From assembly GCF_019456655.1 (NCBI RefSeq), contig NZ_CP080332.1, positions 4,154,001-4,218,000 of the forward strand: a stretch of 64,000 nucleotides of DNA, read 5' to 3'. Made by a program: the position numbers and the translations under genes. The DNA is from Mycolicibacterium diernhoferi. GTDB lineage: Bacteria; Actinomycetota; Actinomycetes; Mycobacteriales; Mycobacteriaceae. The notes beneath the pieces are model-generated. The model saw nothing but the letters and a program-made list of their open reading frames with translations, was not told the DNA's origin and searched no databases. This document shows positions 1-64,000 of the stretch, piece by piece. The number at the start of each line of letters is the position of its first letter. The first letter of the stretch is position 1.

Positions 1-27
1 CGACTAGACCTGTAGGAGTACCGACTC

Positions 28-1071
28 ATGTCCGAACTGCGTGTGGCCGTGCTGGGTGTCGGCCTGATGGGCGCCGACCATGTGGCCCGGATCGATCGAA
101 AGATCAAGGGTGCCCGGGTGGCCGTGGTCAACGACTTCGTCGCCGAGAAGGCCGAGCAGATCGCCGCCGGCATCGACGGCTGCCGTGCGATCGGTGATCC
201 GCTGGATGCGATCGCCGACCCGGAGGTGGACGCCGTGGTGCTGGCCACCCCCGGCCCGACGCACGAGAAGCAGTTGCTGGCCTGTCTGGAGCACGGTAAG
301 CCGGTGCTCTGCGAGAAGCCGCTGACCACCGACGTCACCACCTCGCTGGAGATCGTCAAGCGGGAGGCCGAACTCGGTAGGCGCCTCATCCAGGTCGGCT
401 TCATGCGCCGGTTCGACAATGAATACGCCGCGCTCAAGGCCGCGATCGCGGCGGGCGACCTGGGCACACCACTGGTGATGCACTGTGCACACCGCAATCC
501 CGCCGTCCCGCACGGCTTCGACAGCTCGATGGTGGTGCGCGACAGCCTGGTTCACGAGGTCGACGTCACCCGGTTCATCTTCGACGACGAGATCACCTCG
601 ATCCAGATCGTGAAGCCGGCCGCCAATCCGGCGGCGCCCGAGGGTCTGGCCGATCCGCAGATCGCGATCCTGCGGACCGCCTCCGGCAAGCATGTGGACG
701 TCGAACTGTTCGTCACGACCGGCGTCGCCTACGAGGTGCGCACGGAGGTGGTCGGCGAAAAAGGCAGCGCCATGATCGGTCTGGACGTGAACCTGGTCCG
801 CAAATCCGCACCGGGCACCTGGGGCGGGCAGATCACCCCGGGGTTCCGGGAACGGTTCGGCCAGGCCTACGACACCGAGGTCCAGCGCTGGGTGGACGCG
901 GTAACGGCCGGTGTGACGGGCGGGAACTCCGCCGCCAATTTTGTAGATGGGCCGACCGCGTGGGACGGCTATGCCGCCGCCGCGGTCTGCGAGGCCGGGG
1001 TCCAGTCGCTGCACAGCGGTCTGCCCGTCGAGGTCGAGATGGTCGACCGCGCCTCCATCAAGGGAGCATGA
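28..1071 (+). CDS. Gfo/Idh/MocA family NAD(P)-dependent oxidoreductase (inositol dehydrogenase-like)
   Basis: 347 aa, the usual family length. The N-terminal Rossmann fold shows the dinucleotide-binding Gly pattern G10-x-G12-x-x-G15, and E96-K97-P98 is the family's EKP motif, whose Lys is catalytic in inositol and sugar dehydrogenases. The C-terminal half is the alpha/beta substrate domain. The ATG is preceded by GTAGGAG about 10 bases upstream. The next gene begins one base after this stop and is a TIM-barrel sugar isomerase, a pairing typical of inositol or sugar catabolism. By family knowledge it oxidises a cyclitol or sugar hydroxyl with NAD(P)+; the exact substrate cannot be read from the sequence. 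Family call firm, inositol specificity only likely. Confidence 0.88.
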   Translation: MSELRVAVLGVGLMGADHVARIDRKIKGARVAVVNDFVAEKAEQIAAGIDGCRAIGDPLDAIADPEVDAVVLATPGPTHEKQLLACLEHGKPVLCEKPLTTDVTTSLEIVKREAELGRRLIQVGFMRRFDNEYAALKAAIAAGDLGTPLVMHCAHRNPAVPHGFDSSMVVRDSLVHEVDVTRFIFDDEITSIQIVKPAANPAAPEGLADPQIAILRTASGKHVDVELFVTTGVAYEVRTEVVGEKGSAMIGLDVNLVRKSAPGTWGGQITPGFRERFGQAYDTEVQRWVDAVTAGVTGGNSAANFVDGPTAWDGYAAAAVCEAGVQSLHSGLPVEVEMVDRASIKGA

Positions 1072-1072
1072 G

Positions 1073-1948
1073 GTGAAGATCGCCCTGGATCCCACCCCGT
1101 TCCACCACGACCACGTTCTGCTCGACCTTCCGAAGGTGGTGGCCGAACTCGGGTATGAGTACCTGCAGCTGACACCGCACCGGGACTTCATCCCGTTCTA
1201 CAACCACCCCCGCGCCGATGACGATCTGGTGGCCAAGTTCCGCAAGGCGTGCGCGGCCGCGGGTGTCGGCATCGCCTCGGTGCTGCCGGTGCTGCGCTGG
1301 TCCAGCCCGGACCCGGACGCCCGGGAGGCGGCGGTGCGCTACTGGAAGCGCGTCATCCAGATCACCGTGGATCTCGGCGTCAACGTCATCAACACCGAGT
1401 TCTCCGGTCGGCCGGAGAAGGCCGAGGAGTCCGAGCGGGCCTTCTTCCGGTCCATGGAGGAGCTGCTGCCGATCATCGAGCGCGAGGGCATCGATGTCCG
1501 GATCGACCCGCACCCCGATGATTTCGTCGAGGACGGGCTGGAAGCGGTGCGGATCATCCGCGGGGTCAACTCCCCCAACATCGGCATGGTCTACGTGGCC
1601 TGCCACAGCTACCACATGGGCGGCAGAATGACCGAGGTCATGCGGGCCGCCGGGGACAAGCTGCGGCTCGTGCACGTCGCCGACACCATGGATCATCACC
1701 GCAGTCACGGGTTGCGCTACATCACCAACCCGCCGGGCAATCCGGTGCGGGTGCACCAGCACCTCAAGATCGGCGACGGTGACATCGACTGGGATGAGTT
1801 CTTCGGCGGCCTGGGTGAACTCGGCTTCTACGACCGGGACGACACCGTGATGGTGTCCTCGGTATTCGCGGAGGACGAGAGCGCGCACGAGGTATCCCGC
1901 TACCAACTGAAGACCATGACCGAATACGTCGCGAAGTACAGGATGTAG
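1073..1948 (+). CDS. Sugar phosphate isomerase/epimerase (xylose-isomerase-like TIM barrel)
   Basis: 291 aa from a GTG at 1073, chosen because AGGGAG lies 7 bases upstream and the previous stop is at 1069-1071; an in-frame upstream extension would overlap the dehydrogenase by 120 bases and has no ribosome site. The chain looks like the AP-endonuclease-2/xylose isomerase TIM barrel: a metal-ligand Glu in the stretch INTEFSG, the acidic/His cluster RIDPHPDD, a His in ACHSYH and a late LVHVAD strand. Relatives include IolE/IolI and hydroxypyruvate isomerases, which use a divalent metal. The near-zero spacing implies translation coupling with the dehydrogenase, so the two probably act in sequence on one carbohydrate or cyclitol. 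Confidence 0.82.
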   Translation: MKIALDPTPFHHDHVLLDLPKVVAELGYEYLQLTPHRDFIPFYNHPRADDDLVAKFRKACAAAGVGIASVLPVLRWSSPDPDAREAAVRYWKRVIQITVDLGVNVINTEFSGRPEKAEESERAFFRSMEELLPIIEREGIDVRIDPHPDDFVEDGLEAVRIIRGVNSPNIGMVYVACHSYHMGGRMTEVMRAAGDKLRLVHVADTMDHHRSHGLRYITNPPGNPVRVHQHLKIGDGDIDWDEFFGGLGELGFYDRDDTVMVSSVFAEDESAHEVSRYQLKTMTEYVAKYRM

Positions 1949-2313
1949 CGCGAGCAGCGCGATCCGTGACCCGTCTGATGCGCACACCTCGACTCGTCGC
2001 CACCGCGTGAACCAGTGCCGGCGACGTGTCGCCGATGCACAACCCGGCGACCAGCCCCGTACCCATCGCCGATCGGATCGCCGACGACCCGCTCGCCGTG
2101 CGGGATTCGATCGGTTTCGCGGCCTTGAGCGATATGGCCGCCGAGTCCGCGCGGACGGTGCTCTGAATCCACGATTTCGACGCGCGTGAAAACTCCGCAC
2201 GCTTTTCCGCTCGTCGAGGACTTCGAAAGCGCGGCTGGGCAGTACCATTTTGACCAGCTGGCATACGCATATCCCCCGGACCCCGGGATTTGCGCCTTAT
2301 CCGGAGGATTGTC
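1949..2313 (+). other. Intergenic region without a supported gene
   Basis: About 365 bases between the isomerase and the acyl ligase. Short open frames exist on both strands but none has a ribosome site or recognisable protein features. The last 15 bases contain the strong GGAGGA site for the downstream ligase. No convincing promoter pair or terminator hairpin was seen; a TTGACC at 2250-2255 has no -10 at proper spacing. Confidence 0.5.
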
Positions 2314-3951
2314 GTGAGCCGCTTTACAGAAACGATGTACGCGAACGCTCAGTCGAGCGTCAACGGTCTGGTGACCGGCGAACCCCATCATCCGATCCGC
2401 CACACCTGGCGTGAGGTGCACGAACGAGCGCGCCGGGTGGCAGGCGGCCTGGCCGCGGCGGGTATCGGACACGGCGACGCGATCGGAGTACTGGCGGGCG
2501 CTCCGGTGGAGATTGCCCCGACCGCACAGGCCCTGTGGATGCGCGGCGCCAGCATCACGATGCTGCACCAACCGACACCCCGGACCGATCTGGTGTCGTG
2601 GGCGAGCGACACCATCAACGTCGTCGACATGATCGCGGCAAAGGCGGTCATCGTCTCAGATCCGTTCATGGCCGCCGCTCCCGTGTTGGAAGAACACGGC
2701 GTCATGGTGCTGACGGTGGCAGAACTGCTTGCCGCAGAAGGCATCCAACCCATCCGAACCACCGGTGACGACGTCGCACTCCTGCAGTTGACATCCGGTT
2801 CGACCGGCTCGCCCAAGGCGGTCCGGATCACTCACGACAATCTCGTCGCCAACGCCGATGCGATGTTCGCCGGCGCCGAGGTCAACACCGACACCGATGT
2901 GATCGTGAGTTGGCTGCCACTGTTTCACGATATGGGCATGACCGGATTCCTCACGGTGCCGATGTATTTCGGGGCGGAACTGGTCAAGATCACGCCGATG
3001 GACTTTCTGACCGACATCCTGCTGTGGCCCAAGCTCATCGACAAGTACAGGGGCACGATGACGGCGGCGCCCAACTTCGCCTATGCGCTGCTCGCAAAGC
3101 GGCTGCGCAGACAAGCGAGAGCCGGCGACTTCGACCTCTCCACGCTGCGCTGGGCGCTGTCCGGCGCCGAGCATGTGGAACCGGCAGACGTCGAGGAACT
3201 CATCGAGGCAGGCAAACCGTTCGGACTGCGGCCCGAGGCGGTGTTGCCGGCCTACGGAATGGCCGAAACCACAGTTGCCGTGTCGTTCTCGGAGTGTGGT
3301 GGCGGGCTTGTGGTCGACGAGATCGACAGCGATCTCCTGGGCGCCTTGCGGATCGCAGTTCCCGCGGGCAAAGGCAGCAAGACGACACGGCTTGCCTGCC
3401 TCGGCCCCGTACTCGACGGCCTCGAGGCCCGCATCATCGGCGACAATGGTGATCTACTCGGCGCACGCAGCGTCGGCGTGATCGAACTCCGGGGCGGTCC
3501 AGTGACCGACGGTTACCTCACTCAGGGCGGATTCGTCGAAGTCAAGGACGAGCAAGGCTGGTATGACACCGGCGATCTCGGATACATCACCGAGACCGGC
3601 AGTCTGGTGGTGTGCGGCCGCGTGAAGGACGTCATCATCATGGCGGGCCGCAACATCTATCCCACCGATATAGAGCGTGCCGCGAGTCGAGTGCAGGGTG
3701 TCCGTCCGGGATGCGCGGTTGCGGTGCGACTGGACGCCGGGGATTCGCGCGAATCATTCGTCGTCGTGGTCGAATCCAATGCCTTCGACGATGCCGCCGC
3801 AGTCCGCCGGATCAAGCACGATGTCGCACACGAGGTCGTCGCCGAGGTCGACATGCGGCCACGCAACGTCGTGGTGCTCGGGCCGGGGGTGATCCCCAAG
3901 ACACCCTCCGGCAAGCTGCGCCGAGCCTCATCTGCAGCATTCGCAAGCTGA
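2314..3951 (+). CDS. FadD-type acyl-adenylating enzyme (fatty-acyl-CoA or fatty-acyl-AMP ligase)
   Basis: 545 aa from GTG 2314, supported by GGAGGA at 2303-2308. ANL superfamily motifs are complete: the phosphate-binding loop [11 protein letters not shown], the A5-type motif [16 protein letters not shown], the hinge region [16 protein letters not shown] and the C-terminal catalytic Lys in [10 protein letters not shown]. It should activate a carboxylic acid as acyl-AMP. Mycobacterial FadD proteins split into CoA ligases and FAALs that hand acyl-AMP to a polyketide synthase; the motifs do not separate these and no PKS or acyl carrier gene is next to it. Its upstream neighbours are sugar enzymes, so it is probably a separate unit. 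Confidence 0.85.
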
Positions 3952-4053
3952 TACGCCGCTCGGGTCGAGGCCGCCGGGCCCGGGGGCCGAGGTCACCAGA
4001 GGCTCGGACGAGCCTGACCCCCGCACCCGGCGACAGTTGACGTGGCGGCGCGG

Positions 4054-6228
4054 CTACAGGATGTAGAGCATCTCCTGGTAGGTCGGCAGCGGCCACAGAT
4101 CGTCGGCCACCACGCCCTCCAGCGTGTCCGCGGCGGCCCGGACCGCATCCATCGCCGGCAGCAGCACCTCCTTGGCGTGCATCGCCTCCTCGGTGGCACC
4201 GACGGCGTGGTGGGACAGCCCGTCCTTCAGTGCCGCCAACGCCTCGGTCAGCTCCTTGATGGGTGCCGAAACCATCTGCAGCAGGGTCAGATCCGCGTCG
4301 ACGCCGGCCGCTTTGAGCGCGGAGACGTTCTGCGCCAGTTCGGTCTGGTAGCGCATCGCGGCGGGCAGGATGACCGTCGACCCGATCTCCAGTGCCAGCT
4401 TGGCCTCGACGGCGATGGTGAGGGCGTACTGCTCCATCCGCACCTCGTAGCGGCTGTGCAGTTCGCGCTCACTGAACACGCCGTACTTCTCGAAGACCTC
4501 GATGGCTTCCGGTTTCACCAGCTCCGGGATCGCGTCGAGGGTGGTCTTGAGGTTCGGCAGACCCCGCGCGGCGGCCTCGACCTGCCAGTTCTCCGAGTAG
4601 CCGTCCCCGTTGAACACCACCACGCCATGCTCGGTGATGACGTCGGTCAGCAGGGTCTGGACCGCGGAATCGAAGTCCACGCCGGCCTCGAGCGCGTTCT
4701 CCAACTCGGTGGCCATGTAGTCCAGCGAGTCGGCCATGATGGTGTTCAGGATGATCATCGGGACGTTGATGGTCTGCCCCGAACCCGGTGCGCGGAACTC
4801 GAACCGATTGCCGGTGAAGGCGAACGGGCTGGTGCGGTTGCGGTCGCCCGGATCGGTCGGCAGATGCGGCAGGGTGTCGACGCCGATCATCATGGTGCCC
4901 TTGCCCTTCGAGGACGTGGCTGCCCCCTTGGCGATCTGCTCGAAGACGTCGGCGAGCTGATCACCGAGGAAGATCGAGATGATCGCGGGCGGGGCCTCAT
5001 TGGCGCCGAGCCGGTGATCGTTGGTCGCCGAGGCGACCGAGAGCCGCAGTAACCCGCCGAACTTGTGCACCGCGCGGATCACCGCGGCGCAGAAGACCAG
5101 GAACTGCGCGTTCTCATGCGGGGTGTCGCCGGGCACCAGCAGGCTGCCGAACTGCGCGTTACCCATCGAGAAGTTGACGTGCTTACCGGAACCGTTGACC
5201 CCGGCGAACGGCTTCTCATGGAACAGGCATTCCATGCCGTGCTTCTTGGCCACATTGCGGAAGATCGTCATCAACAGCTGCTGATGGTCGGCGGCGATGT
5301 TCGCCCGCTCGAACATCGGCGCGATCTCGAACTGGCCGGGCGCGACCTCGTTGTGCCGGGTCTTGGCAGGGATGCCGAGCTTGAACAACTCACGCTCGGT
5401 GTCCATCATGAACCCGAGAACGCGCTCGGGCACCGACCCGAAGTAGTGGTCGTCGAACTCCTGCCCCTTGGGCGGCTTGGCGCCGAACAGGGTGCGGCCC
5501 GCGTTCACCAGGTCGGGCCGGGCCAGGAAGAAGTGCCGATCGATCAGGAAGTACTCCTGCTCGGGCCCACAGAACGAGACGATATTGTCGAAGTCCTTGT
5601 GCCCGAACAGCTTCAGGATACGCTCCGCCTGGGCGCCCATGGCCTGCTGGCTGCGCAGCAACGGGGTCTTGAAGTCCAGCGCCTCCCCCGTCATCGACAC
5701 GAAGACGGTGGGGATGCACAGCGTGTTGCCGTTGGGGTTCTCCAGGATGTAGGCCGGGCTGGTCACGTCCCAGCCGGTGTATCCACGTGCCTCGAAGGTG
5801 CTGCGCAGACCGCCGGAGGGGAAACTCGACGCATCGGGCTCACCCTGGATCAGGGTCTTGCCGGCGAACTCGGCCAGCGTCTGTCCGTCGGAGACCGGTT
5901 CCAGGAAGCTGTCGTGCTTCTCGGCGGTCAGGCCCGTCATCGGATAGAACACGTGCGCATAGTGCGTGGCGCCCTTGGACAACGCCCAGTCCTTCATCGC
6001 CGAGGCGACCGAGTCCGCGACGGCCGGGTCGAGCGTGGCGCCCTTCTCGATGGTCGCGACGACCGACTTGTACACCGACTTCGGCAGCCGCAGTTGCATC
6101 TCGGCCTTGGTGAAGACGTTGCTGCCGAAGATCTCTCCGGGCGCCTCGGTCGGGTCGAAGCAGATGGCCGGTGGCACGTAGGCCTCGACATTGTTGATGG
6201 CCCGCAGGCGCACCGTATTTCCGCTCAA
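4054..6228 (-). CDS. glnN: Type III glutamine synthetase (GlnN-like)
   Basis: 724 aa from a TTG at 6226-6228, chosen because AAAGGAA sits about 6 bases upstream on the minus strand and because it gives the family's usual length of about 720-730; a longer frame to 6273 has no ribosome site. The protein has the GSIII-specific N-terminus (NNVEAYVPP, then FGSNVF), the catalytic region [10 protein letters not shown], the [13 protein letters not shown] stretch and the [14 protein letters not shown] metal/ammonium region, all intact. GSIII condenses glutamate, ammonia and ATP into glutamine as a large double hexamer, and differs from the GlnA1/GlnII enzymes. It stands alone between an acyl ligase and a 13E12 gene. 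TTG starts are often weak, which may limit expression. Confidence 0.92.
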
Positions 6229-6394
6229 TGAAGTTCCTTTTCCTCGGGCTTGACCGGCCCACGGTAGAAACACTTGATGCCGAACCTGTTACGCACGAGT
6301 CAATAGCGCGAGTCACCTGGTTCGGCACGGGATCGCGTTGTCACTCTGAGAAGTTCCGCCCCAGCGACAACATGCGAAACTTGTCGGTTGTCGA

Positions 6395-7930
6395 ATGCAT
6401 GTTCGAACCATGGGGACGACGGTCATGCGGGCGATGACGGCGCTACGTGCCGCCCACCAAGCGTTCGCCGCATGCGATGTCGAATCGCTCACCCGCACAG
6501 AACTCATGGCGGTGATGGACGAGTACGAGACGCTGACCTGTCAGCTTCCCGCTCAGACCCATCGGATGCTGGCGCACTTGCAGGCCGAGACGACCGCGAA
6601 GGAGTTGGGCGCCGCGTCGTGGAACGAAGTGTTGCGCGTCCGCTGGCGGCTGTCCAAGGCGGAGGCCGGACGTCGGCTGGGCGAGGCGGCCATGCTCGGC
6701 CCGCGCCGCACCCTGACCGGTGAACCCCTGCCGGCGGCCCTGGCGGCCGTAGCAGCCGCGCAGGCCGCCGGGCTCATCAATGCCGATCATGTGAAGGTGC
6801 TGCGCGAGGCGATCGACGGCCTGCCCACCTTCGTCGACATGGCAGCGCGGCAGCAGTTCGAGGTCGACCTTGTACGACTCGCCGCATCGGTGGGCCCCAA
6901 GGAACTCAGGGACACCGCGGAATTCCGGCTGTTCCTCCTGGATCAGGATGGACCGGAACCCGATGACGCCGAACGGGAGAGAAGGCGCGGCGTCACCGTC
7001 GGCAAGCAGGGCCGCGATGCGATGACGCCGTTGACCGCCAACCTGAGCCCGGAAGCCTACGCGGTCTGGGAGGTGCTGTTCGCCAAGTTCGCCGCGCCGG
7101 GCATGTGCAACCCCGACGATGACGAGCCCTGCGTCTCGGGCACCCCCACCCAGGCACAGATCGACAACGACCACCGCACCCTGGCCCAGCGCCGGCACGA
7201 CGCGATGCTCGTGATCGGGCGGATCGCATTGATGTGCGGGGATCTCGGTCAGCTCAACGGGTTACCGGTCTCGGTGATCATCCGCACCACACTGCAGGAC
7301 CTGGAGTCCCGAGCCGGGCTCGGCGTCACCGGCGGTGGCAGCAAGATCCCGATCAAGGACGTGATCCGGATGGCGGCGCACGCCAATCACCATCTGGCCG
7401 TGTTCGACAAGGCCACCGGGTCCGCGCTGAACCATTTCCGGGCCCGCCGCACCGCCACCCCCGCACAGCGCGTCATGCTGATCGCCCGCGACGGTGGCTG
7501 CACGAAACCGTGCTGCACCAAGGGCTTCTACTACTGCCAGGTGCACCACGCCGAGGCGGCGTTCGCCGACGGCGGCAACACCAACGTCGACGACTTGACC
7601 CTGGCCTGCGGCTGGGACAACCGCGCAGTACACAAGGACGGCGGTTACACCACCTCCGTCAACGAGCGTGGCGTGGTGGAATGGCAGCCGCCACCGGCAC
7701 TCGACAACGGCCAGGCGCGCATCAACTACTACCACCGGCCCGAGTTACTCACCTATCCCGACGAAAACGTATTGCGGGACATCGGTTTCGACGACCACCG
7801 CAGCTGGGATGACTTCGACGAGGCCTCCGTGCGCGCCGCCGACGCGGACATCCTGCGTTGGACCGAGCCGTGGGACCCGTGGCGACTGCCCGACGGCGAG
7901 GTCTGCGGCGCGCCGGTGCGCGGGCCGTGA
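6395..7930 (+). CDS. 13E12 repeat family / DUF222 protein with C-terminal HNH endonuclease domain
   Basis: 511 aa. The N-terminal two thirds is the helical DUF222-type region typical of mycobacterial 13E12 repeat proteins. The C-terminal third carries an HNH site: RDGGCTKPCC, then CQVHHAEAAF and a late Asn/Asp-rich DDLTLACGWDNRAV. These genes are multicopy and spread in mycobacteria; in M. tuberculosis some lie next to or inside phiRv1. This copy is 13 kb from the prophage-like element of this window and has no terminal repeats. Start is uncertain: ATG at 6395, 6410 or 6425, the last having a GGGGA about 8 bases upstream. A DNA nuclease activity is inferred, the biological role is unknown. 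Confidence 0.85.
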   Translation: MHVRTMGTTVMRAMTALRAAHQAFAACDVESLTRTELMAVMDEYETLTCQLPAQTHRMLAHLQAETTAKELGAASWNEVLRVRWRLSKAEAGRRLGEAAMLGPRRTLTGEPLPAALAAVAAAQAAGLINADHVKVLREAIDGLPTFVDMAARQQFEVDLVRLAASVGPKELRDTAEFRLFLLDQDGPEPDDAERERRRGVTVGKQGRDAMTPLTANLSPEAYAVWEVLFAKFAAPGMCNPDDDEPCVSGTPTQAQIDNDHRTLAQRRHDAMLVIGRIALMCGDLGQLNGLPVSVIIRTTLQDLESRAGLGVTGGGSKIPIKDVIRMAAHANHHLAVFDKATGSALNHFRARRTATPAQRVMLIARDGGCTKPCCTKGFYYCQVHHAEAAFADGGNTNVDDLTLACGWDNRAVHKDGGYTTSVNERGVVEWQPPPALDNGQARINYYHRPELLTYPDENVLRDIGFDDHRSWDDFDEASVRAADADILRWTEPWDPWRLPDGEVCGAPVRGP

Positions 7931-7932
7931 GG

Positions 7933-8871
7933 TCACCCTGCGGTGGCCGACTCCCACCACTTGTCGATGCGGGCGCCGAGATCCATATCCTCGGCCACCG
8001 CGACCAGAGCCGCGGCGACGATCGAGGCCGGCATCCGGTCCAGCACCACCAGACCGATCGCCGGGCGCGGACCGTGCTGGACCATCGGCCGTGCCGCGAA
8101 GCCCGGCGGCACACCCAGCTGGGGCAGCCACGCGGTGGAGGCGATGGTCGCCCGCCGCGAGTTGGCGAGGTGGGCGTAGAGCGCATCCACCGAATCCGCC
8201 TCGACGACGGGCCGGTACTGCGCGCTCTCGGCGGCCATGTTGGCATCCAGGATCCGCCGGTTGCGCATCGTGGTCGTCAACATGCACAGTTCCAGCCCCG
8301 CCGCGCCCGACCAGCTGACCTCGGGCGCGCTCATCAGATCAAGGTCCGTCGGCGCGACCAGGACATAGCGCTCCCGATACAACTCGACCGCCCGCGTCCC
8401 GGGCGGCGCTTCGTCATCCAGATACGTCAGTCCGGCGTCGATCTCGAAGTCGGCCAGTTGGCGGGCGATCTCCCGGGAGGACAACGCCTCGATCCGCACC
8501 GCCGCGTCCGGATTGCGACGCAGGAATTCGGTGGTGACGAACGGACTGGCCGGCACCGCGGTGGGGATCGCGCCGATCCGCGCGGTGGCCGTCAACCGGC
8601 CGCGCATCCGTTCCAGGTCGGCGAGCATCTCATCGCGTTCGGCGATGATCCGTTGCGCCCACGTCACGACGCGACGCCCCTCCTCGGTGAACCCCTCGAA
8701 GCGGTGCCCGCGTTGCACGATGACGATGCCCAGATCCTTCTCCAGCCGCCGGATCGCCACCGACAGCGTCGGCTGACTCACGTGACATCGTGCCGCGGCC
8801 CGCCCGAAGTGGCGTTCGGCGGCCAGCGCCAACAGGTAGTCCAGATGCTGAAACAGCACGTCGCTTGCCAT
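7933..8871 (-). CDS. LysR-family transcriptional regulator, divergent to fdhF
   Basis: 312 aa, standard LTTR length. Residues about 5-65 form the winged HTH (FGRAAARCHVSQPTLSVAIR is the recognition region), followed by the linker helix and a two-lobed effector domain. It is transcribed away from the fdhF-fdhD pair across a 119-base gap holding a LysR-type palindrome at 8898-8914. The arrangement is the classical one for an LTTR controlling the divergent operon and itself. The effector is unknown; formate, nitrate or a redox signal would be reasonable guesses given the target genes. The stop lies two bases beyond the 13E12 gene's stop, so the two genes converge. Confidence 0.9.
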   Translation of the reverse strand: MASDVLFQHLDYLLALAAERHFGRAAARCHVSQPTLSVAIRRLEKDLGIVIVQRGHRFEGFTEEGRRVVTWAQRIIAERDEMLADLERMRGRLTATARIGAIPTAVPASPFVTTEFLRRNPDAAVRIEALSSREIARQLADFEIDAGLTYLDDEAPPGTRAVELYRERYVLVAPTDLDLMSAPEVSWSGAAGLELCMLTTTMRNRRILDANMAAESAQYRPVVEADSVDALYAHLANSRRATIASTAWLPQLGVPPGFAARPMVQHGPRPAIGLVVLDRMPASIVAAALVAVAEDMDLGARIDKWWESATAG

Positions 8872-8897
8872 GGCCCCTCAGATGCTCGGTCCGACTC

Positions 8898-8914
8898 GAT
8901 AGATACGCTCTATC
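8898..8914. promoter_or_regulatory. Putative LysR operator (GATAGA-N5-TCTATC)
   Basis: Perfect 6-bp inverted repeat separated by TACGC, readable as ATAG-N7-CTAT, which contains the LTTR T-N11-A core. It lies 27 bases upstream of the regulator's start and 77 bases upstream of fdhF, the expected place for autoregulation and control of the divergent genes. Confidence 0.6.
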
Positions 8915-8990
8915 ACTGCATGTGAAATGGCAAATATCAAGGTTCCTGCAGCAACCTGGCGGTGCGGCGGCCGCGGGTTAGATTGGGGAT

Positions 8991-11324
8991 ATGCGCAGCG
9001 CCAGGGATGGGAACGGCGGCGATGTCGACGCCGGTTATGACGAGCACGATGTCGCCATCACCGGCGCCAAACAGGAGGCTGCCGGCGTCAAGGCGGTGAT
9101 GGTCAGCCTGCGGCGGGGACTCGCCGAGATGGGCCCGGTACGCACCGCGGCCACGCTGACCCGCCTCAACCAACGACACGGCTTCGACTGCCCCGGCTGC
9201 GCCTGGCCGGAGGAGCACGGCGGCCGCAAGCTGGCCGAGTTCTGCGAGAACGGTGCCAAGGCCGTCGCCGAGGAGGCGACCAAGCGCCGCGTCACCGCCG
9301 ACTTCTTCGCCCGCCATTCGGTCGCCGAGCTGTCCGAGAAGCCCGAATACTGGCTGTCCCAGCAGGGCCGGCTCACCCAGCCGATGGTGCTGCAGCCCGG
9401 GGCGACCCATTACCAGCCCATCAAGTGGGACGCGGCCTACCGGCTGATCGCCGAGCACCTCAACGCGCTGTCCTCCCCCGACGAGGCGCTGTTCTACACC
9501 TCGGGCCGCACCAGTAACGAGGCCGCGTTCCTCTACCAGCTGCTGGTCCGCAGCTTCGGCACCAACAACCTGCCGGACTGCTCGAACATGTGCCACGAAT
9601 CCTCGGGTACCGCGCTCATCGACTCCATCGGCATCGGCAAGGGGTCGGTGACCGTCGAGGACGTCGCCAACGCCGACGTGATCGTCATCGCCGGCCAGAA
9701 CCCGGGCACCAACCATCCCCGGATGCTCTCGGTGCTGGAGAAGGCAAAAGCCAACGGCGCCACCGTCGTCGCCGTCAACCCGCTGCCCGAGGCGGGCTTG
9801 ATCCGATTCAAGGACCCGCAGAAGGTGCACGGCGTGGTCGGTGACGGTGTGCCGATCGCCGACGAATTCGTGCAGATCCGGATCGGCGGCGACATGGCGC
9901 TGTTCGCCGGGTTGGGCCGCCTGCTGTTCGAGGCCGAGGACCGCGCCCCGGGCACCGTGGTGGACCGCGCCTTCGTCGACGCCCACTGCGCCGGGTTCGA
10001 CGACTACGAACGCCAAACCCGCGCCGTCGATCTGGACACCGTGCTGGAAGCGACCGGAATCGACGAGGGCCAGTTGCGGCGGGTCGCCGACATCCTGATC
10101 CGTTCCGAGCGCACGGTGATCTGCTGGGCGATGGGTCTCACCCAGCATCGGCACGCGGTGGCGACCATCGGTGAGGCCACCAACCTGCTGCTCATGCGCG
10201 GCATGATCGGCAAGCCCGGCGCCGGCGTGTGCCCGGTGCGCGGGCATTCGAACGTGCAGGGCGACCGGACCATGGGTATCTGGGAGAAGGTGCCGGATTG
10301 GTTCCTGGACGCCCTGGACACCCGGTTCGGTATCGCCAGCCCGCGCAAGCACGGCTACGACACCGTCGACGCCATCCGCGCCATGCGCGACGGCCGCGCA
10401 CACGTCTTCATCGGGATGGGCGGCAATTTCGTCTCGGCCACCCCGGACACCGAGGTCACCGAGGCCGCCCTGCGCAAGTGCGCTCTCACCGTGCAGATCT
10501 CGACGAAGCTCAACCGCAGTCACCTGGTGCACGGCCGGACCGCACTGATTCTGCCGACCCTGGGCCGCACCGACCGCGATATCCAGGCGACCGGCAAACA
10601 GCTGGTTTCCGTGGAGGATTCGATGTCCATGGTGCACCTGTCCCGTGGCAGCCTGCACCCGCCGAGCGATGAACTGCGCAGCGAGGTGGCCATCGTCTGT
10701 CAGCTGGCCCGCGCCGTGCTCGGCCCCGATCATCCCGTCGAGTGGGAGGCGTTCACCGCCGACTACAACCTCATCCGCGATGCCATCGCCGACGTGGTGC
10801 CCGGCTGTGCCGACTACAACACCCGGGTGCGTCAGCCGGACGGATTCCAGCTCCCACACCCGCCGCGCGACTCCCGCGAATTCCACACCAGCACCGGCAA
10901 GGCCAACTTCTCGATCTATCCGCTGGAATGGGTGCCGGTGCCCGAGGGCCGGCTGATCCTGCAGACCATGCGCAGCCACGACCAGTACAACACCACGATC
11001 TACGGCCTCGACGACCGTTATCGGGGGGTCAAGGGTGGGCGCCGGGTGGTCTTCGTCAATCCCGGCGACATCGCCGCCCTGGGCTTCACCGACGGGGACC
11101 GGGTGGACCTGGTGTCGGAGTTCACCGATGCGCAGGGACGCCTGCAGGAGCGTCGCGCCGCCGACTTCCGGGTGGTCGCCTACTCCACCCCGGCCGGCAA
11201 CGCCGCGGCCTACTATCCGGAGACCAACCCGCTGGTACCGTTGGATCACGTTGCGGCACGGTCGAACACACCGGTTTCGAAGGCCGTCGTGGTGAGACTG
11301 GAGCGAAGCCGGTCCGATGGGTAG
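8991..11324 (+). CDS. fdhF: FdhF/YdeP-family molybdopterin oxidoreductase (formate dehydrogenase-like)
   Basis: 777 aa, as expected for the YdeP/FdhF branch (single large subunit without extra ferredoxin domains). An early C67-P-G-C70 motif could ligate an Fe-S centre; the molybdopterin-binding core follows, with the [11 protein letters not shown] segment in the region where formate dehydrogenases hold the Mo-ligating Cys or Sec; this protein would use Cys. Late segments [12 protein letters not shown] and [14 protein letters not shown] belong to the C-terminal bis-MGD-binding domain. The downstream fdhD overlaps by 8 bases, strong support for a formate-dehydrogenase-type enzyme. Actual substrate is not proven: YdeP homologues are poorly characterised. 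Electron acceptor genes are not nearby. Confidence 0.9.
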
Positions 11325-12144
11325 GGTGACCGCGCGCCGACGCGTGCAGCATGTGACCGCCGATGTCGCGGTCGCCCGGCCCGAGACGCTGGCCGTCGAG
11401 GAGCCGCTGGAGATCCGCGTCAACGGCAAGCCGCTGACCGTGACCATGCGCACCCCCGGATCCGATGTCGAACTGGCCCAAGGCTTTCTGCTCACCGAGG
11501 GACTGGTGTCCCGGCGCGAGGACATCGCCGCGGTGCAGTACTGCAACGGTGCGGGCCCGGACGGCCTGAACACCTACAACGTGCTGGACGTGACCCTGGC
11601 GAAGGGGGTCGCGCCGCCGGACGTGGACATGACCCGCAACTTCTACATGACGTCCTCGTGCGGGGTGTGTGGCAAGGCGTCACTGGATGCGGTGCAGACG
11701 ATCAGCAGGCACGCGCCCGGCGACGATCCCGTCGTCGTCGACGCCGGCACGCTGTCCGCGCTGCCCGACAAACTGCGCGACCGGCAGAAGGTGTTCGCGG
11801 CCACCGGCGGGCTGCACGGTGCCGCCCTGTTCGACGCGCAGGGCACCGCCCTGGTGGTGCGCGAGGACATCGGCAGGCACAACGCGGTGGACAAGGTGAT
11901 CGGCTGGGCGCTGGAATCCGGGCGGGTGCCGCTGACCGGCACCATCCTGTTGGTCAGCGGCCGGGCCTCGTTCGAGCTGACCCAGAAAGCGGTGATGGCC
12001 GGGATTCCGGTGCTGGCCGCGGTGTCGGCGCCGTCGTCGCTGGCCGTCGACCTGGCCGCCCAGTCCGGCCTGACGCTGGTGGCGTTCCTGCGCGGCGAGT
12101 CGATGAACGTCTACACCCGGCCCGATCGGGTCGGGCGGGACTGA
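11317..12144 (+). CDS. fdhD: FdhD, formate dehydrogenase sulfurtransferase accessory protein
   Basis: 275 aa. The diagnostic C115-G-V-C118-G motif is present; in E. coli FdhD these cysteines relay sulfur from IscS to the bis-MGD cofactor. Other family segments include [28 protein letters not shown] and the C-terminal RGESMNVYT. The start overlaps fdhF by 8 bases, so the two are translationally coupled. It ends 4 bases before the converging MFS transporter gene. Function is well supported by motif and neighbour. Confidence 0.95.
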
Positions 12145-12148
12145 CCTC

Positions 12149-13435
12149 CTACAGCCGCGAGCCCGCGGTCTCCGGCAGCGCGAAGGTGCTGACGAGACTC
12201 ACCGCCGCCAGCGCGCCCATCATCACCGCGAGCGACCATCCGCCGTAGGCGTTCAGCAGCATCGGGGAGATCACCGGTGGCAGTGCGCCGCCGATCACGG
12301 CACCGAGGGTGTGCGACAGCGCGGCCCCGGAGTAGCGGTACTGCGGTGCGAAGATCTCCGGCAGGAACGCCGCCATCGGCCCCATGCACACCCCGATGAG
12401 GGCGTAGGTGGCCACGATCGCGACACCGAACACCGCCTGACTTCCCGTCTGCACCAACGGGAAGAGTACGAACGACCACGGCACCGCCAAGGCGAACCCG
12501 ATCGCGAGGACCCGTTTGCGGCCGTAGGTGTCGCTCAGCGTCGCCGAGACGACCACGAACAGCACCTCACACAGCCCGCCGAGCACCCCCGTCAGCAGCA
12601 CGAAGTTCATCGAGAAGTGCAGATGATCGGTGGCGTAGTGGGTGAAGAAGGTGGTGGCCTGGAACACCAGCATCGGTGCGCACACCGCGACGCCGGCGGC
12701 CAGCAGCAGTTGGCGGCCCTGGCGCCGCACCAACGCCGCGATCGGGGTGCCCAGGTCGGCCGGTGGCTCATCGAACACCGGTGACTCGTCGACCCGCAGC
12801 CGGATGTAGAGCGCGGTGGCGATCAGGACTGCCGACAGCAGGAACGGGATGCGCCAGCCCCACTGCAGGAACGCCTCGCTGTCCGAGCCGAAACCGAAGT
12901 GCACGACCAGGAACACCAGGTTCGCCAACACGACCGCGGTGCCGAGCCCGAGTTGGGTGAACATACCGAAGTAGCCGCGCCGGTGCGCGGGTGCGTTCTC
13001 CGCGCTGAGCAGCACGGCGCCGGCCCACTCGCCGCCGACCGCGAAGCCCTGGATCAGGCGCAGCGTGATCAGCAGCAGCGGTGCGGCGATGCCGATCGAC
13101 GCGGTGCTCGGGATCAGGCCGACGCCGACGGTGGCGGCGCCCATCAGTAGCAGGGTCACCACCAACGTCTGCTTGCGCCCGATCCGGTCGCCGAAGTGAC
13201 CGAACACCGCGGCGCCCACCGGGCGGGCCAGGAAGGCGGCGGCGAACGCGCCCAGCGCGGCCGTGGTGGCCATCACGTGGCTCAGTTCGGGGAAGAACAC
13301 CGTCGGGAACACCAGTGCGGCAGCGGTGCCGTAGATGAAGAAGTCGTAGAACTCGATGGCCGAGCCGATGTAGCTCGCCATCGAGATCCGGCGCAACGAC
13401 GAGGGTTCGGGGGCCGCCACCACGGGTGCACTCAT
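12149..13435 (-). CDS. MFS transporter of the metabolite:H+ symporter (ShiA/ProP-like) type
   Basis: 428 aa from ATG 13433-13435, with GGAGAAG about 9 bases upstream; a longer frame to 13552 would run into the clpX terminator. It shows the MHS signature at the start (ASYIGSAIEFYDFFIYGTAAAL), the loop 2-3 motif GDRIGRKQTL and RLIQGFAVGGEWAGA, with about 12 hydrophobic segments. Family members import organic acids, osmolytes or shikimate with protons; the substrate is not determinable here. It is monocistronic, converging on fdhD and lying behind the clpX terminator. Confidence 0.88.
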   Translation of the reverse strand: MSAPVVAAPEPSSLRRISMASYIGSAIEFYDFFIYGTAAALVFPTVFFPELSHVMATTAALGAFAAAFLARPVGAAVFGHFGDRIGRKQTLVVTLLLMGAATVGVGLIPSTASIGIAAPLLLITLRLIQGFAVGGEWAGAVLLSAENAPAHRRGYFGMFTQLGLGTAVVLANLVFLVVHFGFGSDSEAFLQWGWRIPFLLSAVLIATALYIRLRVDESPVFDEPPADLGTPIAALVRRQGRQLLLAAGVAVCAPMLVFQATTFFTHYATDHLHFSMNFVLLTGVLGGLCEVLFVVVSATLSDTYGRKRVLAIGFALAVPWSFVLFPLVQTGSQAVFGVAIVATYALIGVCMGPMAAFLPEIFAPQYRYSGAALSHTLGAVIGGALPPVISPMLLNAYGGWSLAVMMGALAAVSLVSTFALPETAGSRL

Positions 13436-13549
13436 ACCGCTGATCTTCTCCGCACCGAGCGGGCCGGGGCATCGTCCGATCGACGGGTTGCCCGGAGGAA
13501 TCCCGTTGTCCCCCAATCGGCGGAGAGCGTGCGGCGCACCCCGGAAATG

Positions 13550-13590
13550 CACTCAGGGCCGTGATCCCGGTGGAATCACGACCCTGAGTG
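13550..13590 (-). terminator. Terminator hairpin downstream of clpX
   Basis: Long, nearly perfect inverted repeat: CACTCAGGGCCGTGAT pairs with ATCACGACCCTGAGTG through one G-U type position, around a short loop. It starts 20 bases after the clpX stop. There is no long U tract, as is common in mycobacteria. Confidence 0.75.
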
Positions 13591-13610
13591 CGGTCTCGGC
13601 GGAGCCGAGC

Positions 13611-14891
13611 TTAAGCGGTCTTCTCGCGGCGCTCGTTGCGCGGTGGCTTGCGCGGCACGATCGTCGGGAGCACGTTGTCCTGCACGGTCTCCTTGGTGAC
13701 GACGACCTTGGCGACGTCGTCGCGGCTGGGGATGTCGTACATCGCCGGCTGCAGGACTTCCTCCATGATCGCGCGCAGGCCGCGGGCGCCGGTGCCCCGG
13801 TGGATGGCCTGATCGGCGATCGCGTCCAGCGCCTCCGGCGTCATCTCCAGCTCGACGCCGTCCATCTCGAACAACCGGGTGTACTGCTTGACCAGGGCGT
13901 TCTTCGGCTGGGACAGGATCTGAACCAGGGACTCCTTGTCCAGGTTGGTCACCGAGGCGACGACCGGGAGGCGGCCGATGAACTCGGGGATCAGACCGAA
14001 CTTGATCAGGTCCTCGGGCATGACCTCGGCGAAGTGGTCCTGGGTGTCGATGTCGGCCTTGGAGTGCACCTCGGCGCCGAAGCCCAGGCCGCGCTTGCCG
14101 ACGCGGTCGGAGACGATCTTCTCCAGCCCGGCGAACGCACCGGCCACGATGAACAGCACATTCGTGGTGTCGATCTGGATGAACTCCTGGTGCGGGTGCT
14201 TGCGGCCGCCCTGCGGGGGCACGGATGCCTGCGTTCCCTCAAGGATCTTCAGCAGCGCCTGCTGCACGCCCTCACCGGAGACGTCCCGGGTGATCGACGG
14301 GTTCTCGCTCTTACGGGCGATCTTGTCGACCTCGTCGATGTAGATGATGCCGGTCTCGGCGCGCTTCACGTCATAGTCGGCGGCCTGGATCAGCTTCAGC
14401 AGGATGTTCTCCACATCCTCACCGACGTAGCCGGCCTCGGTGAGCGCGGTGGCGTCGGCGATGGCGAACGGAACGTTGAGCATCTTGGCCAACGTCTGCG
14501 CCAGGTAGGTCTTGCCGCACCCGGTCGGGCCGAGCATCAGGATGTTGGACTTCGCCAGCTCGACCGGCTCGGCGCGGGAATCCCGGCTCTTCTCCTGAGC
14601 CTGAATGCGCTTGTAGTGGTTGTAGACGGCGACCGCGAGCGTCTTCTTCGCGGTGTCCTGGCCGATCACGTAGCCCTCGAGGAAATCCCGGATCTCGGCG
14701 GGCTTGGGCAGCTCGTCCAGCTTGACGTCGTCGGCGTCAGCGAGCTCCTCTTCGATGATCTCGTTGCACAGGTCGATGCACTCGTCACAGATGTACACCC
14801 CCGGTCCCGCGATGAGCTTCTTGACCTGCTTCTGGCTCTTTCCACAGAACGAGCACTTCAGCAGGTCACCGCCGTCTCCGATGCGCGCCAT
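13611..14891 (-). CDS. clpX: ClpX, ATP-dependent unfoldase of the Clp protease
   Basis: 426 aa, full length. N-terminal C4 zinc-binding domain with C13/C16 and C35/C38 dimerises and binds adaptors. AAA+ module has Walker A GPTGCGKT at 121-128, Walker [11 protein letters not shown], the pore loop residues in GYVGEDVE and the sensor/arginine region near GRLPV. It unfolds tagged proteins and feeds them to ClpP1P2, encoded 3.2 kb further along the minus strand. It is separated from clpP2 here by three unrelated genes. Confidence 0.98.
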
Positions 14892-15267
14892 GTGGGGGGG
14901 TCCTACTTCCTGTCGCAGTCACTCTTTGTGGGTTGCCCCGGGTGTAAACCCGACGCTACCCGTTCGCTCCGCCACGGTGCGACCGAAGGGCCGAATCGCG
15001 TCGGTGGTATTTGTTCGCGTGCAGGAGAACATATCTCTCCTCGGGGCCGGTCACCCGGCGGCACGCGGACCGTGTCCCTGGCGTGTCGCCGTTGTGACGG
15101 GATTGCGGTCTTCACCACTCGGCGAACAGTGCGTTCGCCGAATCCCACAGTACCGCGCCGTCCACGACGGTGTCGGCGCCGTTTTTCCAGGTGGACGTGA
15201 CCCGGTCGCGAAAATGTGGGGCAGCTGCCCCATGTGCGCGCCGGCGCCGGAGAGCAGCGTGAGGCAG
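14892..15267. other. clpX upstream region, no supported gene
   Basis: About 375 bases between clpX and the divergent hypothetical gene. It must hold the clpX promoter. A short inverted repeat GGAGA-N7-TCTCC lies at 15024-15040. Frames on both strands are open but have no starts with ribosome sites and no recognisable content. Confidence 0.45.
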
Positions 15268-16017
15268 ATGACATACACACCTCTGGAGGCCGCCACGGCG
15301 GTACTCGACCACCCTGTCCTTCCGCATGGCGAGGACGAGCGCTTCGTCGGCTTCGGCGTCATGGGTTTCCCGTTTGCCAGCGGCCACTACCTGGCCCTGC
15401 GCCATTTCCCCGCGACGACCTTCTCCCCCGGCTACCGGTCGGTGTGGCATCGCGGCCCGGACGGCGTCTGGACCTTCTATGCCACCACCCCGGGCCAGCA
15501 GAGCTGCGCCCGGTACTTCAGCGCCGCGACACCGCAGGATGCGGTCCAGTGCGGCATCGACGTCGCCTGGGTGAACCCGTGGACGCTGTTCGTCTCGATC
15601 GACGGGCTGCTGGAATGGACCGTCGACATCCGTGCCACCGCGATGACGCGGATGGTCAGCGCGCTCGGCCGGGCCCTGCCCGAATGGGCCTGGACCGACA
15701 GGACCGCCCTGCGGGTCATCAGCAGCACGGCAGGCGCCGTGCTGCACGCGGGCACGATCCAGCTGGCCGGGACGGCTCCGAACGGCCAGCGCTTCATGAT
15801 CGCCCCGCGCCAGGTCTGGTTGGCCTCCGGGCGGGCCGCGCTGCGCGGCGTCGATCTCGGGGCGCCGGGACCGCTGGGCGAGCAGGCCCAGCTCGGTGAC
15901 TTCCGTCCGCCGCAACGCGGCATCTTCGTGGTCGGTTCGGGGCACTTCGACAACTACGACCCGGCTCGCCACCAGGCCGCCGAACGAACCCGGCCGCTAC
16001 CGGGCACCGGGGCATAA
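15268..16017 (+). CDS. Hypothetical protein, possible lipocalin-like or carotenoid-synthesis-type beta protein
   Basis: 249 aa from ATG 15268 (GAGG just upstream at 15261-15264; spacing short). I do not recognise the family firmly. The sequence is soluble, rich in Trp and aromatic beta-strand patterns (SVWHRGPDGVWTFY, WTVDIRATAMTRM, RQVWLASGRAALRGVDLG) and reads like a lipid- or small-ligand-binding beta barrel, which is inference only. There is no signal peptide or membrane segment. The next gene starts 8 bases after its stop, so it is likely co-transcribed with the HD-GYP/LuxR protein, and a sensing or signalling link is possible. Confidence 0.7.
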   Translation: MTYTPLEAATAVLDHPVLPHGEDERFVGFGVMGFPFASGHYLALRHFPATTFSPGYRSVWHRGPDGVWTFYATTPGQQSCARYFSAATPQDAVQCGIDVAWVNPWTLFVSIDGLLEWTVDIRATAMTRMVSALGRALPEWAWTDRTALRVISSTAGAVLHAGTIQLAGTAPNGQRFMIAPRQVWLASGRAALRGVDLGAPGPLGEQAQLGDFRPPQRGIFVVGSGHFDNYDPARHQAAERTRPLPGTGA

Positions 16018-16024
16018 TCAGCCG

Positions 16025-17581
16025 ATGGGCCCCACGCCGGCCGACACCCCGACCCGCGCCGAAGTGCTCGCGGCGCTGTCGATGGCCGTCGATCTGGGCC
16101 TGGGCCAACCGGGTGAGCACATGCTGCGGTCCGCGCTGATCGCCACCAGGCTGGCAGACCGGCTCGGGCTGACCGGCCCGCACCGGGATGCCGTCTATTA
16201 CACGACGCTGATCATGTGGATCGGCTGTCACGCCGACTCCCATGAGTACGCCCGCTGGTTCGGCGACGACATCGCCGTCCGCCACGACACCTATCTGTCC
16301 GAGGCCACCGGACTGCCGTTCCTGCGGTTCCTGGTGAACAACATCGCCAGGGGTGAACCACTGAGCCGCCGGCTCAACGTGATGAGCACGCTGTTCGTCG
16401 ATGCGCGCGGCCACCTGTCCCGGATGATCCACTCGCACTGCACCTCGGCGGCGCTGCTGGCCGACCGGATGGGGCTCGGACCCGAGGTGCAGGCCGCGCT
16501 GGCATTCGCCTTCGAACGCTATGACGGCGGCGGAATGCCGGCCGGTGTGCGCGGCGAGACCATCCCGATCCAGATGCGGATCGCCCAACTGGCCGATCTG
16601 GTGGAGGTGCATCACCGCACCCGCGGGGTGACCGCCGCGGTGGCGCTGGCCGCCGCGCGGCGGGGCGGTCAGTTCGACCCGGAGGTCGTCGACGTCTTCC
16701 TACGGGACGCAGACGCGATCCTGGCCGGTCCGGCGACCGGCGACGTGTGGGCGGCCGCGCTGCACGAGGCACCCGACCGCCGCATTCCGCTCGACGATCA
16801 GGGACTGGACACCCTGCTGATCGCGCTGGGCGACTTCGCGGATCTCAAATGCCCCTTCACCCTTGGCCATTCACGCGCGGTCGCACAGCTGGCCGGCGAT
16901 GCCGCCGCCGCGGCCGGGCTGGACTCCGACAGCGTGGCCCTGACCCGCCGCGCCGGCCATGTGCACGACCTCGGCCGGATCGGGGTATCCAACCAGATCT
17001 GGTCCAAGCCTGGGCCGTTGACCGCCGGTGAGTTCGAGCGGGTGCGACTGCACCCGTATCTGACGGTGCGCATTCTCAGTCAGGTGCCTGGGCTGCGGTC
17101 GGTGGCGCAGCTGGCCGGCAACCACCACGAATGCCTGGACGGGTCCGGCTACCCGCGCGGCCTGCCCGGCTCGGCTCTCGGCCTTCCGGACCGGATCCTG
17201 GCCGCTGCGGTCAGCTACCAATCCGCCTGTGAGCCAAGACCTTACCGATCCGAGCAGTCACCGGAGACGGCGATGCGCAGGCTGCGCGACCGGGTCACGG
17301 CCGGCGAACTCGATGCCGCCGCGGTGGAGGCGGTGCTGCACGCCGCCGGGCACCGCACCCGCCGCGCCACCATCCGGCCCGACGGGCTGACACCCCGCGA
17401 GGTGGACGTCCTGCGGATGGTGGCCCGCGGGATGTCGAACAAGGAGATCGCCCAGACGCTGGTGATCAGCACGAAGACCGCGCGCAACCACGTCGAGCGC
17501 ACCTACGCAAAGATCGGTGCCTGCAACCGGATCGGGGCCAGCATGTACGCGCTGCGGCACGGGCTGGTCGACTCGATCTAG
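16025..17581 (+). CDS. HD-GYP-type domain protein with C-terminal LuxR HTH
   Basis: 518 aa from ATG 16025. The N-terminal half contains a degenerate HD-like region (FAFERYDGGGMPAG, where the second HD-GYP half-motif is recognisable). Residues about 300-410 form a fuller HD-GYP domain: VHDLGRIGVS carries the HD pair and NHHECLDGSGYPRGL the downstream His and GYP. Residues about 455-518 are a LuxR/FixJ HTH (LTPREVDVLRMVARGMSNKEIAQTL, then TARNHVERTYAKIG). The fusion would couple metal-dependent phosphohydrolase or nucleotide sensing to DNA binding. HD-GYP domains usually degrade cyclic dinucleotides, but in this fusion catalysis is unproven. Probably in an operon with the preceding 249-aa protein. 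Confidence 0.88.
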   Translation: MGPTPADTPTRAEVLAALSMAVDLGLGQPGEHMLRSALIATRLADRLGLTGPHRDAVYYTTLIMWIGCHADSHEYARWFGDDIAVRHDTYLSEATGLPFLRFLVNNIARGEPLSRRLNVMSTLFVDARGHLSRMIHSHCTSAALLADRMGLGPEVQAALAFAFERYDGGGMPAGVRGETIPIQMRIAQLADLVEVHHRTRGVTAAVALAAARRGGQFDPEVVDVFLRDADAILAGPATGDVWAAALHEAPDRRIPLDDQGLDTLLIALGDFADLKCPFTLGHSRAVAQLAGDAAAAAGLDSDSVALTRRAGHVHDLGRIGVSNQIWSKPGPLTAGEFERVRLHPYLTVRILSQVPGLRSVAQLAGNHHECLDGSGYPRGLPGSALGLPDRILAAAVSYQSACEPRPYRSEQSPETAMRRLRDRVTAGELDAAAVEAVLHAAGHRTRRATIRPDGLTPREVDVLRMVARGMSNKEIAQTLVISTKTARNHVERTYAKIGACNRIGASMYALRHGLVDSI

Positions 17582-17633
17582 TCCGTCGGGCCGAGTGGGA
17601 CAAGCGCTCCACGTGCCCGGGCGTCGGGGGCAG

Positions 17634-17939
17634 CTAGCGAGGGCCGAGCCCACCCGGACCCATCGGGCCGGGGCCGACCGGGCCGGGGCCCACGGGACCG
17701 GGACCGACCGGGCCGGGACCGACCGGGCCGACGACGCCGCCGACCCCGATGGGGCCCGCCGGCCCGATGACGGGGTTCACCCCGATCGGTAGGCATTGCG
17801 ACACCGCCGGATTCCAATATGTCCCGTACGGGCACACCGGTTCGTCGGCCAGGCCGATCGCGGGTGAGATTGCTTGAGCGAACAGGCCGGCAGAACACAT
17901 GAGCGCGCCGACCATCGCGCGTCGTGCGTTGATCGTCAT
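17634..17939 (-). CDS. Small secreted protein with Gly/Pro pentapeptide repeats
   Basis: 101 aa from ATG 17937-17939, preceded by GGGAGG about 6 bases upstream on the minus strand. Residues 1-30 form a signal peptide (NARRAM, hydrophobic AMVGALMCSAGLFAQAIS, then cleavage near GLADEP). The mature chain has two cysteines in CPYGTYWNPAVSQCL, probably a disulfide loop as in many small mycobacterial exported proteins, and then a collagen-like tail of repeated PVGPG units ending GPGGLGPR. Function unknown. It is flanked by the HD-GYP gene (convergent) and the clpP2 terminator. Confidence 0.75.
   Translation of the reverse strand: MTINARRAMVGALMCSAGLFAQAISPAIGLADEPVCPYGTYWNPAVSQCLPIGVNPVIGPAGPIGVGGVVGPVGPGPVGPGPVGPGPVGPGPMGPGGLGPR
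17655..17745. repeat. 15-bp GC-rich tandem repeats encoding PVGPG units
   Basis: Four to six imperfect copies of a 15-base unit resembling GGGACCGACCGGGCC, inside the small secreted protein gene. In-frame units mean that copy number changes would lengthen or shorten the Gly/Pro tail without a frameshift. Confidence 0.6.
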
Positions 17940-18056
17940 CGATGCCTCCCTCGGGGATTCCCGACCACATCCAGGGTGCCACGAGTGCGCGCCCGGCGAG
18001 GCATTTCTGACGCAGACGCTAATTATGGTCGAGGGGCCCGAAAGAGCCGGACAGAG

Positions 18057-18095
18057 CACTCGACCCCGGCTCGCGATGCGAACCGGGGTCGAGTG
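18057..18095 (-). terminator. Terminator hairpin downstream of clpP2
   Basis: Perfect 13-bp inverted repeat CACTCGACCCCGG / CCGGGGTCGAGTG around a 13-base loop, 14 bases beyond the clpP2 stop. It closes the clpP1-clpP2 transcript. Confidence 0.85.
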
Positions 18096-18108
18096 TTTGG
18101 ACTGGCGG

Positions 18109-18768
18109 TCAGGCGTTCTGTGCCGAGAGCTTCCGGTAGGCCAGGACCGTGTCGATGATCCCGTACTCCTTGGCTTCCTCGGCGGTGAGGATCTTGTCGC
18201 GGTCGGTGTCCTTGCGGATGACCGCCGGATCCTTGCCGGTGTGGCGGGCCAGCGTGGCGTCCATCAGGCTGCGCATGCGCTCGATCTCGGCGGCCTGGAT
18301 CTCCAGATCCGAGACCTGCCCCTGAATGGCGCCACCCACGGCGGGCTGATGGATCAGCACGCGCGCGTTCGGCAGAGCCAGGCGCTTGCCCGGGGTACCG
18401 GCGGCCAGCAACACCGCGGCGGCCGAGGCGGCCTGCCCGAGGCAGACCGTCTGGATGTCGGCACGCACGTACTGCATGGTGTCGTAGATCGCCATCAGCG
18501 AGGTGAACGAACCACCCGGCGAGTTGATGTACATGGTGATGTCGCGGTCGGGATCCAGCGACTCCAGGACCAGCAGCTGGGCCATGATGTCGTTGGCCGA
18601 GGCATCGTCAACCTGCACACCGAGGAAGATGATGCGCTCCTCGAACAGCTTGTTGTACGGGTTGGACTCCTTGACACCGAAGCTGGAGTGCTCGATGAAC
18701 GAAGGCAGGATGTAGCGCGATTGCATCGGGTTCACTGTTCCGCCGTGCGGTTGAAAGTCGCGGTTCAT
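18109..18768 (-). CDS. clpP2: ClpP2 protease subunit
   Basis: 219 aa. Serine protease S14 fold with the nucleophile Ser in [14 protein letters not shown], the catalytic His in LIHQPAVGG and the Asp in the RDTD-type segment KDTDRDK. Remembered M. tuberculosis ClpP2 is nearly identical ([25 protein letters not shown] segment shared in pieces), so it is ClpP2 rather than ClpP1. Overlaps the upstream clpP1 by 4 bases. Mycobacterial ClpP1 and ClpP2 form a mixed two-ring 14-mer that degrades substrates delivered by ClpX or ClpC1. Closed by a perfect hairpin. Confidence 0.97.
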
Positions 18769-19373
18769 TTGATTCCTGCTCCTGGTCCTTCGCCGTTGAC
18801 GCTGACACTGGTGATGATGTGGTCGACGAAGCCGTACTCCAGCGCCTCCGGGGCGGTGAACCAGCGGTCACGATCCGCGTCGGCCTCCACACGCTCCAGG
18901 GTCTGACCGGTGAACTGCGCGTTCAGCCGGTTCATCTCCTTCTTGGTCAGAGCGAACTGCTCGGCCTGGATGGCGATATCGGCGGCGCTACCACCGATGC
19001 CCGCCGACGGCTGGTGCATCATGATCCGGGCGTGCGGCAGGGCGTAACGCTTGCCCTTGGTGCCGGCCGCGAGCAGGAACTGACCCATCGACGCCGCCAG
19101 ACCCATCGCGTAGGTGGCCACATCGCAGGGCGCCAACACCATGGTGTCGTAGATGGCCATGCCCGCAGTCACCGATCCACCCGGCGAGTTGATGTACAGG
19201 TGGATGTCCTTGGTGGGATCCTCTGCGGCCAACAGCAGAATCTGCGCGCACAACCTGTTGGCGATGTCGTCATCGACCTGGGTGCCCAGGAAGATGATGC
19301 GCTCGGCGAGCAACCGCTCATACACCGAGTCGATGAGGTTGAGCCCCGACGCGCCCGATCGCATCTCAGTCAC
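18765..19373 (-). CDS. clpP1: ClpP1 protease subunit
   Basis: 202 aa from a GTG at 19371-19373. S14 protease: nucleophile Ser in [14 protein letters not shown], catalytic His in MMHQPSAG and Asp in EADADRDRW. It directly follows tig and precedes clpP2 with an ATGA-type 4-base overlap, the conserved mycobacterial order. A ClgR-type box lies 84 bases upstream of the start, suggesting stress induction by ClgR as in corynebacteria and mycobacteria. Confidence 0.97.
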
Positions 19374-19456
19374 GACTGAATACCTGCTTTCTCGTCTACG
19401 TACACACGAACACTAACCAACCGGCGCGATCGTGCACTCCCTGAAACGCGCGCTTT

Positions 19457-19467
19457 CGCTCACAGCG
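19457..19467 (+). promoter_or_regulatory. Putative ClgR-binding site upstream of clpP1P2
   Basis: CGCTCACAGCG matches the core CGCYNANRGCG of the actinobacterial ClgR consensus as I remember it, within the tig-clpP1 gap. ClgR is known to activate clpP1P2 in corynebacteria and mycobacteria. Outer consensus positions match only partly. Confidence 0.55.
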
Positions 19468-19481
19468 TCACGCGCGCCGCG

Positions 19482-21014
19482 TCACTCGTCGTCGGAGTCG
19501 GCCTTCTTGTCGGCCTTCTTGGCCTTCTTCTCGGTCTTTTCGGTCTTCTCAGCCTTGTCGGCCTTCTTCGCCTTCTTGGCCTTCTTCTCGTCGGCGTCGG
19601 CTTCAGCGGCGTCGGCTTCAGCTTCAGCTTCGGCGGCGGGGGCCTCGGCGGCCTCCACCTCGGCGGGGGCCTCGGCCGCCGCGTCGGGGCCACCGGCCGG
19701 GCCGAAGAACTCGGCGGTGTCGATGACGTTGCCGTCGGTGTCGGTGACGGTCGCGCCGTGCACCACCGCGGCGATGGTCAGGCCGCGACGCACATCGGCG
19801 AACATGGCCGGCAGCTGGTTGTTCTGCTGCAGCACCTGCAGCAGCTGCTGCGGTTCGATGCCGTACTGACGCGACATCAGCACCAGGCGCTCGGTCAGAT
19901 CGCCCTGGCCGACCTGGATCTCCAGCTTGTCGGCGATGGCGTCCATCAGCAGCTGGGTCTTGACGGCCTTCTCGGCGTTGCTCTGGTTGTCCGCGTCGAA
20001 CTCTTCACGGCTGCTGCCCTGCTCGGTCAGCGACTCGTTGAACTTGTCCTCGTCGTGGTCGAGACCGTGGATCGCGTTGTGCAGGGTGTCGTCCACCTGA
20101 GCCTTGACGATCGCCTCGGGCAGCGGCACCTCGACGTCTTCGAGCAGCACCTCGAGCGCCTTGTCGCGGATCTGCTCGGCCTGCTGGATGCGCTTCACCC
20201 GGCTGACCTGCTCGACCAGGCTTTCCTTCAGTTCGGCGATGGTGTCGAACTCGCTGGCCAGCTGTGCGAACTCATCGTCGGCCTCGGGCAGCTCGCGCTC
20301 CTTGACCGAGTTGACCTTGACGGTGACCTCGGCTTCCTTGCCCGCGTGCGGGCCGGCGGCCAGGGTGGTGGTGAAGGTCTTGCTCTCCTCGGCCTTGAGG
20401 CCCACGATCGCCTCGTCCAGGCCCTCGATGAGCTGGCCGGAGCCGATTTCGTGGGACAGTCCCTCGGTGGCGGCCTCGGGGACTTCCTCGCCGTCCACGG
20501 TGGCCGACAGGTCGATGGAGACGAAGTCGCCCTCGGCGGCCGGGCGGTCGACGCCGGTCAGGGTGCCGAAGCGGGCACGCAGGTTCTGCAGCTCGGTGTC
20601 GACCTCGTCGTCGCCGACCTCGATCGGGTCGACGGTGATCTTCAGCGCGCTCAGGTCGGGCAGGTCGATCTCCGGGCGGATGTCCACCTCGGCGGTGAAG
20701 ACCAGCTCCTCGCCGTCCTCCAGCTTGGTGACGTCGATCTCGGGCTGGCCGAGGGGCTGCAGTTCAGCGGAGGTGATCGCCTCGCTGTAGCGGCTGGGCA
20801 GTGCGTCGTTGACGACCTGCTCCAGGACGGCGCCGCGACCGACGCGGGCCTCGAGCAGCTTGCGCGGGGCCTTGCCGGGACGGAACCCGGGGAGCCGGAC
20901 CTGGCTGGCCAGCTGCTTGAACGCGCGATCGAAGTCCGGCTCCAACTCGGTGAAGGGCACCTCCACGTTGATCCGAACCCGAGTCGGGCTCAACTTCTCG
21001 ACGGTGCTCTTCAC
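19482..21014 (-). CDS. tig: Trigger factor, ribosome-associated prolyl isomerase chaperone
   Basis: 510 aa from GTG 21012-21014, with AAGGAG about 7 bases upstream; a longer open frame runs backwards through tRNA-Pro and is excluded. Ribosome-binding N domain ([17 protein letters not shown], then the GFRPGKAPR ribosome-docking signature), central FKBP-like domain (residues about 150-240) and the C-terminal chaperone arms are present. The last 65 residues are an unusually long low-complexity tail, first Ala/Glu-rich and then Lys/Ala-rich ending in DSDDE, longer than in M. tuberculosis Tig (about 466 aa). Lies upstream of clpP1P2, the classical tig-clp link. Confidence 0.97.
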
Positions 21015-21055
21015 TGCGTTACTCCTTGTATGTCTGGTTCGGTGTGCTCGTGCGG

Positions 21056-21129
21056 TCGGGGTGACAGGATTTGAACCTGCGGCCTTCCGCTCCCAAAGCG
21101 GATGCGCTACCAAGCTGCGCTACACCCCG
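21056..21129 (-). tRNA. tRNA-Pro (anticodon UGG)
   Basis: 74 nt on the minus strand. Acceptor stem CGGGGTG/CACCCCG, anticodon stem-loop CCGCTTTGGGAGCGG with TGG, and the T-arm GCAGGTTCAAATCCTGT are complete. No CCA is encoded. It lies just upstream of tig. Confidence 0.95.
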
Positions 21130-21257
21130 TGCCTAACCGTGCCTGCCCGGTCGGCACGCACGTACGCCGACCACGCGGAATACTACGGGCACGTGTGGTG
21201 AGGACATCAATTGGATTTGATTGTGCCTTCGCCGGTACAGTCTCCGGTGCACCGCAA

Positions 21258-21328
21258 GCGGGCGTAGCTCAATGGTAGAGCCCTAGTCTTCCAAACTAGC
21301 TACGCGGGTTCGATTCCCGTCGCCCGCT
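21258..21328 (+). tRNA. tRNA-Gly (anticodon UCC), integration target
   Basis: 71 nt plus encoded CCA (21329-21331). Acceptor stem GCGGGCG/CGCCCGC, anticodon loop CTTCCAA with TCC, T-arm GCGGGTTCGATTCCCGT. The 3' 42 bases, from the anticodon loop to the end, are part of the 60-bp repeat at the left end of the mobile element. The gene remains intact, as usual for tRNA-targeting integrases. Confidence 0.95.
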
Positions 21329-21346
21329 CCACGAAGCACCTGGTAG
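21287..21346 (+). repeat. attL: 60-bp direct repeat in tRNA-Gly 3' end
   Basis: Identical over 60 bases to 33055-33114. Similarity continues for another 30 bases with three mismatches, all in a hairpin loop. It contains the tRNA anticodon loop, variable region, T-arm, CCA and the first arm of the tRNA terminator hairpin. Confidence 0.95.
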
Positions 21347-21364
21347 ACAGCGTTCTACCAGGTG
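21337..21364 (+). terminator. tRNA-Gly terminator hairpin, spanning the left recombination border
   Basis: CACCTGGTAG / CTACCAGGTG, a perfect 10-bp stem with an 8-base loop ACAGCGTT. The same stem occurs at 33105-33132 with the loop GCCGCGTC, so the element's own att region rebuilds the hairpin. Confidence 0.7.
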
Positions 21365-21386
21365 GGGAGGCCTCCGAGCCGCTCGG

Positions 21387-21409
21387 CTGTACCCGGTTTG
21401 TACCCGGTG
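21387..21409 (+). repeat. Left copy of 23-bp tandem motif (putative integrase arm site)
   Basis: Two copies of TGTACCCGGT spaced by 11 bases. The identical 23 bases occur at 32880-32902 near the other end. Placement on both sides of the core in the circular form fits P and P' arm-type sites of a tyrosine integrase. Confidence 0.6.
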
Positions 21410-21474
21410 GGCCCGCGCGGGCTCGGCGTGGTGATGTCGCATTCTGACATTTGGCGGTGGGAGAATCTGCCCCT

Positions 21475-22407
21475 GTGACAAGCGACCCGCCCGACCGTAA
21501 TCCCGCTGGCACTTCCATCGGGTCCACCGCCAAGGCCGGATTCACAGTGTCTTGGCCCGGATTGTCGATGACTCTGGCTGTCCTGGCGGTCGCGGCCCTC
21601 GGCACGCTGGCGGTTGTAGTTCCGGTCAAAAATGTCGACGCTCTATCGACAATCGCACTCGCGCTGGCGGTTCTGTCTTTCGCTGCACAGCTGATCGTTA
21701 CCTTGGTTCAGGCTCAGCAAGCGTCGCAGGTCAGCGCGGAGACGCAGGCTGCCTTGACGGAGATGCGTGCGACGAACTCGTCACTGCTCGCAAATCAACG
21801 CGACCATGTTGGCGTGCTGTTAAAAGCCGCTCTTCAACAAGCAATTCCAGCCGCGGTAGACGATGTATCGCAAAGCGCCGATGGGGACACGGACGAAGAT
21901 GCGAGTGACCTGGAAGCGCGCTCAGCAGAACTCGAGACTGCCATCAAGGTTCGAATGGAACAGGCACTAGCCGAAGCCGAAGCACAGTTGGCGCAGAGCT
22001 CCGCAGTTCGGGCCAGCCCTAGCATCAAGCCACTTCTGTCGACGAGTTCATCTACAGCCCAGAAAGAGTGGGATGCGCTTCTGTCAACGTTTCCCAGCGA
22101 CGACGAAGGACAGCCCGTCGCAGAGTTGTTGAGGAAGCTGCCGCCGCGAGCTGTGTCTGCACTCGGCCGCCTAATGGCCGATGCGGCAAAATCGCCGTCC
22201 AGAAGAGTCATATATCGAAAACGGCCAGACTCCGCAGCTAGCGGCATGGATGACCTTGTGCAGAACGGTCTGGCGGAGATTCTGTCGATAAAGATGAACA
22301 AGGATGGATCCGAGAATCGGATATGTCGCCTCACGCCAGCTGGGATTACCGCAGCGCGAATACTCCGAGCCCGCGGCGAGCGTCCCGACTGGGCTACGGA
22401 CCTCTAA
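21475..22407 (+). CDS. Two-helix membrane protein with C-terminal winged-helix-like region, element-encoded
   Basis: 310 aa from GTG 21475; TTG 21451 and GTG 21457 are alternative starts and no ribosome site decides. I do not recognise the family. Two hydrophobic segments, separated by a short loop, span residues about 26-72 (LSMTLAVLAVAALGTLAVVV and ALSTIALALAVLSFAAQLIV). A long Ala/Glu/Gln-rich coiled-coil-like stretch follows (about 75-190). The C-terminal 90 residues look like a winged helix (GMDDLVQNGLAEI, then ICRLTPAGITAARIL). It sits next to attL, convergent with the integrase (4-base overlap of stops). This is the place where accessory or superinfection-exclusion genes are often found; function is unknown. 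Confidence 0.65.
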   Translation: MTSDPPDRNPAGTSIGSTAKAGFTVSWPGLSMTLAVLAVAALGTLAVVVPVKNVDALSTIALALAVLSFAAQLIVTLVQAQQASQVSAETQAALTEMRATNSSLLANQRDHVGVLLKAALQQAIPAAVDDVSQSADGDTDEDASDLEARSAELETAIKVRMEQALAEAEAQLAQSSAVRASPSIKPLLSTSSSTAQKEWDALLSTFPSDDEGQPVAELLRKLPPRAVSALGRLMADAAKSPSRRVIYRKRPDSAASGMDDLVQNGLAEILSIKMNKDGSENRICRLTPAGITAARILRARGERPDWATDL

Positions 22408-23921
22408 CCACGCAGCGGAATGACCTTCGCCACACCGGACGTCGGCGGGGTCGCCACGACCGCCATCGCGCCCAGGGCGGCCATGTCGTCGGCGGCAGAT
22501 TCGCGGTAGAGATGCGCGTACACATTCATCGTCATCGTCACGGCGACGTGCCCCATCCGGCGCGACAACGCGAGCGGCTTAATCCCCGCCGCAGCCGACA
22601 ACGACGCGTAGGTGTGGCGGAGGGCGTACGGCGTCACCCCCGGCGGCACCGTTATCGGAACCATGCCCGGCTCGGCGGTCTCCCTCCCGATACGGTTCGC
22701 CCGGAGCACGGCCGGATTCCAGATCGTCTTGCGGAACGCGTCCAACCGGAGCGGCCCGTCCCAGTTGAACGTGAGCCGCGCGGCAGCCTCATCCACCGAC
22801 AGGTCCGCCAAGGCGGCGGCTTGCCGGTCGGCGGGTGGTAGGTCTTCGTGCCGGGCCGCGCGTAGTTCGGCTCCAGCGTCGCGTACGGCGGCTGACAGAC
22901 GGCTGGGCGGTACGGTGCCTGGTTCGCGCTTGCGCATGTGCGGCAGACGAAGCGGCACCGCAGAGAACCCCGGGAACAACGGCGCGTCGGGGTCGTGCAG
23001 GTTCGGGTGCACGGCGAGGTACGCCCGCAGCCGCGCGGCGGTGTCGGCGGTGAGCGGGACGTCGCGCACAGACCCTTCCGTCTTCGGGTCCAGGTAGACC
23101 GGTTCCCCGTCGATCACGGCCACTGATTCCGCCACAGACAACCAGGACTCCCCCGCGTCCTCGCCGGCCAAGTGCACATCCCCCACCCGTAGCCCGATGA
23201 TCTCCCCCGGCCGCAACCCGGTCCACGCGTCGGTATGCACGAACACCGAGTAGGGCCACGGCGTAGCCGCAGCCAGGACGGCCACCTGCGCAGCGGTAAG
23301 GAACCGGGCCGGGTCGTCCCGACGGCGGGACCGCTTCGCCGCAGACTTGTTGGCGCCCTTGGCGACTGAGGCTGTGCGGTTGCCGGGTAGTTGGACGTGT
23401 TCGGCGGGGTTGGCGGTGAGCTTCTTCGTTTTCACAGCCCACTCCAAAATCTGCCGCACCACAAAGAACAAGTTCCGCACCGACGACGGCTGCCGTCCGC
23501 TGGCCACGAGCCGGTTCACCCAAGCCTGCACATCGTCGTGGGTGATCTTGTTCAGCGGGTAGTCCCCGAACGACGGGTCAATCCGCAGCGGCTGCCCTTT
23601 GTGGGTGAGGCGGGCGTGCCGGGTCATGGACTCTGCGGTGGTCGGGGCGAGCCGTTCGGCGTGGGCGGCGTAGGTGGTCGCCTTCAACGATGCCTTGCGG
23701 TCGTCCAGCCACAACGCTGCCGCTTCCCGGAACAACATCCGCCCCGACGCCGGATCGAACTCGTTGCCATGCAACTTAGCGTTGCGCACCTTCGTAAGGT
23801 GGGCCTCGGCGTCCTTCTTGGAGGCGAAGGTCTTGGACCGGTCCTGGCCGGTGATCGTGTACCACTTGGCGATGTAGACGGTGCGTCCCCCGGTGCGCGC
23901 CCGCTTCTCGATACGGGCCAT
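22404..23921 (-). CDS. int: Tyrosine-type integrase of the element
   Basis: 505 aa from ATG 23919-23921 with GAGGGCTGGG upstream; a longer frame overlaps the recombinase gene and is rejected. The N-terminal arm-binding region begins KRARTGGRTVYIAKWY; the SAM-like core-binding domain follows near residues 80-165. Catalytic residues: Arg about 237 in TGLRPGEI, Arg about 435 in YALRHTY (the usual first His of HxxR is Tyr here, seen in some phage integrases), the GH pair in RRMGH, and nucleophile Tyr about 468 in NVYAHL. It should recombine attP with the tRNA-Gly attB. Gene is next to attL, the normal place. Confidence 0.93.
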   Translation of the reverse strand: MARIEKRARTGGRTVYIAKWYTITGQDRSKTFASKKDAEAHLTKVRNAKLHGNEFDPASGRMLFREAAALWLDDRKASLKATTYAAHAERLAPTTAESMTRHARLTHKGQPLRIDPSFGDYPLNKITHDDVQAWVNRLVASGRQPSSVRNLFFVVRQILEWAVKTKKLTANPAEHVQLPGNRTASVAKGANKSAAKRSRRRDDPARFLTAAQVAVLAAATPWPYSVFVHTDAWTGLRPGEIIGLRVGDVHLAGEDAGESWLSVAESVAVIDGEPVYLDPKTEGSVRDVPLTADTAARLRAYLAVHPNLHDPDAPLFPGFSAVPLRLPHMRKREPGTVPPSRLSAAVRDAGAELRAARHEDLPPADRQAAALADLSVDEAAARLTFNWDGPLRLDAFRKTIWNPAVLRANRIGRETAEPGMVPITVPPGVTPYALRHTYASLSAAAGIKPLALSRRMGHVAVTMTMNVYAHLYRESAADDMAALGAMAVVATPPTSGVAKVIPLRG

Positions 23922-23949
23922 CAGACCCAGCCCTCGTCGGCGACGCGGT

Positions 23950-24615
23950 TCATGCTGACACCGCCACGGGTACCGCCGTCGCCGCGTTGTAGATCCGCCG
24001 GACCGTGGACGCTTGCCAGGTTGGCCGGCCAGCAGGCGACAGAATGTCCTCGGCCTCCAGGCTGCGGGCGATCTGCGCGAACGAGAGCCCGGCGTCGCGG
24101 TCCATGACGATCCGCCGTACAACACCCGGCTTGGCGAGACGGGGACGGCCGACGGGCTCCCCTCGGCGCTTCTTGGCCGCCAGCCCGGCCTTCGTTCGTT
24201 CGGAGATCAACTCGCGCTCGTACTGGGCGAAGCTCATCATGTTGTGGGCGACCATGCGCCCTGCGGCGGTGGTGAGGTCTACGCCGAGGTCAAGCACGAC
24301 GAGCGACCAGCCCTGTTGCTGAGCCGATTCAATAATGTTCGCGGCGTTCACAATTGAACGCGAAAGGCGGTCAAGCTTCGCAACGACCAAGCCGTCTGCT
24401 TGGCCAGAAGCCAACAGTTGCAGCATATCTAGCAGCTCCGGGCCGATCACCTTGCCACTGACGCCCTCATCGGCGCGGTGCTCTACCGTCCATCCACGGC
24501 GGTCTGCATCAGTGTCGATCGCGTGGCGTTGGGCTTCCAACCCGTTACGGCTATTGGCCTGCTCATCGGTACTCACGCGGCTGTAGCCAAGCATCAGCAC
24601 ATTGGACTCCGCCAT
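23950..24615 (-). CDS. Small serine recombinase (resolvase/invertase family)
   Basis: 221 aa. Catalytic Ser15 in GYSRVSTDEQ, the downstream catalytic region LDRLSRSIVNAANII with its conserved Arg residues, the long E-helix with ERELISERTKAGLAAKKRRGE, and a C-terminal HTH of the Hin/Gin type (GLSFAQIARSLEAE, then TWQASTVRRI). It is of resolvase/invertase size, not a large serine integrase. Stop lies 28 bases before the tyrosine integrase start, so the two recombinases may be co-expressed. Possible roles: dimer resolution of the circular replicating form, inversion of an element segment, or an accessory directionality role. No obvious res or inverted target site was found beside it. Confidence 0.92.
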   Translation of the reverse strand: MAESNVLMLGYSRVSTDEQANSRNGLEAQRHAIDTDADRRGWTVEHRADEGVSGKVIGPELLDMLQLLASGQADGLVVAKLDRLSRSIVNAANIIESAQQQGWSLVVLDLGVDLTTAAGRMVAHNMMSFAQYERELISERTKAGLAAKKRRGEPVGRPRLAKPGVVRRIVMDRDAGLSFAQIARSLEAEDILSPAGRPTWQASTVRRIYNAATAVPVAVSA

Positions 24616-24743
24616 GCGCCGTCTCCCTTCACTTTTCGGGGCTTAACCGGACGGTTACGCCTTCCGCCCCGAAAACTACGCCAGTGGCACAATGCACGCT
24701 ACAAACGAGCAGTCCACTCCAACAGCACTTTTCGCAATCCCAT

Positions 24744-25454
24744 CTAGGTTCCGCGCTGCACACGGGCGAGGTACTCGTTGGCTTCCTCTAATGTCATCAG
24801 CTCGGTGCCCGCCGTTTGGCCTGTAGTGGGTTGCGCGGGCTTGTCCTGTCCCGCGTCGCCCTTTGGTCGCGGCAGATCGTCTACGGCTAAAGGGGGCGGC
24901 ATTGCGCCCGCATACGGCACCGTCCTCACGTCAACCACTTCACCTTCCGCAACCTCGACGGTGTTCCGGTCCCAGCGCCTAGCGACTTCACCGGCTCCAG
25001 CCCCAAGCTCCTGGATGCCGCGTGCGGCGCGAGATTCGGCGCGGGTACCGGTCGCCATCCCAGCGATCATCTGCTCCCACGGCTTGGGTCCTGACGCCGC
25101 CAACGTGATCTCGGCTTGGCTCGGAGGCTTAAGGCCCGCCCGGTCCAACGCGTCCTTTATCGCCGCCAAGCGCACCGCCTCACTCTCGGCGCTGTCGGCG
25201 ATGTTCAGCAGTTGCCGCGCCATACGGTCGGCTGCTTCATCGAGCCGCTGCCGAGCCTTGCGTTTTACAGCGGGAGCTCGCGCACCGTGGTGACCGCACA
25301 CGGTTGCTCCTGGGTCGTGCGGCCGCTTGCATCGGTCGCCGTTCTTGCGATGCGCCCTACACCGCCCACGATCGCTACGAGCCTCCCACCACTCGAACGA
25401 GTACTTGGCTGGTGCCGAGGGGTCCACATGCTCAGGGGTCTCCGCGTTGCTCAT
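24744..25454 (-). CDS. Cys/His zinc-motif phage protein, small-terminase-like (HGGxSTS-type)
   Basis: 236 aa from ATG 25452-25454 with AAGGAG ideally placed upstream. Residues 30-62 carry C32-x9-C42-x10-C53 and H55/H56 in TVCGHHGAR, the layout of short phage zinc modules related to the HGGxSTS family, often found beside or within small terminase proteins. A helical region (about 65-115, MARQLLNIADSAESEAVRLAAIKDALDRAG) resembles small-terminase DNA-binding segments. The rest is Pro-rich and probably disordered. Lies after the iteron-like array, and may be regulated from it. Packaging recognition is inference; a general zinc DNA-binding protein is the alternative. Confidence 0.7.
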   Translation of the reverse strand: MSNAETPEHVDPSAPAKYSFEWWEARSDRGRCRAHRKNGDRCKRPHDPGATVCGHHGARAPAVKRKARQRLDEAADRMARQLLNIADSAESEAVRLAAIKDALDRAGLKPPSQAEITLAASGPKPWEQMIAGMATGTRAESRAARGIQELGAGAGEVARRWDRNTVEVAEGEVVDVRTVPYAGAMPPPLAVDDLPRPKGDAGQDKPAQPTTGQTAGTELMTLEEANEYLARVQRGT

Positions 25455-25522
25455 CTCAATCTCCTTGGTTTGCAATCTCTCCACAGTTGGCGTGTCCAAA
25501 GACGTTCCTGCTCTCCGAAATC

Positions 25523-25757
25523 AGAGTCCGCCGAATCAGAGTCCGCCCTATAAGCGCGCGGCGCGGCGGCGGACTGTGAGGTCCGCCCGCCTGCAGCTAC
25601 CCCACGCCCGCGAGAGTCCGCCAGAGTCCGCCGATGGTGTGGCGTACTCTGAATTAGCTGGTAGACAGCACCTTTTAGAGTCCGCCGCGTCAGAGTCCGC
25701 CGAACGTGCTGGCGTACTCTGTCGCTAATCCGATCAGAGTCCGCCGCAGAGTACGCC
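25523..25757. repeat. Iteron-like array of AGAGTCCGCC (putative replication origin)
   Basis: Seven exact direct copies begin at 25523, 25538, 25613, 25623, 25677, 25692 and 25736. A variant AGAGTACGCC lies at 25748, and the same variant inverted (GGCGTACTCT) at 25641 and 25711, which gives two imperfect dyads with 8-9 base spacers. GGCGGACTGT at 25568 is a further weak inverted copy. The array fills the gap between the replication gene's stop and the zinc protein's start, and is the only long non-coding gap on this side of the element. Confidence 0.75.
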
Positions 25758-25805
25758 GGTTCAACCGCGATATTGGGTCGTTTTCCGGCCGGGAAGCCGC
25801 CGCTT

Positions 25806-28229
25806 TTACTCATCGTCGGCGTCCGAAATCTCCCGCAGCGAGACTGCTCGCTTGCCGTCACCGCGCCGCCATCCGATGTCTGTGCGGGGACGGGTGGCGC
25901 CGTCGCTACGGACGACATCACGCACGAACGGTTCCTCAACCAAGAGGCGTGAGCCGACTAACTTCTCAAACTCAGCACGGAAAGCATTGCGTCCGCCGTG
26001 CTCGTGGGCGAGCGCGTCAACCACCGCCGTACGGGAGGCTTCAGGGTGGGTGTCTACGTAGTCCAGAATCAACGCTGCGCGCTCGTTGTTAGACGGGCCG
26101 CGCGCGCTTCCACCGTTGGCGGTGTTACTGGCCGGGTTGACGTCCCAACTGATCTCGCCGTCGTGGCCGCCGACCTCAGGTTCAAACCGCCCCAAGTGCC
26201 AATCCACGTCCCAGGCGTTACCGCCCCACTGGCGCGAGTTGAACTCGGTTCGCAGCCGGAACTCTCCCGCTGGGACGTCGGGGGCTTCACGGTGGTTGCG
26301 GAGGATCCAGCTGTCGGCGTTCTCGGCTTGGCCGGCCATGGAGATGTTGTCCAGGTCGATGCTCTTGCCGACGCCGGTACTGCGGAAGTGGTCGGTAAGG
26401 ATAGACGTCGCCCCGGCGCACTCGCCCCGAACTAGCTTGTGGAACTCGTCGATCGCCTGCCCGCGCTGGTACAGGTTGCCCGTCTCGAGCTCGCGCGGGT
26501 GGAAGTTGTAGAACGATTCAATGAGCACCAGCTCGGGCTGGTGGGTGTCCAGTAGTGCTTTGAGTTCGTTGACGAACGCGTCCCCGTCCATGGGGGCTGC
26601 CCCGAACGCCGCCACAAGCGGGAAGTCAGGATCACGCCTCACCTTGTCCAAATTCAGACCGTACGCCCTGGCCATCCGCTGCAAGGTTCGGCGAACGGGC
26701 AGCTCGCCGCCCTCACCGACGATGTAGAGAACCTTGCGCGCCTTCGGGACTGCAAACTCTGGGTTCAGGTAGAGCGGCTGCGCCGTCGCGCACGCGAACG
26801 CGATGGCTTGGTTGTCGTGGGTCTTCAGAGACTTCTTGGGACCTGCGTTAGGGCCGAACGTGTCCTCGCACAAGGTGCCCTTAATGATCCAACGCACCGG
26901 CGGGACAGGCTCGGCCCACTGCGCCGACGTGAGGATGCTGAAGACGGTGTGCCCAGGCTCCCGCTTGATCTTCGCCGCCCACCCGTCAGGGTCAGCCAAC
27001 GCCGCCAGCATCTCCGGTTCTGCACACACGTCGTCTTGGGTGAGGCACAACTGGCCGGAATCCACTTGCCCTTTGAGCTTGCGCAGTGCCTGCACAGAGC
27101 TCCGGAAGATCTCGCCCTTAAGCTCACGGACCGATCGCTTGTCCCGCGCCTTCACATCACTGATCCAGTGTTCCTCAACAGCCGCCACAGCCTGACCAAG
27201 GCCCCTGTGCCCTTCCGCGGCAAGCATGATCAGAGCCCAGTGAGCGTCTGTGATCTTGTCGTGGGAGCTGGCGTCTTCAGTGATCTGCCGTACCCAATAG
27301 TCCACGCCCCGGCCCTGCATCGTGTCGCAAGGCTCGTCGTCGTAGCCGGGTCGCTCCTTAACCCAGGCCAGAATCTCCTTGACCGAGCTGTCCACGTCGA
27401 CGTCGGTACCTTCGTCACGCATCTGCCCGTTGGTCAGGAAGTCAACCCACGCCTCGGGCATGAGGGGTAGTTCGGAAGGGTCAGGGATGCCGCAGACCTC
27501 GTCGTCGGCTGTGAGCCACTGATATTGCGCTTGCGCCTTGGGATTCCAGCTAGGCCACGCCACCGCATACCGGTAGCCCGGCGAGATAATGTCAATGTCC
27601 TTGTGCGCCTTACCGCGCCAGTGCAACCCCGTAGGGGCGAGGAAGAACCGAATGCCCGACGCGCCATCAGCCCCACGCGCCGTAGAGCGCCAGGTCCTCG
27701 GCAGAGGGCCGTAGTCCTTGATGAGAGCGCGGAGCTGCTTGGCGCCTTCCTTGAGCTTGCCGTCTGACATGTAGTCGTCCACGTCAATCCCGATGACGTC
27801 ATAGGTCACGCCATCCACAGTCACGCTCATCATGCGCAACGCCAGGTTGTCGCTGGAGCGCTCCTTGACCCAGCGGGCTATCTCTGCCTTGGTCGCATAC
27901 GGCTTGCCGCGCCCGGTACGGTCGCGCGGTAGCCCACCTTCCTTCTCCCCTGCCTGTACCGGCAGGGGCGATTGCCACCCGGCGGCGAGGTACTTTGGCG
28001 CGCCGAGGGCATACACACCACCGGCAGCCACATCAGCCACCGAGGCCGACGTGTCAGCGGTCGCTGGGCGAGGCCGTCTACGCCGGATCTTCGTTGTCTG
28101 GCGGGGCGGAGATTCACTGCCGCTATCCCGGCCCAGGATGGTGAAGAGTGGATCGCCTGCAAGGGTATCCACGAGCCAGTCATTCCCCGACCGGCGCGTC
28201 AACGTAGAGTCAGCTAAGATGGTTCTCAC
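25806..28229 (-). CDS. Bifunctional primase-polymerase / RecA-like ATPase replication protein
   Basis: 807 aa from GTG 28227-28229 (AGGAAG lies very close upstream; a slightly later start is possible). N-terminal archaeo-eukaryotic-type Prim-Pol domain: the metal motif GIDVDDYM (DxD, residues about 143-150), SGIRFFLAP and DIDIISPGYRYAVAWPS. Residues about 440-650 form a RecA/DnaB-like ATPase with a variant P-loop GPNAGPKKSLKT (about 456-467), a GEGGE segment and Walker B-like ELVLIESFYNFHP. A winged-helix-like C-terminus follows (ERAALILDYVDTHPEAS). Such proteins initiate and unwind replication of plasmids, satellites and small prophages. Its adjacency to the iteron array supports an origin-binding role. 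Confidence 0.85.
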   Translation of the reverse strand: MRTILADSTLTRRSGNDWLVDTLAGDPLFTILGRDSGSESPPRQTTKIRRRRPRPATADTSASVADVAAGGVYALGAPKYLAAGWQSPLPVQAGEKEGGLPRDRTGRGKPYATKAEIARWVKERSSDNLALRMMSVTVDGVTYDVIGIDVDDYMSDGKLKEGAKQLRALIKDYGPLPRTWRSTARGADGASGIRFFLAPTGLHWRGKAHKDIDIISPGYRYAVAWPSWNPKAQAQYQWLTADDEVCGIPDPSELPLMPEAWVDFLTNGQMRDEGTDVDVDSSVKEILAWVKERPGYDDEPCDTMQGRGVDYWVRQITEDASSHDKITDAHWALIMLAAEGHRGLGQAVAAVEEHWISDVKARDKRSVRELKGEIFRSSVQALRKLKGQVDSGQLCLTQDDVCAEPEMLAALADPDGWAAKIKREPGHTVFSILTSAQWAEPVPPVRWIIKGTLCEDTFGPNAGPKKSLKTHDNQAIAFACATAQPLYLNPEFAVPKARKVLYIVGEGGELPVRRTLQRMARAYGLNLDKVRRDPDFPLVAAFGAAPMDGDAFVNELKALLDTHQPELVLIESFYNFHPRELETGNLYQRGQAIDEFHKLVRGECAGATSILTDHFRSTGVGKSIDLDNISMAGQAENADSWILRNHREAPDVPAGEFRLRTEFNSRQWGGNAWDVDWHLGRFEPEVGGHDGEISWDVNPASNTANGGSARGPSNNERAALILDYVDTHPEASRTAVVDALAHEHGGRNAFRAEFEKLVGSRLLVEEPFVRDVVRSDGATRPRTDIGWRRGDGKRAVSLREISDADDE

Positions 28230-28244
28230 CTTCCTGGTGGAGCT

Positions 28245-28285
28245 CAGGGCCTCGGTTCTCTCGCGAAAGAATCGCCGAGGCCCTG
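28245..28285 (-). promoter_or_regulatory. Large hairpin in the leader of the replication gene
   Basis: Perfect 11-bp inverted repeat CAGGGCCTCGG / CCGAGGCCCTG with a 19-base loop that can pair further (TTCT/AGAA). It ends 16 bases before the replication gene start on the minus strand, downstream of the 236-aa gene. It could be a terminator or attenuator between the two genes or a binding site. Confidence 0.55.
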
Positions 28286-28384
28286 GGTTGTTTCAAAGTT
28301 CGATCGGCGAACGCTACCCGCCCTCCGCTGCGACCACTATGCCGCGAGAGTAACCACACAATGCACGCCCTGCAACTTCGTAAT

Positions 28385-29095
28385 CTATTGCTGTGCAGAG
28401 ACATTAGCGCTAGTCGGACCGGTTCGGCCCAGTGCACGACGGCATTCGTTACACGTCGGAACCGCGATGAGGTACTGACCTCGGGCCCACGCGATGACGT
28501 GGCGCGTGTGCGAGAGGCACCGCTGAGCGAAACGCTCGTGCACCTGTGGCCACTGGCAAATCATCCGCTGCCCGGAAAGATCCCGCAGCCACTGCCTCGG
28601 TCCGTCGTAAAGCACTTGCACATGCACCGGGTCGCCGGCCACCAGGCCGAGAGGGACACTCCACGCGTGGGCGGGGTTGCTCGGGTCGTAGTCGGCTTCG
28701 GAGTAGATGACCCGTTCCATCCCGCTGGTCCCCATAGCAGTCAGCTCACGGTGCACATCCATCGTCGCGGTGAGCACGTCCCGTACGGAGGAACTGCGGC
28801 CTGCATGCAGCGAGAACTCCAACGTCGCGGTCGAGGTGTCTAGGCCGTTAGCCGCCGCAACGGCACTGAACGCCGCACCGGTCTGATCGGCCGAAGCCTG
28901 TATGCGTAGCTCTTCTCGTGCGGAGTACTCCATATGGCACAAGAAGAATCTCTTCAGATCGTCTGGCGCTTCCCCGATCCCAAGGACGTCAGCCTCGTAC
29001 TGCAGGCACTTCACACCGGGGTGCGGTGGATGCGGACACCCACTGATGGCAGGCAGCGGGTAGTCGTCCGGGTCGCTGAACGGGTGGTGGCTCAT
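28385..29095 (-). CDS. Hypothetical element protein with C-terminal CxxC
   Basis: 236 aa from ATG 29093-29095, which overlaps the preceding gene's stop as ATGA, a strong sign of coupling. I do not recognise it. Features: early Cys pair (GCPHPPHPGVKC), a helical central part (MEYSAREELRIQASADQTG), a segment HAGRSSSVRDVLTATMDVHREL, and a late PTCNECRRALG that with upstream His may bind zinc. No membrane segments. It lies between the winged-helix regulator and the replication gene, so an accessory replication or regulatory role is plausible but unproven. Confidence 0.7.
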   Translation of the reverse strand: MSHHPFSDPDDYPLPAISGCPHPPHPGVKCLQYEADVLGIGEAPDDLKRFFLCHMEYSAREELRIQASADQTGAAFSAVAAANGLDTSTATLEFSLHAGRSSSVRDVLTATMDVHRELTAMGTSGMERVIYSEADYDPSNPAHAWSVPLGLVAGDPVHVQVLYDGPRQWLRDLSGQRMICQWPQVHERFAQRCLSHTRHVIAWARGQYLIAVPTCNECRRALGRTGPTSANVSAQQ

Positions 29096-29349
29096 ACCAG
29101 GTCCTCTCGGCGCGATGGACGAGTGCACAGAAACCGGAACAGCTCCGCTGTGGCATACATGCGACGGGGACCGATGATCGGCGCAGTCAGCAGCCCCCGG
29201 TCTGTCGACTTCTTGAGGTACGAAATCGTCACAGACAGGCCCAGTTCATCTCGCACCCACGCTTGCGCCTCGGCGAGAGTCTTGTTCGGTATCGGCGACA
29301 GTGCCACCCCTTGTGGCGGAGCGGGGAGAACTTCTGGCGGCTTACTCAT
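29092..29349 (-). CDS. Small winged-helix/excisionase-like DNA-binding protein
   Basis: 85 aa, ATG 29347-29349 with GGAAGGGG about 7 bases upstream. The core TISYLKKSTDRGLLTAPIIGPRRMYAT has the helix-turn-helix plus wing pattern of MerR/Xis-type small regulators. It is the first gene of the leftward operon (this gene, the 236-aa protein, then the replication protein) and faces the capsid gene across a 252-base control region with TTGCGA repeats. Candidate roles are repressor or activator of the divergent promoters, or recombination directionality factor. Confidence 0.7.
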   Translation of the reverse strand: MSKPPEVLPAPPQGVALSPIPNKTLAEAQAWVRDELGLSVTISYLKKSTDRGLLTAPIIGPRRMYATAELFRFLCTRPSRREDLV

Positions 29350-29601
29350 TCCTGTACCCCTTCCAAGGGTTGCGAATTGATTTGCGAGACAAGCATGTTT
29401 ACTGTTTGACGCGAGCTAGGTTACCTCGTTGCCGGGCCGGTCCGCTTTCCGGCGATATCGCATCGGGCTACGACGTTATTGCAAAGAATCGCAACGCTTT
29501 CCGATCCGTCGCGATGACACCATTCGGAGTACGGTTCGTTCCAGGTCTCGCCGCCGCTCATGACTTATCACCGCCAACCTTGGCGAGAACGGAGAACCGA
29601 A
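29350..29601. promoter_or_regulatory. Divergent control region between early (left) and capsid (right) genes
   Basis: AT-richer than its surroundings. It holds TTGCGA at 29370-29375 and 29382-29387 (direct) and its complement TCGCAA at 29489-29494, plus the palindrome CCCTTCCAAGGG at 29358-29369 over the leftward ribosome site. The rightward gene has GGAGAA at 29591-29596. No confident -35/-10 pairs were identified. Confidence 0.5.
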
Positions 29602-30708
29602 ATGGCACGTCCCCGTGGCTATTCCACCCAGGGAGATGTCCTGGTATCCAAGTCCGGAGATGGCATCGACCTCAACGCCATCTGGGATGAGATCGCCCAG
29701 GCCGCAGCGGTGTACAACAAGCACCAGACCGCGCTCGTCAGCCTGCTCTCGTTCCGGACAACTGATCCTGGTGCTGCGGTCGAACAGGGTGCCTCGCTGC
29801 CTGCGTACGAACGCGCAACCGAATTCGGCGTACCGAAGTCCATCCGCCAGGGCACTGCGCTCCCGGTGGGATACGACCTCCAGGACTACGATTTGCGCTG
29901 GGCGAGTTCTTGGAAGTTCCTGCGGGCCGCGACCGCGAAGCAGATCAAGGACCTTGCGAACACCGCCATGCTGGCGGATCAGAAGAACATCACCGCAACG
30001 GTATTGAATCGGCTGCTTGACCCGGCAGTGTCTGCAAACGAGAACAGCACCCCCATTTTCGGCTGCTGGTCCGGCACAGGGTCGATGATTCCGCCCACGT
30101 TCATGGGCAAGGCCTTCGCCGCCAACCATCAGCACTATCTGGTATCGGGCGCAACCTCTTTGGACTCGGAGGACATCGAGGTTCTCTCCAACCATGTCAC
30201 CGAGCACGGGTACGGGCGCGATGCCGGCAGCCGCCTGTTGATTCTGTGCGGCCCGAACGAGGCTGACGTGATCGCGAGCTTCCGAGCGGGCCAGACCAAC
30301 AACAACTCCAAGGTCGCCAAGCACGACTTCATACCGAGTTCCGCTGCGCCTCCCTATCTTACGGACCAGACGCTCGTCGGCGACCGCGCCCCGGACAACC
30401 TTGGCGGAGTTCCGATCACCGGCAGTTACGGGCGAGCATGGGTGGCTGAGACGCCGCTCATGCCGGACGGATACGTTGCGGCAGTGGTCACGAACGGCGC
30501 CAACTCTGCCCTCAATCCGATCGGGTTCCGCGAGTGGCCTGCACCGGAGTATCGCGGACTCCGGCTGATTCCTGGCGTCGGCCCCTATCCGCTCCAGGAT
30601 TCCTTCTACCAGAGGAGCTTCGGCGTGGGCGTGCGGCACCGTGGCGCAGCCGCAATCCTGCAACTGAAGGCCAGCGGCTCCTACGACACCCCAACCGTCA
30701 GCGTCTAA
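29602..30708 (+). CDS. Phage major capsid protein
   Basis: 368 aa from ATG 29602, GGAGAA 5 bases upstream. The sequence matches the pattern of actinobacteriophage major capsid proteins as I remember them: an N-terminal arm (STQGDVLVSKSGDGIDLNAIW), the GVPKSIRQGTALPVGYDL and FLRAATAKQIKDL segments, VTEHGYGRDAGSRLLILCGPNEAD, and the C-terminal YPLQDSFYQRSFGVGVRHRGAAAIL. HK97 fold is inferred. There is no adjoining scaffold, protease or portal gene, so if it forms shells it either self-assembles or uses helper-phage partners. It is larger than encapsulins (about 265-300 aa) and has no cargo gene. Followed by a strong hairpin. Confidence 0.85.
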   Translation: MARPRGYSTQGDVLVSKSGDGIDLNAIWDEIAQAAAVYNKHQTALVSLLSFRTTDPGAAVEQGASLPAYERATEFGVPKSIRQGTALPVGYDLQDYDLRWASSWKFLRAATAKQIKDLANTAMLADQKNITATVLNRLLDPAVSANENSTPIFGCWSGTGSMIPPTFMGKAFAANHQHYLVSGATSLDSEDIEVLSNHVTEHGYGRDAGSRLLILCGPNEADVIASFRAGQTNNNSKVAKHDFIPSSAAPPYLTDQTLVGDRAPDNLGGVPITGSYGRAWVAETPLMPDGYVAAVVTNGANSALNPIGFREWPAPEYRGLRLIPGVGPYPLQDSFYQRSFGVGVRHRGAAAILQLKASGSYDTPTVSV

Positions 30709-30719
30709 CCAACCGACTT

Positions 30720-30772
30720 CCGAGGCGGGCGGCACTGATTCCTCTCTAGTTTCGGCTCGCCGCCTGCCTCGG
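30720..30772 (+). terminator. Terminator hairpin downstream of the capsid gene
   Basis: 14-bp inverted repeat CCGAGGCGGGCGGC / GCCGCCTGCCTCGG with one mismatch and a 25-base loop, 12 bases after the capsid stop. It would raise capsid over downstream expression if partly read through. Confidence 0.7.
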
Positions 30773-30810
30773 GTTCTCCCACCAGCAGCTGTCAACGACG
30801 AGGAACCACA

Positions 30811-30990
30811 ATGGCCGTACCTGGACAACGCCCCGGTGACAGTGAGTTTGGCTTCGCCGGCCAAGAGCCCCTCGACCCGGTAACGGGCAAGCCGTTTCCG
30901 GTCAGCCAGGGCGGACGGTATCGCGGCACCTCCCCGCATGACGGCCAGCCCGACGGTCGCGCCGACCCCGGCCGCATCATTCGCCGGTAA
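30811..30990 (+). CDS. Small 59-aa Gly/Pro-rich element protein
   Basis: ATG 30811 with GAGGAA 5 bases upstream; stop TAA at 30988-30990; the next gene begins 12 bases later with its own site, so this is a real gene in an operon. The chain is Gly/Pro/Asp/Arg-rich and probably unstructured (MAVPGQRPGDSEFGFAGQEP, later PFPVSQGGRYRG and a basic end IIRR). Unknown. Its place directly after the capsid gene suggests a capsid-associated, decoration or connector-type role, which is inference from position only. Confidence 0.65.
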   Translation: MAVPGQRPGDSEFGFAGQEPLDPVTGKPFPVSQGGRYRGTSPHDGQPDGRADPGRIIRR

Positions 30991-31002
30991 GGGCAGAAGG
31001 TC

Positions 31003-32478
31003 ATGGCAGACGTTTGGTATGTAGGTCCGGGTTCCTCGTACACCATCACGACAGACCAATGGGCCGAGCACTCCATCGTGGCGGACACGGTCATCTGGAC
31101 GGCGGCTAACGGCTGGTCCATCCCGGAGAGCGTCTTTTCCTCTAGACAGCTCGCACTCCTGAGCGCCGACCGCAGTTTCGTGCTCGGGCAGAACGGTCCC
31201 CGCCTGCACCCCAGCCCTACGCCCGTACCGCTTGGAATCGCCAGCCTCCAGTCGGCTCACGCGTACTACGCAGCGATACGGGAACTGGTCCAGACCTTCG
31301 AATCGGCTGAGGGACTGGAAGCAACTGCGAGGAAGGTCCCGCTGGCCAGCTACATGCGGCCGATGTCCAAGACGCCCTACCCCGCCACCGACGTCGCGGC
31401 CTACACCGTCGATACGACCGACCCGGCCTACTCCGACCAGCGGCACTACTTCTTCAAAGACACGGATATCGAGGCCCGTTGGCGGTTCAATGGGTCGTGG
31501 TTCGACGCGGGGAACAACCCGGTCAACCAGATCAGCGGCGGCACCCCAAGCGAGTTCAACAACGCCACCAGCTACGAGATTGAGTTCTACGTCAGCGGCG
31601 ACCGGTTCGCCTTCGCGTTGCTCAACACCACCGTCAAAGATGACTTCCGCATCTTCGTCGACGACATGCCACTCACAGCCGGATGGGATTTCACCGCCTC
31701 GGGGCTGTACAGCTCCAACTACGCCAAGGTCCAGTTCGCCACGTCTCGCGTGCGCAAGGTCCGCCTGTTGTCGTCGGGCCTCATCAGCTTCACCGGCGTC
31801 CTGGTCCCTGGTGCTGCGGCTATCTGGGCTGCCCCGCCACGGTTCCGTGTGGCCGTCGTCGGCGACTCGTACGTTCAGGGCGGATTCGACACCGGGTCCG
31901 ACGGGTGGCTCATGGGAGGCGGATTGTGCAACCAGCTCGCCATCCTTACCGGGTGGGAGGTGCTCAACCTCGGCCAGAGCAACACCGGCTACGTCAACGA
32001 CGGCGGGGGCACCATCGGCAAGAGCACCTACGGGTCTGCTGCCCGACTGGAAGCCATGGCGGCGTTGCCACCGATTGATCTGGTCATCATCTTCGGCAGC
32101 GCCAACGACACCGGCTACGCCACCGGCACTGTCGTGGCAGCGGCAGGCACCTACTGGTCCGCGCTCAAGACAGCCCACCCCAATATCCCAATCGTGGTGG
32201 TCGGCGTGGAATCGGGGTCGCTGGAAGGGTTCAGCCCAACCGTCATGGACACGCTCAACACCGCCCTCATCAACGCCGCCATGGCGAGCAACGACGTGGC
32301 CGGCGCAATCGACATGCGCACAACCCCGTGGGTAACCGGGACAGGTATCGACGGCTCGCCCGAAGGCGACGGCAACGCCGACTTCTTCATCTCTAACGAC
32401 GGCCGACACCCCACCCGCGCCGGGGCTGCCTGTCTGGCGGAGCGCATCACCAGCGAACTCAGCGCCACCCGAGTCTGA
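31003..32478 (+). CDS. Phage tail-type protein with SGNH/GDSL hydrolase domain
   Basis: 491 aa, AGAAGG just upstream of ATG 31003. Residues about 1-110 resemble N-termini of actinophage minor tail proteins (VWYVGPGSSYTITTDQW, TVIWTAANGWSIP). Residues 280-490 are an SGNH hydrolase: G287-D288-S289 with the nucleophile Ser, block III Asn about 368 in GSANDTG, and D466/H469 in DGRHPTRAG; the Gly block II region is GQSNTGY. The middle (about 130-270) looks like a carbohydrate-binding-type beta domain. By family knowledge it would deacylate or de-esterify an envelope polysaccharide or lipid. Likely a receptor-binding or envelope-modifying protein carried on the virion or released. Confidence 0.85.
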   Translation: MADVWYVGPGSSYTITTDQWAEHSIVADTVIWTAANGWSIPESVFSSRQLALLSADRSFVLGQNGPRLHPSPTPVPLGIASLQSAHAYYAAIRELVQTFESAEGLEATARKVPLASYMRPMSKTPYPATDVAAYTVDTTDPAYSDQRHYFFKDTDIEARWRFNGSWFDAGNNPVNQISGGTPSEFNNATSYEIEFYVSGDRFAFALLNTTVKDDFRIFVDDMPLTAGWDFTASGLYSSNYAKVQFATSRVRKVRLLSSGLISFTGVLVPGAAAIWAAPPRFRVAVVGDSYVQGGFDTGSDGWLMGGGLCNQLAILTGWEVLNLGQSNTGYVNDGGGTIGKSTYGSAARLEAMAALPPIDLVIIFGSANDTGYATGTVVAAAGTYWSALKTAHPNIPIVVVGVESGSLEGFSPTVMDTLNTALINAAMASNDVAGAIDMRTTPWVTGTGIDGSPEGDGNADFFISNDGRHPTRAGAACLAERITSELSATRV

Positions 32479-32555
32479 ACCCCACGTCACGATTCCGGTC
32501 TACGCGCGTTGGCGCCGAGTTAGGCTGCTGTCAGCAAACCTCAGAGGAGCGGCCC

Positions 32556-32846
32556 ATGCTGTTTTCGACGATCGTCGCTGCACGCCGCTCTGCCGTGGTG
32601 GTGGCCAGCGGCATTGTCGCGTTCGCGTTTGGCCTCGGGCTCATCGGGAACCTTATGCCAGTTGCTGGCGCCTATGCGCCAGAGTGCACGACTGCGCAGC
32701 CGTACCCGAACTCCCCGTATGACATTTGCACCGGTTACGGCCAGACCTGCGCTCGGTCAATGTGCTCGTCGCCGCCAGGGACTCCGGGCAAATGGGGTAC
32801 GGACGGTAGTTACACTCCGTGCACGTACAGGAATGGCTGTAGCTGA
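32556..32846 (+). CDS. Secreted six-cysteine small protein near attR
   Basis: 96 aa from ATG 32556, with GAGGAG about 8 bases upstream. Residues 1-41 form a signal peptide (AARRSAVVVASGIVAFAFGLGLIG core, cleavage likely after AGAYA). The mature part of about 55 residues has six cysteines (ECT, DIC, QTC, SMC, TPC, NGC), enough for three disulfides, with many Pro, Gly and Tyr. I know no family. It is the last gene before attR, where lysogenic-conversion genes usually sit. It could be an exported toxin, a bacteriocin-like peptide or a surface modifier; none is shown. Confidence 0.7.
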   Translation: MLFSTIVAARRSAVVVASGIVAFAFGLGLIGNLMPVAGAYAPECTTAQPYPNSPYDICTGYGQTCARSMCSSPPGTPGKWGTDGSYTPCTYRNGCS

Positions 32847-32879
32847 CGCCCGATTGCACACTCGTTCGAATCTGGCGCT

Positions 32880-32902
32880 CTGTACCCGGTTTGTACCCGG
32901 TG
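32880..32902 (+). repeat. Right copy of 23-bp tandem motif (putative integrase arm site)
   Basis: Identical to 21387-21409: two TGTACCCGGT units spaced by 11 bases, located 152 bases before the right core repeat. Confidence 0.6.
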
Positions 32903-33054
32903 CGCAGAAAGTCGCCCCGCCAGCGACGAACGGCCCCACGGCGTTGCTGCACGGTTCGAAAGAGCTGGTAGACGGCACTTTCTCAGGCGAGTTTTCGTCG
33001 CTCTAGCAGCCACCGCGCGGTTCGGGCTGACCAGCGCGAACGCTCTGCGTGATT

Positions 33055-33114
33055 TCTTCCAAACTAGCTACGCGGGTTCGATTCCCGTCGCCCGCTCCAC
33101 GAAGCACCTGGTAG
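33055..33114 (+). repeat. attR: 60-bp direct repeat
   Basis: Identical to 21287-21346. It contains only the 3' part of tRNA-Gly and so is not a tRNA gene. The host flank follows, beginning inside the hairpin loop. Confidence 0.95.
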
Positions 33115-33577
33115 GCCGCGTCCTACCAGGTGGGGAGGCCTCCGGACCCGGTTGGCCGTACCCGCGCCCACAACCCTGCTCGACGCCGCCCGCGGGCTGT
33201 GCCGGCGCGGCGGCGGGCAGGCGGTCCTGGCGCATTCGGATCTGGATTCTCCGATGATGGCGCGGTGGGCAGCGGCGCGCGGCGCGGGTGCGGGGACAGA
33301 GCGCGCCGGCGTCAAGATCGTTCGCCCAGCAGCGCCGGCTCATCGCTAAGACGCCGCCCCGCCACCTGAGCGGCTTGACCACGAAACTTCCGAAGATCAA
33401 CCTTCTTCGAGCGAATTACTTTCTACCACAACAATATTCGCTTAGTCAGACGAAGCGATATCTGTCGGTTCAACGCATCCGCGATTACCTGTCGAACGGC
33501 TCCCCGGCGCAGCAGATCGGGCTAGCGTCGCACCTGGCGGCGCTGGCGCCAGCCATCGGTTTTCGGTCGGAGTCCTC
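33115..33577 (+). promoter_or_regulatory. Host flank with AT-rich leader of the glycoside-hydrolase gene
   Basis: No supported gene. From about 33385 to 33475 the sequence is markedly AT-rich compared with its neighbours, and contains the 7-bp inverted repeat AGCGAAT (33410-33416) / ATTCGCT (33436-33442). This is the probable promoter/operator region of the downstream secreted protein. The first 18 bases complete the tRNA terminator hairpin. Confidence 0.45.
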
Positions 33578-35509
33578 ATGAGCAAACCAACCTTCAGGCT
33601 CGCCACTCGACGGACCATGGCGGCCGTCGCCACGGTCTCGGCGCTGGCCTTGGTGTGCGCCACCACCGAGCAGCGTCCGCCGATCGACCCGCCGACGAGA
33701 TCCGATCCGGTCGAGCTGACCGCCGCGATCGTCGAGTCACCGACCACAGTGGGTGTCGCCGACTCGGATGTCATGCGCACGGGCAGTATCGAAGAAGTCG
33801 ATCGTCATCTCGACCTGCTTCAGTCCATCGGCGTGCAGAACGTGCGCGTCGGCATCTCCTGGTACGCCACCCAGAGTTCGGCGAACAGTGACTTCGTCTG
33901 GACCAGCACCGACTACGTGATCGAGGAGGCATACCGGCGCGGAATGGGCGTGCTCGGCGTGCTCCACGAAACTCCGGCATGGGCGGGACGCCCGCCGCTG
34001 GCCGGCATGCCCGACCCAGCAGCCTTCGGCGCGTTCGCCGGCGCCGTCGCCGAGAGGTACCAGGGCAAGGTCTCGGCATTGGAAGTCTGGAACGAGCCGA
34101 ATGGCCGGATCTTCCTCGACCCTTTGGACCCGGCCGGGTACACCGCGATGCTGCGAGCGGCCTATACGGCGATCAAGGCGCACGACGACCTCGACGATCC
34201 CGACGACGACATCACCGTCATCGCCGGAGGGCTGGGCTCCGGCCGAACCGTCCCCGGCGTCAGCATCAATCCGGTCGACTATCTGCAGGGCATGTACGCC
34301 GCCGGGGCCCACGGTTATTTCGACGCCCTCGCCTTCCACCCCTACCAGCGGGACATCCCGTTCTCCCAGGGCGAGTCCGAACGTAACTCGCCGATCCTGC
34401 AGCTTCGCGCGATCAGGGAGCTGATGCGACTCAACGGCGACGGCGAGCTGAAGGTGTGGGCCAGCGAGTACGGCCTGTCGACGGCGCCCTTCAATCCGCT
34501 GTTGCCCTTGCAGTACAACTCGCTGCGCAAACAGGCGCGGTTCATCGCGGATTTCTTGTCCAACTGGCAGAACGAAGAGGGCACCGGCCCGATGTTCATC
34601 TATTCGACGATCGACCTGAATTCCGCCAGCTTCAACAGCGAGAAGAACTTCGGCCTGTTCTATTCGGACGGGACGCCCAAGCCCGCAGTCAAGGTCATCG
34701 TCGACTTCCTCAACGGAGCGGACCTCGATCTCCCCCGCCGCAATCTGTTCGACGAGGTCAAGGCGATCCTGGACGGCACGCTCAGATTCGGCGGCGCGGT
34801 GATCCGGGGTGCGGTGGACGTGCTGGCCGGTGTCACGATCGGCCTGGTCAGTGGCATCGCATCGGTGGCGTCGTGGGTGCTGGGCGACACCTGGCTGGTG
34901 AACACCCCCAGAGCGGTGCTGACGGCCGTGGTGCACCTGATCGCCGACGGCGTCACCGGCACCGTGAACCGGATCGGCGATGCGATCAGCCACGCCTTGG
35001 GTATCGAGCGGCCGGGGCCGGGCACCAACCGGACGTCAACCGGTGCGGCCATCGTCGAATCGCCGACCGCCGCGGACGCCATGCCCGGTTCCGGTGAACC
35101 CGACGAGCCCGGGACCCTCCGACACGATGCAGCCGAAACCAGGGTGACCGAGGCGGTGGACCGACAAGCGGTAGCCGTCGAGCCGGCCCGCACCGAACCG
35201 GAGACCACCGACACCCACAGCCTGGCCCCGGAGAGCCCAGAATCCGAGCTCGCCGATGTGGACCCGAGCGAACAGCCCGCCGGCCCGGCGGAACTCCCGG
35301 CCGACCTCGGCGCCGAGGAACTCGAGGAATCCGAGGGGCAGCCCGCCGAAAACGAGTCCGAGACCAACACCTCCGACGACGTGGACGCCGACGATGTCGA
35401 CGCCGATGTGGACGGCGGCGTGGACGCCGACGATGTGGACGCCGGCCCCACACCGTCCGCGGCGACCGCACACGGATCGGACGCGCCGGCACCGATCGGC
35501 GCGCACTGA
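33578..35509 (+). CDS. Exported glycoside-hydrolase-like protein with acidic low-complexity tail
   Basis: 643 aa, GGAG just upstream of ATG 33578. Residues 1-30 are a twin-Arg-containing hydrophobic export signal (RLATRRTMAAVATVSALALV), with a possible lipobox-like cysteine at 27. The catalytic TIM barrel (about 45-380) has acid/base Glu173 in VWNEPNG and a nucleophile-like Glu297 in VWASEYG, the clan GH-A pattern (GH5/GH39-like). Residues about 385-465 are hydrophobic/amphipathic repeats, and the last 170 residues are Pro/Glu/Asp-rich ending with alternating DVDAD units. Substrate unknown; a cell-wall or environmental glycan is likely. It starts right after the mobile element and is not in the remembered M. 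tuberculosis neighbourhood. Confidence 0.8.
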   Translation: MSKPTFRLATRRTMAAVATVSALALVCATTEQRPPIDPPTRSDPVELTAAIVESPTTVGVADSDVMRTGSIEEVDRHLDLLQSIGVQNVRVGISWYATQSSANSDFVWTSTDYVIEEAYRRGMGVLGVLHETPAWAGRPPLAGMPDPAAFGAFAGAVAERYQGKVSALEVWNEPNGRIFLDPLDPAGYTAMLRAAYTAIKAHDDLDDPDDDITVIAGGLGSGRTVPGVSINPVDYLQGMYAAGAHGYFDALAFHPYQRDIPFSQGESERNSPILQLRAIRELMRLNGDGELKVWASEYGLSTAPFNPLLPLQYNSLRKQARFIADFLSNWQNEEGTGPMFIYSTIDLNSASFNSEKNFGLFYSDGTPKPAVKVIVDFLNGADLDLPRRNLFDEVKAILDGTLRFGGAVIRGAVDVLAGVTIGLVSGIASVASWVLGDTWLVNTPRAVLTAVVHLIADGVTGTVNRIGDAISHALGIERPGPGTNRTSTGAAIVESPTAADAMPGSGEPDEPGTLRHDAAETRVTEAVDRQAVAVEPARTEPETTDTHSLAPESPESELADVDPSEQPAGPAELPADLGAEELEESEGQPAENESETNTSDDVDADDVDADVDGGVDADDVDAGPTPSAATAHGSDAPAPIGAH

Positions 35510-35637
35510 CGGGGTGGCCGCCCCCCCACCTCCAGCCGGCCGCCACGGACACCCCGTATCCAGGTGCCCGTCGCCCCGTCCGGTTCGCTGTGTTCACGCT
35601 CAGGAACACCGGGCTTCCTGTCGGTACGCTGGACGCC

Positions 35638-36444
35638 ATGAACGGCGTGCTGCTCATCCTCATCGTCATGGTCATTGCGGTCATCGCCTTCGTCGTCTTC
35701 AACTCCTCGCAGGCCAACGGCCGCCGGTCCGCCGAGTCGCTGGCCGACGCCCAGGCCGATGCCCGCCGCGTGATCGAGCGGCTCGGCGGTCAGGTGCTGA
35801 ACCTGAACGGGACCGACGATGCGTCCAAGCAGGCCATGGCCGACGCCTCCGAGCGCTACACCGCGGCGTCGTCGCAGATCGACCAGGCGACCACCGTCAA
35901 GCAGGCCGCGCTGGCCAAGGAGAGTGCCGTCGAGGGGCTCTACTACGTGCGCGCCGCACGCGTCGCGATGGGGATGGATCCCGGGCCGGAACTGGAATCC
36001 CTTGCCGGCCAACGCTCTGCAGGCGCCGTCACCGAGGACCGGCGGGTCGAGTTCGAGGGCCGCCAGATCGAGGCCTCCCCCACACCGTCCGAGCGCACCC
36101 CCAACTACTACCCCGGCGGGCGCGTCGCGGGCCGCCCGGTCCCCGCGGGCTGGTACTCCGAGCCGTGGTGGAAGCCGGCCCTGGTGGCCGGCGCCTGGGG
36201 TCTCGGCTCGGCTCTGCTGTTCAGCACCATGTTCAGCGGCATGGCGGGTGTCGGCTACGACGCCCAGGCCTTCGAGAACGGCAACGGCGACGGCTTCCAG
36301 GACGGCCTCGACCAGGGCCAGCTCGGCGACGGCGGGGGCGACTTCGGCGGTGACCAGGGTGGCTGGGGCGGCGACAGCGGCGGTGGCGGCTGGGATGGCG
36401 GCGGCGACTTCGGTGGCGGCGACTTCGGCGGGTTCGACTTCTAG
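35638..36444 (+). CDS. DUF1542-like membrane-anchored protein with Gly-rich C-terminus
   Basis: 268 aa from ATG 35638. Residues 2-22 form a transmembrane anchor (GVLLILIVMVIAVIAFVVF). A helical, coiled-coil-like region (about 30-115, with SLADAQADARRVIERLGG and ASSQIDQATTVKQAAL) follows, then a proline-rich linker, a second hydrophobic segment (ALVAGAWGLGSALLFSTMFSGMAG) and a Gly/Asp tail of GGGDFGG units. I associate this with mycobacterial DUF1542-domain proteins. Function unknown. It converges on the antiporter gene (one base between stops). Confidence 0.75.
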   Translation: MNGVLLILIVMVIAVIAFVVFNSSQANGRRSAESLADAQADARRVIERLGGQVLNLNGTDDASKQAMADASERYTAASSQIDQATTVKQAALAKESAVEGLYYVRAARVAMGMDPGPELESLAGQRSAGAVTEDRRVEFEGRQIEASPTPSERTPNYYPGGRVAGRPVPAGWYSEPWWKPALVAGAWGLGSALLFSTMFSGMAGVGYDAQAFENGNGDGFQDGLDQGQLGDGGGDFGGDQGGWGGDSGGGGWDGGGDFGGGDFGGFDF

Positions 36445-36445
36445 A

Positions 36446-38137
36446 TCACAGCCGGCTCTCCAGGCGCGCGGTCACACCGGCCTCCTGTAGGTCGAGGCGC
36501 TCCAGCATGGCGCGCACCGCTTCGTCCTCGATACGGCCCTCGTCGCGTTCGGCGATCAGGGCGGCGCGCTGGGCGGCCAGCACCGAGCGGTAGACCCCGG
36601 AGAACACCTCCGCGCGTGTGGTGTGCGCCTCGGGGTCGGGCATCTCATCGGCGTCCTGGGCATGCCGGGCGATCACCGCGCGGATCTCCCGGCCCAGTTC
36701 GGGATCGACCCCGGCCGGCGGGTTGGCCCGGAACTCCGCGAGCACCTCTTCGGCGGCGTCGTGCACCACCTGCTCACATTTGAGCTCCTCGGCCCGATCC
36801 GCCGCGTGATCGTCGTTGAACCGGGACAACTGCAACCGCTTGATCAGCAGCGGTAGCGTCCAGCCCTGGATCAACAGGGTGCCGATCGCGACCACGAACG
36901 CGATCGCCTGGATGGTGGCCCGCTCAGGGAACGGCTGTCCGCTGACCGTCGTCACCGGGATGGCGGCCGCGGCGGCCAGCGTGACCACCCCGCGCATCCC
37001 GGTCCACGAGACCACCACGTTCTCCTGCCAGGTCAGGGTGCGCCGGTCGATCTTGGACCGCCACCTGCGTTCCTCCCCACGCTGTTTCGCGCGGACCCGT
37101 CCGCCGCGGAGTTCGCCCTCCGGGACGGGGACGCTCCATTTCGCCTCGACGTGCCGGGCCAGCTTGCTGCGCCCGAACATCAGCAGCACCGACAGCGGCC
37201 GGATGACCAGCACGATCAGCAGCACGATGATGGAGGCGCCCAGCACCTCCCACACCGATTCGTGTGCCTGCTTCAGGTCCTCCAGCACGAACCGCAGGTG
37301 CAGGCCGATGTAGGCGAACACGAACGCCTCCAGCAGCACGTCCACCGAGTTCCACACGTAGCGTTCCTGCAACCGGGTCTGGTAGCCGGCCGACAGGGTG
37401 CCGTTGCCGACCACGAAGCCGGCCACCACCACGGCGAGCACGCCCGAGGCGTGGATCTCCTCGGCCAGGATGAACGCGGCGAACGGCACCACCAGACCCT
37501 GCACCGTCTCCAGGCCGGGGTTGGCCAGCCGCTTGCGGATCCACAGCGTGATGTAGCCGAGCAGCCCGCCGACCATCGGCCCGATCAGCGCGCTGTAGGT
37601 GAACAGCAGGAACGGGTTGGCGATGAAGGTGTGGGTACCGGCCACGTGCGCCACCGCGATGCTGAACAGGGTCAGCGCGGCGGCGTCGTTGATCAGGCTC
37701 TCCCCCGTCAGGATCGCCATCACCTTCTTGGGCAGGCCGAGCTTGCGGCCGACGGCGACGGCGGTGACCGCGTCCGGCGGCGCCACGATGGCGCCCAGCA
37801 CCAGGGCGGTCGCGAACGTCAGCGGCACCACCACCAGCCATGACGACACCAGCGCCACGGCAAACGCGGTCACCACGACCAGACCGACACCCAGACCGAG
37901 AATCGGCCGGATATTGCGCAGGAACGTCGGGAACGAGAAGTTCAACGCCGCCGAGTACAGCAACGGTGGCAGTACCACGGTCAGCAGGATGTGCGAATCC
38001 AGTTCCGGCGGTTCGAAATCCGGCAGGAACGAGACCGCGATGCCGACCACCACGATGATCAGCGCGGGTTCCAGCCCCCGCCGCTGCGAGATGGCGGTGA
38101 CGACGATCGCTCCGACGACGACGAGGATGAGTTCCAC
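36446..38137 (-). CDS. Na+/H+ antiporter, CPA1 family (NhaP/YjcE-type)
   Basis: 563 aa from GTG 38135-38137, chosen for GGAGAA 7 bases upstream; GTG 38152 and longer frames overlapping the glycosylase gene are less likely. About 12 hydrophobic segments; the ion-binding motif GESLINDAAALTLF carries the conserved Asp/Asn of CPA1 exchangers, and VAPPDAVTAVAVGRKLG and MRGVVTLAAAAAIP are family signatures. A C-terminal cytoplasmic helical domain (from about residue 440) would regulate activity. It exchanges Na+ (or K+) for protons across the inner membrane. The next gene upstream is the Fpg/Nei glycosylase, 43 bases away. Confidence 0.9.
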   Translation of the reverse strand: MELILVVVGAIVVTAISQRRGLEPALIIVVVGIAVSFLPDFEPPELDSHILLTVVLPPLLYSAALNFSFPTFLRNIRPILGLGVGLVVVTAFAVALVSSWLVVVPLTFATALVLGAIVAPPDAVTAVAVGRKLGLPKKVMAILTGESLINDAAALTLFSIAVAHVAGTHTFIANPFLLFTYSALIGPMVGGLLGYITLWIRKRLANPGLETVQGLVVPFAAFILAEEIHASGVLAVVVAGFVVGNGTLSAGYQTRLQERYVWNSVDVLLEAFVFAYIGLHLRFVLEDLKQAHESVWEVLGASIIVLLIVLVIRPLSVLLMFGRSKLARHVEAKWSVPVPEGELRGGRVRAKQRGEERRWRSKIDRRTLTWQENVVVSWTGMRGVVTLAAAAAIPVTTVSGQPFPERATIQAIAFVVAIGTLLIQGWTLPLLIKRLQLSRFNDDHAADRAEELKCEQVVHDAAEEVLAEFRANPPAGVDPELGREIRAVIARHAQDADEMPDPEAHTTRAEVFSGVYRSVLAAQRAALIAERDEGRIEDEAVRAMLERLDLQEAGVTARLESRL

Positions 38138-38180
38138 ACCGAGATTCTCCACGGTCGTCGCGATCGACGCTGAGCGCGCG

Positions 38181-38975
38181 TCAGGTCTGGCAGGTCGGGC
38201 ACCAGAACACGTTGCGAGCCTCCAGTTCTGCGGTGCGCACCGGCGTTGCGCACACCCGGCAGGGATCACCGGCGCGCCGGTAGACGTAGGTGCGCGGCCG
38301 GCCGGGTCCGTAGGGCGGGGCGCCGTGATCGTGCTCCGGGCGGACCACCACGATCTTGCCGCGGCGCACCCCGACCTTCATCAACTCGACCAGGTCCCGC
38401 CACATCGCCGCGAACTCGTCGGCGTCGATCTCGGTGCCGGGGCGGTACGGGTCGATCTGATGCCGGAACAGCAGCTCGCTGCGATAGACGTTGCCGACGC
38501 CCGCGATCACCGTCTGGTCCATCAGAAGTGCGCCGATGGTCCTGCGGGACTTGCTGATTCGGGACCACGCCCGGGCCGGGTCGGCGTCGGGGCGCAACGG
38601 GTCGGGTCCCAGCCGGGCCGCCACGTCGTCGACGGCGCCGGCGTCGATCACCTCGCACACCGTCGGCCCGCGCAGGTCGGTGCCGTACTCGGCGCCGATC
38701 ATCCGCATCCGGACCTGCCCGACGGGCTCATCCAGCGGCAGCGGCGCCTCGGTGAAGCTGCCGTACAGGCCGAGATGAATGTGCACCACGTGCCCGCCGT
38801 CGTAATGGTGGAACAGGTGCTTGCCCCACGCGTCGGCGCGGCGCAGCACGCGTCCGTTCACCGCGGCCGCGCCGTCGTCGAACCGCCCCTGCGGGCTGGA
38901 CACGAGGACCGGCTTACGGCCGAATCGCTTCTGATGCAGCCGGGCCAGCCGGTGCAGGGTGTGCCCCTCTGGCAT
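38181..38975 (-). CDS. Fpg/Nei-family DNA glycosylase (Nei2-like)
   Basis: 264 aa. Begins MPEGHTLHR, with the mature N-terminal Pro2 as Schiff-base nucleophile and Glu3. The Lys in AWGKHLFHHY and the helix-two-turn-helix VIAGVGNVYRSELLFRHQIDP are present. The C-terminal zinc finger is complete (CRVCATP ... FWCPTC). It excises oxidised bases and nicks DNA. From memory the corresponding M. tuberculosis gene is Rv2464c. It lies 12 bases downstream of rpiB, likely one transcript. Confidence 0.93.
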   Translation of the reverse strand: MPEGHTLHRLARLHQKRFGRKPVLVSSPQGRFDDGAAAVNGRVLRRADAWGKHLFHHYDGGHVVHIHLGLYGSFTEAPLPLDEPVGQVRMRMIGAEYGTDLRGPTVCEVIDAGAVDDVAARLGPDPLRPDADPARAWSRISKSRRTIGALLMDQTVIAGVGNVYRSELLFRHQIDPYRPGTEIDADEFAAMWRDLVELMKVGVRRGKIVVVRPEHDHGAPPYGPGRPRTYVYRRAGDPCRVCATPVRTAELEARNVFWCPTCQT

Positions 38976-38987
38976 GTATCAAGCCGG

Positions 38988-39467
38988 TCAGGCGGGCGCG
39001 CCGGGCACCGGGGGCGCGACGTGGTCCACCTCGTAGGCGGCCAGGATGTCGATGCGGCGCTGGTGACGCTCGGCCTCCGACCACGGGGTGGACAGGAAGG
39101 CGTCGACGATGGCCAGCGCCTCCTCCTCGCTGTGCATGCGGCCACCGAGGCCCATCAGCTGCGCGTTGTTGTGCTCGCGGGCCAGCTTCGCGGTCTCCAC
39201 GCTCCAGGCCAGCGCGCACCGGGCGCCGGGCACCTTGTTGGCCGCGATCTGCTCGCCGTTGCCCGAACCGCCGAGCACGATGCCCAGGCTCTCGGGGTCG
39301 GCGACGGTCTTGACCGCGGCGTCGATGCAGAACGCGGGGTAGTCGTCGTCGGCGTCGTAGGCGTAGGCACCGCAGTCGATCGGCTCGTGGCCACTCTTCT
39401 GCAGATGCTCGATGATGGTCTTCTTGAACTCGAATCCGGCGTGATCGGCACCGATGTAGACGCGCAT
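38988..39467 (-). CDS. rpiB: Ribose-5-phosphate isomerase B
   Basis: 159 aa. RpiB/LacAB fold: the start MRVYIGADHAGFEFK, the CGAY loop, the anion-hole/catalytic loop GGSGNGEQIAANK (the Glu is the mycobacterial base) and the REHNNAQLMGLGGR phosphate-binding segment. It interconverts ribose-5-phosphate and ribulose-5-phosphate in the pentose phosphate pathway. It is followed by the glycosylase and preceded, 5 bases away, by the stop of the MpaB-type oxygenase gene on the same strand. Confidence 0.96.
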   Translation of the reverse strand: MRVYIGADHAGFEFKKTIIEHLQKSGHEPIDCGAYAYDADDDYPAFCIDAAVKTVADPESLGIVLGGSGNGEQIAANKVPGARCALAWSVETAKLAREHNNAQLMGLGGRMHSEEEALAIVDAFLSTPWSEAERHQRRIDILAAYEVDHVAPPVPGAPA

Positions 39468-39472
39468 GGCGC

Positions 39473-40468
39473 CTACCCTACTTCGCGGCGCAGACCGGTT
39501 TCCGAATCACCCGACTTGTCCCGCGACCGCCTGGCGAACAGCCGGGCGCCTCCCCCGTCGCGGACCATGGTCTCCAGGATGCGGGTCTTGCCGAGCACCG
39601 GCATGCCGAGCCGACGCCGGGTCCGGAAGTCGAGGACCTGGAGGCGGTAGGCGACCTGCATGGCGTACGGGTTGATGACGGTGTCGATGACCCGCAGCAC
39701 CTTGAGCACGCGCTGCAGCCGGCGTTGATCGGCCTCGGTCCAGTCCCAACCCATCATCTCGCGGAACTCCGGCGGCAGTGTGGCGCGGGTCATGAATCGG
39801 TAAGGCGGGGCGCCGATTCGGGCCAGCAGATAACCGGCCGGCCCCCACGCCTCACCGACGAAGGACAGGTCCGACAGGGTCATGAACTCGTGGTGCACCA
39901 CCGGGTCGATCGACAGGTTGGGCAGCATCGCGTCCCAGCGACGGCGGTACTCCGCCCAGGTCTGCGGCCACTCCGAGGACCGCACGTTGACCCCGGTGGC
40001 CAGCGGTTCGCCCGCCCGGATCAGTTCGTCGAGGGTGGCTTCGTCGAGTTCGCCGTGCACCAATGTGTATTGGTCGAGGAAGAACCGGAACAGGCACATG
40101 GCGACCCAGACCTGCAGCTCGCGGCTGTTTCCGCTGTAGCGCACCGGGCTGTGCTCGGTCGAGTGCACGTGATTGTGCACCTCGGCGACGGCCTGGCGCA
40201 TGACATCGCGGTCCTGCTCGCTGCCCATGACCGCCAACGCGAGGTATTGGCCGGTGGTGCGGGCCCGCTTGAGCGGGTACCGCCGCGGGCTGCCGGATGC
40301 CACCCGGCTCTCGCTGACGCCGTGCCCCACCGGCGGCAACGAGAGCTGCATGATGATGTTCGCCACGCCGTTGGTGAGCCCGACGGTCGTCAGCAGATCC
40401 CGCAACTCGCGCGGCGGCGGTCGACGCGATATGGCTGGCCGCGGGTTGCCTCGGGTCGGCACGCGCAT
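39473..40468 (-). CDS. Oxygenase MpaB-family protein (DUF2236)
   Basis: 331 aa from ATG 40466-40468 (weak GGGG upstream; a GTG at 40480 is the alternative). Signature segments of the latex-clearing-protein/MpaB group are visible: an early ISRRPPPRELRDLL, NIIMQLSLPPVGHGV, HNHVHSTEHSPVRYSG (His-rich), LVHGELDE and the distal GPAGYLLARIG. Family members are haem-dependent or predicted oxygenases in natural product and rubber degradation; specific reaction unknown. Numerous paralogues occur in mycobacteria. Ends 5 bases before rpiB. Confidence 0.8.
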   Translation of the reverse strand: MRVPTRGNPRPAISRRPPPRELRDLLTTVGLTNGVANIIMQLSLPPVGHGVSESRVASGSPRRYPLKRARTTGQYLALAVMGSEQDRDVMRQAVAEVHNHVHSTEHSPVRYSGNSRELQVWVAMCLFRFFLDQYTLVHGELDEATLDELIRAGEPLATGVNVRSSEWPQTWAEYRRRWDAMLPNLSIDPVVHHEFMTLSDLSFVGEAWGPAGYLLARIGAPPYRFMTRATLPPEFREMMGWDWTEADQRRLQRVLKVLRVIDTVINPYAMQVAYRLQVLDFRTRRRLGMPVLGKTRILETMVRDGGGARLFARRSRDKSGDSETGLRREVG

Positions 40469-40547
40469 GTTGCACCCCACAATCTGAAAACGTTTGTTTC
40501 CTGATTGTGCGTGGCGGTGCGTCCCGCGTCAACGGTCCGGTGCCGGG

Positions 40548-41507
40548 TCAGGCCACCGTGATGGCGTCCAGCCGTTCCTTGATGAAATCGGCCGAGGTCA
40601 CCGGGTCCAGTCCAGCAACCCGACCGATGGGCGGCTCCAGCGGGGTGACGAGAGCGTCGTGGTTGGCCTCGTAGAAGTAGATCAGCGAGACCAGGTCCTC
40701 CTCCGGGGCGTGCGGCTGCGGCGGCAGCACCCGGTGCCGACCGGACGGCCAGCGCCGTCCGCTCCAGTACTCCAGCAGGTCACCGATGTTGACCGTCAGC
40801 GCGCCGGGCTCCCACGGCGCGTCCTCCCAGCCCGCCTCCTCCGAATAGACCTGCAGCCCACCGGCGCCCGGCTCGCGGTCCAACACGGTGACGGTTCCGA
40901 AATCGGTGTGCGGGCCGATCCGGAACTGGCCCGGTTCCGGCTCACCGACCACGCTCACCGGCGGGTAGTGGTTGATGTTCATCGTCCAGGTCGGCCGGCT
41001 CGCCAGGGCTGCGAACGGGTTGTGCGGCAGCCCAAGCGCTCTCGCGAACAGGGCGAGCAGGTCATCGGAGAGCCTGCGCATGGCCGTGGTGTACTCGTCG
41101 ACCAACGCCTGTAGATGCGCGACCTCGGACGGCCACACGTTGGGCGCGAACCAGATGCGGTCCACTTCGGGGTCCCCGGTCTGCGTCTCGGCACCCAGGC
41201 TGAAACTCTCCTTGAGATCCGGTGGCGTCTCGGTGCCCTCGGCATAGGCATTGGCCTCGGCACCCGGGCCGATCCAGCCGTGACCGCCCACCGGCACCGA
41301 ATAGCGTTCCTTCACCTCGGTGGGCAGCGCGAAGAACTCGCGGCTCGCGGCGCGCACCGCCGCCGCCAGGTCGGCGTCCACCCCGTGCCCGGTGACCACG
41401 ATGAAACCGGCCCGCTGCAGCCCCTCGTCGACCTCCGCGGCCAGCCGATCGGCGTCCGGACCGCCGCGGTACCACCGCGAGACGTCAACGGTCGCAATTG
41501 CACTCAT
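40548..41507 (-). CDS. 2-oxoglutarate/Fe(II)-dependent oxygenase of the isopenicillin N synthase type
   Basis: 319 aa. DIOX_N-type N-terminal half (AGFIVVTGHGVDADL, FFALPTEVKERY) and a jelly-roll C-terminal half with metal triad H200-x-D202 (GPHTDFG) and H258 (SGRHRVLPP). The family's 2-oxoglutarate-binding Arg (RxS) is not evident: the matching place reads DLVSLIYFY, which would be an odd co-substrate site. The ATG overlaps the upstream deaminase stop as ATGA. Being third in an operon of permease, deaminase and oxygenase, it probably acts on a nucleobase or its product; thymine-hydroxylase-like or purine-oxidising activity is a guess. Confidence 0.85.
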   Translation of the reverse strand: MSAIATVDVSRWYRGGPDADRLAAEVDEGLQRAGFIVVTGHGVDADLAAAVRAASREFFALPTEVKERYSVPVGGHGWIGPGAEANAYAEGTETPPDLKESFSLGAETQTGDPEVDRIWFAPNVWPSEVAHLQALVDEYTTAMRRLSDDLLALFARALGLPHNPFAALASRPTWTMNINHYPPVSVVGEPEPGQFRIGPHTDFGTVTVLDREPGAGGLQVYSEEAGWEDAPWEPGALTVNIGDLLEYWSGRRWPSGRHRVLPPQPHAPEEDLVSLIYFYEANHDALVTPLEPPIGRVAGLDPVTSADFIKERLDAITVA

Positions 41508-41950
41508 TCAGCCACTCCGATGTCCTCGTTCCACAGGTCGGGCCGCGCCGCGATGAAATCCTCCATCATCGTCACGCACCGCTGATCGTCGAGCACGGTG
41601 ACCTGCACGCCGTTTTCGGCCAGCCAGTCATGGCCACCGGTGAAGGTGCGACTCTCCCCGATCAGCACCGCTCCGATGTTGAACTGGCGCACCAGCCCGC
41701 TGCAGTACCAGCACGGTGACAGGGTCGTCACCATGATGGTCGAACGGTAGTCGCGTTGCCGGCCGGCATTACGGAAGGCGTCGGTCTCGCCGTGCACCGA
41801 CGGGTCGTCGTCCTGTACCCGCTTGTTGTGGCCGCTGCCCAGCAGTACGCCGTCGGCGGTGAACAATGCCGCGCCGATCGGAATTCCGCCTTCTGCCAGT
41901 CCTTTTCGGGCCTCCTCGACGGCGACGTCGAGCATCTGTTCCGGGGTCAT
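41504..41950 (-). CDS. Cytosine/guanine deaminase-type nucleobase deaminase
   Basis: 148 aa. Zn-dependent CDA fold with H53-x-E55 (VHGETDAF) and C80-x-x-C83 (SPCWYCSG). Compared with tRNA adenosine deaminases, the ETDAFRNAG and FNIGAVLIGESRTFTGG stretches resemble yeast-type cytosine deaminase, as I remember it. It overlaps the permease upstream and the oxygenase downstream by 4 bases each. Expected reaction is hydrolytic removal of an amino group from cytosine or a related base imported by the permease; guanine or creatinine-like substrates are not excluded. Confidence 0.85.
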   Translation of the reverse strand: MTPEQMLDVAVEEARKGLAEGGIPIGAALFTADGVLLGSGHNKRVQDDDPSVHGETDAFRNAGRQRDYRSTIMVTTLSPCWYCSGLVRQFNIGAVLIGESRTFTGGHDWLAENGVQVTVLDDQRCVTMMEDFIAARPDLWNEDIGVAE

Positions 41951-43344
41951 GCGGTCACCTTCTCGGCGGTGATCTTGGACCGGCAGAGCAGCAGGTAGGA
42001 GCCGGCGGCGAGCAGGAAACCGACGAAGAACCCGATGTCCCCCAGATCGGGCACCGCCCGGACGACAAATCCCACGAAACGCTCCTGATTGCAGAACAGC
42101 AGGAATGACACCACCAGACCGATCAGGAACGACAGTAGCCCCGGCCAGTTGGAATACGTGTGGTCATAGAGGAATCCGTCGACGCGATGCCCGCGGCGCA
42201 GATACTGGTCGGCGAACACCACGCCGAGCCAGGGCCCGACCCAGTACGCGATCAGCAGCAGGAACGCCTCGTAGCTGGCGGCGGCGTCCGCCAGCGCCCA
42301 CCAGGCGACCAGGAAACCGGCCACCCCGAAGAACACGGTCGCGCTCGCCCGCGCGATATGGGCGGGCAGTTTGACGCCGGTGGTGACGAAGGCCATCCCG
42401 GCCGAGTAGACGTTGATCGCGTTGGCCGCCACCGCGCCGATCGCGATGGCCAGCAGCGTCGCGGCGGCCAGCCAACCGGGCAGCGAACCGGTGAAGGCGT
42501 CGGTCGGGTTGTCCGAGACCGCGGCGGTGACGATGGTGACCGAGGCGGCGCCGACGATCGCCAGCACCGAACTGGCCAAAAAGAGTCCGGTCGCGGCGAA
42601 CAGGCCGGTACGCGCCGGTGACACCGTGCTGGGCAGGTACCGGCTGAAGTCCGCGGCGTACGGCGTCCAGCCCGCGACGTAGCCGAAGGTGGCGCCCACC
42701 GTCAGCAGGAAGCCACCCAGCCCGCCGACGCCGCCCTCGACGGCCGGTGCGCCCAGATCGGCCTTGGACATGATCATCACCGAGGTGATCGCGAAGATCA
42801 CCGCGAGCACCGGGAACGCCCACCGCTCGAAGGCCTGCACCAGGTTGTGCCCGAAGAAGGCCAGCGCAGTCTGCACCACCACCACCAGCAGCAGGGCCAG
42901 CAGCGGTGCGAGTCCGAACAGCGTCGAGAGTGCGAAGGCGGCGCTGATGCTGTTGGTGGCGAACCAGCCCACCCCGGCGGTGATCGCCATCAGCGTCGAG
43001 GGCACGGCATTTCCCTTGTAGCCGAAGGCCAGCCGACCCGCCACCATCTGCGGCACCCCGAGACGGGGCCCGCGGGCCGACAGGAACCCATGCGCCACCG
43101 CGCCGAGCCCGGTGCCGATGATGATGCCGGCCGCGGCCTGCCAGAAGTTCATGCCGAAGTAGGAGACCGAGAGCACGCCCAGGAAGATGGTGGCGAACTC
43201 CAGATTGGGCGACGCCCAGGTCCAGACCAGTTGACTGGGACGCCCGTGCCGATCGGCCTCGGCGATGAATTCGTTGCCGCCGGGTTCGACCGCGACGATG
43301 CGGTCCCGGTAGGTGCCGTCGGTGGTGGGCTCAGCCGCTGTCAT
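41947..43344 (-). CDS. NCS1-family nucleobase (cytosine/purine) permease
   Basis: 465 aa from ATG 43342-43344; a longer open frame upstream overlaps the mgtE region on the other strand and lacks any ribosome site. About 12 transmembrane segments; NCS1 signatures near TM1-3 (WTWASPNLEFATIFLGVLS, then GTGLGAVAHGFLSARGPRLGVPQM) and GPWLGVVFADQYLRR late. It imports a nucleobase with H+ or Na+. First gene of a three-gene operon with 4-base overlaps, pointing to use of the base as a nitrogen source. Divergent from mgtE across about 210 bases. Confidence 0.9.
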   Translation of the reverse strand: MTAAEPTTDGTYRDRIVAVEPGGNEFIAEADRHGRPSQLVWTWASPNLEFATIFLGVLSVSYFGMNFWQAAAGIIIGTGLGAVAHGFLSARGPRLGVPQMVAGRLAFGYKGNAVPSTLMAITAGVGWFATNSISAAFALSTLFGLAPLLALLLVVVVQTALAFFGHNLVQAFERWAFPVLAVIFAITSVMIMSKADLGAPAVEGGVGGLGGFLLTVGATFGYVAGWTPYAADFSRYLPSTVSPARTGLFAATGLFLASSVLAIVGAASVTIVTAAVSDNPTDAFTGSLPGWLAAATLLAIAIGAVAANAINVYSAGMAFVTTGVKLPAHIARASATVFFGVAGFLVAWWALADAAASYEAFLLLIAYWVGPWLGVVFADQYLRRGHRVDGFLYDHTYSNWPGLLSFLIGLVVSFLLFCNQERFVGFVVRAVPDLGDIGFFVGFLLAAGSYLLLCRSKITAEKVTA

Positions 43345-43555
43345 TCTGAGCACTTTGACGCGCCCGGCACCTGCTTGCAACCGGAACGACGGAAATTCAC
43401 AACTACGGATTCCGTTGCCGGCCTCCTCCGAGACACCCGCCCGACAGTTCCCGTTCACCGGAAAATGCCGTGTCGGACAGGCCATCCCGGACGTCGTCAT
43501 CCGACGGCGGGACACGTTAGATTGTCTTCGCAATCGAGGAGATTTGGAGACCCTG

Positions 43556-44917
43556 ATGGGCAGCACCGCCGCGCCGTCGATACGGCAGGCCATTGCCGGT
43601 GACACCGTGACCGACTGGCTCGCGTCGGTCAAGGATCCCGCCGAGCGCTCCCACCAGCTGGCCAGGCTGGCCACCGAGGACCTGCGTGCGCTCGGCCCGC
43701 TGCTCGACCACGACGGCGCCTCCGATCTGTTCGAAGCCGTCGACGACGAGCTGGCGGCGCGGGTACTGGCGGCGATGGCCGCCGGGGACGCCGCCGCCCT
43801 GGTGGAGGTCCTCGACCTCGACCACGCCGCCGACATTCTGCGCGAGATCAAGGCGGGCCCACGTGAGCGGCTGCTCTCGGCGCTGCCGCAGGACCGTGCC
43901 GAAGCGCTGCGCGGTCTGCTGAGCTGGCCCGAGGATTCGGTGGCGGCGCACATGGTGCCCGAGGCGCTGACGGTGCGCCCGGATATGACCATCGGCGACG
44001 CGGTCCAGGCGTTACGCAGCGACGCCGCCACCCTGCGCAGCGATTCCCGCAGCGGCGCTTACGTTTACGTGACCGACGCCGACCGCCGGCTGCTGGGTGT
44101 GCTCGCGTTCCGCGATCTGGTGCTGGCCGACCCGCAGGAGGCGGTGGCGGCGCTGACCGACACCGATGTGCTGTCGGTGTCGCCGCTGACCGATGCCGAG
44201 GACGCCGCGCAGGCGTTGATGGACTACAACCTGGTCGCGGTGCCGGTGGTAGACGCCGACAACCGGCTGCTGGGCATCCTGACCGAGAACACCGCCGGTG
44301 AGATCACCGAAGAGGAGGCCACCGAGGACGCCGAACGCCAGGGCGGTTCGGAGCCCCTGGAGGTGCCCTATCTGCGGGCCTCCCCGTGGTTGTTGTGGCG
44401 CAAGCGGGTCGGTTGGTTGCTGCTGCTGTTCGTCGCCGAGGCCTACACCGGCACGGTGCTGCGCCACTTCGAGGAGGAGATGGAGGCGGTCGTCGCGCTG
44501 GCGTTCTTCATCCCGCTGCTGATCGGCACCGGCGGCAACACCGGCACCCAGATCACCACCACGCTGGTGCGCGCGATGGCCACCGGTCAGGTCCGGCTGC
44601 GCGATGTGCCCGCCGTGCTGGCCAAGGAGATGTCCACCGGCATGATGATCGCGCTGACCATGGCGCTGGCGGCACTCATCCGGGCCTGGATGCTCGGGGT
44701 CGGCCCGGAGATCACCCTGACCGTCACGCTGACGGTGGCGGCCATCGTGCTGTGGTCGTCGTTCGTGGCGTCGATCCTGCCGCCGGTGCTCAAGAAGTGC
44801 CGCATCGACCCGGCCGTGGTGTCCGCACCGCTGATCGCCACCGTCGTCGACGGCACCGGACTGATCATCTACTTCATGATCGCCCACGCGACGCTGTCCC
44901 AGCTGCAGGGGCTGTGA
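43556..44917 (+). CDS. mgtE: MgtE magnesium channel
   Basis: 453 aa from ATG 43556 with GGAGA 6 bases upstream. The domain order is the family standard: MgtE-N superhelical domain (residues about 30-130), tandem CBS domains (about 135-255, VPEALTVRPDMTIGDAV and VLSVSPLTDAEDAAQ) and a five-helix membrane domain with the selectivity region PLLIGTGGNTGTQ and the late VSAPLIATVVDGTGLIIYF. The cytosolic domains sense Mg2+ and close the pore. It stands alone; no RNA switch was recognised in the 210-base upstream gap. Confidence 0.95.
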   Translation: MGSTAAPSIRQAIAGDTVTDWLASVKDPAERSHQLARLATEDLRALGPLLDHDGASDLFEAVDDELAARVLAAMAAGDAAALVEVLDLDHAADILREIKAGPRERLLSALPQDRAEALRGLLSWPEDSVAAHMVPEALTVRPDMTIGDAVQALRSDAATLRSDSRSGAYVYVTDADRRLLGVLAFRDLVLADPQEAVAALTDTDVLSVSPLTDAEDAAQALMDYNLVAVPVVDADNRLLGILTENTAGEITEEEATEDAERQGGSEPLEVPYLRASPWLLWRKRVGWLLLLFVAEAYTGTVLRHFEEEMEAVVALAFFIPLLIGTGGNTGTQITTTLVRAMATGQVRLRDVPAVLAKEMSTGMMIALTMALAALIRAWMLGVGPEITLTVTLTVAAIVLWSSFVASILPPVLKKCRIDPAVVSAPLIATVVDGTGLIIYFMIAHATLSQLQGL

Positions 44918-44944
44918 CCGCGCCGTCCCCTCAGCCCGCTCGGA

Positions 44945-45565
44945 TCAGTCGAATTCGGGGCGCTCGGTGCGGCTGCGCTTGAGCTCCCAGAAGTGCGGGT
45001 AGGAGGCGAAGGTCACCGACGCGTCCCACAGCTTGCCGGCTTCCTCACCACGCGGGATGCGGGAGAGCACCGGGCCGAAGAACGCGACACCGTTGACGTG
45101 GATGGTGGGGGTGCCGACGTCGTCGCCGACGGCGTCCATCCCGGCGTGATGGCTCTTGCGCAGCGCGTCGTCGTACTTGTCGGTGTGCGCGGCCTCGGCC
45201 AATTCGGCGGGCAGCCCGACCTGCTCCAGGGACTTCTTGATCACATCGTCGAGGTCCTGGTTGCCCTCGTTGTGGATCAGCGTGCCCATCGCGGTGTACA
45301 GCGGGGACAGGATCTCCTTGCCATGGGCCTGCTCGGCGGCGATGGCCACCCGCACCGGGCCCCAGGCCGCCTTCATCTTCTCGGCGTACTCCTCGGGCAG
45401 GTCGCGGCCCTCGTTGAGCACCGCCAGGCTCATCACGTTGAAATCCACGTCGATGTCACGAACCTTCTCCACCTCGAGGATCCAGCGCGAGGTGATCCAG
45501 CACCACGGGCACAGCGGATCGAACCAGAACCCCGCGATGCCCTTTTCTGCGTCCTTGGCTGCCAT
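44945..45565 (-). CDS. Mycothiol-dependent DsbA-fold oxidoreductase (Rv2466c-like)
   Basis: 206 aa from ATG 45563-45565, with GAGAGGA about 8 bases upstream. Thioredoxin-like fold with active site C19-P-W-C22 in [11 protein letters not shown], an inserted helical domain, and cis-Pro segment [10 protein letters not shown]. From memory, Rv2466c of M. tuberculosis has the same site, is a mycothiol-dependent reductase and is the activator of nitro prodrugs such as TP053. Divergent from pepN as in M. tuberculosis. Likely protects against oxidative stress. Confidence 0.92.
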
Positions 45566-45661
45566 GCGAACGGTCCTCTCGATCAGGTGGAATGAGCCTC
45601 CACGACGGCACAACTCTCGTCACTCGGCATATGTTCCCGGCATGGGACTAGGTTGGTCGAC

Positions 45662-48247
45662 GTGGCACTTCCCAATCTGACTCGCGACCAGGCCGCCGAG
45701 CGCGCAGCGCTGGTGACCGTCGACAATTACCGCATCGACCTGGACCTGACAACCGGCGACCGAACGTTCCGATCGGTGACCACCGTGACGTTCTCCGCGC
45801 TGGCTGGGGCGGACACCTACATCGACATCGCCGCCGACACGATCCACAGCGCGACCCTCAACGGTCACGCGCTCGACGTCTCCGGCTACGACGAGTCCGC
45901 CGGAATCGCCCTGTCCGGGCTGGCCGGGCACAACGAACTGGTCGTGGACGCCGACTGCCTCTACTCCAACACCGGCGAGGGTCTGCACCGCTTCGTCGAC
46001 CCGGTCGACAACGAGGTGTACCTCTACTCGCAGTTCGAGACCGCGGACGCAAAACGCATGTTCGCCTGTTTCGATCAGCCCGATCTGAAGGCGACCTTCG
46101 ACGTCACCGTCACTGCGCCCCAGCACTGGCAGGTCATCTCCAACGGGGCGACCGCCTCCACCGGAGCCGCCCCGGCGGCGACATCAGACTCCGCGGCGGT
46201 CCATAAATTCGTCACCACCCCGAAGATGAGCACCTACCTGGTGGCGCTGATCGCCGGCCCGTACGCCCGCTGGGACGACGTCTACGCCGACGAGCACGGC
46301 GAGATCCCGCTGGGCATCTTCTGCCGGGCCTCGCTGGCCGAGTTCATGGACGCCGAGCGGTTGTTCACCGAGACCAAACAGGGCTTCGGCTTCTACCACC
46401 GCAACTTCGGTGAACCGTATGCGTTCGGCAAGTACGACCAGCTGTTCGTGCCGGAGTTCAACGCCGGTGCCATGGAGAACGCCGGCGCGGTGACCTTCCT
46501 GGAGGACTACGTCTTCCGGTCCAAGGTCACCCGCTACAGCTACGAGCGACGCGCCGAGACCGTGCTGCACGAGATGGCGCACATGTGGTTCGGCGATCTG
46601 GTCACCATGCAGTGGTGGGATGACCTGTGGCTCAACGAATCCTTCGCGACCTTCGCCTCGGTGCTGTGCCAGGCCGAGGCCACCGAATACAAGCAGGCCT
46701 GGACGACGTTCGCGAACGTGGAGAAGTCCTGGGCCTACCGACAGGACCAGCTGCCCTCCACCCACCCGGTGGCCGCCGACATCCCGGACCTGCATGCGGT
46801 CGAGGTGAACTTCGACGGCATCACCTACGCCAAGGGCGCCAGCGTGCTCAAGCAGCTGGTGGCCTACGTCGGCCTGGAAGCGTTCCTGGCCGGGCTGCGC
46901 GACTACTTCCGCGACCACGCGTTCGGCAACGCCACCTTCGGGGATCTGCTCGGCGCCCTGGAGAAGTCGTCCGGCCGTGACCTCTCCGGGTGGGGCCGGC
47001 AGTGGCTCAAGACCACCGGACTGAACACCCTGCGCGCCGACTTCGACGTCGACGCCGAGGGCAAGTTCACCCGGTTCGCGGTGGAGCAGTCCGGCGCCGC
47101 ACCCGGTGCCGGCGAGACACGCGTGCACCGCCTGGCGGTGGGCATCTACGACGAGGACGACTCCGGCAAGCTGGTGCGGGTACACCGCGAGGAACTCGAC
47201 GTGGCGGGCTCCCGCACCGATGTGCCTGCGCTGGTGGGGGTTTCGCGTGGGCAGTTCATACTGGTCAACGATGACGACCTGACCTACTGCTCGTCGCGGC
47301 TGGATGCGCAGTCCCTGCAGACCGTGCTGACCCGGATCGCCGACATCGCCGACCCGCTGCCCCGCACGCTGGCCTGGTCGGCGGCCTGGGAGATGACCCG
47401 GGAAGCCGAGATGAAGGCTCGCGACTTCGTCACGCTGGTCATCGGCGGTATCCACGGTGAGACCGAAGTCGGTGTGGCGCAACGACTGCTGCTGCAGGCC
47501 CAGACCGCGCTGAACTCCTACGCCGACCCTGCCTGGGCGGCCGAGATCGGCTGGCCGGCGTTCGGTGACGCACTGTTGGACCGGGCCCGCGAGTCGGCGC
47601 CCGGGTCGGATCATCAGCTGGCGTTCGTCAACGCGCTGTGCACCTCGGTGCTCTCGCCCAACCACATCGCGGTGCTCTCCACGCTGCTCGACAACGAACC
47701 CGCCGAGGTCAACCTGGCCGGGCTGGTGATCGACACCGATCTGCGCTGGCGGATCGTGACCGCGCTCGCCGCGGCCGGGGTGATCGACGCCGACGGTAGC
47801 GAGCATCCGTTCATCGACGCCGAGGCCGAGCGGGACCCGACGGCCGCCGGTAAGCGCAACGCGGCCGCCGCGGCCGCGGCGCGACCCCAGGTGACGGTCA
47901 AGAACGCGGCCTGGCAGCAGGTGATCGAGGACGACACGCTGGCCAACATCACCACCCGGGCCATCGTGGGCGGCTTCAACCAGCCGGGCCAGGCCGCGGT
48001 GCTGGCCCGGTTCCGGGACCTGTACTTCGCCTCCATCCCGGGGGTGTGGGAGCGCCGGTCCAGTGAGGTCGCCCAGACCGTGGTGATCGGCCTGTACCCG
48101 TCCTGGGACATCAGTCAGGGCGGGCTGGACGCCGCGGATGCCTTCCTGTCCGGCCCGGACGTGCCGCCGGCCCTGCACCGGCTGGTGCTGGAGGGGCGCG
48201 CCGGGGTGGAGCGCTCACTGCGGGCCCGCGCCTTCGACGTGAACTGA
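45662..48247 (+). CDS. pepN: Aminopeptidase N (M1 family)
   Basis: 861 aa from GTG 45662, matching the remembered start ALPNLTRDQA of mycobacterial PepN; a TTG at 45653 is less likely and neither has a clear ribosome site, so translation may be leaderless. M1 signatures: the exopeptidase motif GAMENAG (about 270) and the zinc site H303-E-x-x-H307 with distal Glu in WLNESFA. C-terminal ERAP1-like helical domain completes it. Removes N-terminal amino acids from peptides, probably cleaning up after Clp and proteasome. Closed by a strong hairpin. Confidence 0.96.
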   Translation: MALPNLTRDQAAERAALVTVDNYRIDLDLTTGDRTFRSVTTVTFSALAGADTYIDIAADTIHSATLNGHALDVSGYDESAGIALSGLAGHNELVVDADCLYSNTGEGLHRFVDPVDNEVYLYSQFETADAKRMFACFDQPDLKATFDVTVTAPQHWQVISNGATASTGAAPAATSDSAAVHKFVTTPKMSTYLVALIAGPYARWDDVYADEHGEIPLGIFCRASLAEFMDAERLFTETKQGFGFYHRNFGEPYAFGKYDQLFVPEFNAGAMENAGAVTFLEDYVFRSKVTRYSYERRAETVLHEMAHMWFGDLVTMQWWDDLWLNESFATFASVLCQAEATEYKQAWTTFANVEKSWAYRQDQLPSTHPVAADIPDLHAVEVNFDGITYAKGASVLKQLVAYVGLEAFLAGLRDYFRDHAFGNATFGDLLGALEKSSGRDLSGWGRQWLKTTGLNTLRADFDVDAEGKFTRFAVEQSGAAPGAGETRVHRLAVGIYDEDDSGKLVRVHREELDVAGSRTDVPALVGVSRGQFILVNDDDLTYCSSRLDAQSLQTVLTRIADIADPLPRTLAWSAAWEMTREAEMKARDFVTLVIGGIHGETEVGVAQRLLLQAQTALNSYADPAWAAEIGWPAFGDALLDRARESAPGSDHQLAFVNALCTSVLSPNHIAVLSTLLDNEPAEVNLAGLVIDTDLRWRIVTALAAAGVIDADGSEHPFIDAEAERDPTAAGKRNAAAAAAARPQVTVKNAAWQQVIEDDTLANITTRAIVGGFNQPGQAAVLARFRDLYFASIPGVWERRSSEVAQTVVIGLYPSWDISQGGLDAADAFLSGPDVPPALHRLVLEGRAGVERSLRARAFDVN

Positions 48248-48255
48248 TCACCCGC

Positions 48256-48311
48256 GAGCGACCGCGTCTGTCCGCCGACACGCCGTCGGGCGCGTGCAAA
48301 CGCGGTCGCTC
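48256..48311 (+). terminator. Terminator hairpin downstream of pepN
   Basis: Perfect 12-bp inverted repeat GAGCGACCGCGT / ACGCGGTCGCTC around a 32-base GC-rich loop, starting 9 bases after the pepN stop. The wide loop makes it weaker than usual. Confidence 0.6.
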
Positions 48312-48337
48312 ACCGGGCAGTGCCTACGCTTTCGGCC

Positions 48338-48715
48338 ATGGCGGCCACCAACAGTCGACGGGCCCGAGCGGCGCGCAGGCGCACCCGGCGGGTCAAGGCC
48401 GTCGTCAACGACCTCACCGACGAGCAGTGGGCCGCACTCAAACTCGCCTGGAACGGCTGCGCCTACTGCGGTGTCGCCGACAAACCCATGCAGCGCGACT
48501 GCGTCATGGCGATCTCCCGCGGCGGCCGCTACACCATCGACAATGTGGTGCCCGCCTGTGCGGCCTGCAATGCGAGCAAGTGCAATGACGAGGTCACCGG
48601 GTGGATGCGCCGCAAACGCCTCGATGAGCGGGCGTTCCTGGAGCGCTACATCGAGATCCGCAAGGCCATGATCCCAACCCCGACGGTGACGACCCCGACC
48701 GAGCTGAGCTCATAA
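48338..48715 (+). CDS. Small HNH-type endonuclease-like protein
   Basis: 125 aa from ATG 48338. A basic N-terminus (SRRARAARRRTRRVK) precedes a zinc/HNH core: C-x-x-C in GCAYCGV, the Asp in RDCVMAISRGG replacing the usual His-containing DHV segment, then TIDNVVPACAACNASK with a second C-x-x-C and the HNH Asn. The catalytic His expected before the xIxRGG segment appears missing (DCVMAI), so it may bind DNA without cutting. It is bracketed by two hairpins, so is probably its own unit. Not in my memory of the M. tuberculosis order. Confidence 0.75.
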   Translation: MAATNSRRARAARRRTRRVKAVVNDLTDEQWAALKLAWNGCAYCGVADKPMQRDCVMAISRGGRYTIDNVVPACAACNASKCNDEVTGWMRRKRLDERAFLERYIEIRKAMIPTPTVTTPTELSS

Positions 48716-48723
48716 CGCAAGCA

Positions 48724-48752
48724 GCCCCGGTATCGACATGCGATACCGGGGC
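48724..48752. terminator. Bidirectional terminator between convergent genes
   Basis: Perfect 12-bp stem GCCCCGGTATCG / CGATACCGGGGC with a 5-base loop, located 9 bases after the HNH stop and 16 bases before the stop of the opposing DUF5130-like gene. Confidence 0.88.
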
Positions 48753-48767
48753 CGATGCAACAAACGG

Positions 48768-49253
48768 TCAGCGCGGCGAAACCGCCGCGGAGGTCACGTT
48801 CACGGCGCTCACCAGAGCGTCGATCAGGTTGCCGTCGCGCAGCGAGCCGAGCGCGGCGGAGATGCCGAGCGGTGCTGCGGTCTCGATCCCGCGGCCCTTC
48901 ACATCCTCGCCGTAGACGACCTCGATGGCCTTCTGGTTCGGCGACACCGCCAACAGCACGGCGTTGTTCGGGGTGGGCACCTTGGCCAGGATCTCGCGGG
49001 CGGTCGCCGCGGTATCGGCGCCGAGGTCGCCGATGTACACCGCGAAGCGGGTCTTCGAGTACCGCGAGCCGTACTTCAGCGCGTCGTCGAGGGCGACCAG
49101 GTCCTTGACCGAGAACGGGTAGTGCAGCGACAGCTCGCCCGGCTCGGTGACTCCCGAGATCCGGCCGCTGCTGGTCACCGCGTAACCGTAGGGCAGCTCG
49201 ACGTCGGTGCTGGTGGTCGCGACTGCATGACTACCACTTGCCACTTGCTCCAC
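48768..49253 (-). CDS. DUF5130/TPM-like protein (Rv2468c-like)
   Basis: 161 aa from a GTG at 49251-49253. Alpha/beta TPM-like segment: [60 protein letters not shown], then a helical end. It has no signal peptide. The start overlaps the 3' end of ctaJ by 23 bases, so the two are coupled. From memory this is the Rv2468c position. Function unknown; TPM domains have been linked to phosphatase-like or membrane-protein assembly roles. Confidence 0.8.
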
Positions 49254-49461
49254 CTCCCACCGTCACGTGATCGCCGTGACCGCCATGGCCGTGATCCGCC
49301 GGCTCGTCGGCCGCCCACAGGATCGGGTCATGCGTCCACTCGTCGGAAAGCTTGTATGACTCAGGGTGCGGTCCCTTGTGGCGGAAGGCCACCGCGGCCA
49401 ACACCACAAAAACCAGCAGCGGGACCCCACCCATCAGGGAATGGGAAAGTGCTGTGCTCAC
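49231..49461 (-). CDS. ctaJ: Small membrane protein, candidate aa3-type cytochrome oxidase subunit CtaJ
   Basis: 76 aa from GTG 49459-49461. One transmembrane helix ([16 protein letters not shown]), then a conserved-looking cytoplasmic or periplasmic stretch [20 protein letters not shown] and a His/Gly tail. In M. smegmatis the gene at this place near pepN encodes CtaJ, an accessory subunit of the CIII2-CIV2 supercomplex (recalled). The [16 protein letters not shown] segment fits. Overlaps the downstream DUF5130 gene. Name is tentative. Confidence 0.65.
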
Positions 49462-49486
49462 GAGGCAAACCGTATCGCAGCGCCGA

Positions 49487-50131
49487 TCACGCCGCGCCCT
49501 CACCCAGATATCTGACCCAGGAAGGGTCCAAGTCCTTCACCGAGGACAGCAGTCGCCAGTGCTGTCCCTTGGGCGGCATGGGCACCGATCGCAGCGACCA
49601 GCCCAGCTCGGCCAGCAGCCGGTCGGCCTTGCGATGGTTGCACGCCGAGCAGGCCGCCACGCAGTTCTCCCAGGAATGCTCCCCGCCCCGGCTGCGCGGC
49701 ACCACATGGTCGACGGTGTCGGCCTTCTGCCCGCAGTACGCGCAGCGGAACCGGTCGCGGTGCATCAGCGCCGCGCGCGTCATCGGGATGCGGGCGCGGT
49801 AGGGCACCCGGACGAACGTGCGCAGCCGGATGACCGAGGGCACCACGATCGAACGGGTCGCGGAGTGGATGACCGGGCCGGACGGGTCGTCGTGCACCAC
49901 GTCGGCCTTGCCGCACATCAGCATGATCACGGCGCGGCGCATCGGCAGCGCGGTCAGTGGTTCGTAGGTGGAGTTCAGCAGCAGCACCCGGCGCCGCCCC
50001 CACACGGAGGCGTCGTGGCCGGGCGCGGGCAGCACCTCGACGCTGTGCAGAGGGCGATTGGGCACATGGGCGCCCGCTGGGCCGGGTACGTGTCCGGTCC
50101 GTCGGGTATGGCTTTTTTTGCTGTGCGCCAT
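49487..50131 (-). CDS. HNH endonuclease (Rv2469c-like)
   Basis: 214 aa from ATG 50129-50131 with GGAGG 5 bases upstream. The C-terminal HNH domain is complete: [22 protein letters not shown] with the catalytic DH, then [18 protein letters not shown]. The central part ([23 protein letters not shown]) is the conserved N-terminal region of this actinobacterial HNH group. DNA nuclease is inferred; role unknown. Divergent from glbO. Confidence 0.92.
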
Positions 50132-50271
50132 GGAGCCTCCGAGGAGATAGTCCACCACGGATCCCGGAGATGCGCACGATATTTCTTCGTGTGTTCGCAG
50201 GTCAGTCCGATGAACACGAGGTGACCAGACCGCCGTGCCCGGCGCCGGCGCATATCGGCCACAATGGTGGC

Positions 50272-50667
50272 GTGACCCAGCCGCAACGCTCGTTCTACGA
50301 CGAAGTCGGAGGACACGCAACGTTCACCGCGATCGTGGCGCGGTTCTACGAATTGGTGCGCGAGGACGAGATCCTGCTGCCGCTGTATCCCGAGGACGAC
50401 ATCGACGGCGCCGAGGAGCGGCTGCGACAGTTCCTGGAGCAGTACTGGGGCGGCCCCCGCACCTATTCCGACCAGCGCGGCCATCCCCGGCTGCGGATGC
50501 GGCACTCGCCGTTCCGGATCGGCTTCCTGGAGCGCGACGCCTGGCTGCGCTGCATGCACACCGCGGTCGCCTCGATCGACTCGCAGACCCTCGACGACGC
50601 GCACCGCAGGGCACTGCTGGACTACCTGGAGATGGCCGCCGAGTCGATGGTGAACTCTTCTTTCTGA
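50272..50667 (+). CDS. glbO: Truncated haemoglobin O (group II)
   Basis: 131 aa from GTG 50272. Two-over-two globin: [22 protein letters not shown], the proximal His region [21 protein letters not shown] with group-II TyrCD1/TrpG8-type residues, and the end [12 protein letters not shown]. It binds O2 and NO and probably supports respiration or redox signalling under low oxygen. Its stop shares one base with the aglA start (TGATG), so the two are coupled. Confidence 0.95.
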
Positions 50668-52181
50668 TGTCTCAGTGGTGGACGAGGGCCGTGTTCTACC
50701 AGGTCTATCCACGCTCGTTCGCCGACAGCAACGGCGACGGGGTCGGGGATCTGGACGGCATCGCCGACCGGCTGGACTATCTCGCCGACCTCGGCGTGCA
50801 GGCGCTGTGGCTCAACCCGGTGATGGTGTCCCCGATGGCCGACCACGGCTACGACGTCGCCGACCCCCGCGACGTGGATCCGCTGTTCGGTGACCTCGAT
50901 GCGCTGGACCGGTTGATCGCCGCGGCGCACGCCCGGGACATCAAGGTCACCATGGACCTGGTGCCCAACCACACCAGCTCGGCGCACCCGTGGTTCACCG
51001 AGGCGCTGGCCGATCCGTCCCGGCGGGACCGCTATATCTTCCGCGACGGTGTCGGGGACCGCCCACCCAACAACTGGCTGTCGGTGTTCGGCGGCCCGGC
51101 CTGGACCCGGGTGCCCGACGGGCAGTGGTACCTGCACCTGTTCGACAGCGCCCAGCCGGACCTGAACTGGGACAACCCCGAGGTCTTCGACGACATCGAG
51201 AAGACGCTGCGGTTCTGGCTGGACCGCGGCGTGGACGGGTTCCGCATCGACGTCGCGCACGGCATGGCCAAGTCCCCCGATCTACCCGATATGGCGCTCA
51301 CCGAGACCGGCCTGCTGCGCAGCCGTGCCGACGACCCACGGTTCGACAACGACGATGTGCACGAGATCCACCGGTTCATCCGCCGGGTGCTCGACGACTA
51401 TCCGGAGGCGGTGACCGTCGGCGAGATCTGGGTGCACGGCAACGAGCAGTTCGCCAAATACCTGCGCTCCGACGAGCTGCATCTGGGTTTCAGCTTCCGC
51501 CTCGTCCAGGCCGACTTCGATGCCGAGGAGATCCGGGCCGCCATCGACAACGGCTTGGCGGCCGCCGCCCTGGCCGGTGCGGCGCCGACCTGGACGCTGT
51601 CCAACCACGACGTGCCGCGTGAGGTCACCCGGTACGGCGGGGGCGCCCGAGGGGTGGCGCGGGCCCGCGCGATGGCGCTGGTGATGCTCGCGCTGCCCGG
51701 TTCGGTGTTCATCTACAACGGCTCCGAACTCGGGCTGCCCGACGCCGACCTGCCCGACGAGGTCCTCCAGGACCCGGTGTGGGAGCGGTCGGGGCGCACC
51801 GAACGCGGCCGTGACGGCGCCCGGGTGCCGATGCCGTGGAGTGGCACCGAGCCGCCGTTCGGCTTCTCGAGTTCACCCGACACCTGGTTGCCGATCCCCG
51901 CGGACTGGGCGCCCTTGACCGTGGAACGTCAGCTCGCCGATCCGGATTCGGTGCTGGCACTATACCGGCGGGCCATCGGATTACGCGCCGGCCGAACCGA
52001 ATTCGACGGCGACGACATCGACTGGATCGGTGCGACGACGTTCCGGCTGCCCGGCGGGCTGATCTGTGCGCTCAACGCCGGGACCACCCCGGTCGCCCTG
52101 CCCGCGGGCGAGGTGCTGTTGGTCAGCGGGCCGCTGGTGGGCGGGAAACTGGCCCCCGACACCGCGGCCTGGCTGGTGTGA
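50667..52181 (+). CDS. aglA: Alpha-glucosidase, GH13 family
   Basis: 504 aa from ATG 50667, overlapping glbO by one base. GH13 conserved regions: DLVPNHTS, GFRIDVAHG with the nucleophile Asp, VGEIWV with the acid/base Glu and LSNHDV with the third Asp. The start AVFYQVYPRSFADSNGDGVGDLDGI is typical of oligo-1,6/alpha-glucosidases. It should hydrolyse terminal alpha-glucosidic bonds of maltose-type or trehalose-related oligosaccharides in the cytoplasm; no signal peptide. The C-terminal beta domain is short. Confidence 0.95.
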   Translation: MSQWWTRAVFYQVYPRSFADSNGDGVGDLDGIADRLDYLADLGVQALWLNPVMVSPMADHGYDVADPRDVDPLFGDLDALDRLIAAAHARDIKVTMDLVPNHTSSAHPWFTEALADPSRRDRYIFRDGVGDRPPNNWLSVFGGPAWTRVPDGQWYLHLFDSAQPDLNWDNPEVFDDIEKTLRFWLDRGVDGFRIDVAHGMAKSPDLPDMALTETGLLRSRADDPRFDNDDVHEIHRFIRRVLDDYPEAVTVGEIWVHGNEQFAKYLRSDELHLGFSFRLVQADFDAEEIRAAIDNGLAAAALAGAAPTWTLSNHDVPREVTRYGGGARGVARARAMALVMLALPGSVFIYNGSELGLPDADLPDEVLQDPVWERSGRTERGRDGARVPMPWSGTEPPFGFSSSPDTWLPIPADWAPLTVERQLADPDSVLALYRRAIGLRAGRTEFDGDDIDWIGATTFRLPGGLICALNAGTTPVALPAGEVLLVSGPLVGGKLAPDTAAWLV

Positions 52182-52214
52182 TTTCGGCGCGCTGAGACGC
52201 TGAACGCGCCGAAA

Positions 52215-52877
52215 TCAACGCAGGACCAGCGCCGGGTCCCCCAGCCGCCGGTACACCGTGCCGAACCGCGCATCGACGCGCAGCCACGCCGGATGCATCC
52301 GCACCCGCACGATCTCCTCTGAGGACAACGCATCCGCGGTCTGCGGCAGAAAGCCCATGGCGGTCAGGGCGAACACGCAGCGCATCGGGATCCCCACATT
52401 GGCCTCCCCCGAGCTGACCGCGAGCACCTCCTGATCCAGCAGCGAGGCCGGCGGCCCGTGCGCACTGCCGTGCTCCTTGGCCAGTGTGGTGCCGCGCTCG
52501 ACGAGTTCGAGGATGGCCCAGGCCGGCACGTCGTCGAGATGAGTGAACCCGGTCTCCGGCGGCAGCACTCCGCGCCACGCCGAGTCCATCGCGAATCCCG
52601 GCTCGACATAACCGGATTCGTCCATCGCCGGTAGAGCGCGGGCGATGGCGTCGGCTCCGGCGGACAGATCCGCCGGGCGCAGCCGGCCGGCCACCACCCG
52701 GCTGGCCAGCACGTCGAAACCGGTGGCCACCCAGGCGACCACCTGCCCGGTGCCGGGGCGCTCACGGAACCGGATCACCGCGGCGTCGTCGAGGCGCAGT
52801 GCCCGGTCGATGAAGGTGGCCAGGTCGTCACGATGGGCGGCGTTGTCGAGCCAGAGGCCGCGTTCGGGTGTACTCAC
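52215..52877 (-). CDS. Conserved actinobacterial hypothetical protein (Rv2474c-like)
   Basis: 220 aa. No known domain recognised. The start RGLWLDNAAHRDDLATFIDRALRLDDAAVIRFRERPG suggests a compact alpha/beta protein; no membrane segments or signal. Its ATG overlaps the upstream thioesterase stop by 4 bases, and the thioesterase overlaps gdh by 8, so the three form one transcript. The position matches Rv2474c by memory. Function unknown. Confidence 0.8.
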   Translation of the reverse strand: MSTPERGLWLDNAAHRDDLATFIDRALRLDDAAVIRFRERPGTGQVVAWVATGFDVLASRVVAGRLRPADLSAGADAIARALPAMDESGYVEPGFAMDSAWRGVLPPETGFTHLDDVPAWAILELVERGTTLAKEHGSAHGPPASLLDQEVLAVSSGEANVGIPMRCVFALTAMGFLPQTADALSSEEIVRVRMHPAWLRVDARFGTVYRRLGDPALVLR

Positions 52878-53287
52878 CGCTGAAAGCGCTCCAGGTACGC
52901 CCGGTGGTGCGGCAGCAGCCGCACCAGCTTCTGCTCCTCGATGTTGAACGCCGCCAGCTGCGTCTCACCGATCACGGCGGGTTTGGAGTCCGGATCGGCA
53001 TGCACCGAACGCACCTCGTAGCCCAGATTGAAGTCCACCGCACGCAGCCGGTTTACCCAGATGGTCACCTGCAGTGGCGAATCCATCAGCCGCAGTTGCC
53101 CTTTGTACTTCACGTTCACCTCGGCGATGAGCAATCCGATGGTGTCGATGTCGTGGACGAACGGTTCGTGCAGGAAGGGCACCCGTGCCTCTTCCAGGAT
53201 CGTGACCATGGTGGCGTGGTTGACGTGCTGGTACATGTCGATATCCGACCAGCGCACCGGCACCGGTGTCGTGAAACGCTCAGCCAC
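52874..53287 (-). CDS. Hotdog-fold acyl-CoA thioesterase
   Basis: 137 aa, 4HBT-like: [27 protein letters not shown] holds the catalytic Asp and the hot helix, followed by [21 protein letters not shown]. Such proteins hydrolyse acyl-CoA thioesters in the cytoplasm; chain-length preference unknown. Start overlaps the gdh end by 8 bases. Corresponds by memory to Rv2475c. Confidence 0.9.
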
Positions 53288-56200
53288 TTGTTCCCGTTCC
53301 TGTTGTTCGAGTCATACTGCGGATCTGACGTGCCGCGACGGACAGCGTCGCCAGGTCGCGCTGGCCTTCGGTGTGGATCTCGTGAAGCGTCCGTTGGGCC
53401 CGATCGATGCGGGAGCTGTTGGTCAGTTCCCACTCCTCGATCTTCTGCTCCCCGGTCTCCTCCGGCTCACCGACAGCCAGCACATCAAAGCACAGCGCCC
53501 GCAACGACCCGTAGATGTCATCCCGGATCGCCAACCGGGCCAACGAATGCCAGCGGTCATCGCGATCCAGCTGGGAGGTCGCGGTGAGCAGACCGTCGAT
53601 GCCCAGGTGATCCATCAGCGCGAAGTACGCGTCGGCCACCTCCACGGCGTCGCGGTCGACGATGTCGGCGATGTCGATCACGTCGAGCAGGCTGTAGCGG
53701 TACAGACCGGTGGCGATGGTGTACGCCAGCTCCTTGGACACCCCGTGCGCCTCGAACTCGCCGGACTCCTTGGCCACGATCGCCTTGTCGTCTCCGCGCA
53801 GCCACTGTGACATCTGCGGTGACAGCCGGGCGACCAACGCGCCGAACCGGTTGATCTCGGCGCCGACCGCCAGCGGCTGGGGCCGGTAGTTGATCAGCCA
53901 GCGTCCGGCGCGGTCGATGAGCCGGCGCAGATCCAGTGTCAGCCGGTCGGTCACCGCCGCCGGGATCCCGGAATTGCCTGCGTCTTTGATGGCCCGCCAG
54001 ATCTCGCTCACCCCGAAGATGGCGTCGGTGGCGACATAGGCGCGCACCGCGTCGACATGACCGACACCGGTGTCCTCGGTCATCCGGTAGGCGTAGGTGA
54101 TGCCGCTGGTGTCGACCAGGTCGTTCACCAGCATGGTGGACACGATCTCGCGACGCAGTTGGTGTGAGCGAATGTCGGGGCCGAACCGGTCGCGCAGCTC
54201 CTCCGGGAAGTACTGCGGCAGCCGGGCGGCGAACACCTCCTGATCCGGCAGGTCCGTGCGGAGCAACTCGTCCTTGAGCGCCAGCTTGACGTGCGCCATC
54301 AACGTTGCCAATTCCGGTGAGCTCAACCCGATCCCGGCCTCATGGCGGCGCCGGATCTCCTTCTCCGCCGGCAGCGCCTCCAGCTCGCGGTTGAGCCCGC
54401 GTACCGCGACGAACTCCCTGATCTGGCGGGCGTGCACCTGTAGCAGGCTGGCCGCATTGGCCCGGCTGGTGCCCATCAGATCGTTCTGGTCGATGTTGTC
54501 GGCCAGAACCAGACGGCCGACCTCATCGGTCATCGACATCAGTAGCGGGGTGCGCTCGTCGACACCGACCTTGCCGGCGGTCACCAGCGAGTCGATCAGG
54601 ATCTTGATGTTGACCTCATGGTCGGAGCAGTCCACACCCGCCGAGTTGTCCAGCGCGTCGGTGTTGATGCGGCCACCCGCGAGGTCGAACTCGATACGGC
54701 CGCGCTGCGTCACGCCCAGGTTGCCGCCCTCGCCGATCACCTTGGCCCGCATCTGGTTTCCGTTGACGCGGATGGCGTCGTTGGCGCGATCGCCGACGTC
54801 GGCGTCCGACTCGGTCTCGGCCTTGATGTAGGTGCCGATCCCGCCGTTCCAGAACAGGTCGACCGGCGCCAGCAGCACCGCCCGCATCAGCTCCGGCGGT
54901 GTCATCTCCTCGACCTCGTCGGGCAGGCCCAGCGCGTGCCGGACCTGTCCGCTGATCGGAATCGACTTCTGCTGCCGGCTGTACACCCCGCCGCCCTCGC
55001 TGATCAGGGCGCGGTCGTAGTCGGCCCAACTCGATCGCGGCAGCGCGAACAACCGCTCGCGCTCGGCCCAGGAGGTGGCCGCGTCCGGGTTGGGATCCAG
55101 GAAGATGTCGCGGTGGTCGAAGGCCGCGATCAGCCGGATGTGCTTGGACAGCAGCATTCCGTTGCCGAACACGTCACCGCTCATGTCGCCGACGCCGACG
55201 ACGGTGAAGTCCTGGGACTGGGTGTCGACCCCCATCTCCCTGAAGTGCCGCTTCACCGATTCCCAGGCGCCCCGGGCGGTGATGCCCATCGCCTTGTGGT
55301 CGTAGCCGATCGACCCGCCCGATGCGAAGGCGTCGCCGAGCCAGAAACCATAGGACTTCGCAACATCATTGGCGATGTCGGAGAAGGTGGCGGTGCCCTT
55401 GTCCGCGGCGACCACCAGGTACGCGTCGTCCCCGTCGCGGCGCACCACGCCGGCCGGGGTCACCACGGCACCGCTGGACTTGTCGACGTTGTCGGTGAGG
55501 TCGAGCAGGCCGGAGATGAACAACCGGTAGCACGCCACCCCCTCGGCCCGGGTGGCGTCCCGGTCGGCCGCGGCGTCACCGGTGGGCAACGGCGGGGACT
55601 TGACGACGAATCCCCCCTTGGCCCCGACCGGCACGATGACGGCGTTCTTCACCGCCTGGGCCTTGACCAGACCCAGGATCTCGGTGCGGAAGTCCTCCCG
55701 GCGGTCCGACCAGCGCAGCCCACCGCGGGCGACGAACCCGAACCGCAGGTGCACGCCCTCGACCCGGGGCGAGTACACGAAGATCTCGAATCGCGGCCTG
55801 GGCAGCGGAAGTTCGTCGATCAGTCCCGGGTTGAGCTTGAACGCCAGCACGTTCTGGGCGCGGGCGGAATCCGGATTGTCGACGAAGTAGTTGGTGCGCA
55901 GGGTGGCCTGGATCAAACTCGCGAATGCGCGCAGCACCCGGTCGGTGTCCAGGCTGACCAGGGCATCGATATCGGCGGCGACCGCGGCCGCGGCGGCCCC
56001 GGCGTCCCGGGTGGTGGCGTTGCCGCCGGTATCCAGCGCCGGATCGAAGAGGGCTTCGAACAGTTCCACCAGCGACCGCGCGGTGCCGGCGTTGTCGTTG
56101 AGCACCGTCTCGACGTGCGCCTGGCTGTACGGGAAACCGGCTTGGCGCAGGTACTTCGCGTAGCCACGCAGAATCGTCACCTGCTGCCAGGTCAGCCCGG

Positions 56201-58127
56201 CCCGCAGCACCAGTTCGTTGAACCGGTCGATCTCGGCCCGGCCGTGCCAGATGGCGGTCACCGTATCGGCGAACCGGGTGGCCACGTCCTCGATGTCGGC
56301 GGCGGGCGTGTTCGGGATGGACTGGTGCGGTGAGACCTTGAACTGGTAGATCCACACCGGCAGCCCATCGGCCCGGGTGACGGTGAAGGGCCGCTCCTCG
56401 AGCACCACCACACCCATCGACTGCAGCATCGGCAGCAGCTCCGACAGCGACGCCGACCGGCCGCCGAGATACCAGGTGAGCAGGTCGACCCGGTCGGACC
56501 CGCCGTCCCGGAAGACGAGCTTCACCGAATTGTCTTGCAACTGCTCGATGATCGCGATATCACCGATGGCGTCCTGCGGGGTGAACGCCTGCTTGTAGAT
56601 CTCCGGGAACGCCGAAGAGTAGTACTCGGCGTCGACCACGCTCAGCGACTCGGTCTTCGCCGAGCCGATCAGCCGGTCGGCCCAGGTGCGGGCCGCCTCG
56701 GTCAGCAGATTCTGGATCCTGACCTCGTTGTCGGGCGAGGTGTCGATATCGGAACGCTGCGTGGTGTCGGGCATCTTGACGGTGAAATGCACCACTGCCC
56801 AAGGTGATTCACTGACCCTGGCGGCATACTCGATGCTCACCCCGCCGAGCTCGCGGACCAGGATCTTCTGCATCTCCAGCCGGACCGCGGTGGTGTAGCG
56901 GTCACGCGGCAGATACACCAGCGCCGAGACGAAATGCCCGAGCCGGTCGGCCCGCAGGAACAGCAGCGTGCGGCGTAGCGATCCGAGATCGACGACCGCC
57001 CTTGCCATTTCCAGCAGGTCCGGGGTTTGCAGAGCGAACAGCTCCGAGCGCGGGATGGTCTGGATGACGTCGAGCATCAACTGGGCCGGGTGGCTCGGGT
57101 CCGAATGCGACTGGGCCAGCGCCTCGTCCACCCGCCGCGAGATCAACGGGATCTCCAGGACGTTCGCGTTCATCGCGGACGCGGTGAACAACCCCACGAA
57201 CCGGTGCTCCACGGCCTGGTTGGAGGCCGGCCCGGCCGGTTTTTCGCGCACCACCACGATGTACGGGTACGCCCCGTAACGCAGGAAGCTGGGCATGGTG
57301 GCCTGCGCCAGCACCAGCAGATCGTCGGCGTCGGTGAGCTGCGGCAGCACGTCGGTGCGCAGCTTCAGCACACCCAGACGGCTGGCCATGTCCACCGTCG
57401 CCTGCCCGTTGTGCACCGCGCACCGCTGGTAACCCATCAGCACGAAATGCCCGTCGCCGAGCCAGTGCAGCAGGGCCGCGACATCGCGACGGTCCGGGCC
57501 CGGGAAGTGCCCGGCGTGATCGGAATCCAGCGCATTGGCCAGCCCGATCAAGGTGGCGTTGAGCGCCGCCGAATCCGCCGCGACCTGCCGGGCGTCGGCG
57601 AGCACCGACGGCAGCAGGCCCGCCACCTCGGCCACCGCCGCCGAATCGGCGGTCGAGGACAGCCGGACATGGATCCACATCTCGTCGACGCCGTCGGGGG
57701 CGTCCGGATCGCTGGCCGGTACCAGCGCCAGCAGCTCCCCGTCGGGTCCCCGGCGCGCCCGCAGCACCGGGTTCATCACCCAGGTGTACGCGACACCGAA
57801 CCGGTGCAGCAGCACCGTCACCGAATCCATCAGCATGGCGCTGTAGTCGGTGACGACCTGAATCGCGGGGCCGAAACCGCCGGGATCACCGGCCGGGTAG
57901 ACCGCCACCAGCGTCTCCCCCGGTGCACGCCGGGAGCCCATCCCGGTGTGCGCCGCCAGCAGATCCGGTGTCACCTCGGTCGCCGCGCCACGTTCGATCG
58001 GCGCGGTGACCGCGGTGTCGGCGGCGGGCGCATCACCGTGCGGGCCGTGGTGCGTCTCGACGTAGGCGCGGGTGAGCTCCGCGACCGCGTCCTGACTCAG
58101 CTGCAACTGCTCGGTGGTTCCTGACAC
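53280..58127 (-). CDS. gdh: NAD-specific glutamate dehydrogenase, large (about 180 kDa) type
   Basis: 1615 aa from a GTG at 58125-58127, full length for the class (L_180). The N-terminal 700 residues carry ACT-like regulatory modules ([21 protein letters not shown]); the catalytic core follows with [19 protein letters not shown], the Lys-containing [25 protein letters not shown] and [22 protein letters not shown]. The C-terminal helical region is intact. It deaminates glutamate to 2-oxoglutarate with NAD+, linking nitrogen and carbon metabolism; in mycobacteria it is controlled by GarA. First gene of an operon with the thioesterase and the 220-aa protein. Confidence 0.97.
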
Positions 58128-58178
58128 AGGTGCAACTGTAGTGATCCGCGAGCGCCCTTTGGGGGCACTCGGGTGGGA

Positions 58179-59852
<1,674 letters not shown>

Positions 59853-59930
59853 GCCGTCGTCTTGCCTCTCGTTGCACTGCACATCTCGTCGAAACTCGCA
59901 GCCCATCCTAGAGACAAGCGGGAACCCCCG

Positions 59931-60377
59931 TTACGCCGAGATCGGCAGCTCCCGATTCTCCCCGGCCTCCTCGCCGGCCCCGGTGTCCTGACCACCGGTG
60001 GGCTCGGCCGGCTCGGGCACCCGCTGCGCCCTGTCCAGCTTGGCCCGGACCCGGTTCAGGTCGGGCCCGACCGAGGTGGCGCGGACCTCGACGGTGGACC
60101 GGCGATTGCCCTCCTTGTCGTCGTATTCGCTGGTGTAGATCTGCCCGACCACGATCACCGGGTCGCCCTTGAACAGCACCCCGGCCACCCCGTCGGCGAC
60201 CTTTCCCCAGCAGTTGACGGTGACGAACAGGGAGCTGCCGGCCTCCCAGGTGCCTTCCGTGGTACGCCGGCGGGAATTGCTGGCCACCCGGAACCGGACG
60301 AATTCCTGATCGTTGACGCGGCGCAGGACCGGGTCGGTGACCACGGTGCCGACAATGGAGAACGGGGTTTCGAACAT
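59931..60377 (-). CDS. Second single-stranded DNA-binding protein (Rv2478c-like)
   Basis: 148 aa from ATG 60375-60377. OB-fold: SIVGTVVTDPVLRRV, VRFRVASNSRRR and FVTVNCWGKVADGVAGVLFKGDPVIVVGQI. The C-terminal tail is short, Pro/Glu-rich and ends ELPISA, so it lacks the acidic DDDIPF-type tip that recruits partner proteins, unlike housekeeping SSB. It is therefore a paralogue, possibly for recombination or stress. Corresponds by memory to Rv2478c. Confidence 0.92.
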   Translation of the reverse strand: MFETPFSIVGTVVTDPVLRRVNDQEFVRFRVASNSRRRTTEGTWEAGSSLFVTVNCWGKVADGVAGVLFKGDPVIVVGQIYTSEYDDKEGNRRSTVEVRATSVGPDLNRVRAKLDRAQRVPEPAEPTGGQDTGAGEEAGENRELPISA

Positions 60378-60622
60378 GGCAGTGCCTCTCACTTGATTCC
60401 TCGGGCGCCGGCTGCGGGGATCCCGTCACCGGCCTGTGCACCCATTGAGCCGTCGGGTGCCGTCAGGACTGCCCTGGCACAGCCCTGCCGAGGCCTGCCC
60501 TGTGGATGAACCGGGCACTGGGGATAACCGCGCTCACAGGGGTCTCGCGCTCACGCCGTCGCGCATTGCGCGATGATCGACGGTGTGGCTTGTGACGGCA
60601 TCGGTGTGATCGGACGTGTGCG

Positions 60623-62467
60623 ATGACCGTCCCGCAGCAGTTGACCGACCGCTACCAACTGGGTGAGATCCTGGGATTCGGCGGCATGTCGGAGGTGCAT
60701 CGGGCACGCGATCTCCGGTTGCACCGCGATGTGGCGATCAAGATCCTGCGCGCCGACCTCGCCCGGGACCCGAACTTCTCGCAGCGGTTCCGGCGGGAGG
60801 CCAAGCACACCGCGGCACTGAATCACCCGTCGATCGTGGCGGTGTACGACACCGGGGAGGCGCAGACCCCGAACGGCAAGCTGCCGTTCCTGGTGATGGA
60901 GTACGTGGACGGGATCACCGTCGGGAAGCTGATCCAGCGCCAGGGGGCGCTACCGCCGCAGCATGCGCTCGCGGTGATCGCCGACGTGTGCACCGCCCTG
61001 GAGTTCAGTCACAGCCGTGGCATCGTGCACCGCGACATCAAACCGGCCAACATCATGATCACTCCCGCCGGCACGGTGAAGGTAATGGATTTCGGCATCG
61101 CGCGGGCCATGAACGCCACCACCGGAGACCGTCTCACCGCGACGTCCGCGGTGGTCGGCACCGCCCAGTACTTCTCCCCCGAGCAGGCCCGCGGCCAGGA
61201 GGTCGACGCCCGCACCGATGTGTACTCGCTGGGCTGCGTGCTCTACGAGATGCTCACCGGGCAGGCCCTGTTCACCGGGGACACCCCGCTGTCGGTGGCC
61301 TATCAACACGTCCGCGAACAACCCGTGCCGCCGTCGCAGCGCCGGGCCGGGCTGTCCCCCGACATCGACGCCGTCGTGCTCAAGGCGCTGGCCAAGAAAC
61401 CGGAGAAGCGCTACCAGAGCGCCGCGGAGATGCGGGCCGATCTGCTGCGGGTCAGCCGCGGTAATGCGCCGGCGGCGTCGGCAACGCCGGCCCAGGACAC
61501 CGACGAGGTCTCGGACACCGACGGTCCGCGCACCCTGCAGATGCCGGTCCAGTCCGCACGCACCGGGTCGCGGCGGTGGCTGATCGCGGGCGCCGTCGCC
61601 GCGGTGGCGCTGCTGGTGTTCGCCGGTGTCTTCGTGGTGGGCGTCATGAACCGGGTCCAGGTGCCCGACGTGCACGGACTGACCCAGCAGGAGGCGCTCA
61701 GCCGGCTGCAGGAACAGGGGCTGAGCCCGCAGCTGGAAACCAGACCCGACGGCTCGGTCGAGGCCGGTCGGGTGATCGACACCGACCCGGCCACGGGTGC
61801 GGCGGTCTCCTCGGGCAGCGAGATCACCGTCAACATGTCGACCGGTCCTGAACAACGCCGTGTCCCGGACGTCTCCCGGCTGGCGTACAGCGAGGCGGTG
61901 CAGACGCTGCGGGACGCCGGTTTCGAGAATGTGCGGCGCCAGCCGCAGGCGTCCCCGGCCGCGGAGCTGGACCGGGTCGTCGGCACCATCCCGGCTGCCC
62001 AGCAGGATGTGGCGACCAGCAACGAGATCGTCATCCTCGTCGGGTCGGGCCCCTCGGCGCGCGAGGTTCCCGACGTCACCGGGCAGAGCGTGCAGCAGGC
62101 CACCCAGAACCTGGACACCTCCGGGTTCACCACGATCCTGCAGGCGGACGCCGACAGCGTGCTGCCCGCGGGCCAGGTGGCCGGCACCGACCCGCCGGCC
62201 GGCGCGTCGGTGGCCTCGGATGCCCCGGTCACGCTGAAGGTCTCGCGCGGCAATCAGATCACCATGCCCGACCTGCGTGGCCTGTTCTACGCGGACGCGG
62301 TGGCGCAGTTGCAGGCCCTGGGCTTCACCGGGCCGCTGCTCAAGGGTCCCGACATTCCCGAAGCCGTTGCCGGTCGTGACCAGCGGGCCCGGGTGGTGCA
62401 GCAGGACCCGGCCCCGGGCACCGGCGTCAACCGGGACGGCACCATCACGGTGAACTACGGCAGCTAG
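60623..62467 (+). CDS. PknB-like Ser/Thr kinase with four PASTA domains (PknB paralogue)
   Basis: 614 aa, close in length to PknB (626). Kinase domain 1-275: the P-loop GFGGMSEV, Lys40 in VAIK, HRD D138, DFG D156-G158, and activation-loop Thr172/Thr174 in DRLTATSAVVGT aligned with PknB Thr171/173. Transmembrane helix 319-341 (LIAGAVAAVALLVFAGVFVVG), then four PASTA repeats from 345 to the end. The sequence tracks PknB of M. tuberculosis closely, but this locus (next to ssb and ettA) is not the oriC-proximal pknB cluster, so it is probably a second copy. It should sense peptidoglycan or lipid II and phosphorylate cell-wall and division proteins. Convergent with the CtaG-type gene. Confidence 0.93.
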   Translation: MTVPQQLTDRYQLGEILGFGGMSEVHRARDLRLHRDVAIKILRADLARDPNFSQRFRREAKHTAALNHPSIVAVYDTGEAQTPNGKLPFLVMEYVDGITVGKLIQRQGALPPQHALAVIADVCTALEFSHSRGIVHRDIKPANIMITPAGTVKVMDFGIARAMNATTGDRLTATSAVVGTAQYFSPEQARGQEVDARTDVYSLGCVLYEMLTGQALFTGDTPLSVAYQHVREQPVPPSQRRAGLSPDIDAVVLKALAKKPEKRYQSAAEMRADLLRVSRGNAPAASATPAQDTDEVSDTDGPRTLQMPVQSARTGSRRWLIAGAVAAVALLVFAGVFVVGVMNRVQVPDVHGLTQQEALSRLQEQGLSPQLETRPDGSVEAGRVIDTDPATGAAVSSGSEITVNMSTGPEQRRVPDVSRLAYSEAVQTLRDAGFENVRRQPQASPAAELDRVVGTIPAAQQDVATSNEIVILVGSGPSAREVPDVTGQSVQQATQNLDTSGFTTILQADADSVLPAGQVAGTDPPAGASVASDAPVTLKVSRGNQITMPDLRGLFYADAVAQLQALGFTGPLLKGPDIPEAVAGRDQRARVVQQDPAPGTGVNRDGTITVNYGS

Positions 62468-64000
62468 TTCTTACGGCTTTCGATCTCGGACAGCTTCGCC
62501 AGCATGTTGTTGTAGGCGGCCAGTTCGGCGTCTTCATCGCGGTCCGCGGCCCGGTCGATCCGTTTCGCGGCGCGGTTGTCGCTGCGCCGCCACTGGATGA
62601 GCAGCGCCAGCATCACCAGCACCAACGGCACCTCACCGGTGGACCAGGCGATCCCGCCGCCGAGGCGCTGATCGGCGAGCAGGTCGGTGTGCCACGGCAG
62701 GCCGAGCGAGCGGTAGAAGTCTTCGGCGAGCACCGTCTGCATGCCCATCAGCACCACCCCGAAGAAGGCGTGCAGCGGCAGCGAACCGAAGACCATGCCC
62801 AGCTTGGCCAGGTGCGGGACCCGGCGCGGCGTCGGGTCGACGCCGATGACGACCCAGTAGAACAGGTAGCCGCTGAGCAGGAAGTGGATGTTCATCGCAA
62901 GATGCGCGCCGTGGTTGTCGGCGGCCGCGGTGAAGATGCCGCCGAAGTACAGCCCGTAGAAGCCCGCCACGAAGATCACCGTCGCGACGATCGGGTGGGT
63001 GAGGAATTTCGACACCCGGCTGTGCAGGGCGGCCAGCAGCCATTCCCGCGGGCCGGGCGGGTTGTCCTTACCGGCCGTCGGCAGCGCCCGTAGAGCCAGG
63101 GTGACCGGCGCGCCGAGCACCAGCAGCACCGGAACCAGCATCGAGAGCAGCATGTGCGCGGCCATGTGCATGCTGAACATCGCCGGCATGTACCGGCCGA
63201 GCCCAGACGACGTCGCGAACAACAGCGCCGCGCACCCGAGCAGCCAGGCGAGGATCCGGCCGGTGGGCCAGGCGTCCCCGCGGCGGCGCAGCCGCACCAC
63301 CCCGGCGATGTAGACCGCGGCCAGCACGATGGCCGCGGTGCCGAAGATGAGGTCGAAGCGCCAGTCGAACAGCACCCGGGCCAGGGTGGGCGGGCCGGCC
63401 AGGTCATAGCCGATCGCGACGGCGGTGACCGAGGGCAACTCCATCGGCGGTGGCGGTGGGGTGCGACCCAGGGCGACGGCCAGCCCGAAGGTCACCCCGA
63501 AGACCACCGACTCGACCAGTGCCAGCCGGATCAGCGGCCGCCGGGCCGTCGGGTCGGCGGCCAGCGCGCGCACGCTCTGCCGGCGCTGCAGCCAGCCCAG
63601 CACACCGAGTAGCACCAGCGCGGTGGCCTTCCCGATCAGCAGCCAGCCGTAGGTGTACTGGAACAACTCGGCGGGACGCACCCGCACCAGGGCATTGACG
63701 ATGCCGGACAGCGCCATCGCCGCGAAGCACCACAGCGCTATCGCCGAGAACCGGCGGGCGGCGACGTCGAGGTGGTCACCGCCTCGAACCGCGAGCGCCC
63801 ACAGCGCGAGCAGGCCGCCGGCCCACAGCACGCCAGCGATCAGGTGGATCAGCAGGCTGTTCGTCGCCACATCGTGCGCACCGCCGGAGGATGAGTGCCC
63901 GGTCAGGGCCAGCGGCAGCAGCGTCACCAGCGACCCGGCCAACAACACCGGCGTCCATGACCAGCGCAGTACCGGGATGGAGATCAACGTCACGATCGCG
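62464..64000 (-). CDS. CtaG/CopD-type membrane protein (partial, runs off the right edge)
   Basis: At least 509 residues; the frame is still open at the window edge, so the N-terminus is missing. Strongly hydrophobic, about 12 or more transmembrane segments. The first part resembles a CopD copper-resistance domain (HLIAGVLWAGGLLALWAL, FSAIALWCFAAMALSG). The second is the cytochrome-c-oxidase assembly CtaG-type domain (MFSMHMAAHMLLSMLVPVLLVLG, with His pairs, and HLAMNIHFLLSGYLFYW). From memory, Rv0102 of M. tuberculosis has this fusion. Role: copper delivery to oxidase or copper handling. The C-terminus is a charged cytoplasmic tail. Confidence 0.88.
   Translation of the reverse strand, partial: AIVTLISIPVLRWSWTPVLLAGSLVTLLPLALTGHSSSGGAHDVATNSLLIHLIAGVLWAGGLLALWALAVRGGDHLDVAARRFSAIALWCFAAMALSGIVNALVRVRPAELFQYTYGWLLIGKATALVLLGVLGWLQRRQSVRALAADPTARRPLIRLALVESVVFGVTFGLAVALGRTPPPPPMELPSVTAVAIGYDLAGPPTLARVLFDWRFDLIFGTAAIVLAAVYIAGVVRLRRRGDAWPTGRILAWLLGCAALLFATSSGLGRYMPAMFSMHMAAHMLLSMLVPVLLVLGAPVTLALRALPTAGKDNPPGPREWLLAALHSRVSKFLTHPIVATVIFVAGFYGLYFGGIFTAAADNHGAHLAMNIHFLLSGYLFYWVVIGVDPTPRRVPHLAKLGMVFGSLPLHAFFGVVLMGMQTVLAEDFYRSLGLPWHTDLLADQRLGGGIAWSTGEVPLVLVMLALLIQWRRSDNRAAKRIDRAADRDEDAELAAYNNMLAKLSEIESRKN

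Follow-up and report, generated by a model that had tools for sequence, protein, structure and literature searches.

Introduction

Classical PICIs such as SaPIs are about 13-15 kb long. As defined in PMC6092414, they occupy a tRNA gene or a specific att site and carry a primase followed by repeats and, in some of them, a homologue of the small terminase (TerS), with integrase and regulator opposite to xis, primase and terS; unique att sites and phage-dependent induction, with packaging into phage-like particles, also mark them. The cf-PICIs, as defined in PMC10690885, own a major capsid protein (MCP), head maturation protease, portal, head-tail connectors, HNH endonuclease and both the large terminase (TerL) and TerS, and take their tails from the helper. 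In Mycobacterium, candidate PICIs that combine an integrase with a major capsid gene were proposed to be phage-inducible; many of them sit at tRNA genes, and genes for DNA replication or terminase occur in some (mSystems 2023, PMC10654092). Elements such as phiRv1 and phiRv2, of about 9-11 kb and with an integrase and a predicted capsid gene (PMC3986857, PMC10654092, PMC8801708), are called PICI-like in PMC10654092.

Here we describe an 11.8-kb element, at 21287..33114 of the window (the whole 64-kb stretch of DNA analysed), inserted in tRNA-Gly(TCC) of the Mycolicibacterium diernhoferi chromosome. Judged from its sequence, it very probably belongs to a widespread family of mycobacterial phage satellites, with an MCP and a TerS of its own and a Patience-like actinophage as its likely helper. 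Like classical PICIs, it has a primase/replication module followed by a repeat-bearing predicted origin; unlike them, it carries integrase, serine recombinase, TerS, primase and a regulator-like gene on one strand, and it owns a capsid protein, whose gene diverges from the regulator-like gene. With cf-PICIs it shares an MCP and a TerS of its own and, we infer, the use of helper tails, but no protease, portal, connector, TerL or HNH endonuclease was found in it. Its gene content is intermediate between that of classical PICIs, which have TerS but no capsid, and that of cf-PICIs, which have the whole head and packaging set. The Streptomyces satellites MulchRoom and MiniFlayer are likewise actinobacterial with their own capsid gene, and MulchRoom has a tyrosine integrase too, but both are described as having TerS, TerL, portal and scaffold as well as direct terminal repeats, unlike the element (PMC10690885). 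Compared by its published description only, phiRv1 differs from the element in lacking a tRNA site (PMC3986857) and in its large serine integrase, named in a title that PMC10654092 cites. The Mycobacterium "integrase plus capsid" candidates, which resemble the element in this gene pair and in the tRNA site, cover the present kind in general; the account in PMC10654092 defines them by integrase and capsid gene only and, as far as it goes, describes no fixed MCP and TerS set, separate capsid lineage or Patience-like helper. New here are the fixed MCP and TerS set, a separate lineage of MCPs that carries changes at capsid-geometry loops, and the assignment of a helper.

Results

The exact 60-bp att repeats reported in an earlier note on this DNA were recovered, both copies being identical (Table 1); in a longer form, they are alike at 87 of 90 bp. 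Four of the five TGTACCCGG copies in the window lie at the two element ends, a position suggesting that they are probably integrase arm sites. The tRNA-Gly att sequence is common to many mycobacteriophages: a 13.5-kb query matched 262 phage records, of which 240 belong to Mycobacterium phages, and the matches listed fell at the tRNA-Gly att region. When the joined flanks were searched for an empty site in 41 genomes (the element's own and 40 relatives), no relative among the matches shown crossed the junction into the right flank.

Table 1 Features of the element and its integration site (positions in the window).
Feature	Position	Strand	Evidence and remarks
tRNA-Gly(TCC)	21258..21331	+	integration target; ARAGORN
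Left att core, 60 bp exact	21287..21346	+	in 3' part of tRNA-Gly(TCC)
Two TGTACCCGG repeats, left	21388..21407	+	probable integrase arm sites
318-aa protein, function unknown	21451..22407	+	start may be 21475
Tyrosine integrase	22404..23921	-	PF00589 4.7e-7, phrog_1 2e-54 (both scored on longer ORF)
Small serine recombinase, resolvase/invertase type	23950..24615	-	PF00239 3e-36
Small terminase (TerS) homologue	24744..25499	-	phrog_2538 1.5e-7; true start uncertain
Seven AGAGTCCGCC iterons	25523..25745	+	probable replication origin (or pac site)
Prim-Pol/AAA primase-helicase	25806..28229	-	PF09250 2.5e-16, PF13481 7e-14, phrog_1156 1e-61
247-aa protein, function unknown	28385..29128	-	no Pfam or PHROG match
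85-aa putative excisionase/regulator	29092..29349	-	family F4 member (HMM E 1e-20); putative role
Major capsid protein, Patience/Adjutor type	29602..30708	+	phrog_3990 E 5e-94; PDB 8saj 8e-81, 8giu 3e-76
59-aa conserved post-capsid protein, family F7	30811..30990	+	relative of Troll4 gp1
SGNH esterase	31003..32478	+	PF13472 1.4e-9
96-aa six-Cys protein	32556..32846	+	phrog_20994 6e-21; probably secreted; accessory
Two TGTACCCGG repeats, right	32881..32900	+	probable integrase arm sites
Right att core, 60 bp exact	33055..33114	+

The integration and replication genes had been described as intact, and the tyrosine integrase, serine recombinase and Prim-Pol/AAA frames are indeed open. The gap after the end of the Prim-Pol/AAA gene contains seven iterons, overlooked earlier; all AGAGTCCGCC copies of the window lie within this array, in a single orientation, and it probably constitutes a replication origin, or else a pac site. 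The 85-aa excisionase/regulator candidate had no match in Pfam or PHROG, and a PADLOC search at E 0.01 of nine element proteins returned no known defence gene.

The shell-protein gene is intact, as the earlier note had it, and encodes an MCP of the Patience/Adjutor type. The same note credited the element with no packaging machinery, which is wrong because the element owns a TerS. The TerS family HMM matches Patience gp3, annotated as TerS, and Troll4 gp2; direct alignment of the element protein with Troll4 gp2 gave 39% over 80 residues, and a C-C-C-HG motif is common to the element TerS and its phage relatives. The reported lack of portal, large terminase, protease, tape measure and lysis genes held up: the ten element proteins other than the 59-aa ORF product gave no Pfam or PHROG match to any of these, nor to an HNH endonuclease. 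Eleven TerL, portal, scaffold and minor-capsid proteins from Patience, Troll4 and Jalebi, used as tblastn queries, gave no match in the 48 mycobacterial MCP regions, in the element or in L179, whereas the same queries, as a positive control, matched 75 viral contigs out of 80, with TerL or portal matched in 44 of them. Close relatives in the form of longer prophages with portal and terminase, named earlier as the sign of a decayed remnant, are thus the opposite of what was found. The Jalebi "major capsid pentamer protein" was considered as the missing partner and dropped, the corresponding Patience gene being annotated as a minor capsid protein and described as one in PMC10635136.

Behind the capsid gene lies a conserved small ORF that had escaped notice; in the first round, the family F7 HMM gave E 0.002 for this 59-aa ORF, and the family was found in 34 of the 48 regions. 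The SGNH gene is intact, but the view that it stands in place of head-assembly genes was not upheld: at least one more satellite, whose MCP differs, has it in the corresponding position, and the gene is accessory. Its N-terminal module is also present in gp4 and gp5 of the Lambovirus Jalebi, and the esterase is probably particle-borne via this module, acting on the cell envelope. The 96-aa protein, whose six Cys were confirmed in its sequence, is accessory as well; 11 mycobacteriophage records match it over 48 residues.

Of 396 sampled Mycobacterium genomes, 94, or about a quarter, contain an MCP relative, fragments included. A contig scan with the single protein found two loci. All 27 complete elements (26 relatives and the present one) have the integrase, the TerS family and, by selection of the sample, the MCP; 25 have the primase and 22 the serine recombinase family. 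The 26 relatives measure 11,916-14,081 bp (mean 12,958), and the longest contigs among 120 MCP relatives listed include 23 of 11.5-14.3 kb, five of 8.9-11.5 kb and none of 14.3-17.1 kb. On this sequence comparison, the element is one of a widespread mycobacterial satellite family of about 13 kb each.

The MCP tree has a single 100/100 branch that parts 46 satellite rows (plus one unlabelled) from 50 phage rows, with the element's own MCP on a long branch; by this topology, satellite MCPs are an old lineage separate from phage MCPs. Between the two groups there are few fixed differences, of which several lie at loops described by cryo-EM, and changes fixed only in satellites lie at the E-loop hinge, the N-arm turn and the G-loop base. 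For MCP, TerS and serine recombinase, dN/dS is well below 1, as measured in relatives, the element's own MCP being without a close pair. Some family members do die: L165, inside the same genome, is a decayed relative.

For each of the MCP, TerS, F7 and six-Cys protein, phage relatives were found in the Patience/Troll4/Konstantine group. With four families leading to a single group of phages, Patience-like actinophages are the likely helper type. Such phages (Patience, Adjutor, Troll4, Konstantine, Jalebi) have an MCP of the same fold and sequence type, and share with the element TerS (Patience, Troll4), the gp1-like protein (Troll4), the six-Cys protein (Konstantine) and the esterase (Jalebi); they differ in their 64-71-kb genomes with portal, TerL, scaffold and tails, and in MCPs across the 100/100 branch. 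No helper-type prophage was detected in the element's own genome with Troll4 TerL (a search without positive control) or with PF05065 (control genomes did match); a resident helper was rejected on these searches, and the helper would therefore have to come from outside.

Discussion

The earlier proposal of a satellite with its own capsid that borrows packaging, tail and lysis functions is well supported as to satellite and capsid, but packaging is partly owned, through TerS. Since portal, TerL and tail genes are missing, particle formation would depend on a helper, and the gene content gives good support to a capsid-encoding, helper-dependent phage satellite. Upon infection by a Patience-like actinophage, the element would excise and replicate, and its TerS would steer the helper large terminase onto satellite DNA. 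Scaffold, portal and minor proteins of the helper would join the satellite MCP in heads that hold one genome of about 13 kb and keep out the 64-70-kb helper genome, with tails and lysis supplied by the helper.

That the locus is instead a Patience-like phage that integrated and then lost most of its genes would account for the phage-derived MCP, TerS and F7, and broken MCP copies do exist, one in the same genome and several in relatives. However, random decay is not expected to leave the same reduced gene set in 27 elements within a tight size range, nor a separate MCP lineage still under purifying selection; we rejected a decayed prophage on the conserved gene set, uniform size and MCP tree, and consider it very improbable. 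A satellite whose MCP, TerS and F7 were acquired from Patience-like phages long ago, and which another mycobacteriophage now mobilises, is unlikely: the MCPs of the satellites do form an old lineage of their own and the att sequence is found in many other mycobacteriophages, but TerS must fit the helper TerL, the MCP must fit the helper portal and scaffold, and the four families point to a single phage group.

Alternatively, the MCP might interfere, mixing into helper heads and spoiling or stretching them, with the satellite packaged as multimers in full-size heads; five units of about 13 kb add up to about 65 kb, which PMC10635136 gives as the size of the helper genome, and tblastn found no scaffold gene of the element's own. 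The changes that only satellites have fixed, at hinge, N-arm and G-loop, suggest, rather, a different shell, and unit-size contigs occur among the MCP relatives listed, so that we judge interference unlikely. As a possible, still tentative model, we propose a third satellite way, in which only the shell protein and a packaging guide are owned. A dedicated lineage of the split-hexamer (Patience) type of MCP, changed at the E-loop hinge, N-arm turn and G-loop base, would allow the helper's scaffold and portal to assemble a small head, with T=3 as the closest match in size and no gp4-bridged split hexamers, and TerS would steer the 13-kb genome into it.

An MCP and a TerS without any other recognised head or packaging gene form a combination outside the PICI and cf-PICI definitions as given in PMC6092414 and PMC10690885. 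The two capsid-protein lineages offer a natural comparison, phage heads of 64-70 kb against elements of 13 kb, and since their MCPs differ at few fixed positions, several at loops known from cryo-EM, capsid-size control becomes directly testable. With a whole or partial MCP of this type in about a quarter of the sampled Mycobacterium genomes, conflict between helper and satellite is likely a common force on mycobacteriophages.

The element is bounded by exact repeats and encodes its own small terminase

The 60-bp att repeats reported in the earlier note are indeed exact, and a longer version of the repeat is identical at 87 of 90 bases. The 3' portion of tRNA-Gly(TCC) lies within the left copy. 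Just inside either end of the element lie two repeats of TGTACCCGG, accounting for four of the five copies in the 64 kb; they are placed as integrase arm sites would be, their predicted role. GC content is 0.638 within the element vs 0.679 outside. The att region is matched by 262 phage records, 240 of them from Mycobacterium phages, and the satellite may thus have to compete with other phages for an attachment site. The same genome (6.0 Mb, one contig) holds, about 45 kb past the window, another element of this kind that has decayed (L165, G000:C1:4251598-4270963): its major capsid protein (MCP) gene is broken, an integrase match is present, and its 45-bp repeat, located at tRNA-Lys(CTT), spans 6.4 kb. 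L179, a satellite in another genome, also uses a tRNA of this kind.

Features of the element (window coordinates)
Feature	Strand	Coordinates	Order
Element		21287-33114	
Left 60-bp repeat		21287-21346	
Right 60-bp repeat		33055-33114	
att region matched by phage records		21287-21376	
Unknown protein, about 310-318 aa	plus		left end
Tyrosine integrase	minus		first of minus-strand genes, left to right
Serine resolvase-type recombinase	minus		second
TerS (small terminase) homologue	minus		third
Prim-Pol/AAA protein	minus		after TerS
Unknown protein, 247 aa	minus		next
Excisionase/regulator-like protein, 85 aa	minus		next
MCP	plus		before the 59-aa protein
59-aa protein (family F7)	plus	30811-30990	after MCP
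SGNH protein	plus		next
Six-Cys protein, 96 aa	plus		next

No Pfam or PHROGs match among the ten element proteins scanned names a portal, large terminase (TerL), protease, tape measure or lysis function, as the earlier note had read from the sequence. Its statement that the element lacks packaging machinery does not hold, since one protein matches PHROG 2538 (small terminase, E 1.5e-7) and is related to proteins of Patience-like phages. An HMM built from 35 members of this TerS family, run against 71 proteins of Patience, Troll4 and Jalebi, recovered Patience gp3 (1e-13), annotated as terminase small subunit, and Troll4 gp2 (8e-10). The window TerS aligns with Troll4 gp2 at 39% over 80 residues (E 2.8e-8, the search space being the window's own proteins); by tblastn against all phage records it matched three records only, not one of them from these phages. 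A C-C-C-HG motif is present in 40 of the 41 frames matched by the HMM, window included, as well as in Patience gp3 and Troll4 gp2, and in none of 875 other called genes.

In a search of the whole window, all seven copies of AGAGTCCGCC fell between the primase and TerS. Among 28 relatives in which this gap was measured, 12 carry a repeated 9-mer unmatched in 200 shuffles and at least 13 show nothing notable, so that a predicted replication origin in the gap is plausible, not general. The gap repeats are element-specific, with a different motif each time (e.g. relatives L132, L151, L154, L155, L156 and L158), possibly reflecting origin or pac specificities.

A conserved family of unit-length elements in Mycobacterium

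An MCP profile matched 53 of 198 sampled Mycobacterium genomes, and the window MCP as query matched 94 of 396, in overlapping samples to which the element's own genome belongs, and with fragments counted. Sampled across the order, matches were found in 9 of 298 genomes and 2 of 76 genera, eight in the same genus and one in another genus of the same family. We compared 48 regions, including the own-genome remnant; five are shorter than 10.3 kb, the contig ending there. Judged by flanking repeats, 26 relatives are complete (L130 by a 14-bp repeat only) and measure 11,916 to 14,081 bp (mean 12,958, SD 513); L159 (span 12,980) and L163 (9,745, broken MCP) were left out despite their repeats. The repeats lie at tRNA genes in 25 of the 26, L155 being the exception, and the tRNA-Gly(TCC) used in the window is also used by L158 and L163. 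Integrase, MCP and TerS are present in all 27 elements, window included, MCP by selection and TerS without such selection, followed by the Prim-Pol/AAA protein (25), the serine recombinase (22) and F7 (21). Between relatives paired at 78-98% identity, the window having no such pair, dN/dS values were 0.07-0.13 for MCP (14 of 23 pairs listed, one without a value), 0.16-0.18 for TerS (two pairs) and 0.07-0.16 for the serine recombinase (14 of 29 pairs listed); some synonymous distances exceed 1 and are rough. Among the longest contigs of the 120 MCP relatives listed, 23 measure 11.5-14.3 kb, none 14.3-17.1 kb, five 8.9-11.5 kb and 12 6.1-8.9 kb, lengths that would be expected from free unit-length molecules.

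No portal or large terminase gene was found in the relatives

Had the close relatives been longer prophages carrying portal and terminase here, the element would be a decayed remnant. Eleven queries (TerL, portal, scaffold and minor-capsid proteins of Patience, Troll4 and Jalebi; tblastn, E 1e-5) matched none of the 48 regions, nor the window element, nor L179. The same queries matched 75 of 80 viral contigs, many of which are short; 44 were matched by TerL or portal. When the query set was widened to the 68 proteins other than MCP encoded on the three phage stretches, 77 of the 80 viral contigs were matched; on the satellite side only Troll4 gp2 (window) and Jalebi gp4 and gp5 (window and L179) found a match. 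Of the three viral contigs left, L006 and L008 carry satellite genes and L007 matched nothing. Scanned against PHROGs, the 183 non-core ORFs of at least 75 aa from the 26 elements (62 shorter ORFs left out) gave HTH, HNH, ParB-like, methyltransferase and other non-virion or unnamed families, with no portal, large terminase or tail family among those listed (25 of 62 and 25 of 111). We conclude that the element is a phage satellite that encodes both a shell protein and a TerS of its own; the earlier proposal of a capsid-bearing satellite is well supported, except that packaging is not all borrowed.

The left end, before the integrase, and the stretch after MCP hold varied genes in complete elements (e.g. 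L118, L123, L149 and L153), and the non-core PHROG matches include DNA methyltransferases and HNH nucleases. These genes are likely cargo, and maybe serve defence.

The satellite capsid protein forms a separate branch

The MCP belongs to the Patience/Adjutor type (PDB 8saj, 8e-81; 8giu, 3e-76); 153 phage records match, all below 60% identity, 41% being the best among the matches listed. A tree was built from the window MCP and those of 119 out of 134 loci (97 distinct rows; 15 loci with stops or with short or no matches were left out), viral contigs being labelled by gene context and chromosomal loci by source. On one side of a branch with 100/100 support lie all 50 phage rows, on the other the 46 satellite rows together with L007, which carries no label and has almost the same sequence as L118. 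The window MCP has a long end branch (0.86), which makes its placement within the satellite side unsure.

Ten columns are fixed differently between the two sides (at least 75% on each). At the E-loop hinge (V73), 49 of 50 phage rows have V and 40 of 46 satellite rows have T; others are 77, 155, 157, 161 and three near 308, 367 and 374. The remaining two are a gap at 168, seen in all 46 satellite rows, and a one-residue insertion in the N-arm, seen in 40 of the 46. The stretch 155-200 counts 42-44 residues in satellites vs 46-49 in 49 phages and 43 in one. The window MCP retains all four residues of the metal site (H198, H200, E223 and H224 in Patience numbering). Over the satellite rows, H200 is invariant (46/46), but H198 (30/46), E223 (29/46) and H224 (31/46, K in 15) are not, so that the site is incomplete, through loss, in a third of the family.

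According to PMC10635136, capsids of this type are T=7, 63 nm inside, and hold genomes of 64.5-70.5 kb; their split hexamers are bridged by gp4, the E-loop straightens from V73 in split-bridging chains, the N-arm turn and G-loop contact one another and gp4, and a theorem makes all-split hexamers impossible when T is a multiple of three. We estimated by volume, with an assumed shell thickness, that T=3 would hold about 16-18 kb and T=4 about 26-29 kb; the genome-to-T power law of PMC8814770 (exponent 0.71), scaled here, gives T 2.2 to 2.9 for 13 kb. A T=3 satellite head would bar all-split hexamers, and this would fit the altered E-loop hinge.

Further proteins with likely relatives in Patience-like phages

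An F7 HMM from 14 relatives, run over 20,271 frames, found 34 of 48 regions, the window frame (E 0.002) and Troll4 gp1 (E 0.001); a second round reached 35 of 48, one at E 0.027. Against the 71 phage proteins it matched Troll4 gp1 at E 3e-6. Because the match is a short N-terminal motif of 16 residues, homology is likely, not certain. Relatives of Troll4 gp1 occur in 42 phage records; in Troll4 itself, the TerS homologue gp2 comes immediately after it. Several elements (L128, L136, L138 and L156) carry, after the MCP region, a lysine-rich protein of 37-40 aa (F18), maybe a DNA-binding or packaging aid.

L179 carries an SGNH relative (64%) behind an MCP of 39% identity, indicating that the SGNH gene moves between satellites. 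In 396 genomes, the only close copies are this one and the element's own, the other 65 matching genomes giving weak matches, as any SGNH enzyme might; in a large database, 17 proteins match (itself included), several on 12-14-kb contigs. What we take to be the catalytic residues are invariant in 16 rows. At its N-terminus the SGNH protein resembles Jalebi gp5 (residues 1-74 against 1-62, 47%), the remainder of gp5 being different; gp5 shares a common start (72%) with Jalebi gp4, which adjoins the portal gene and matches the SGNH protein at 28% over nearly its full length. This portable N-terminal module on adjacent structural-region genes suggests a particle anchor. The AlphaFold2 model (mean pLDDT 73, first 110 residues mostly low) best matched carbohydrate esterase family 2 enzymes in Foldseek, and also phage esterases, tail fibres and one neck passage protein. 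We infer a putative particle-borne envelope esterase. The six-Cys protein is matched over 48 residues by 11 mycobacteriophage records, among them Konstantine and Damien, which share the element's MCP type.

Relation to known satellites

Mycobacterium regions with an integrase and a capsid gene were already termed candidate phage-inducible chromosomal islands (PICIs) in PMC10654092, so that the kind is not new; there, some carry terminase or scaffold genes, and those of slow growers correspond to phiRv1 and phiRv2. By the definitions in PMC6092414 and PMC10690885, the element falls outside both the classical and the capsid-forming PICIs, respectively. No title or abstract in the literature searched, mostly other than subscription papers, described a satellite combining MCP and TerS. 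The family is conserved and probably active, its helper is most likely Patience-like, and formation of a small head is a plausible prediction.
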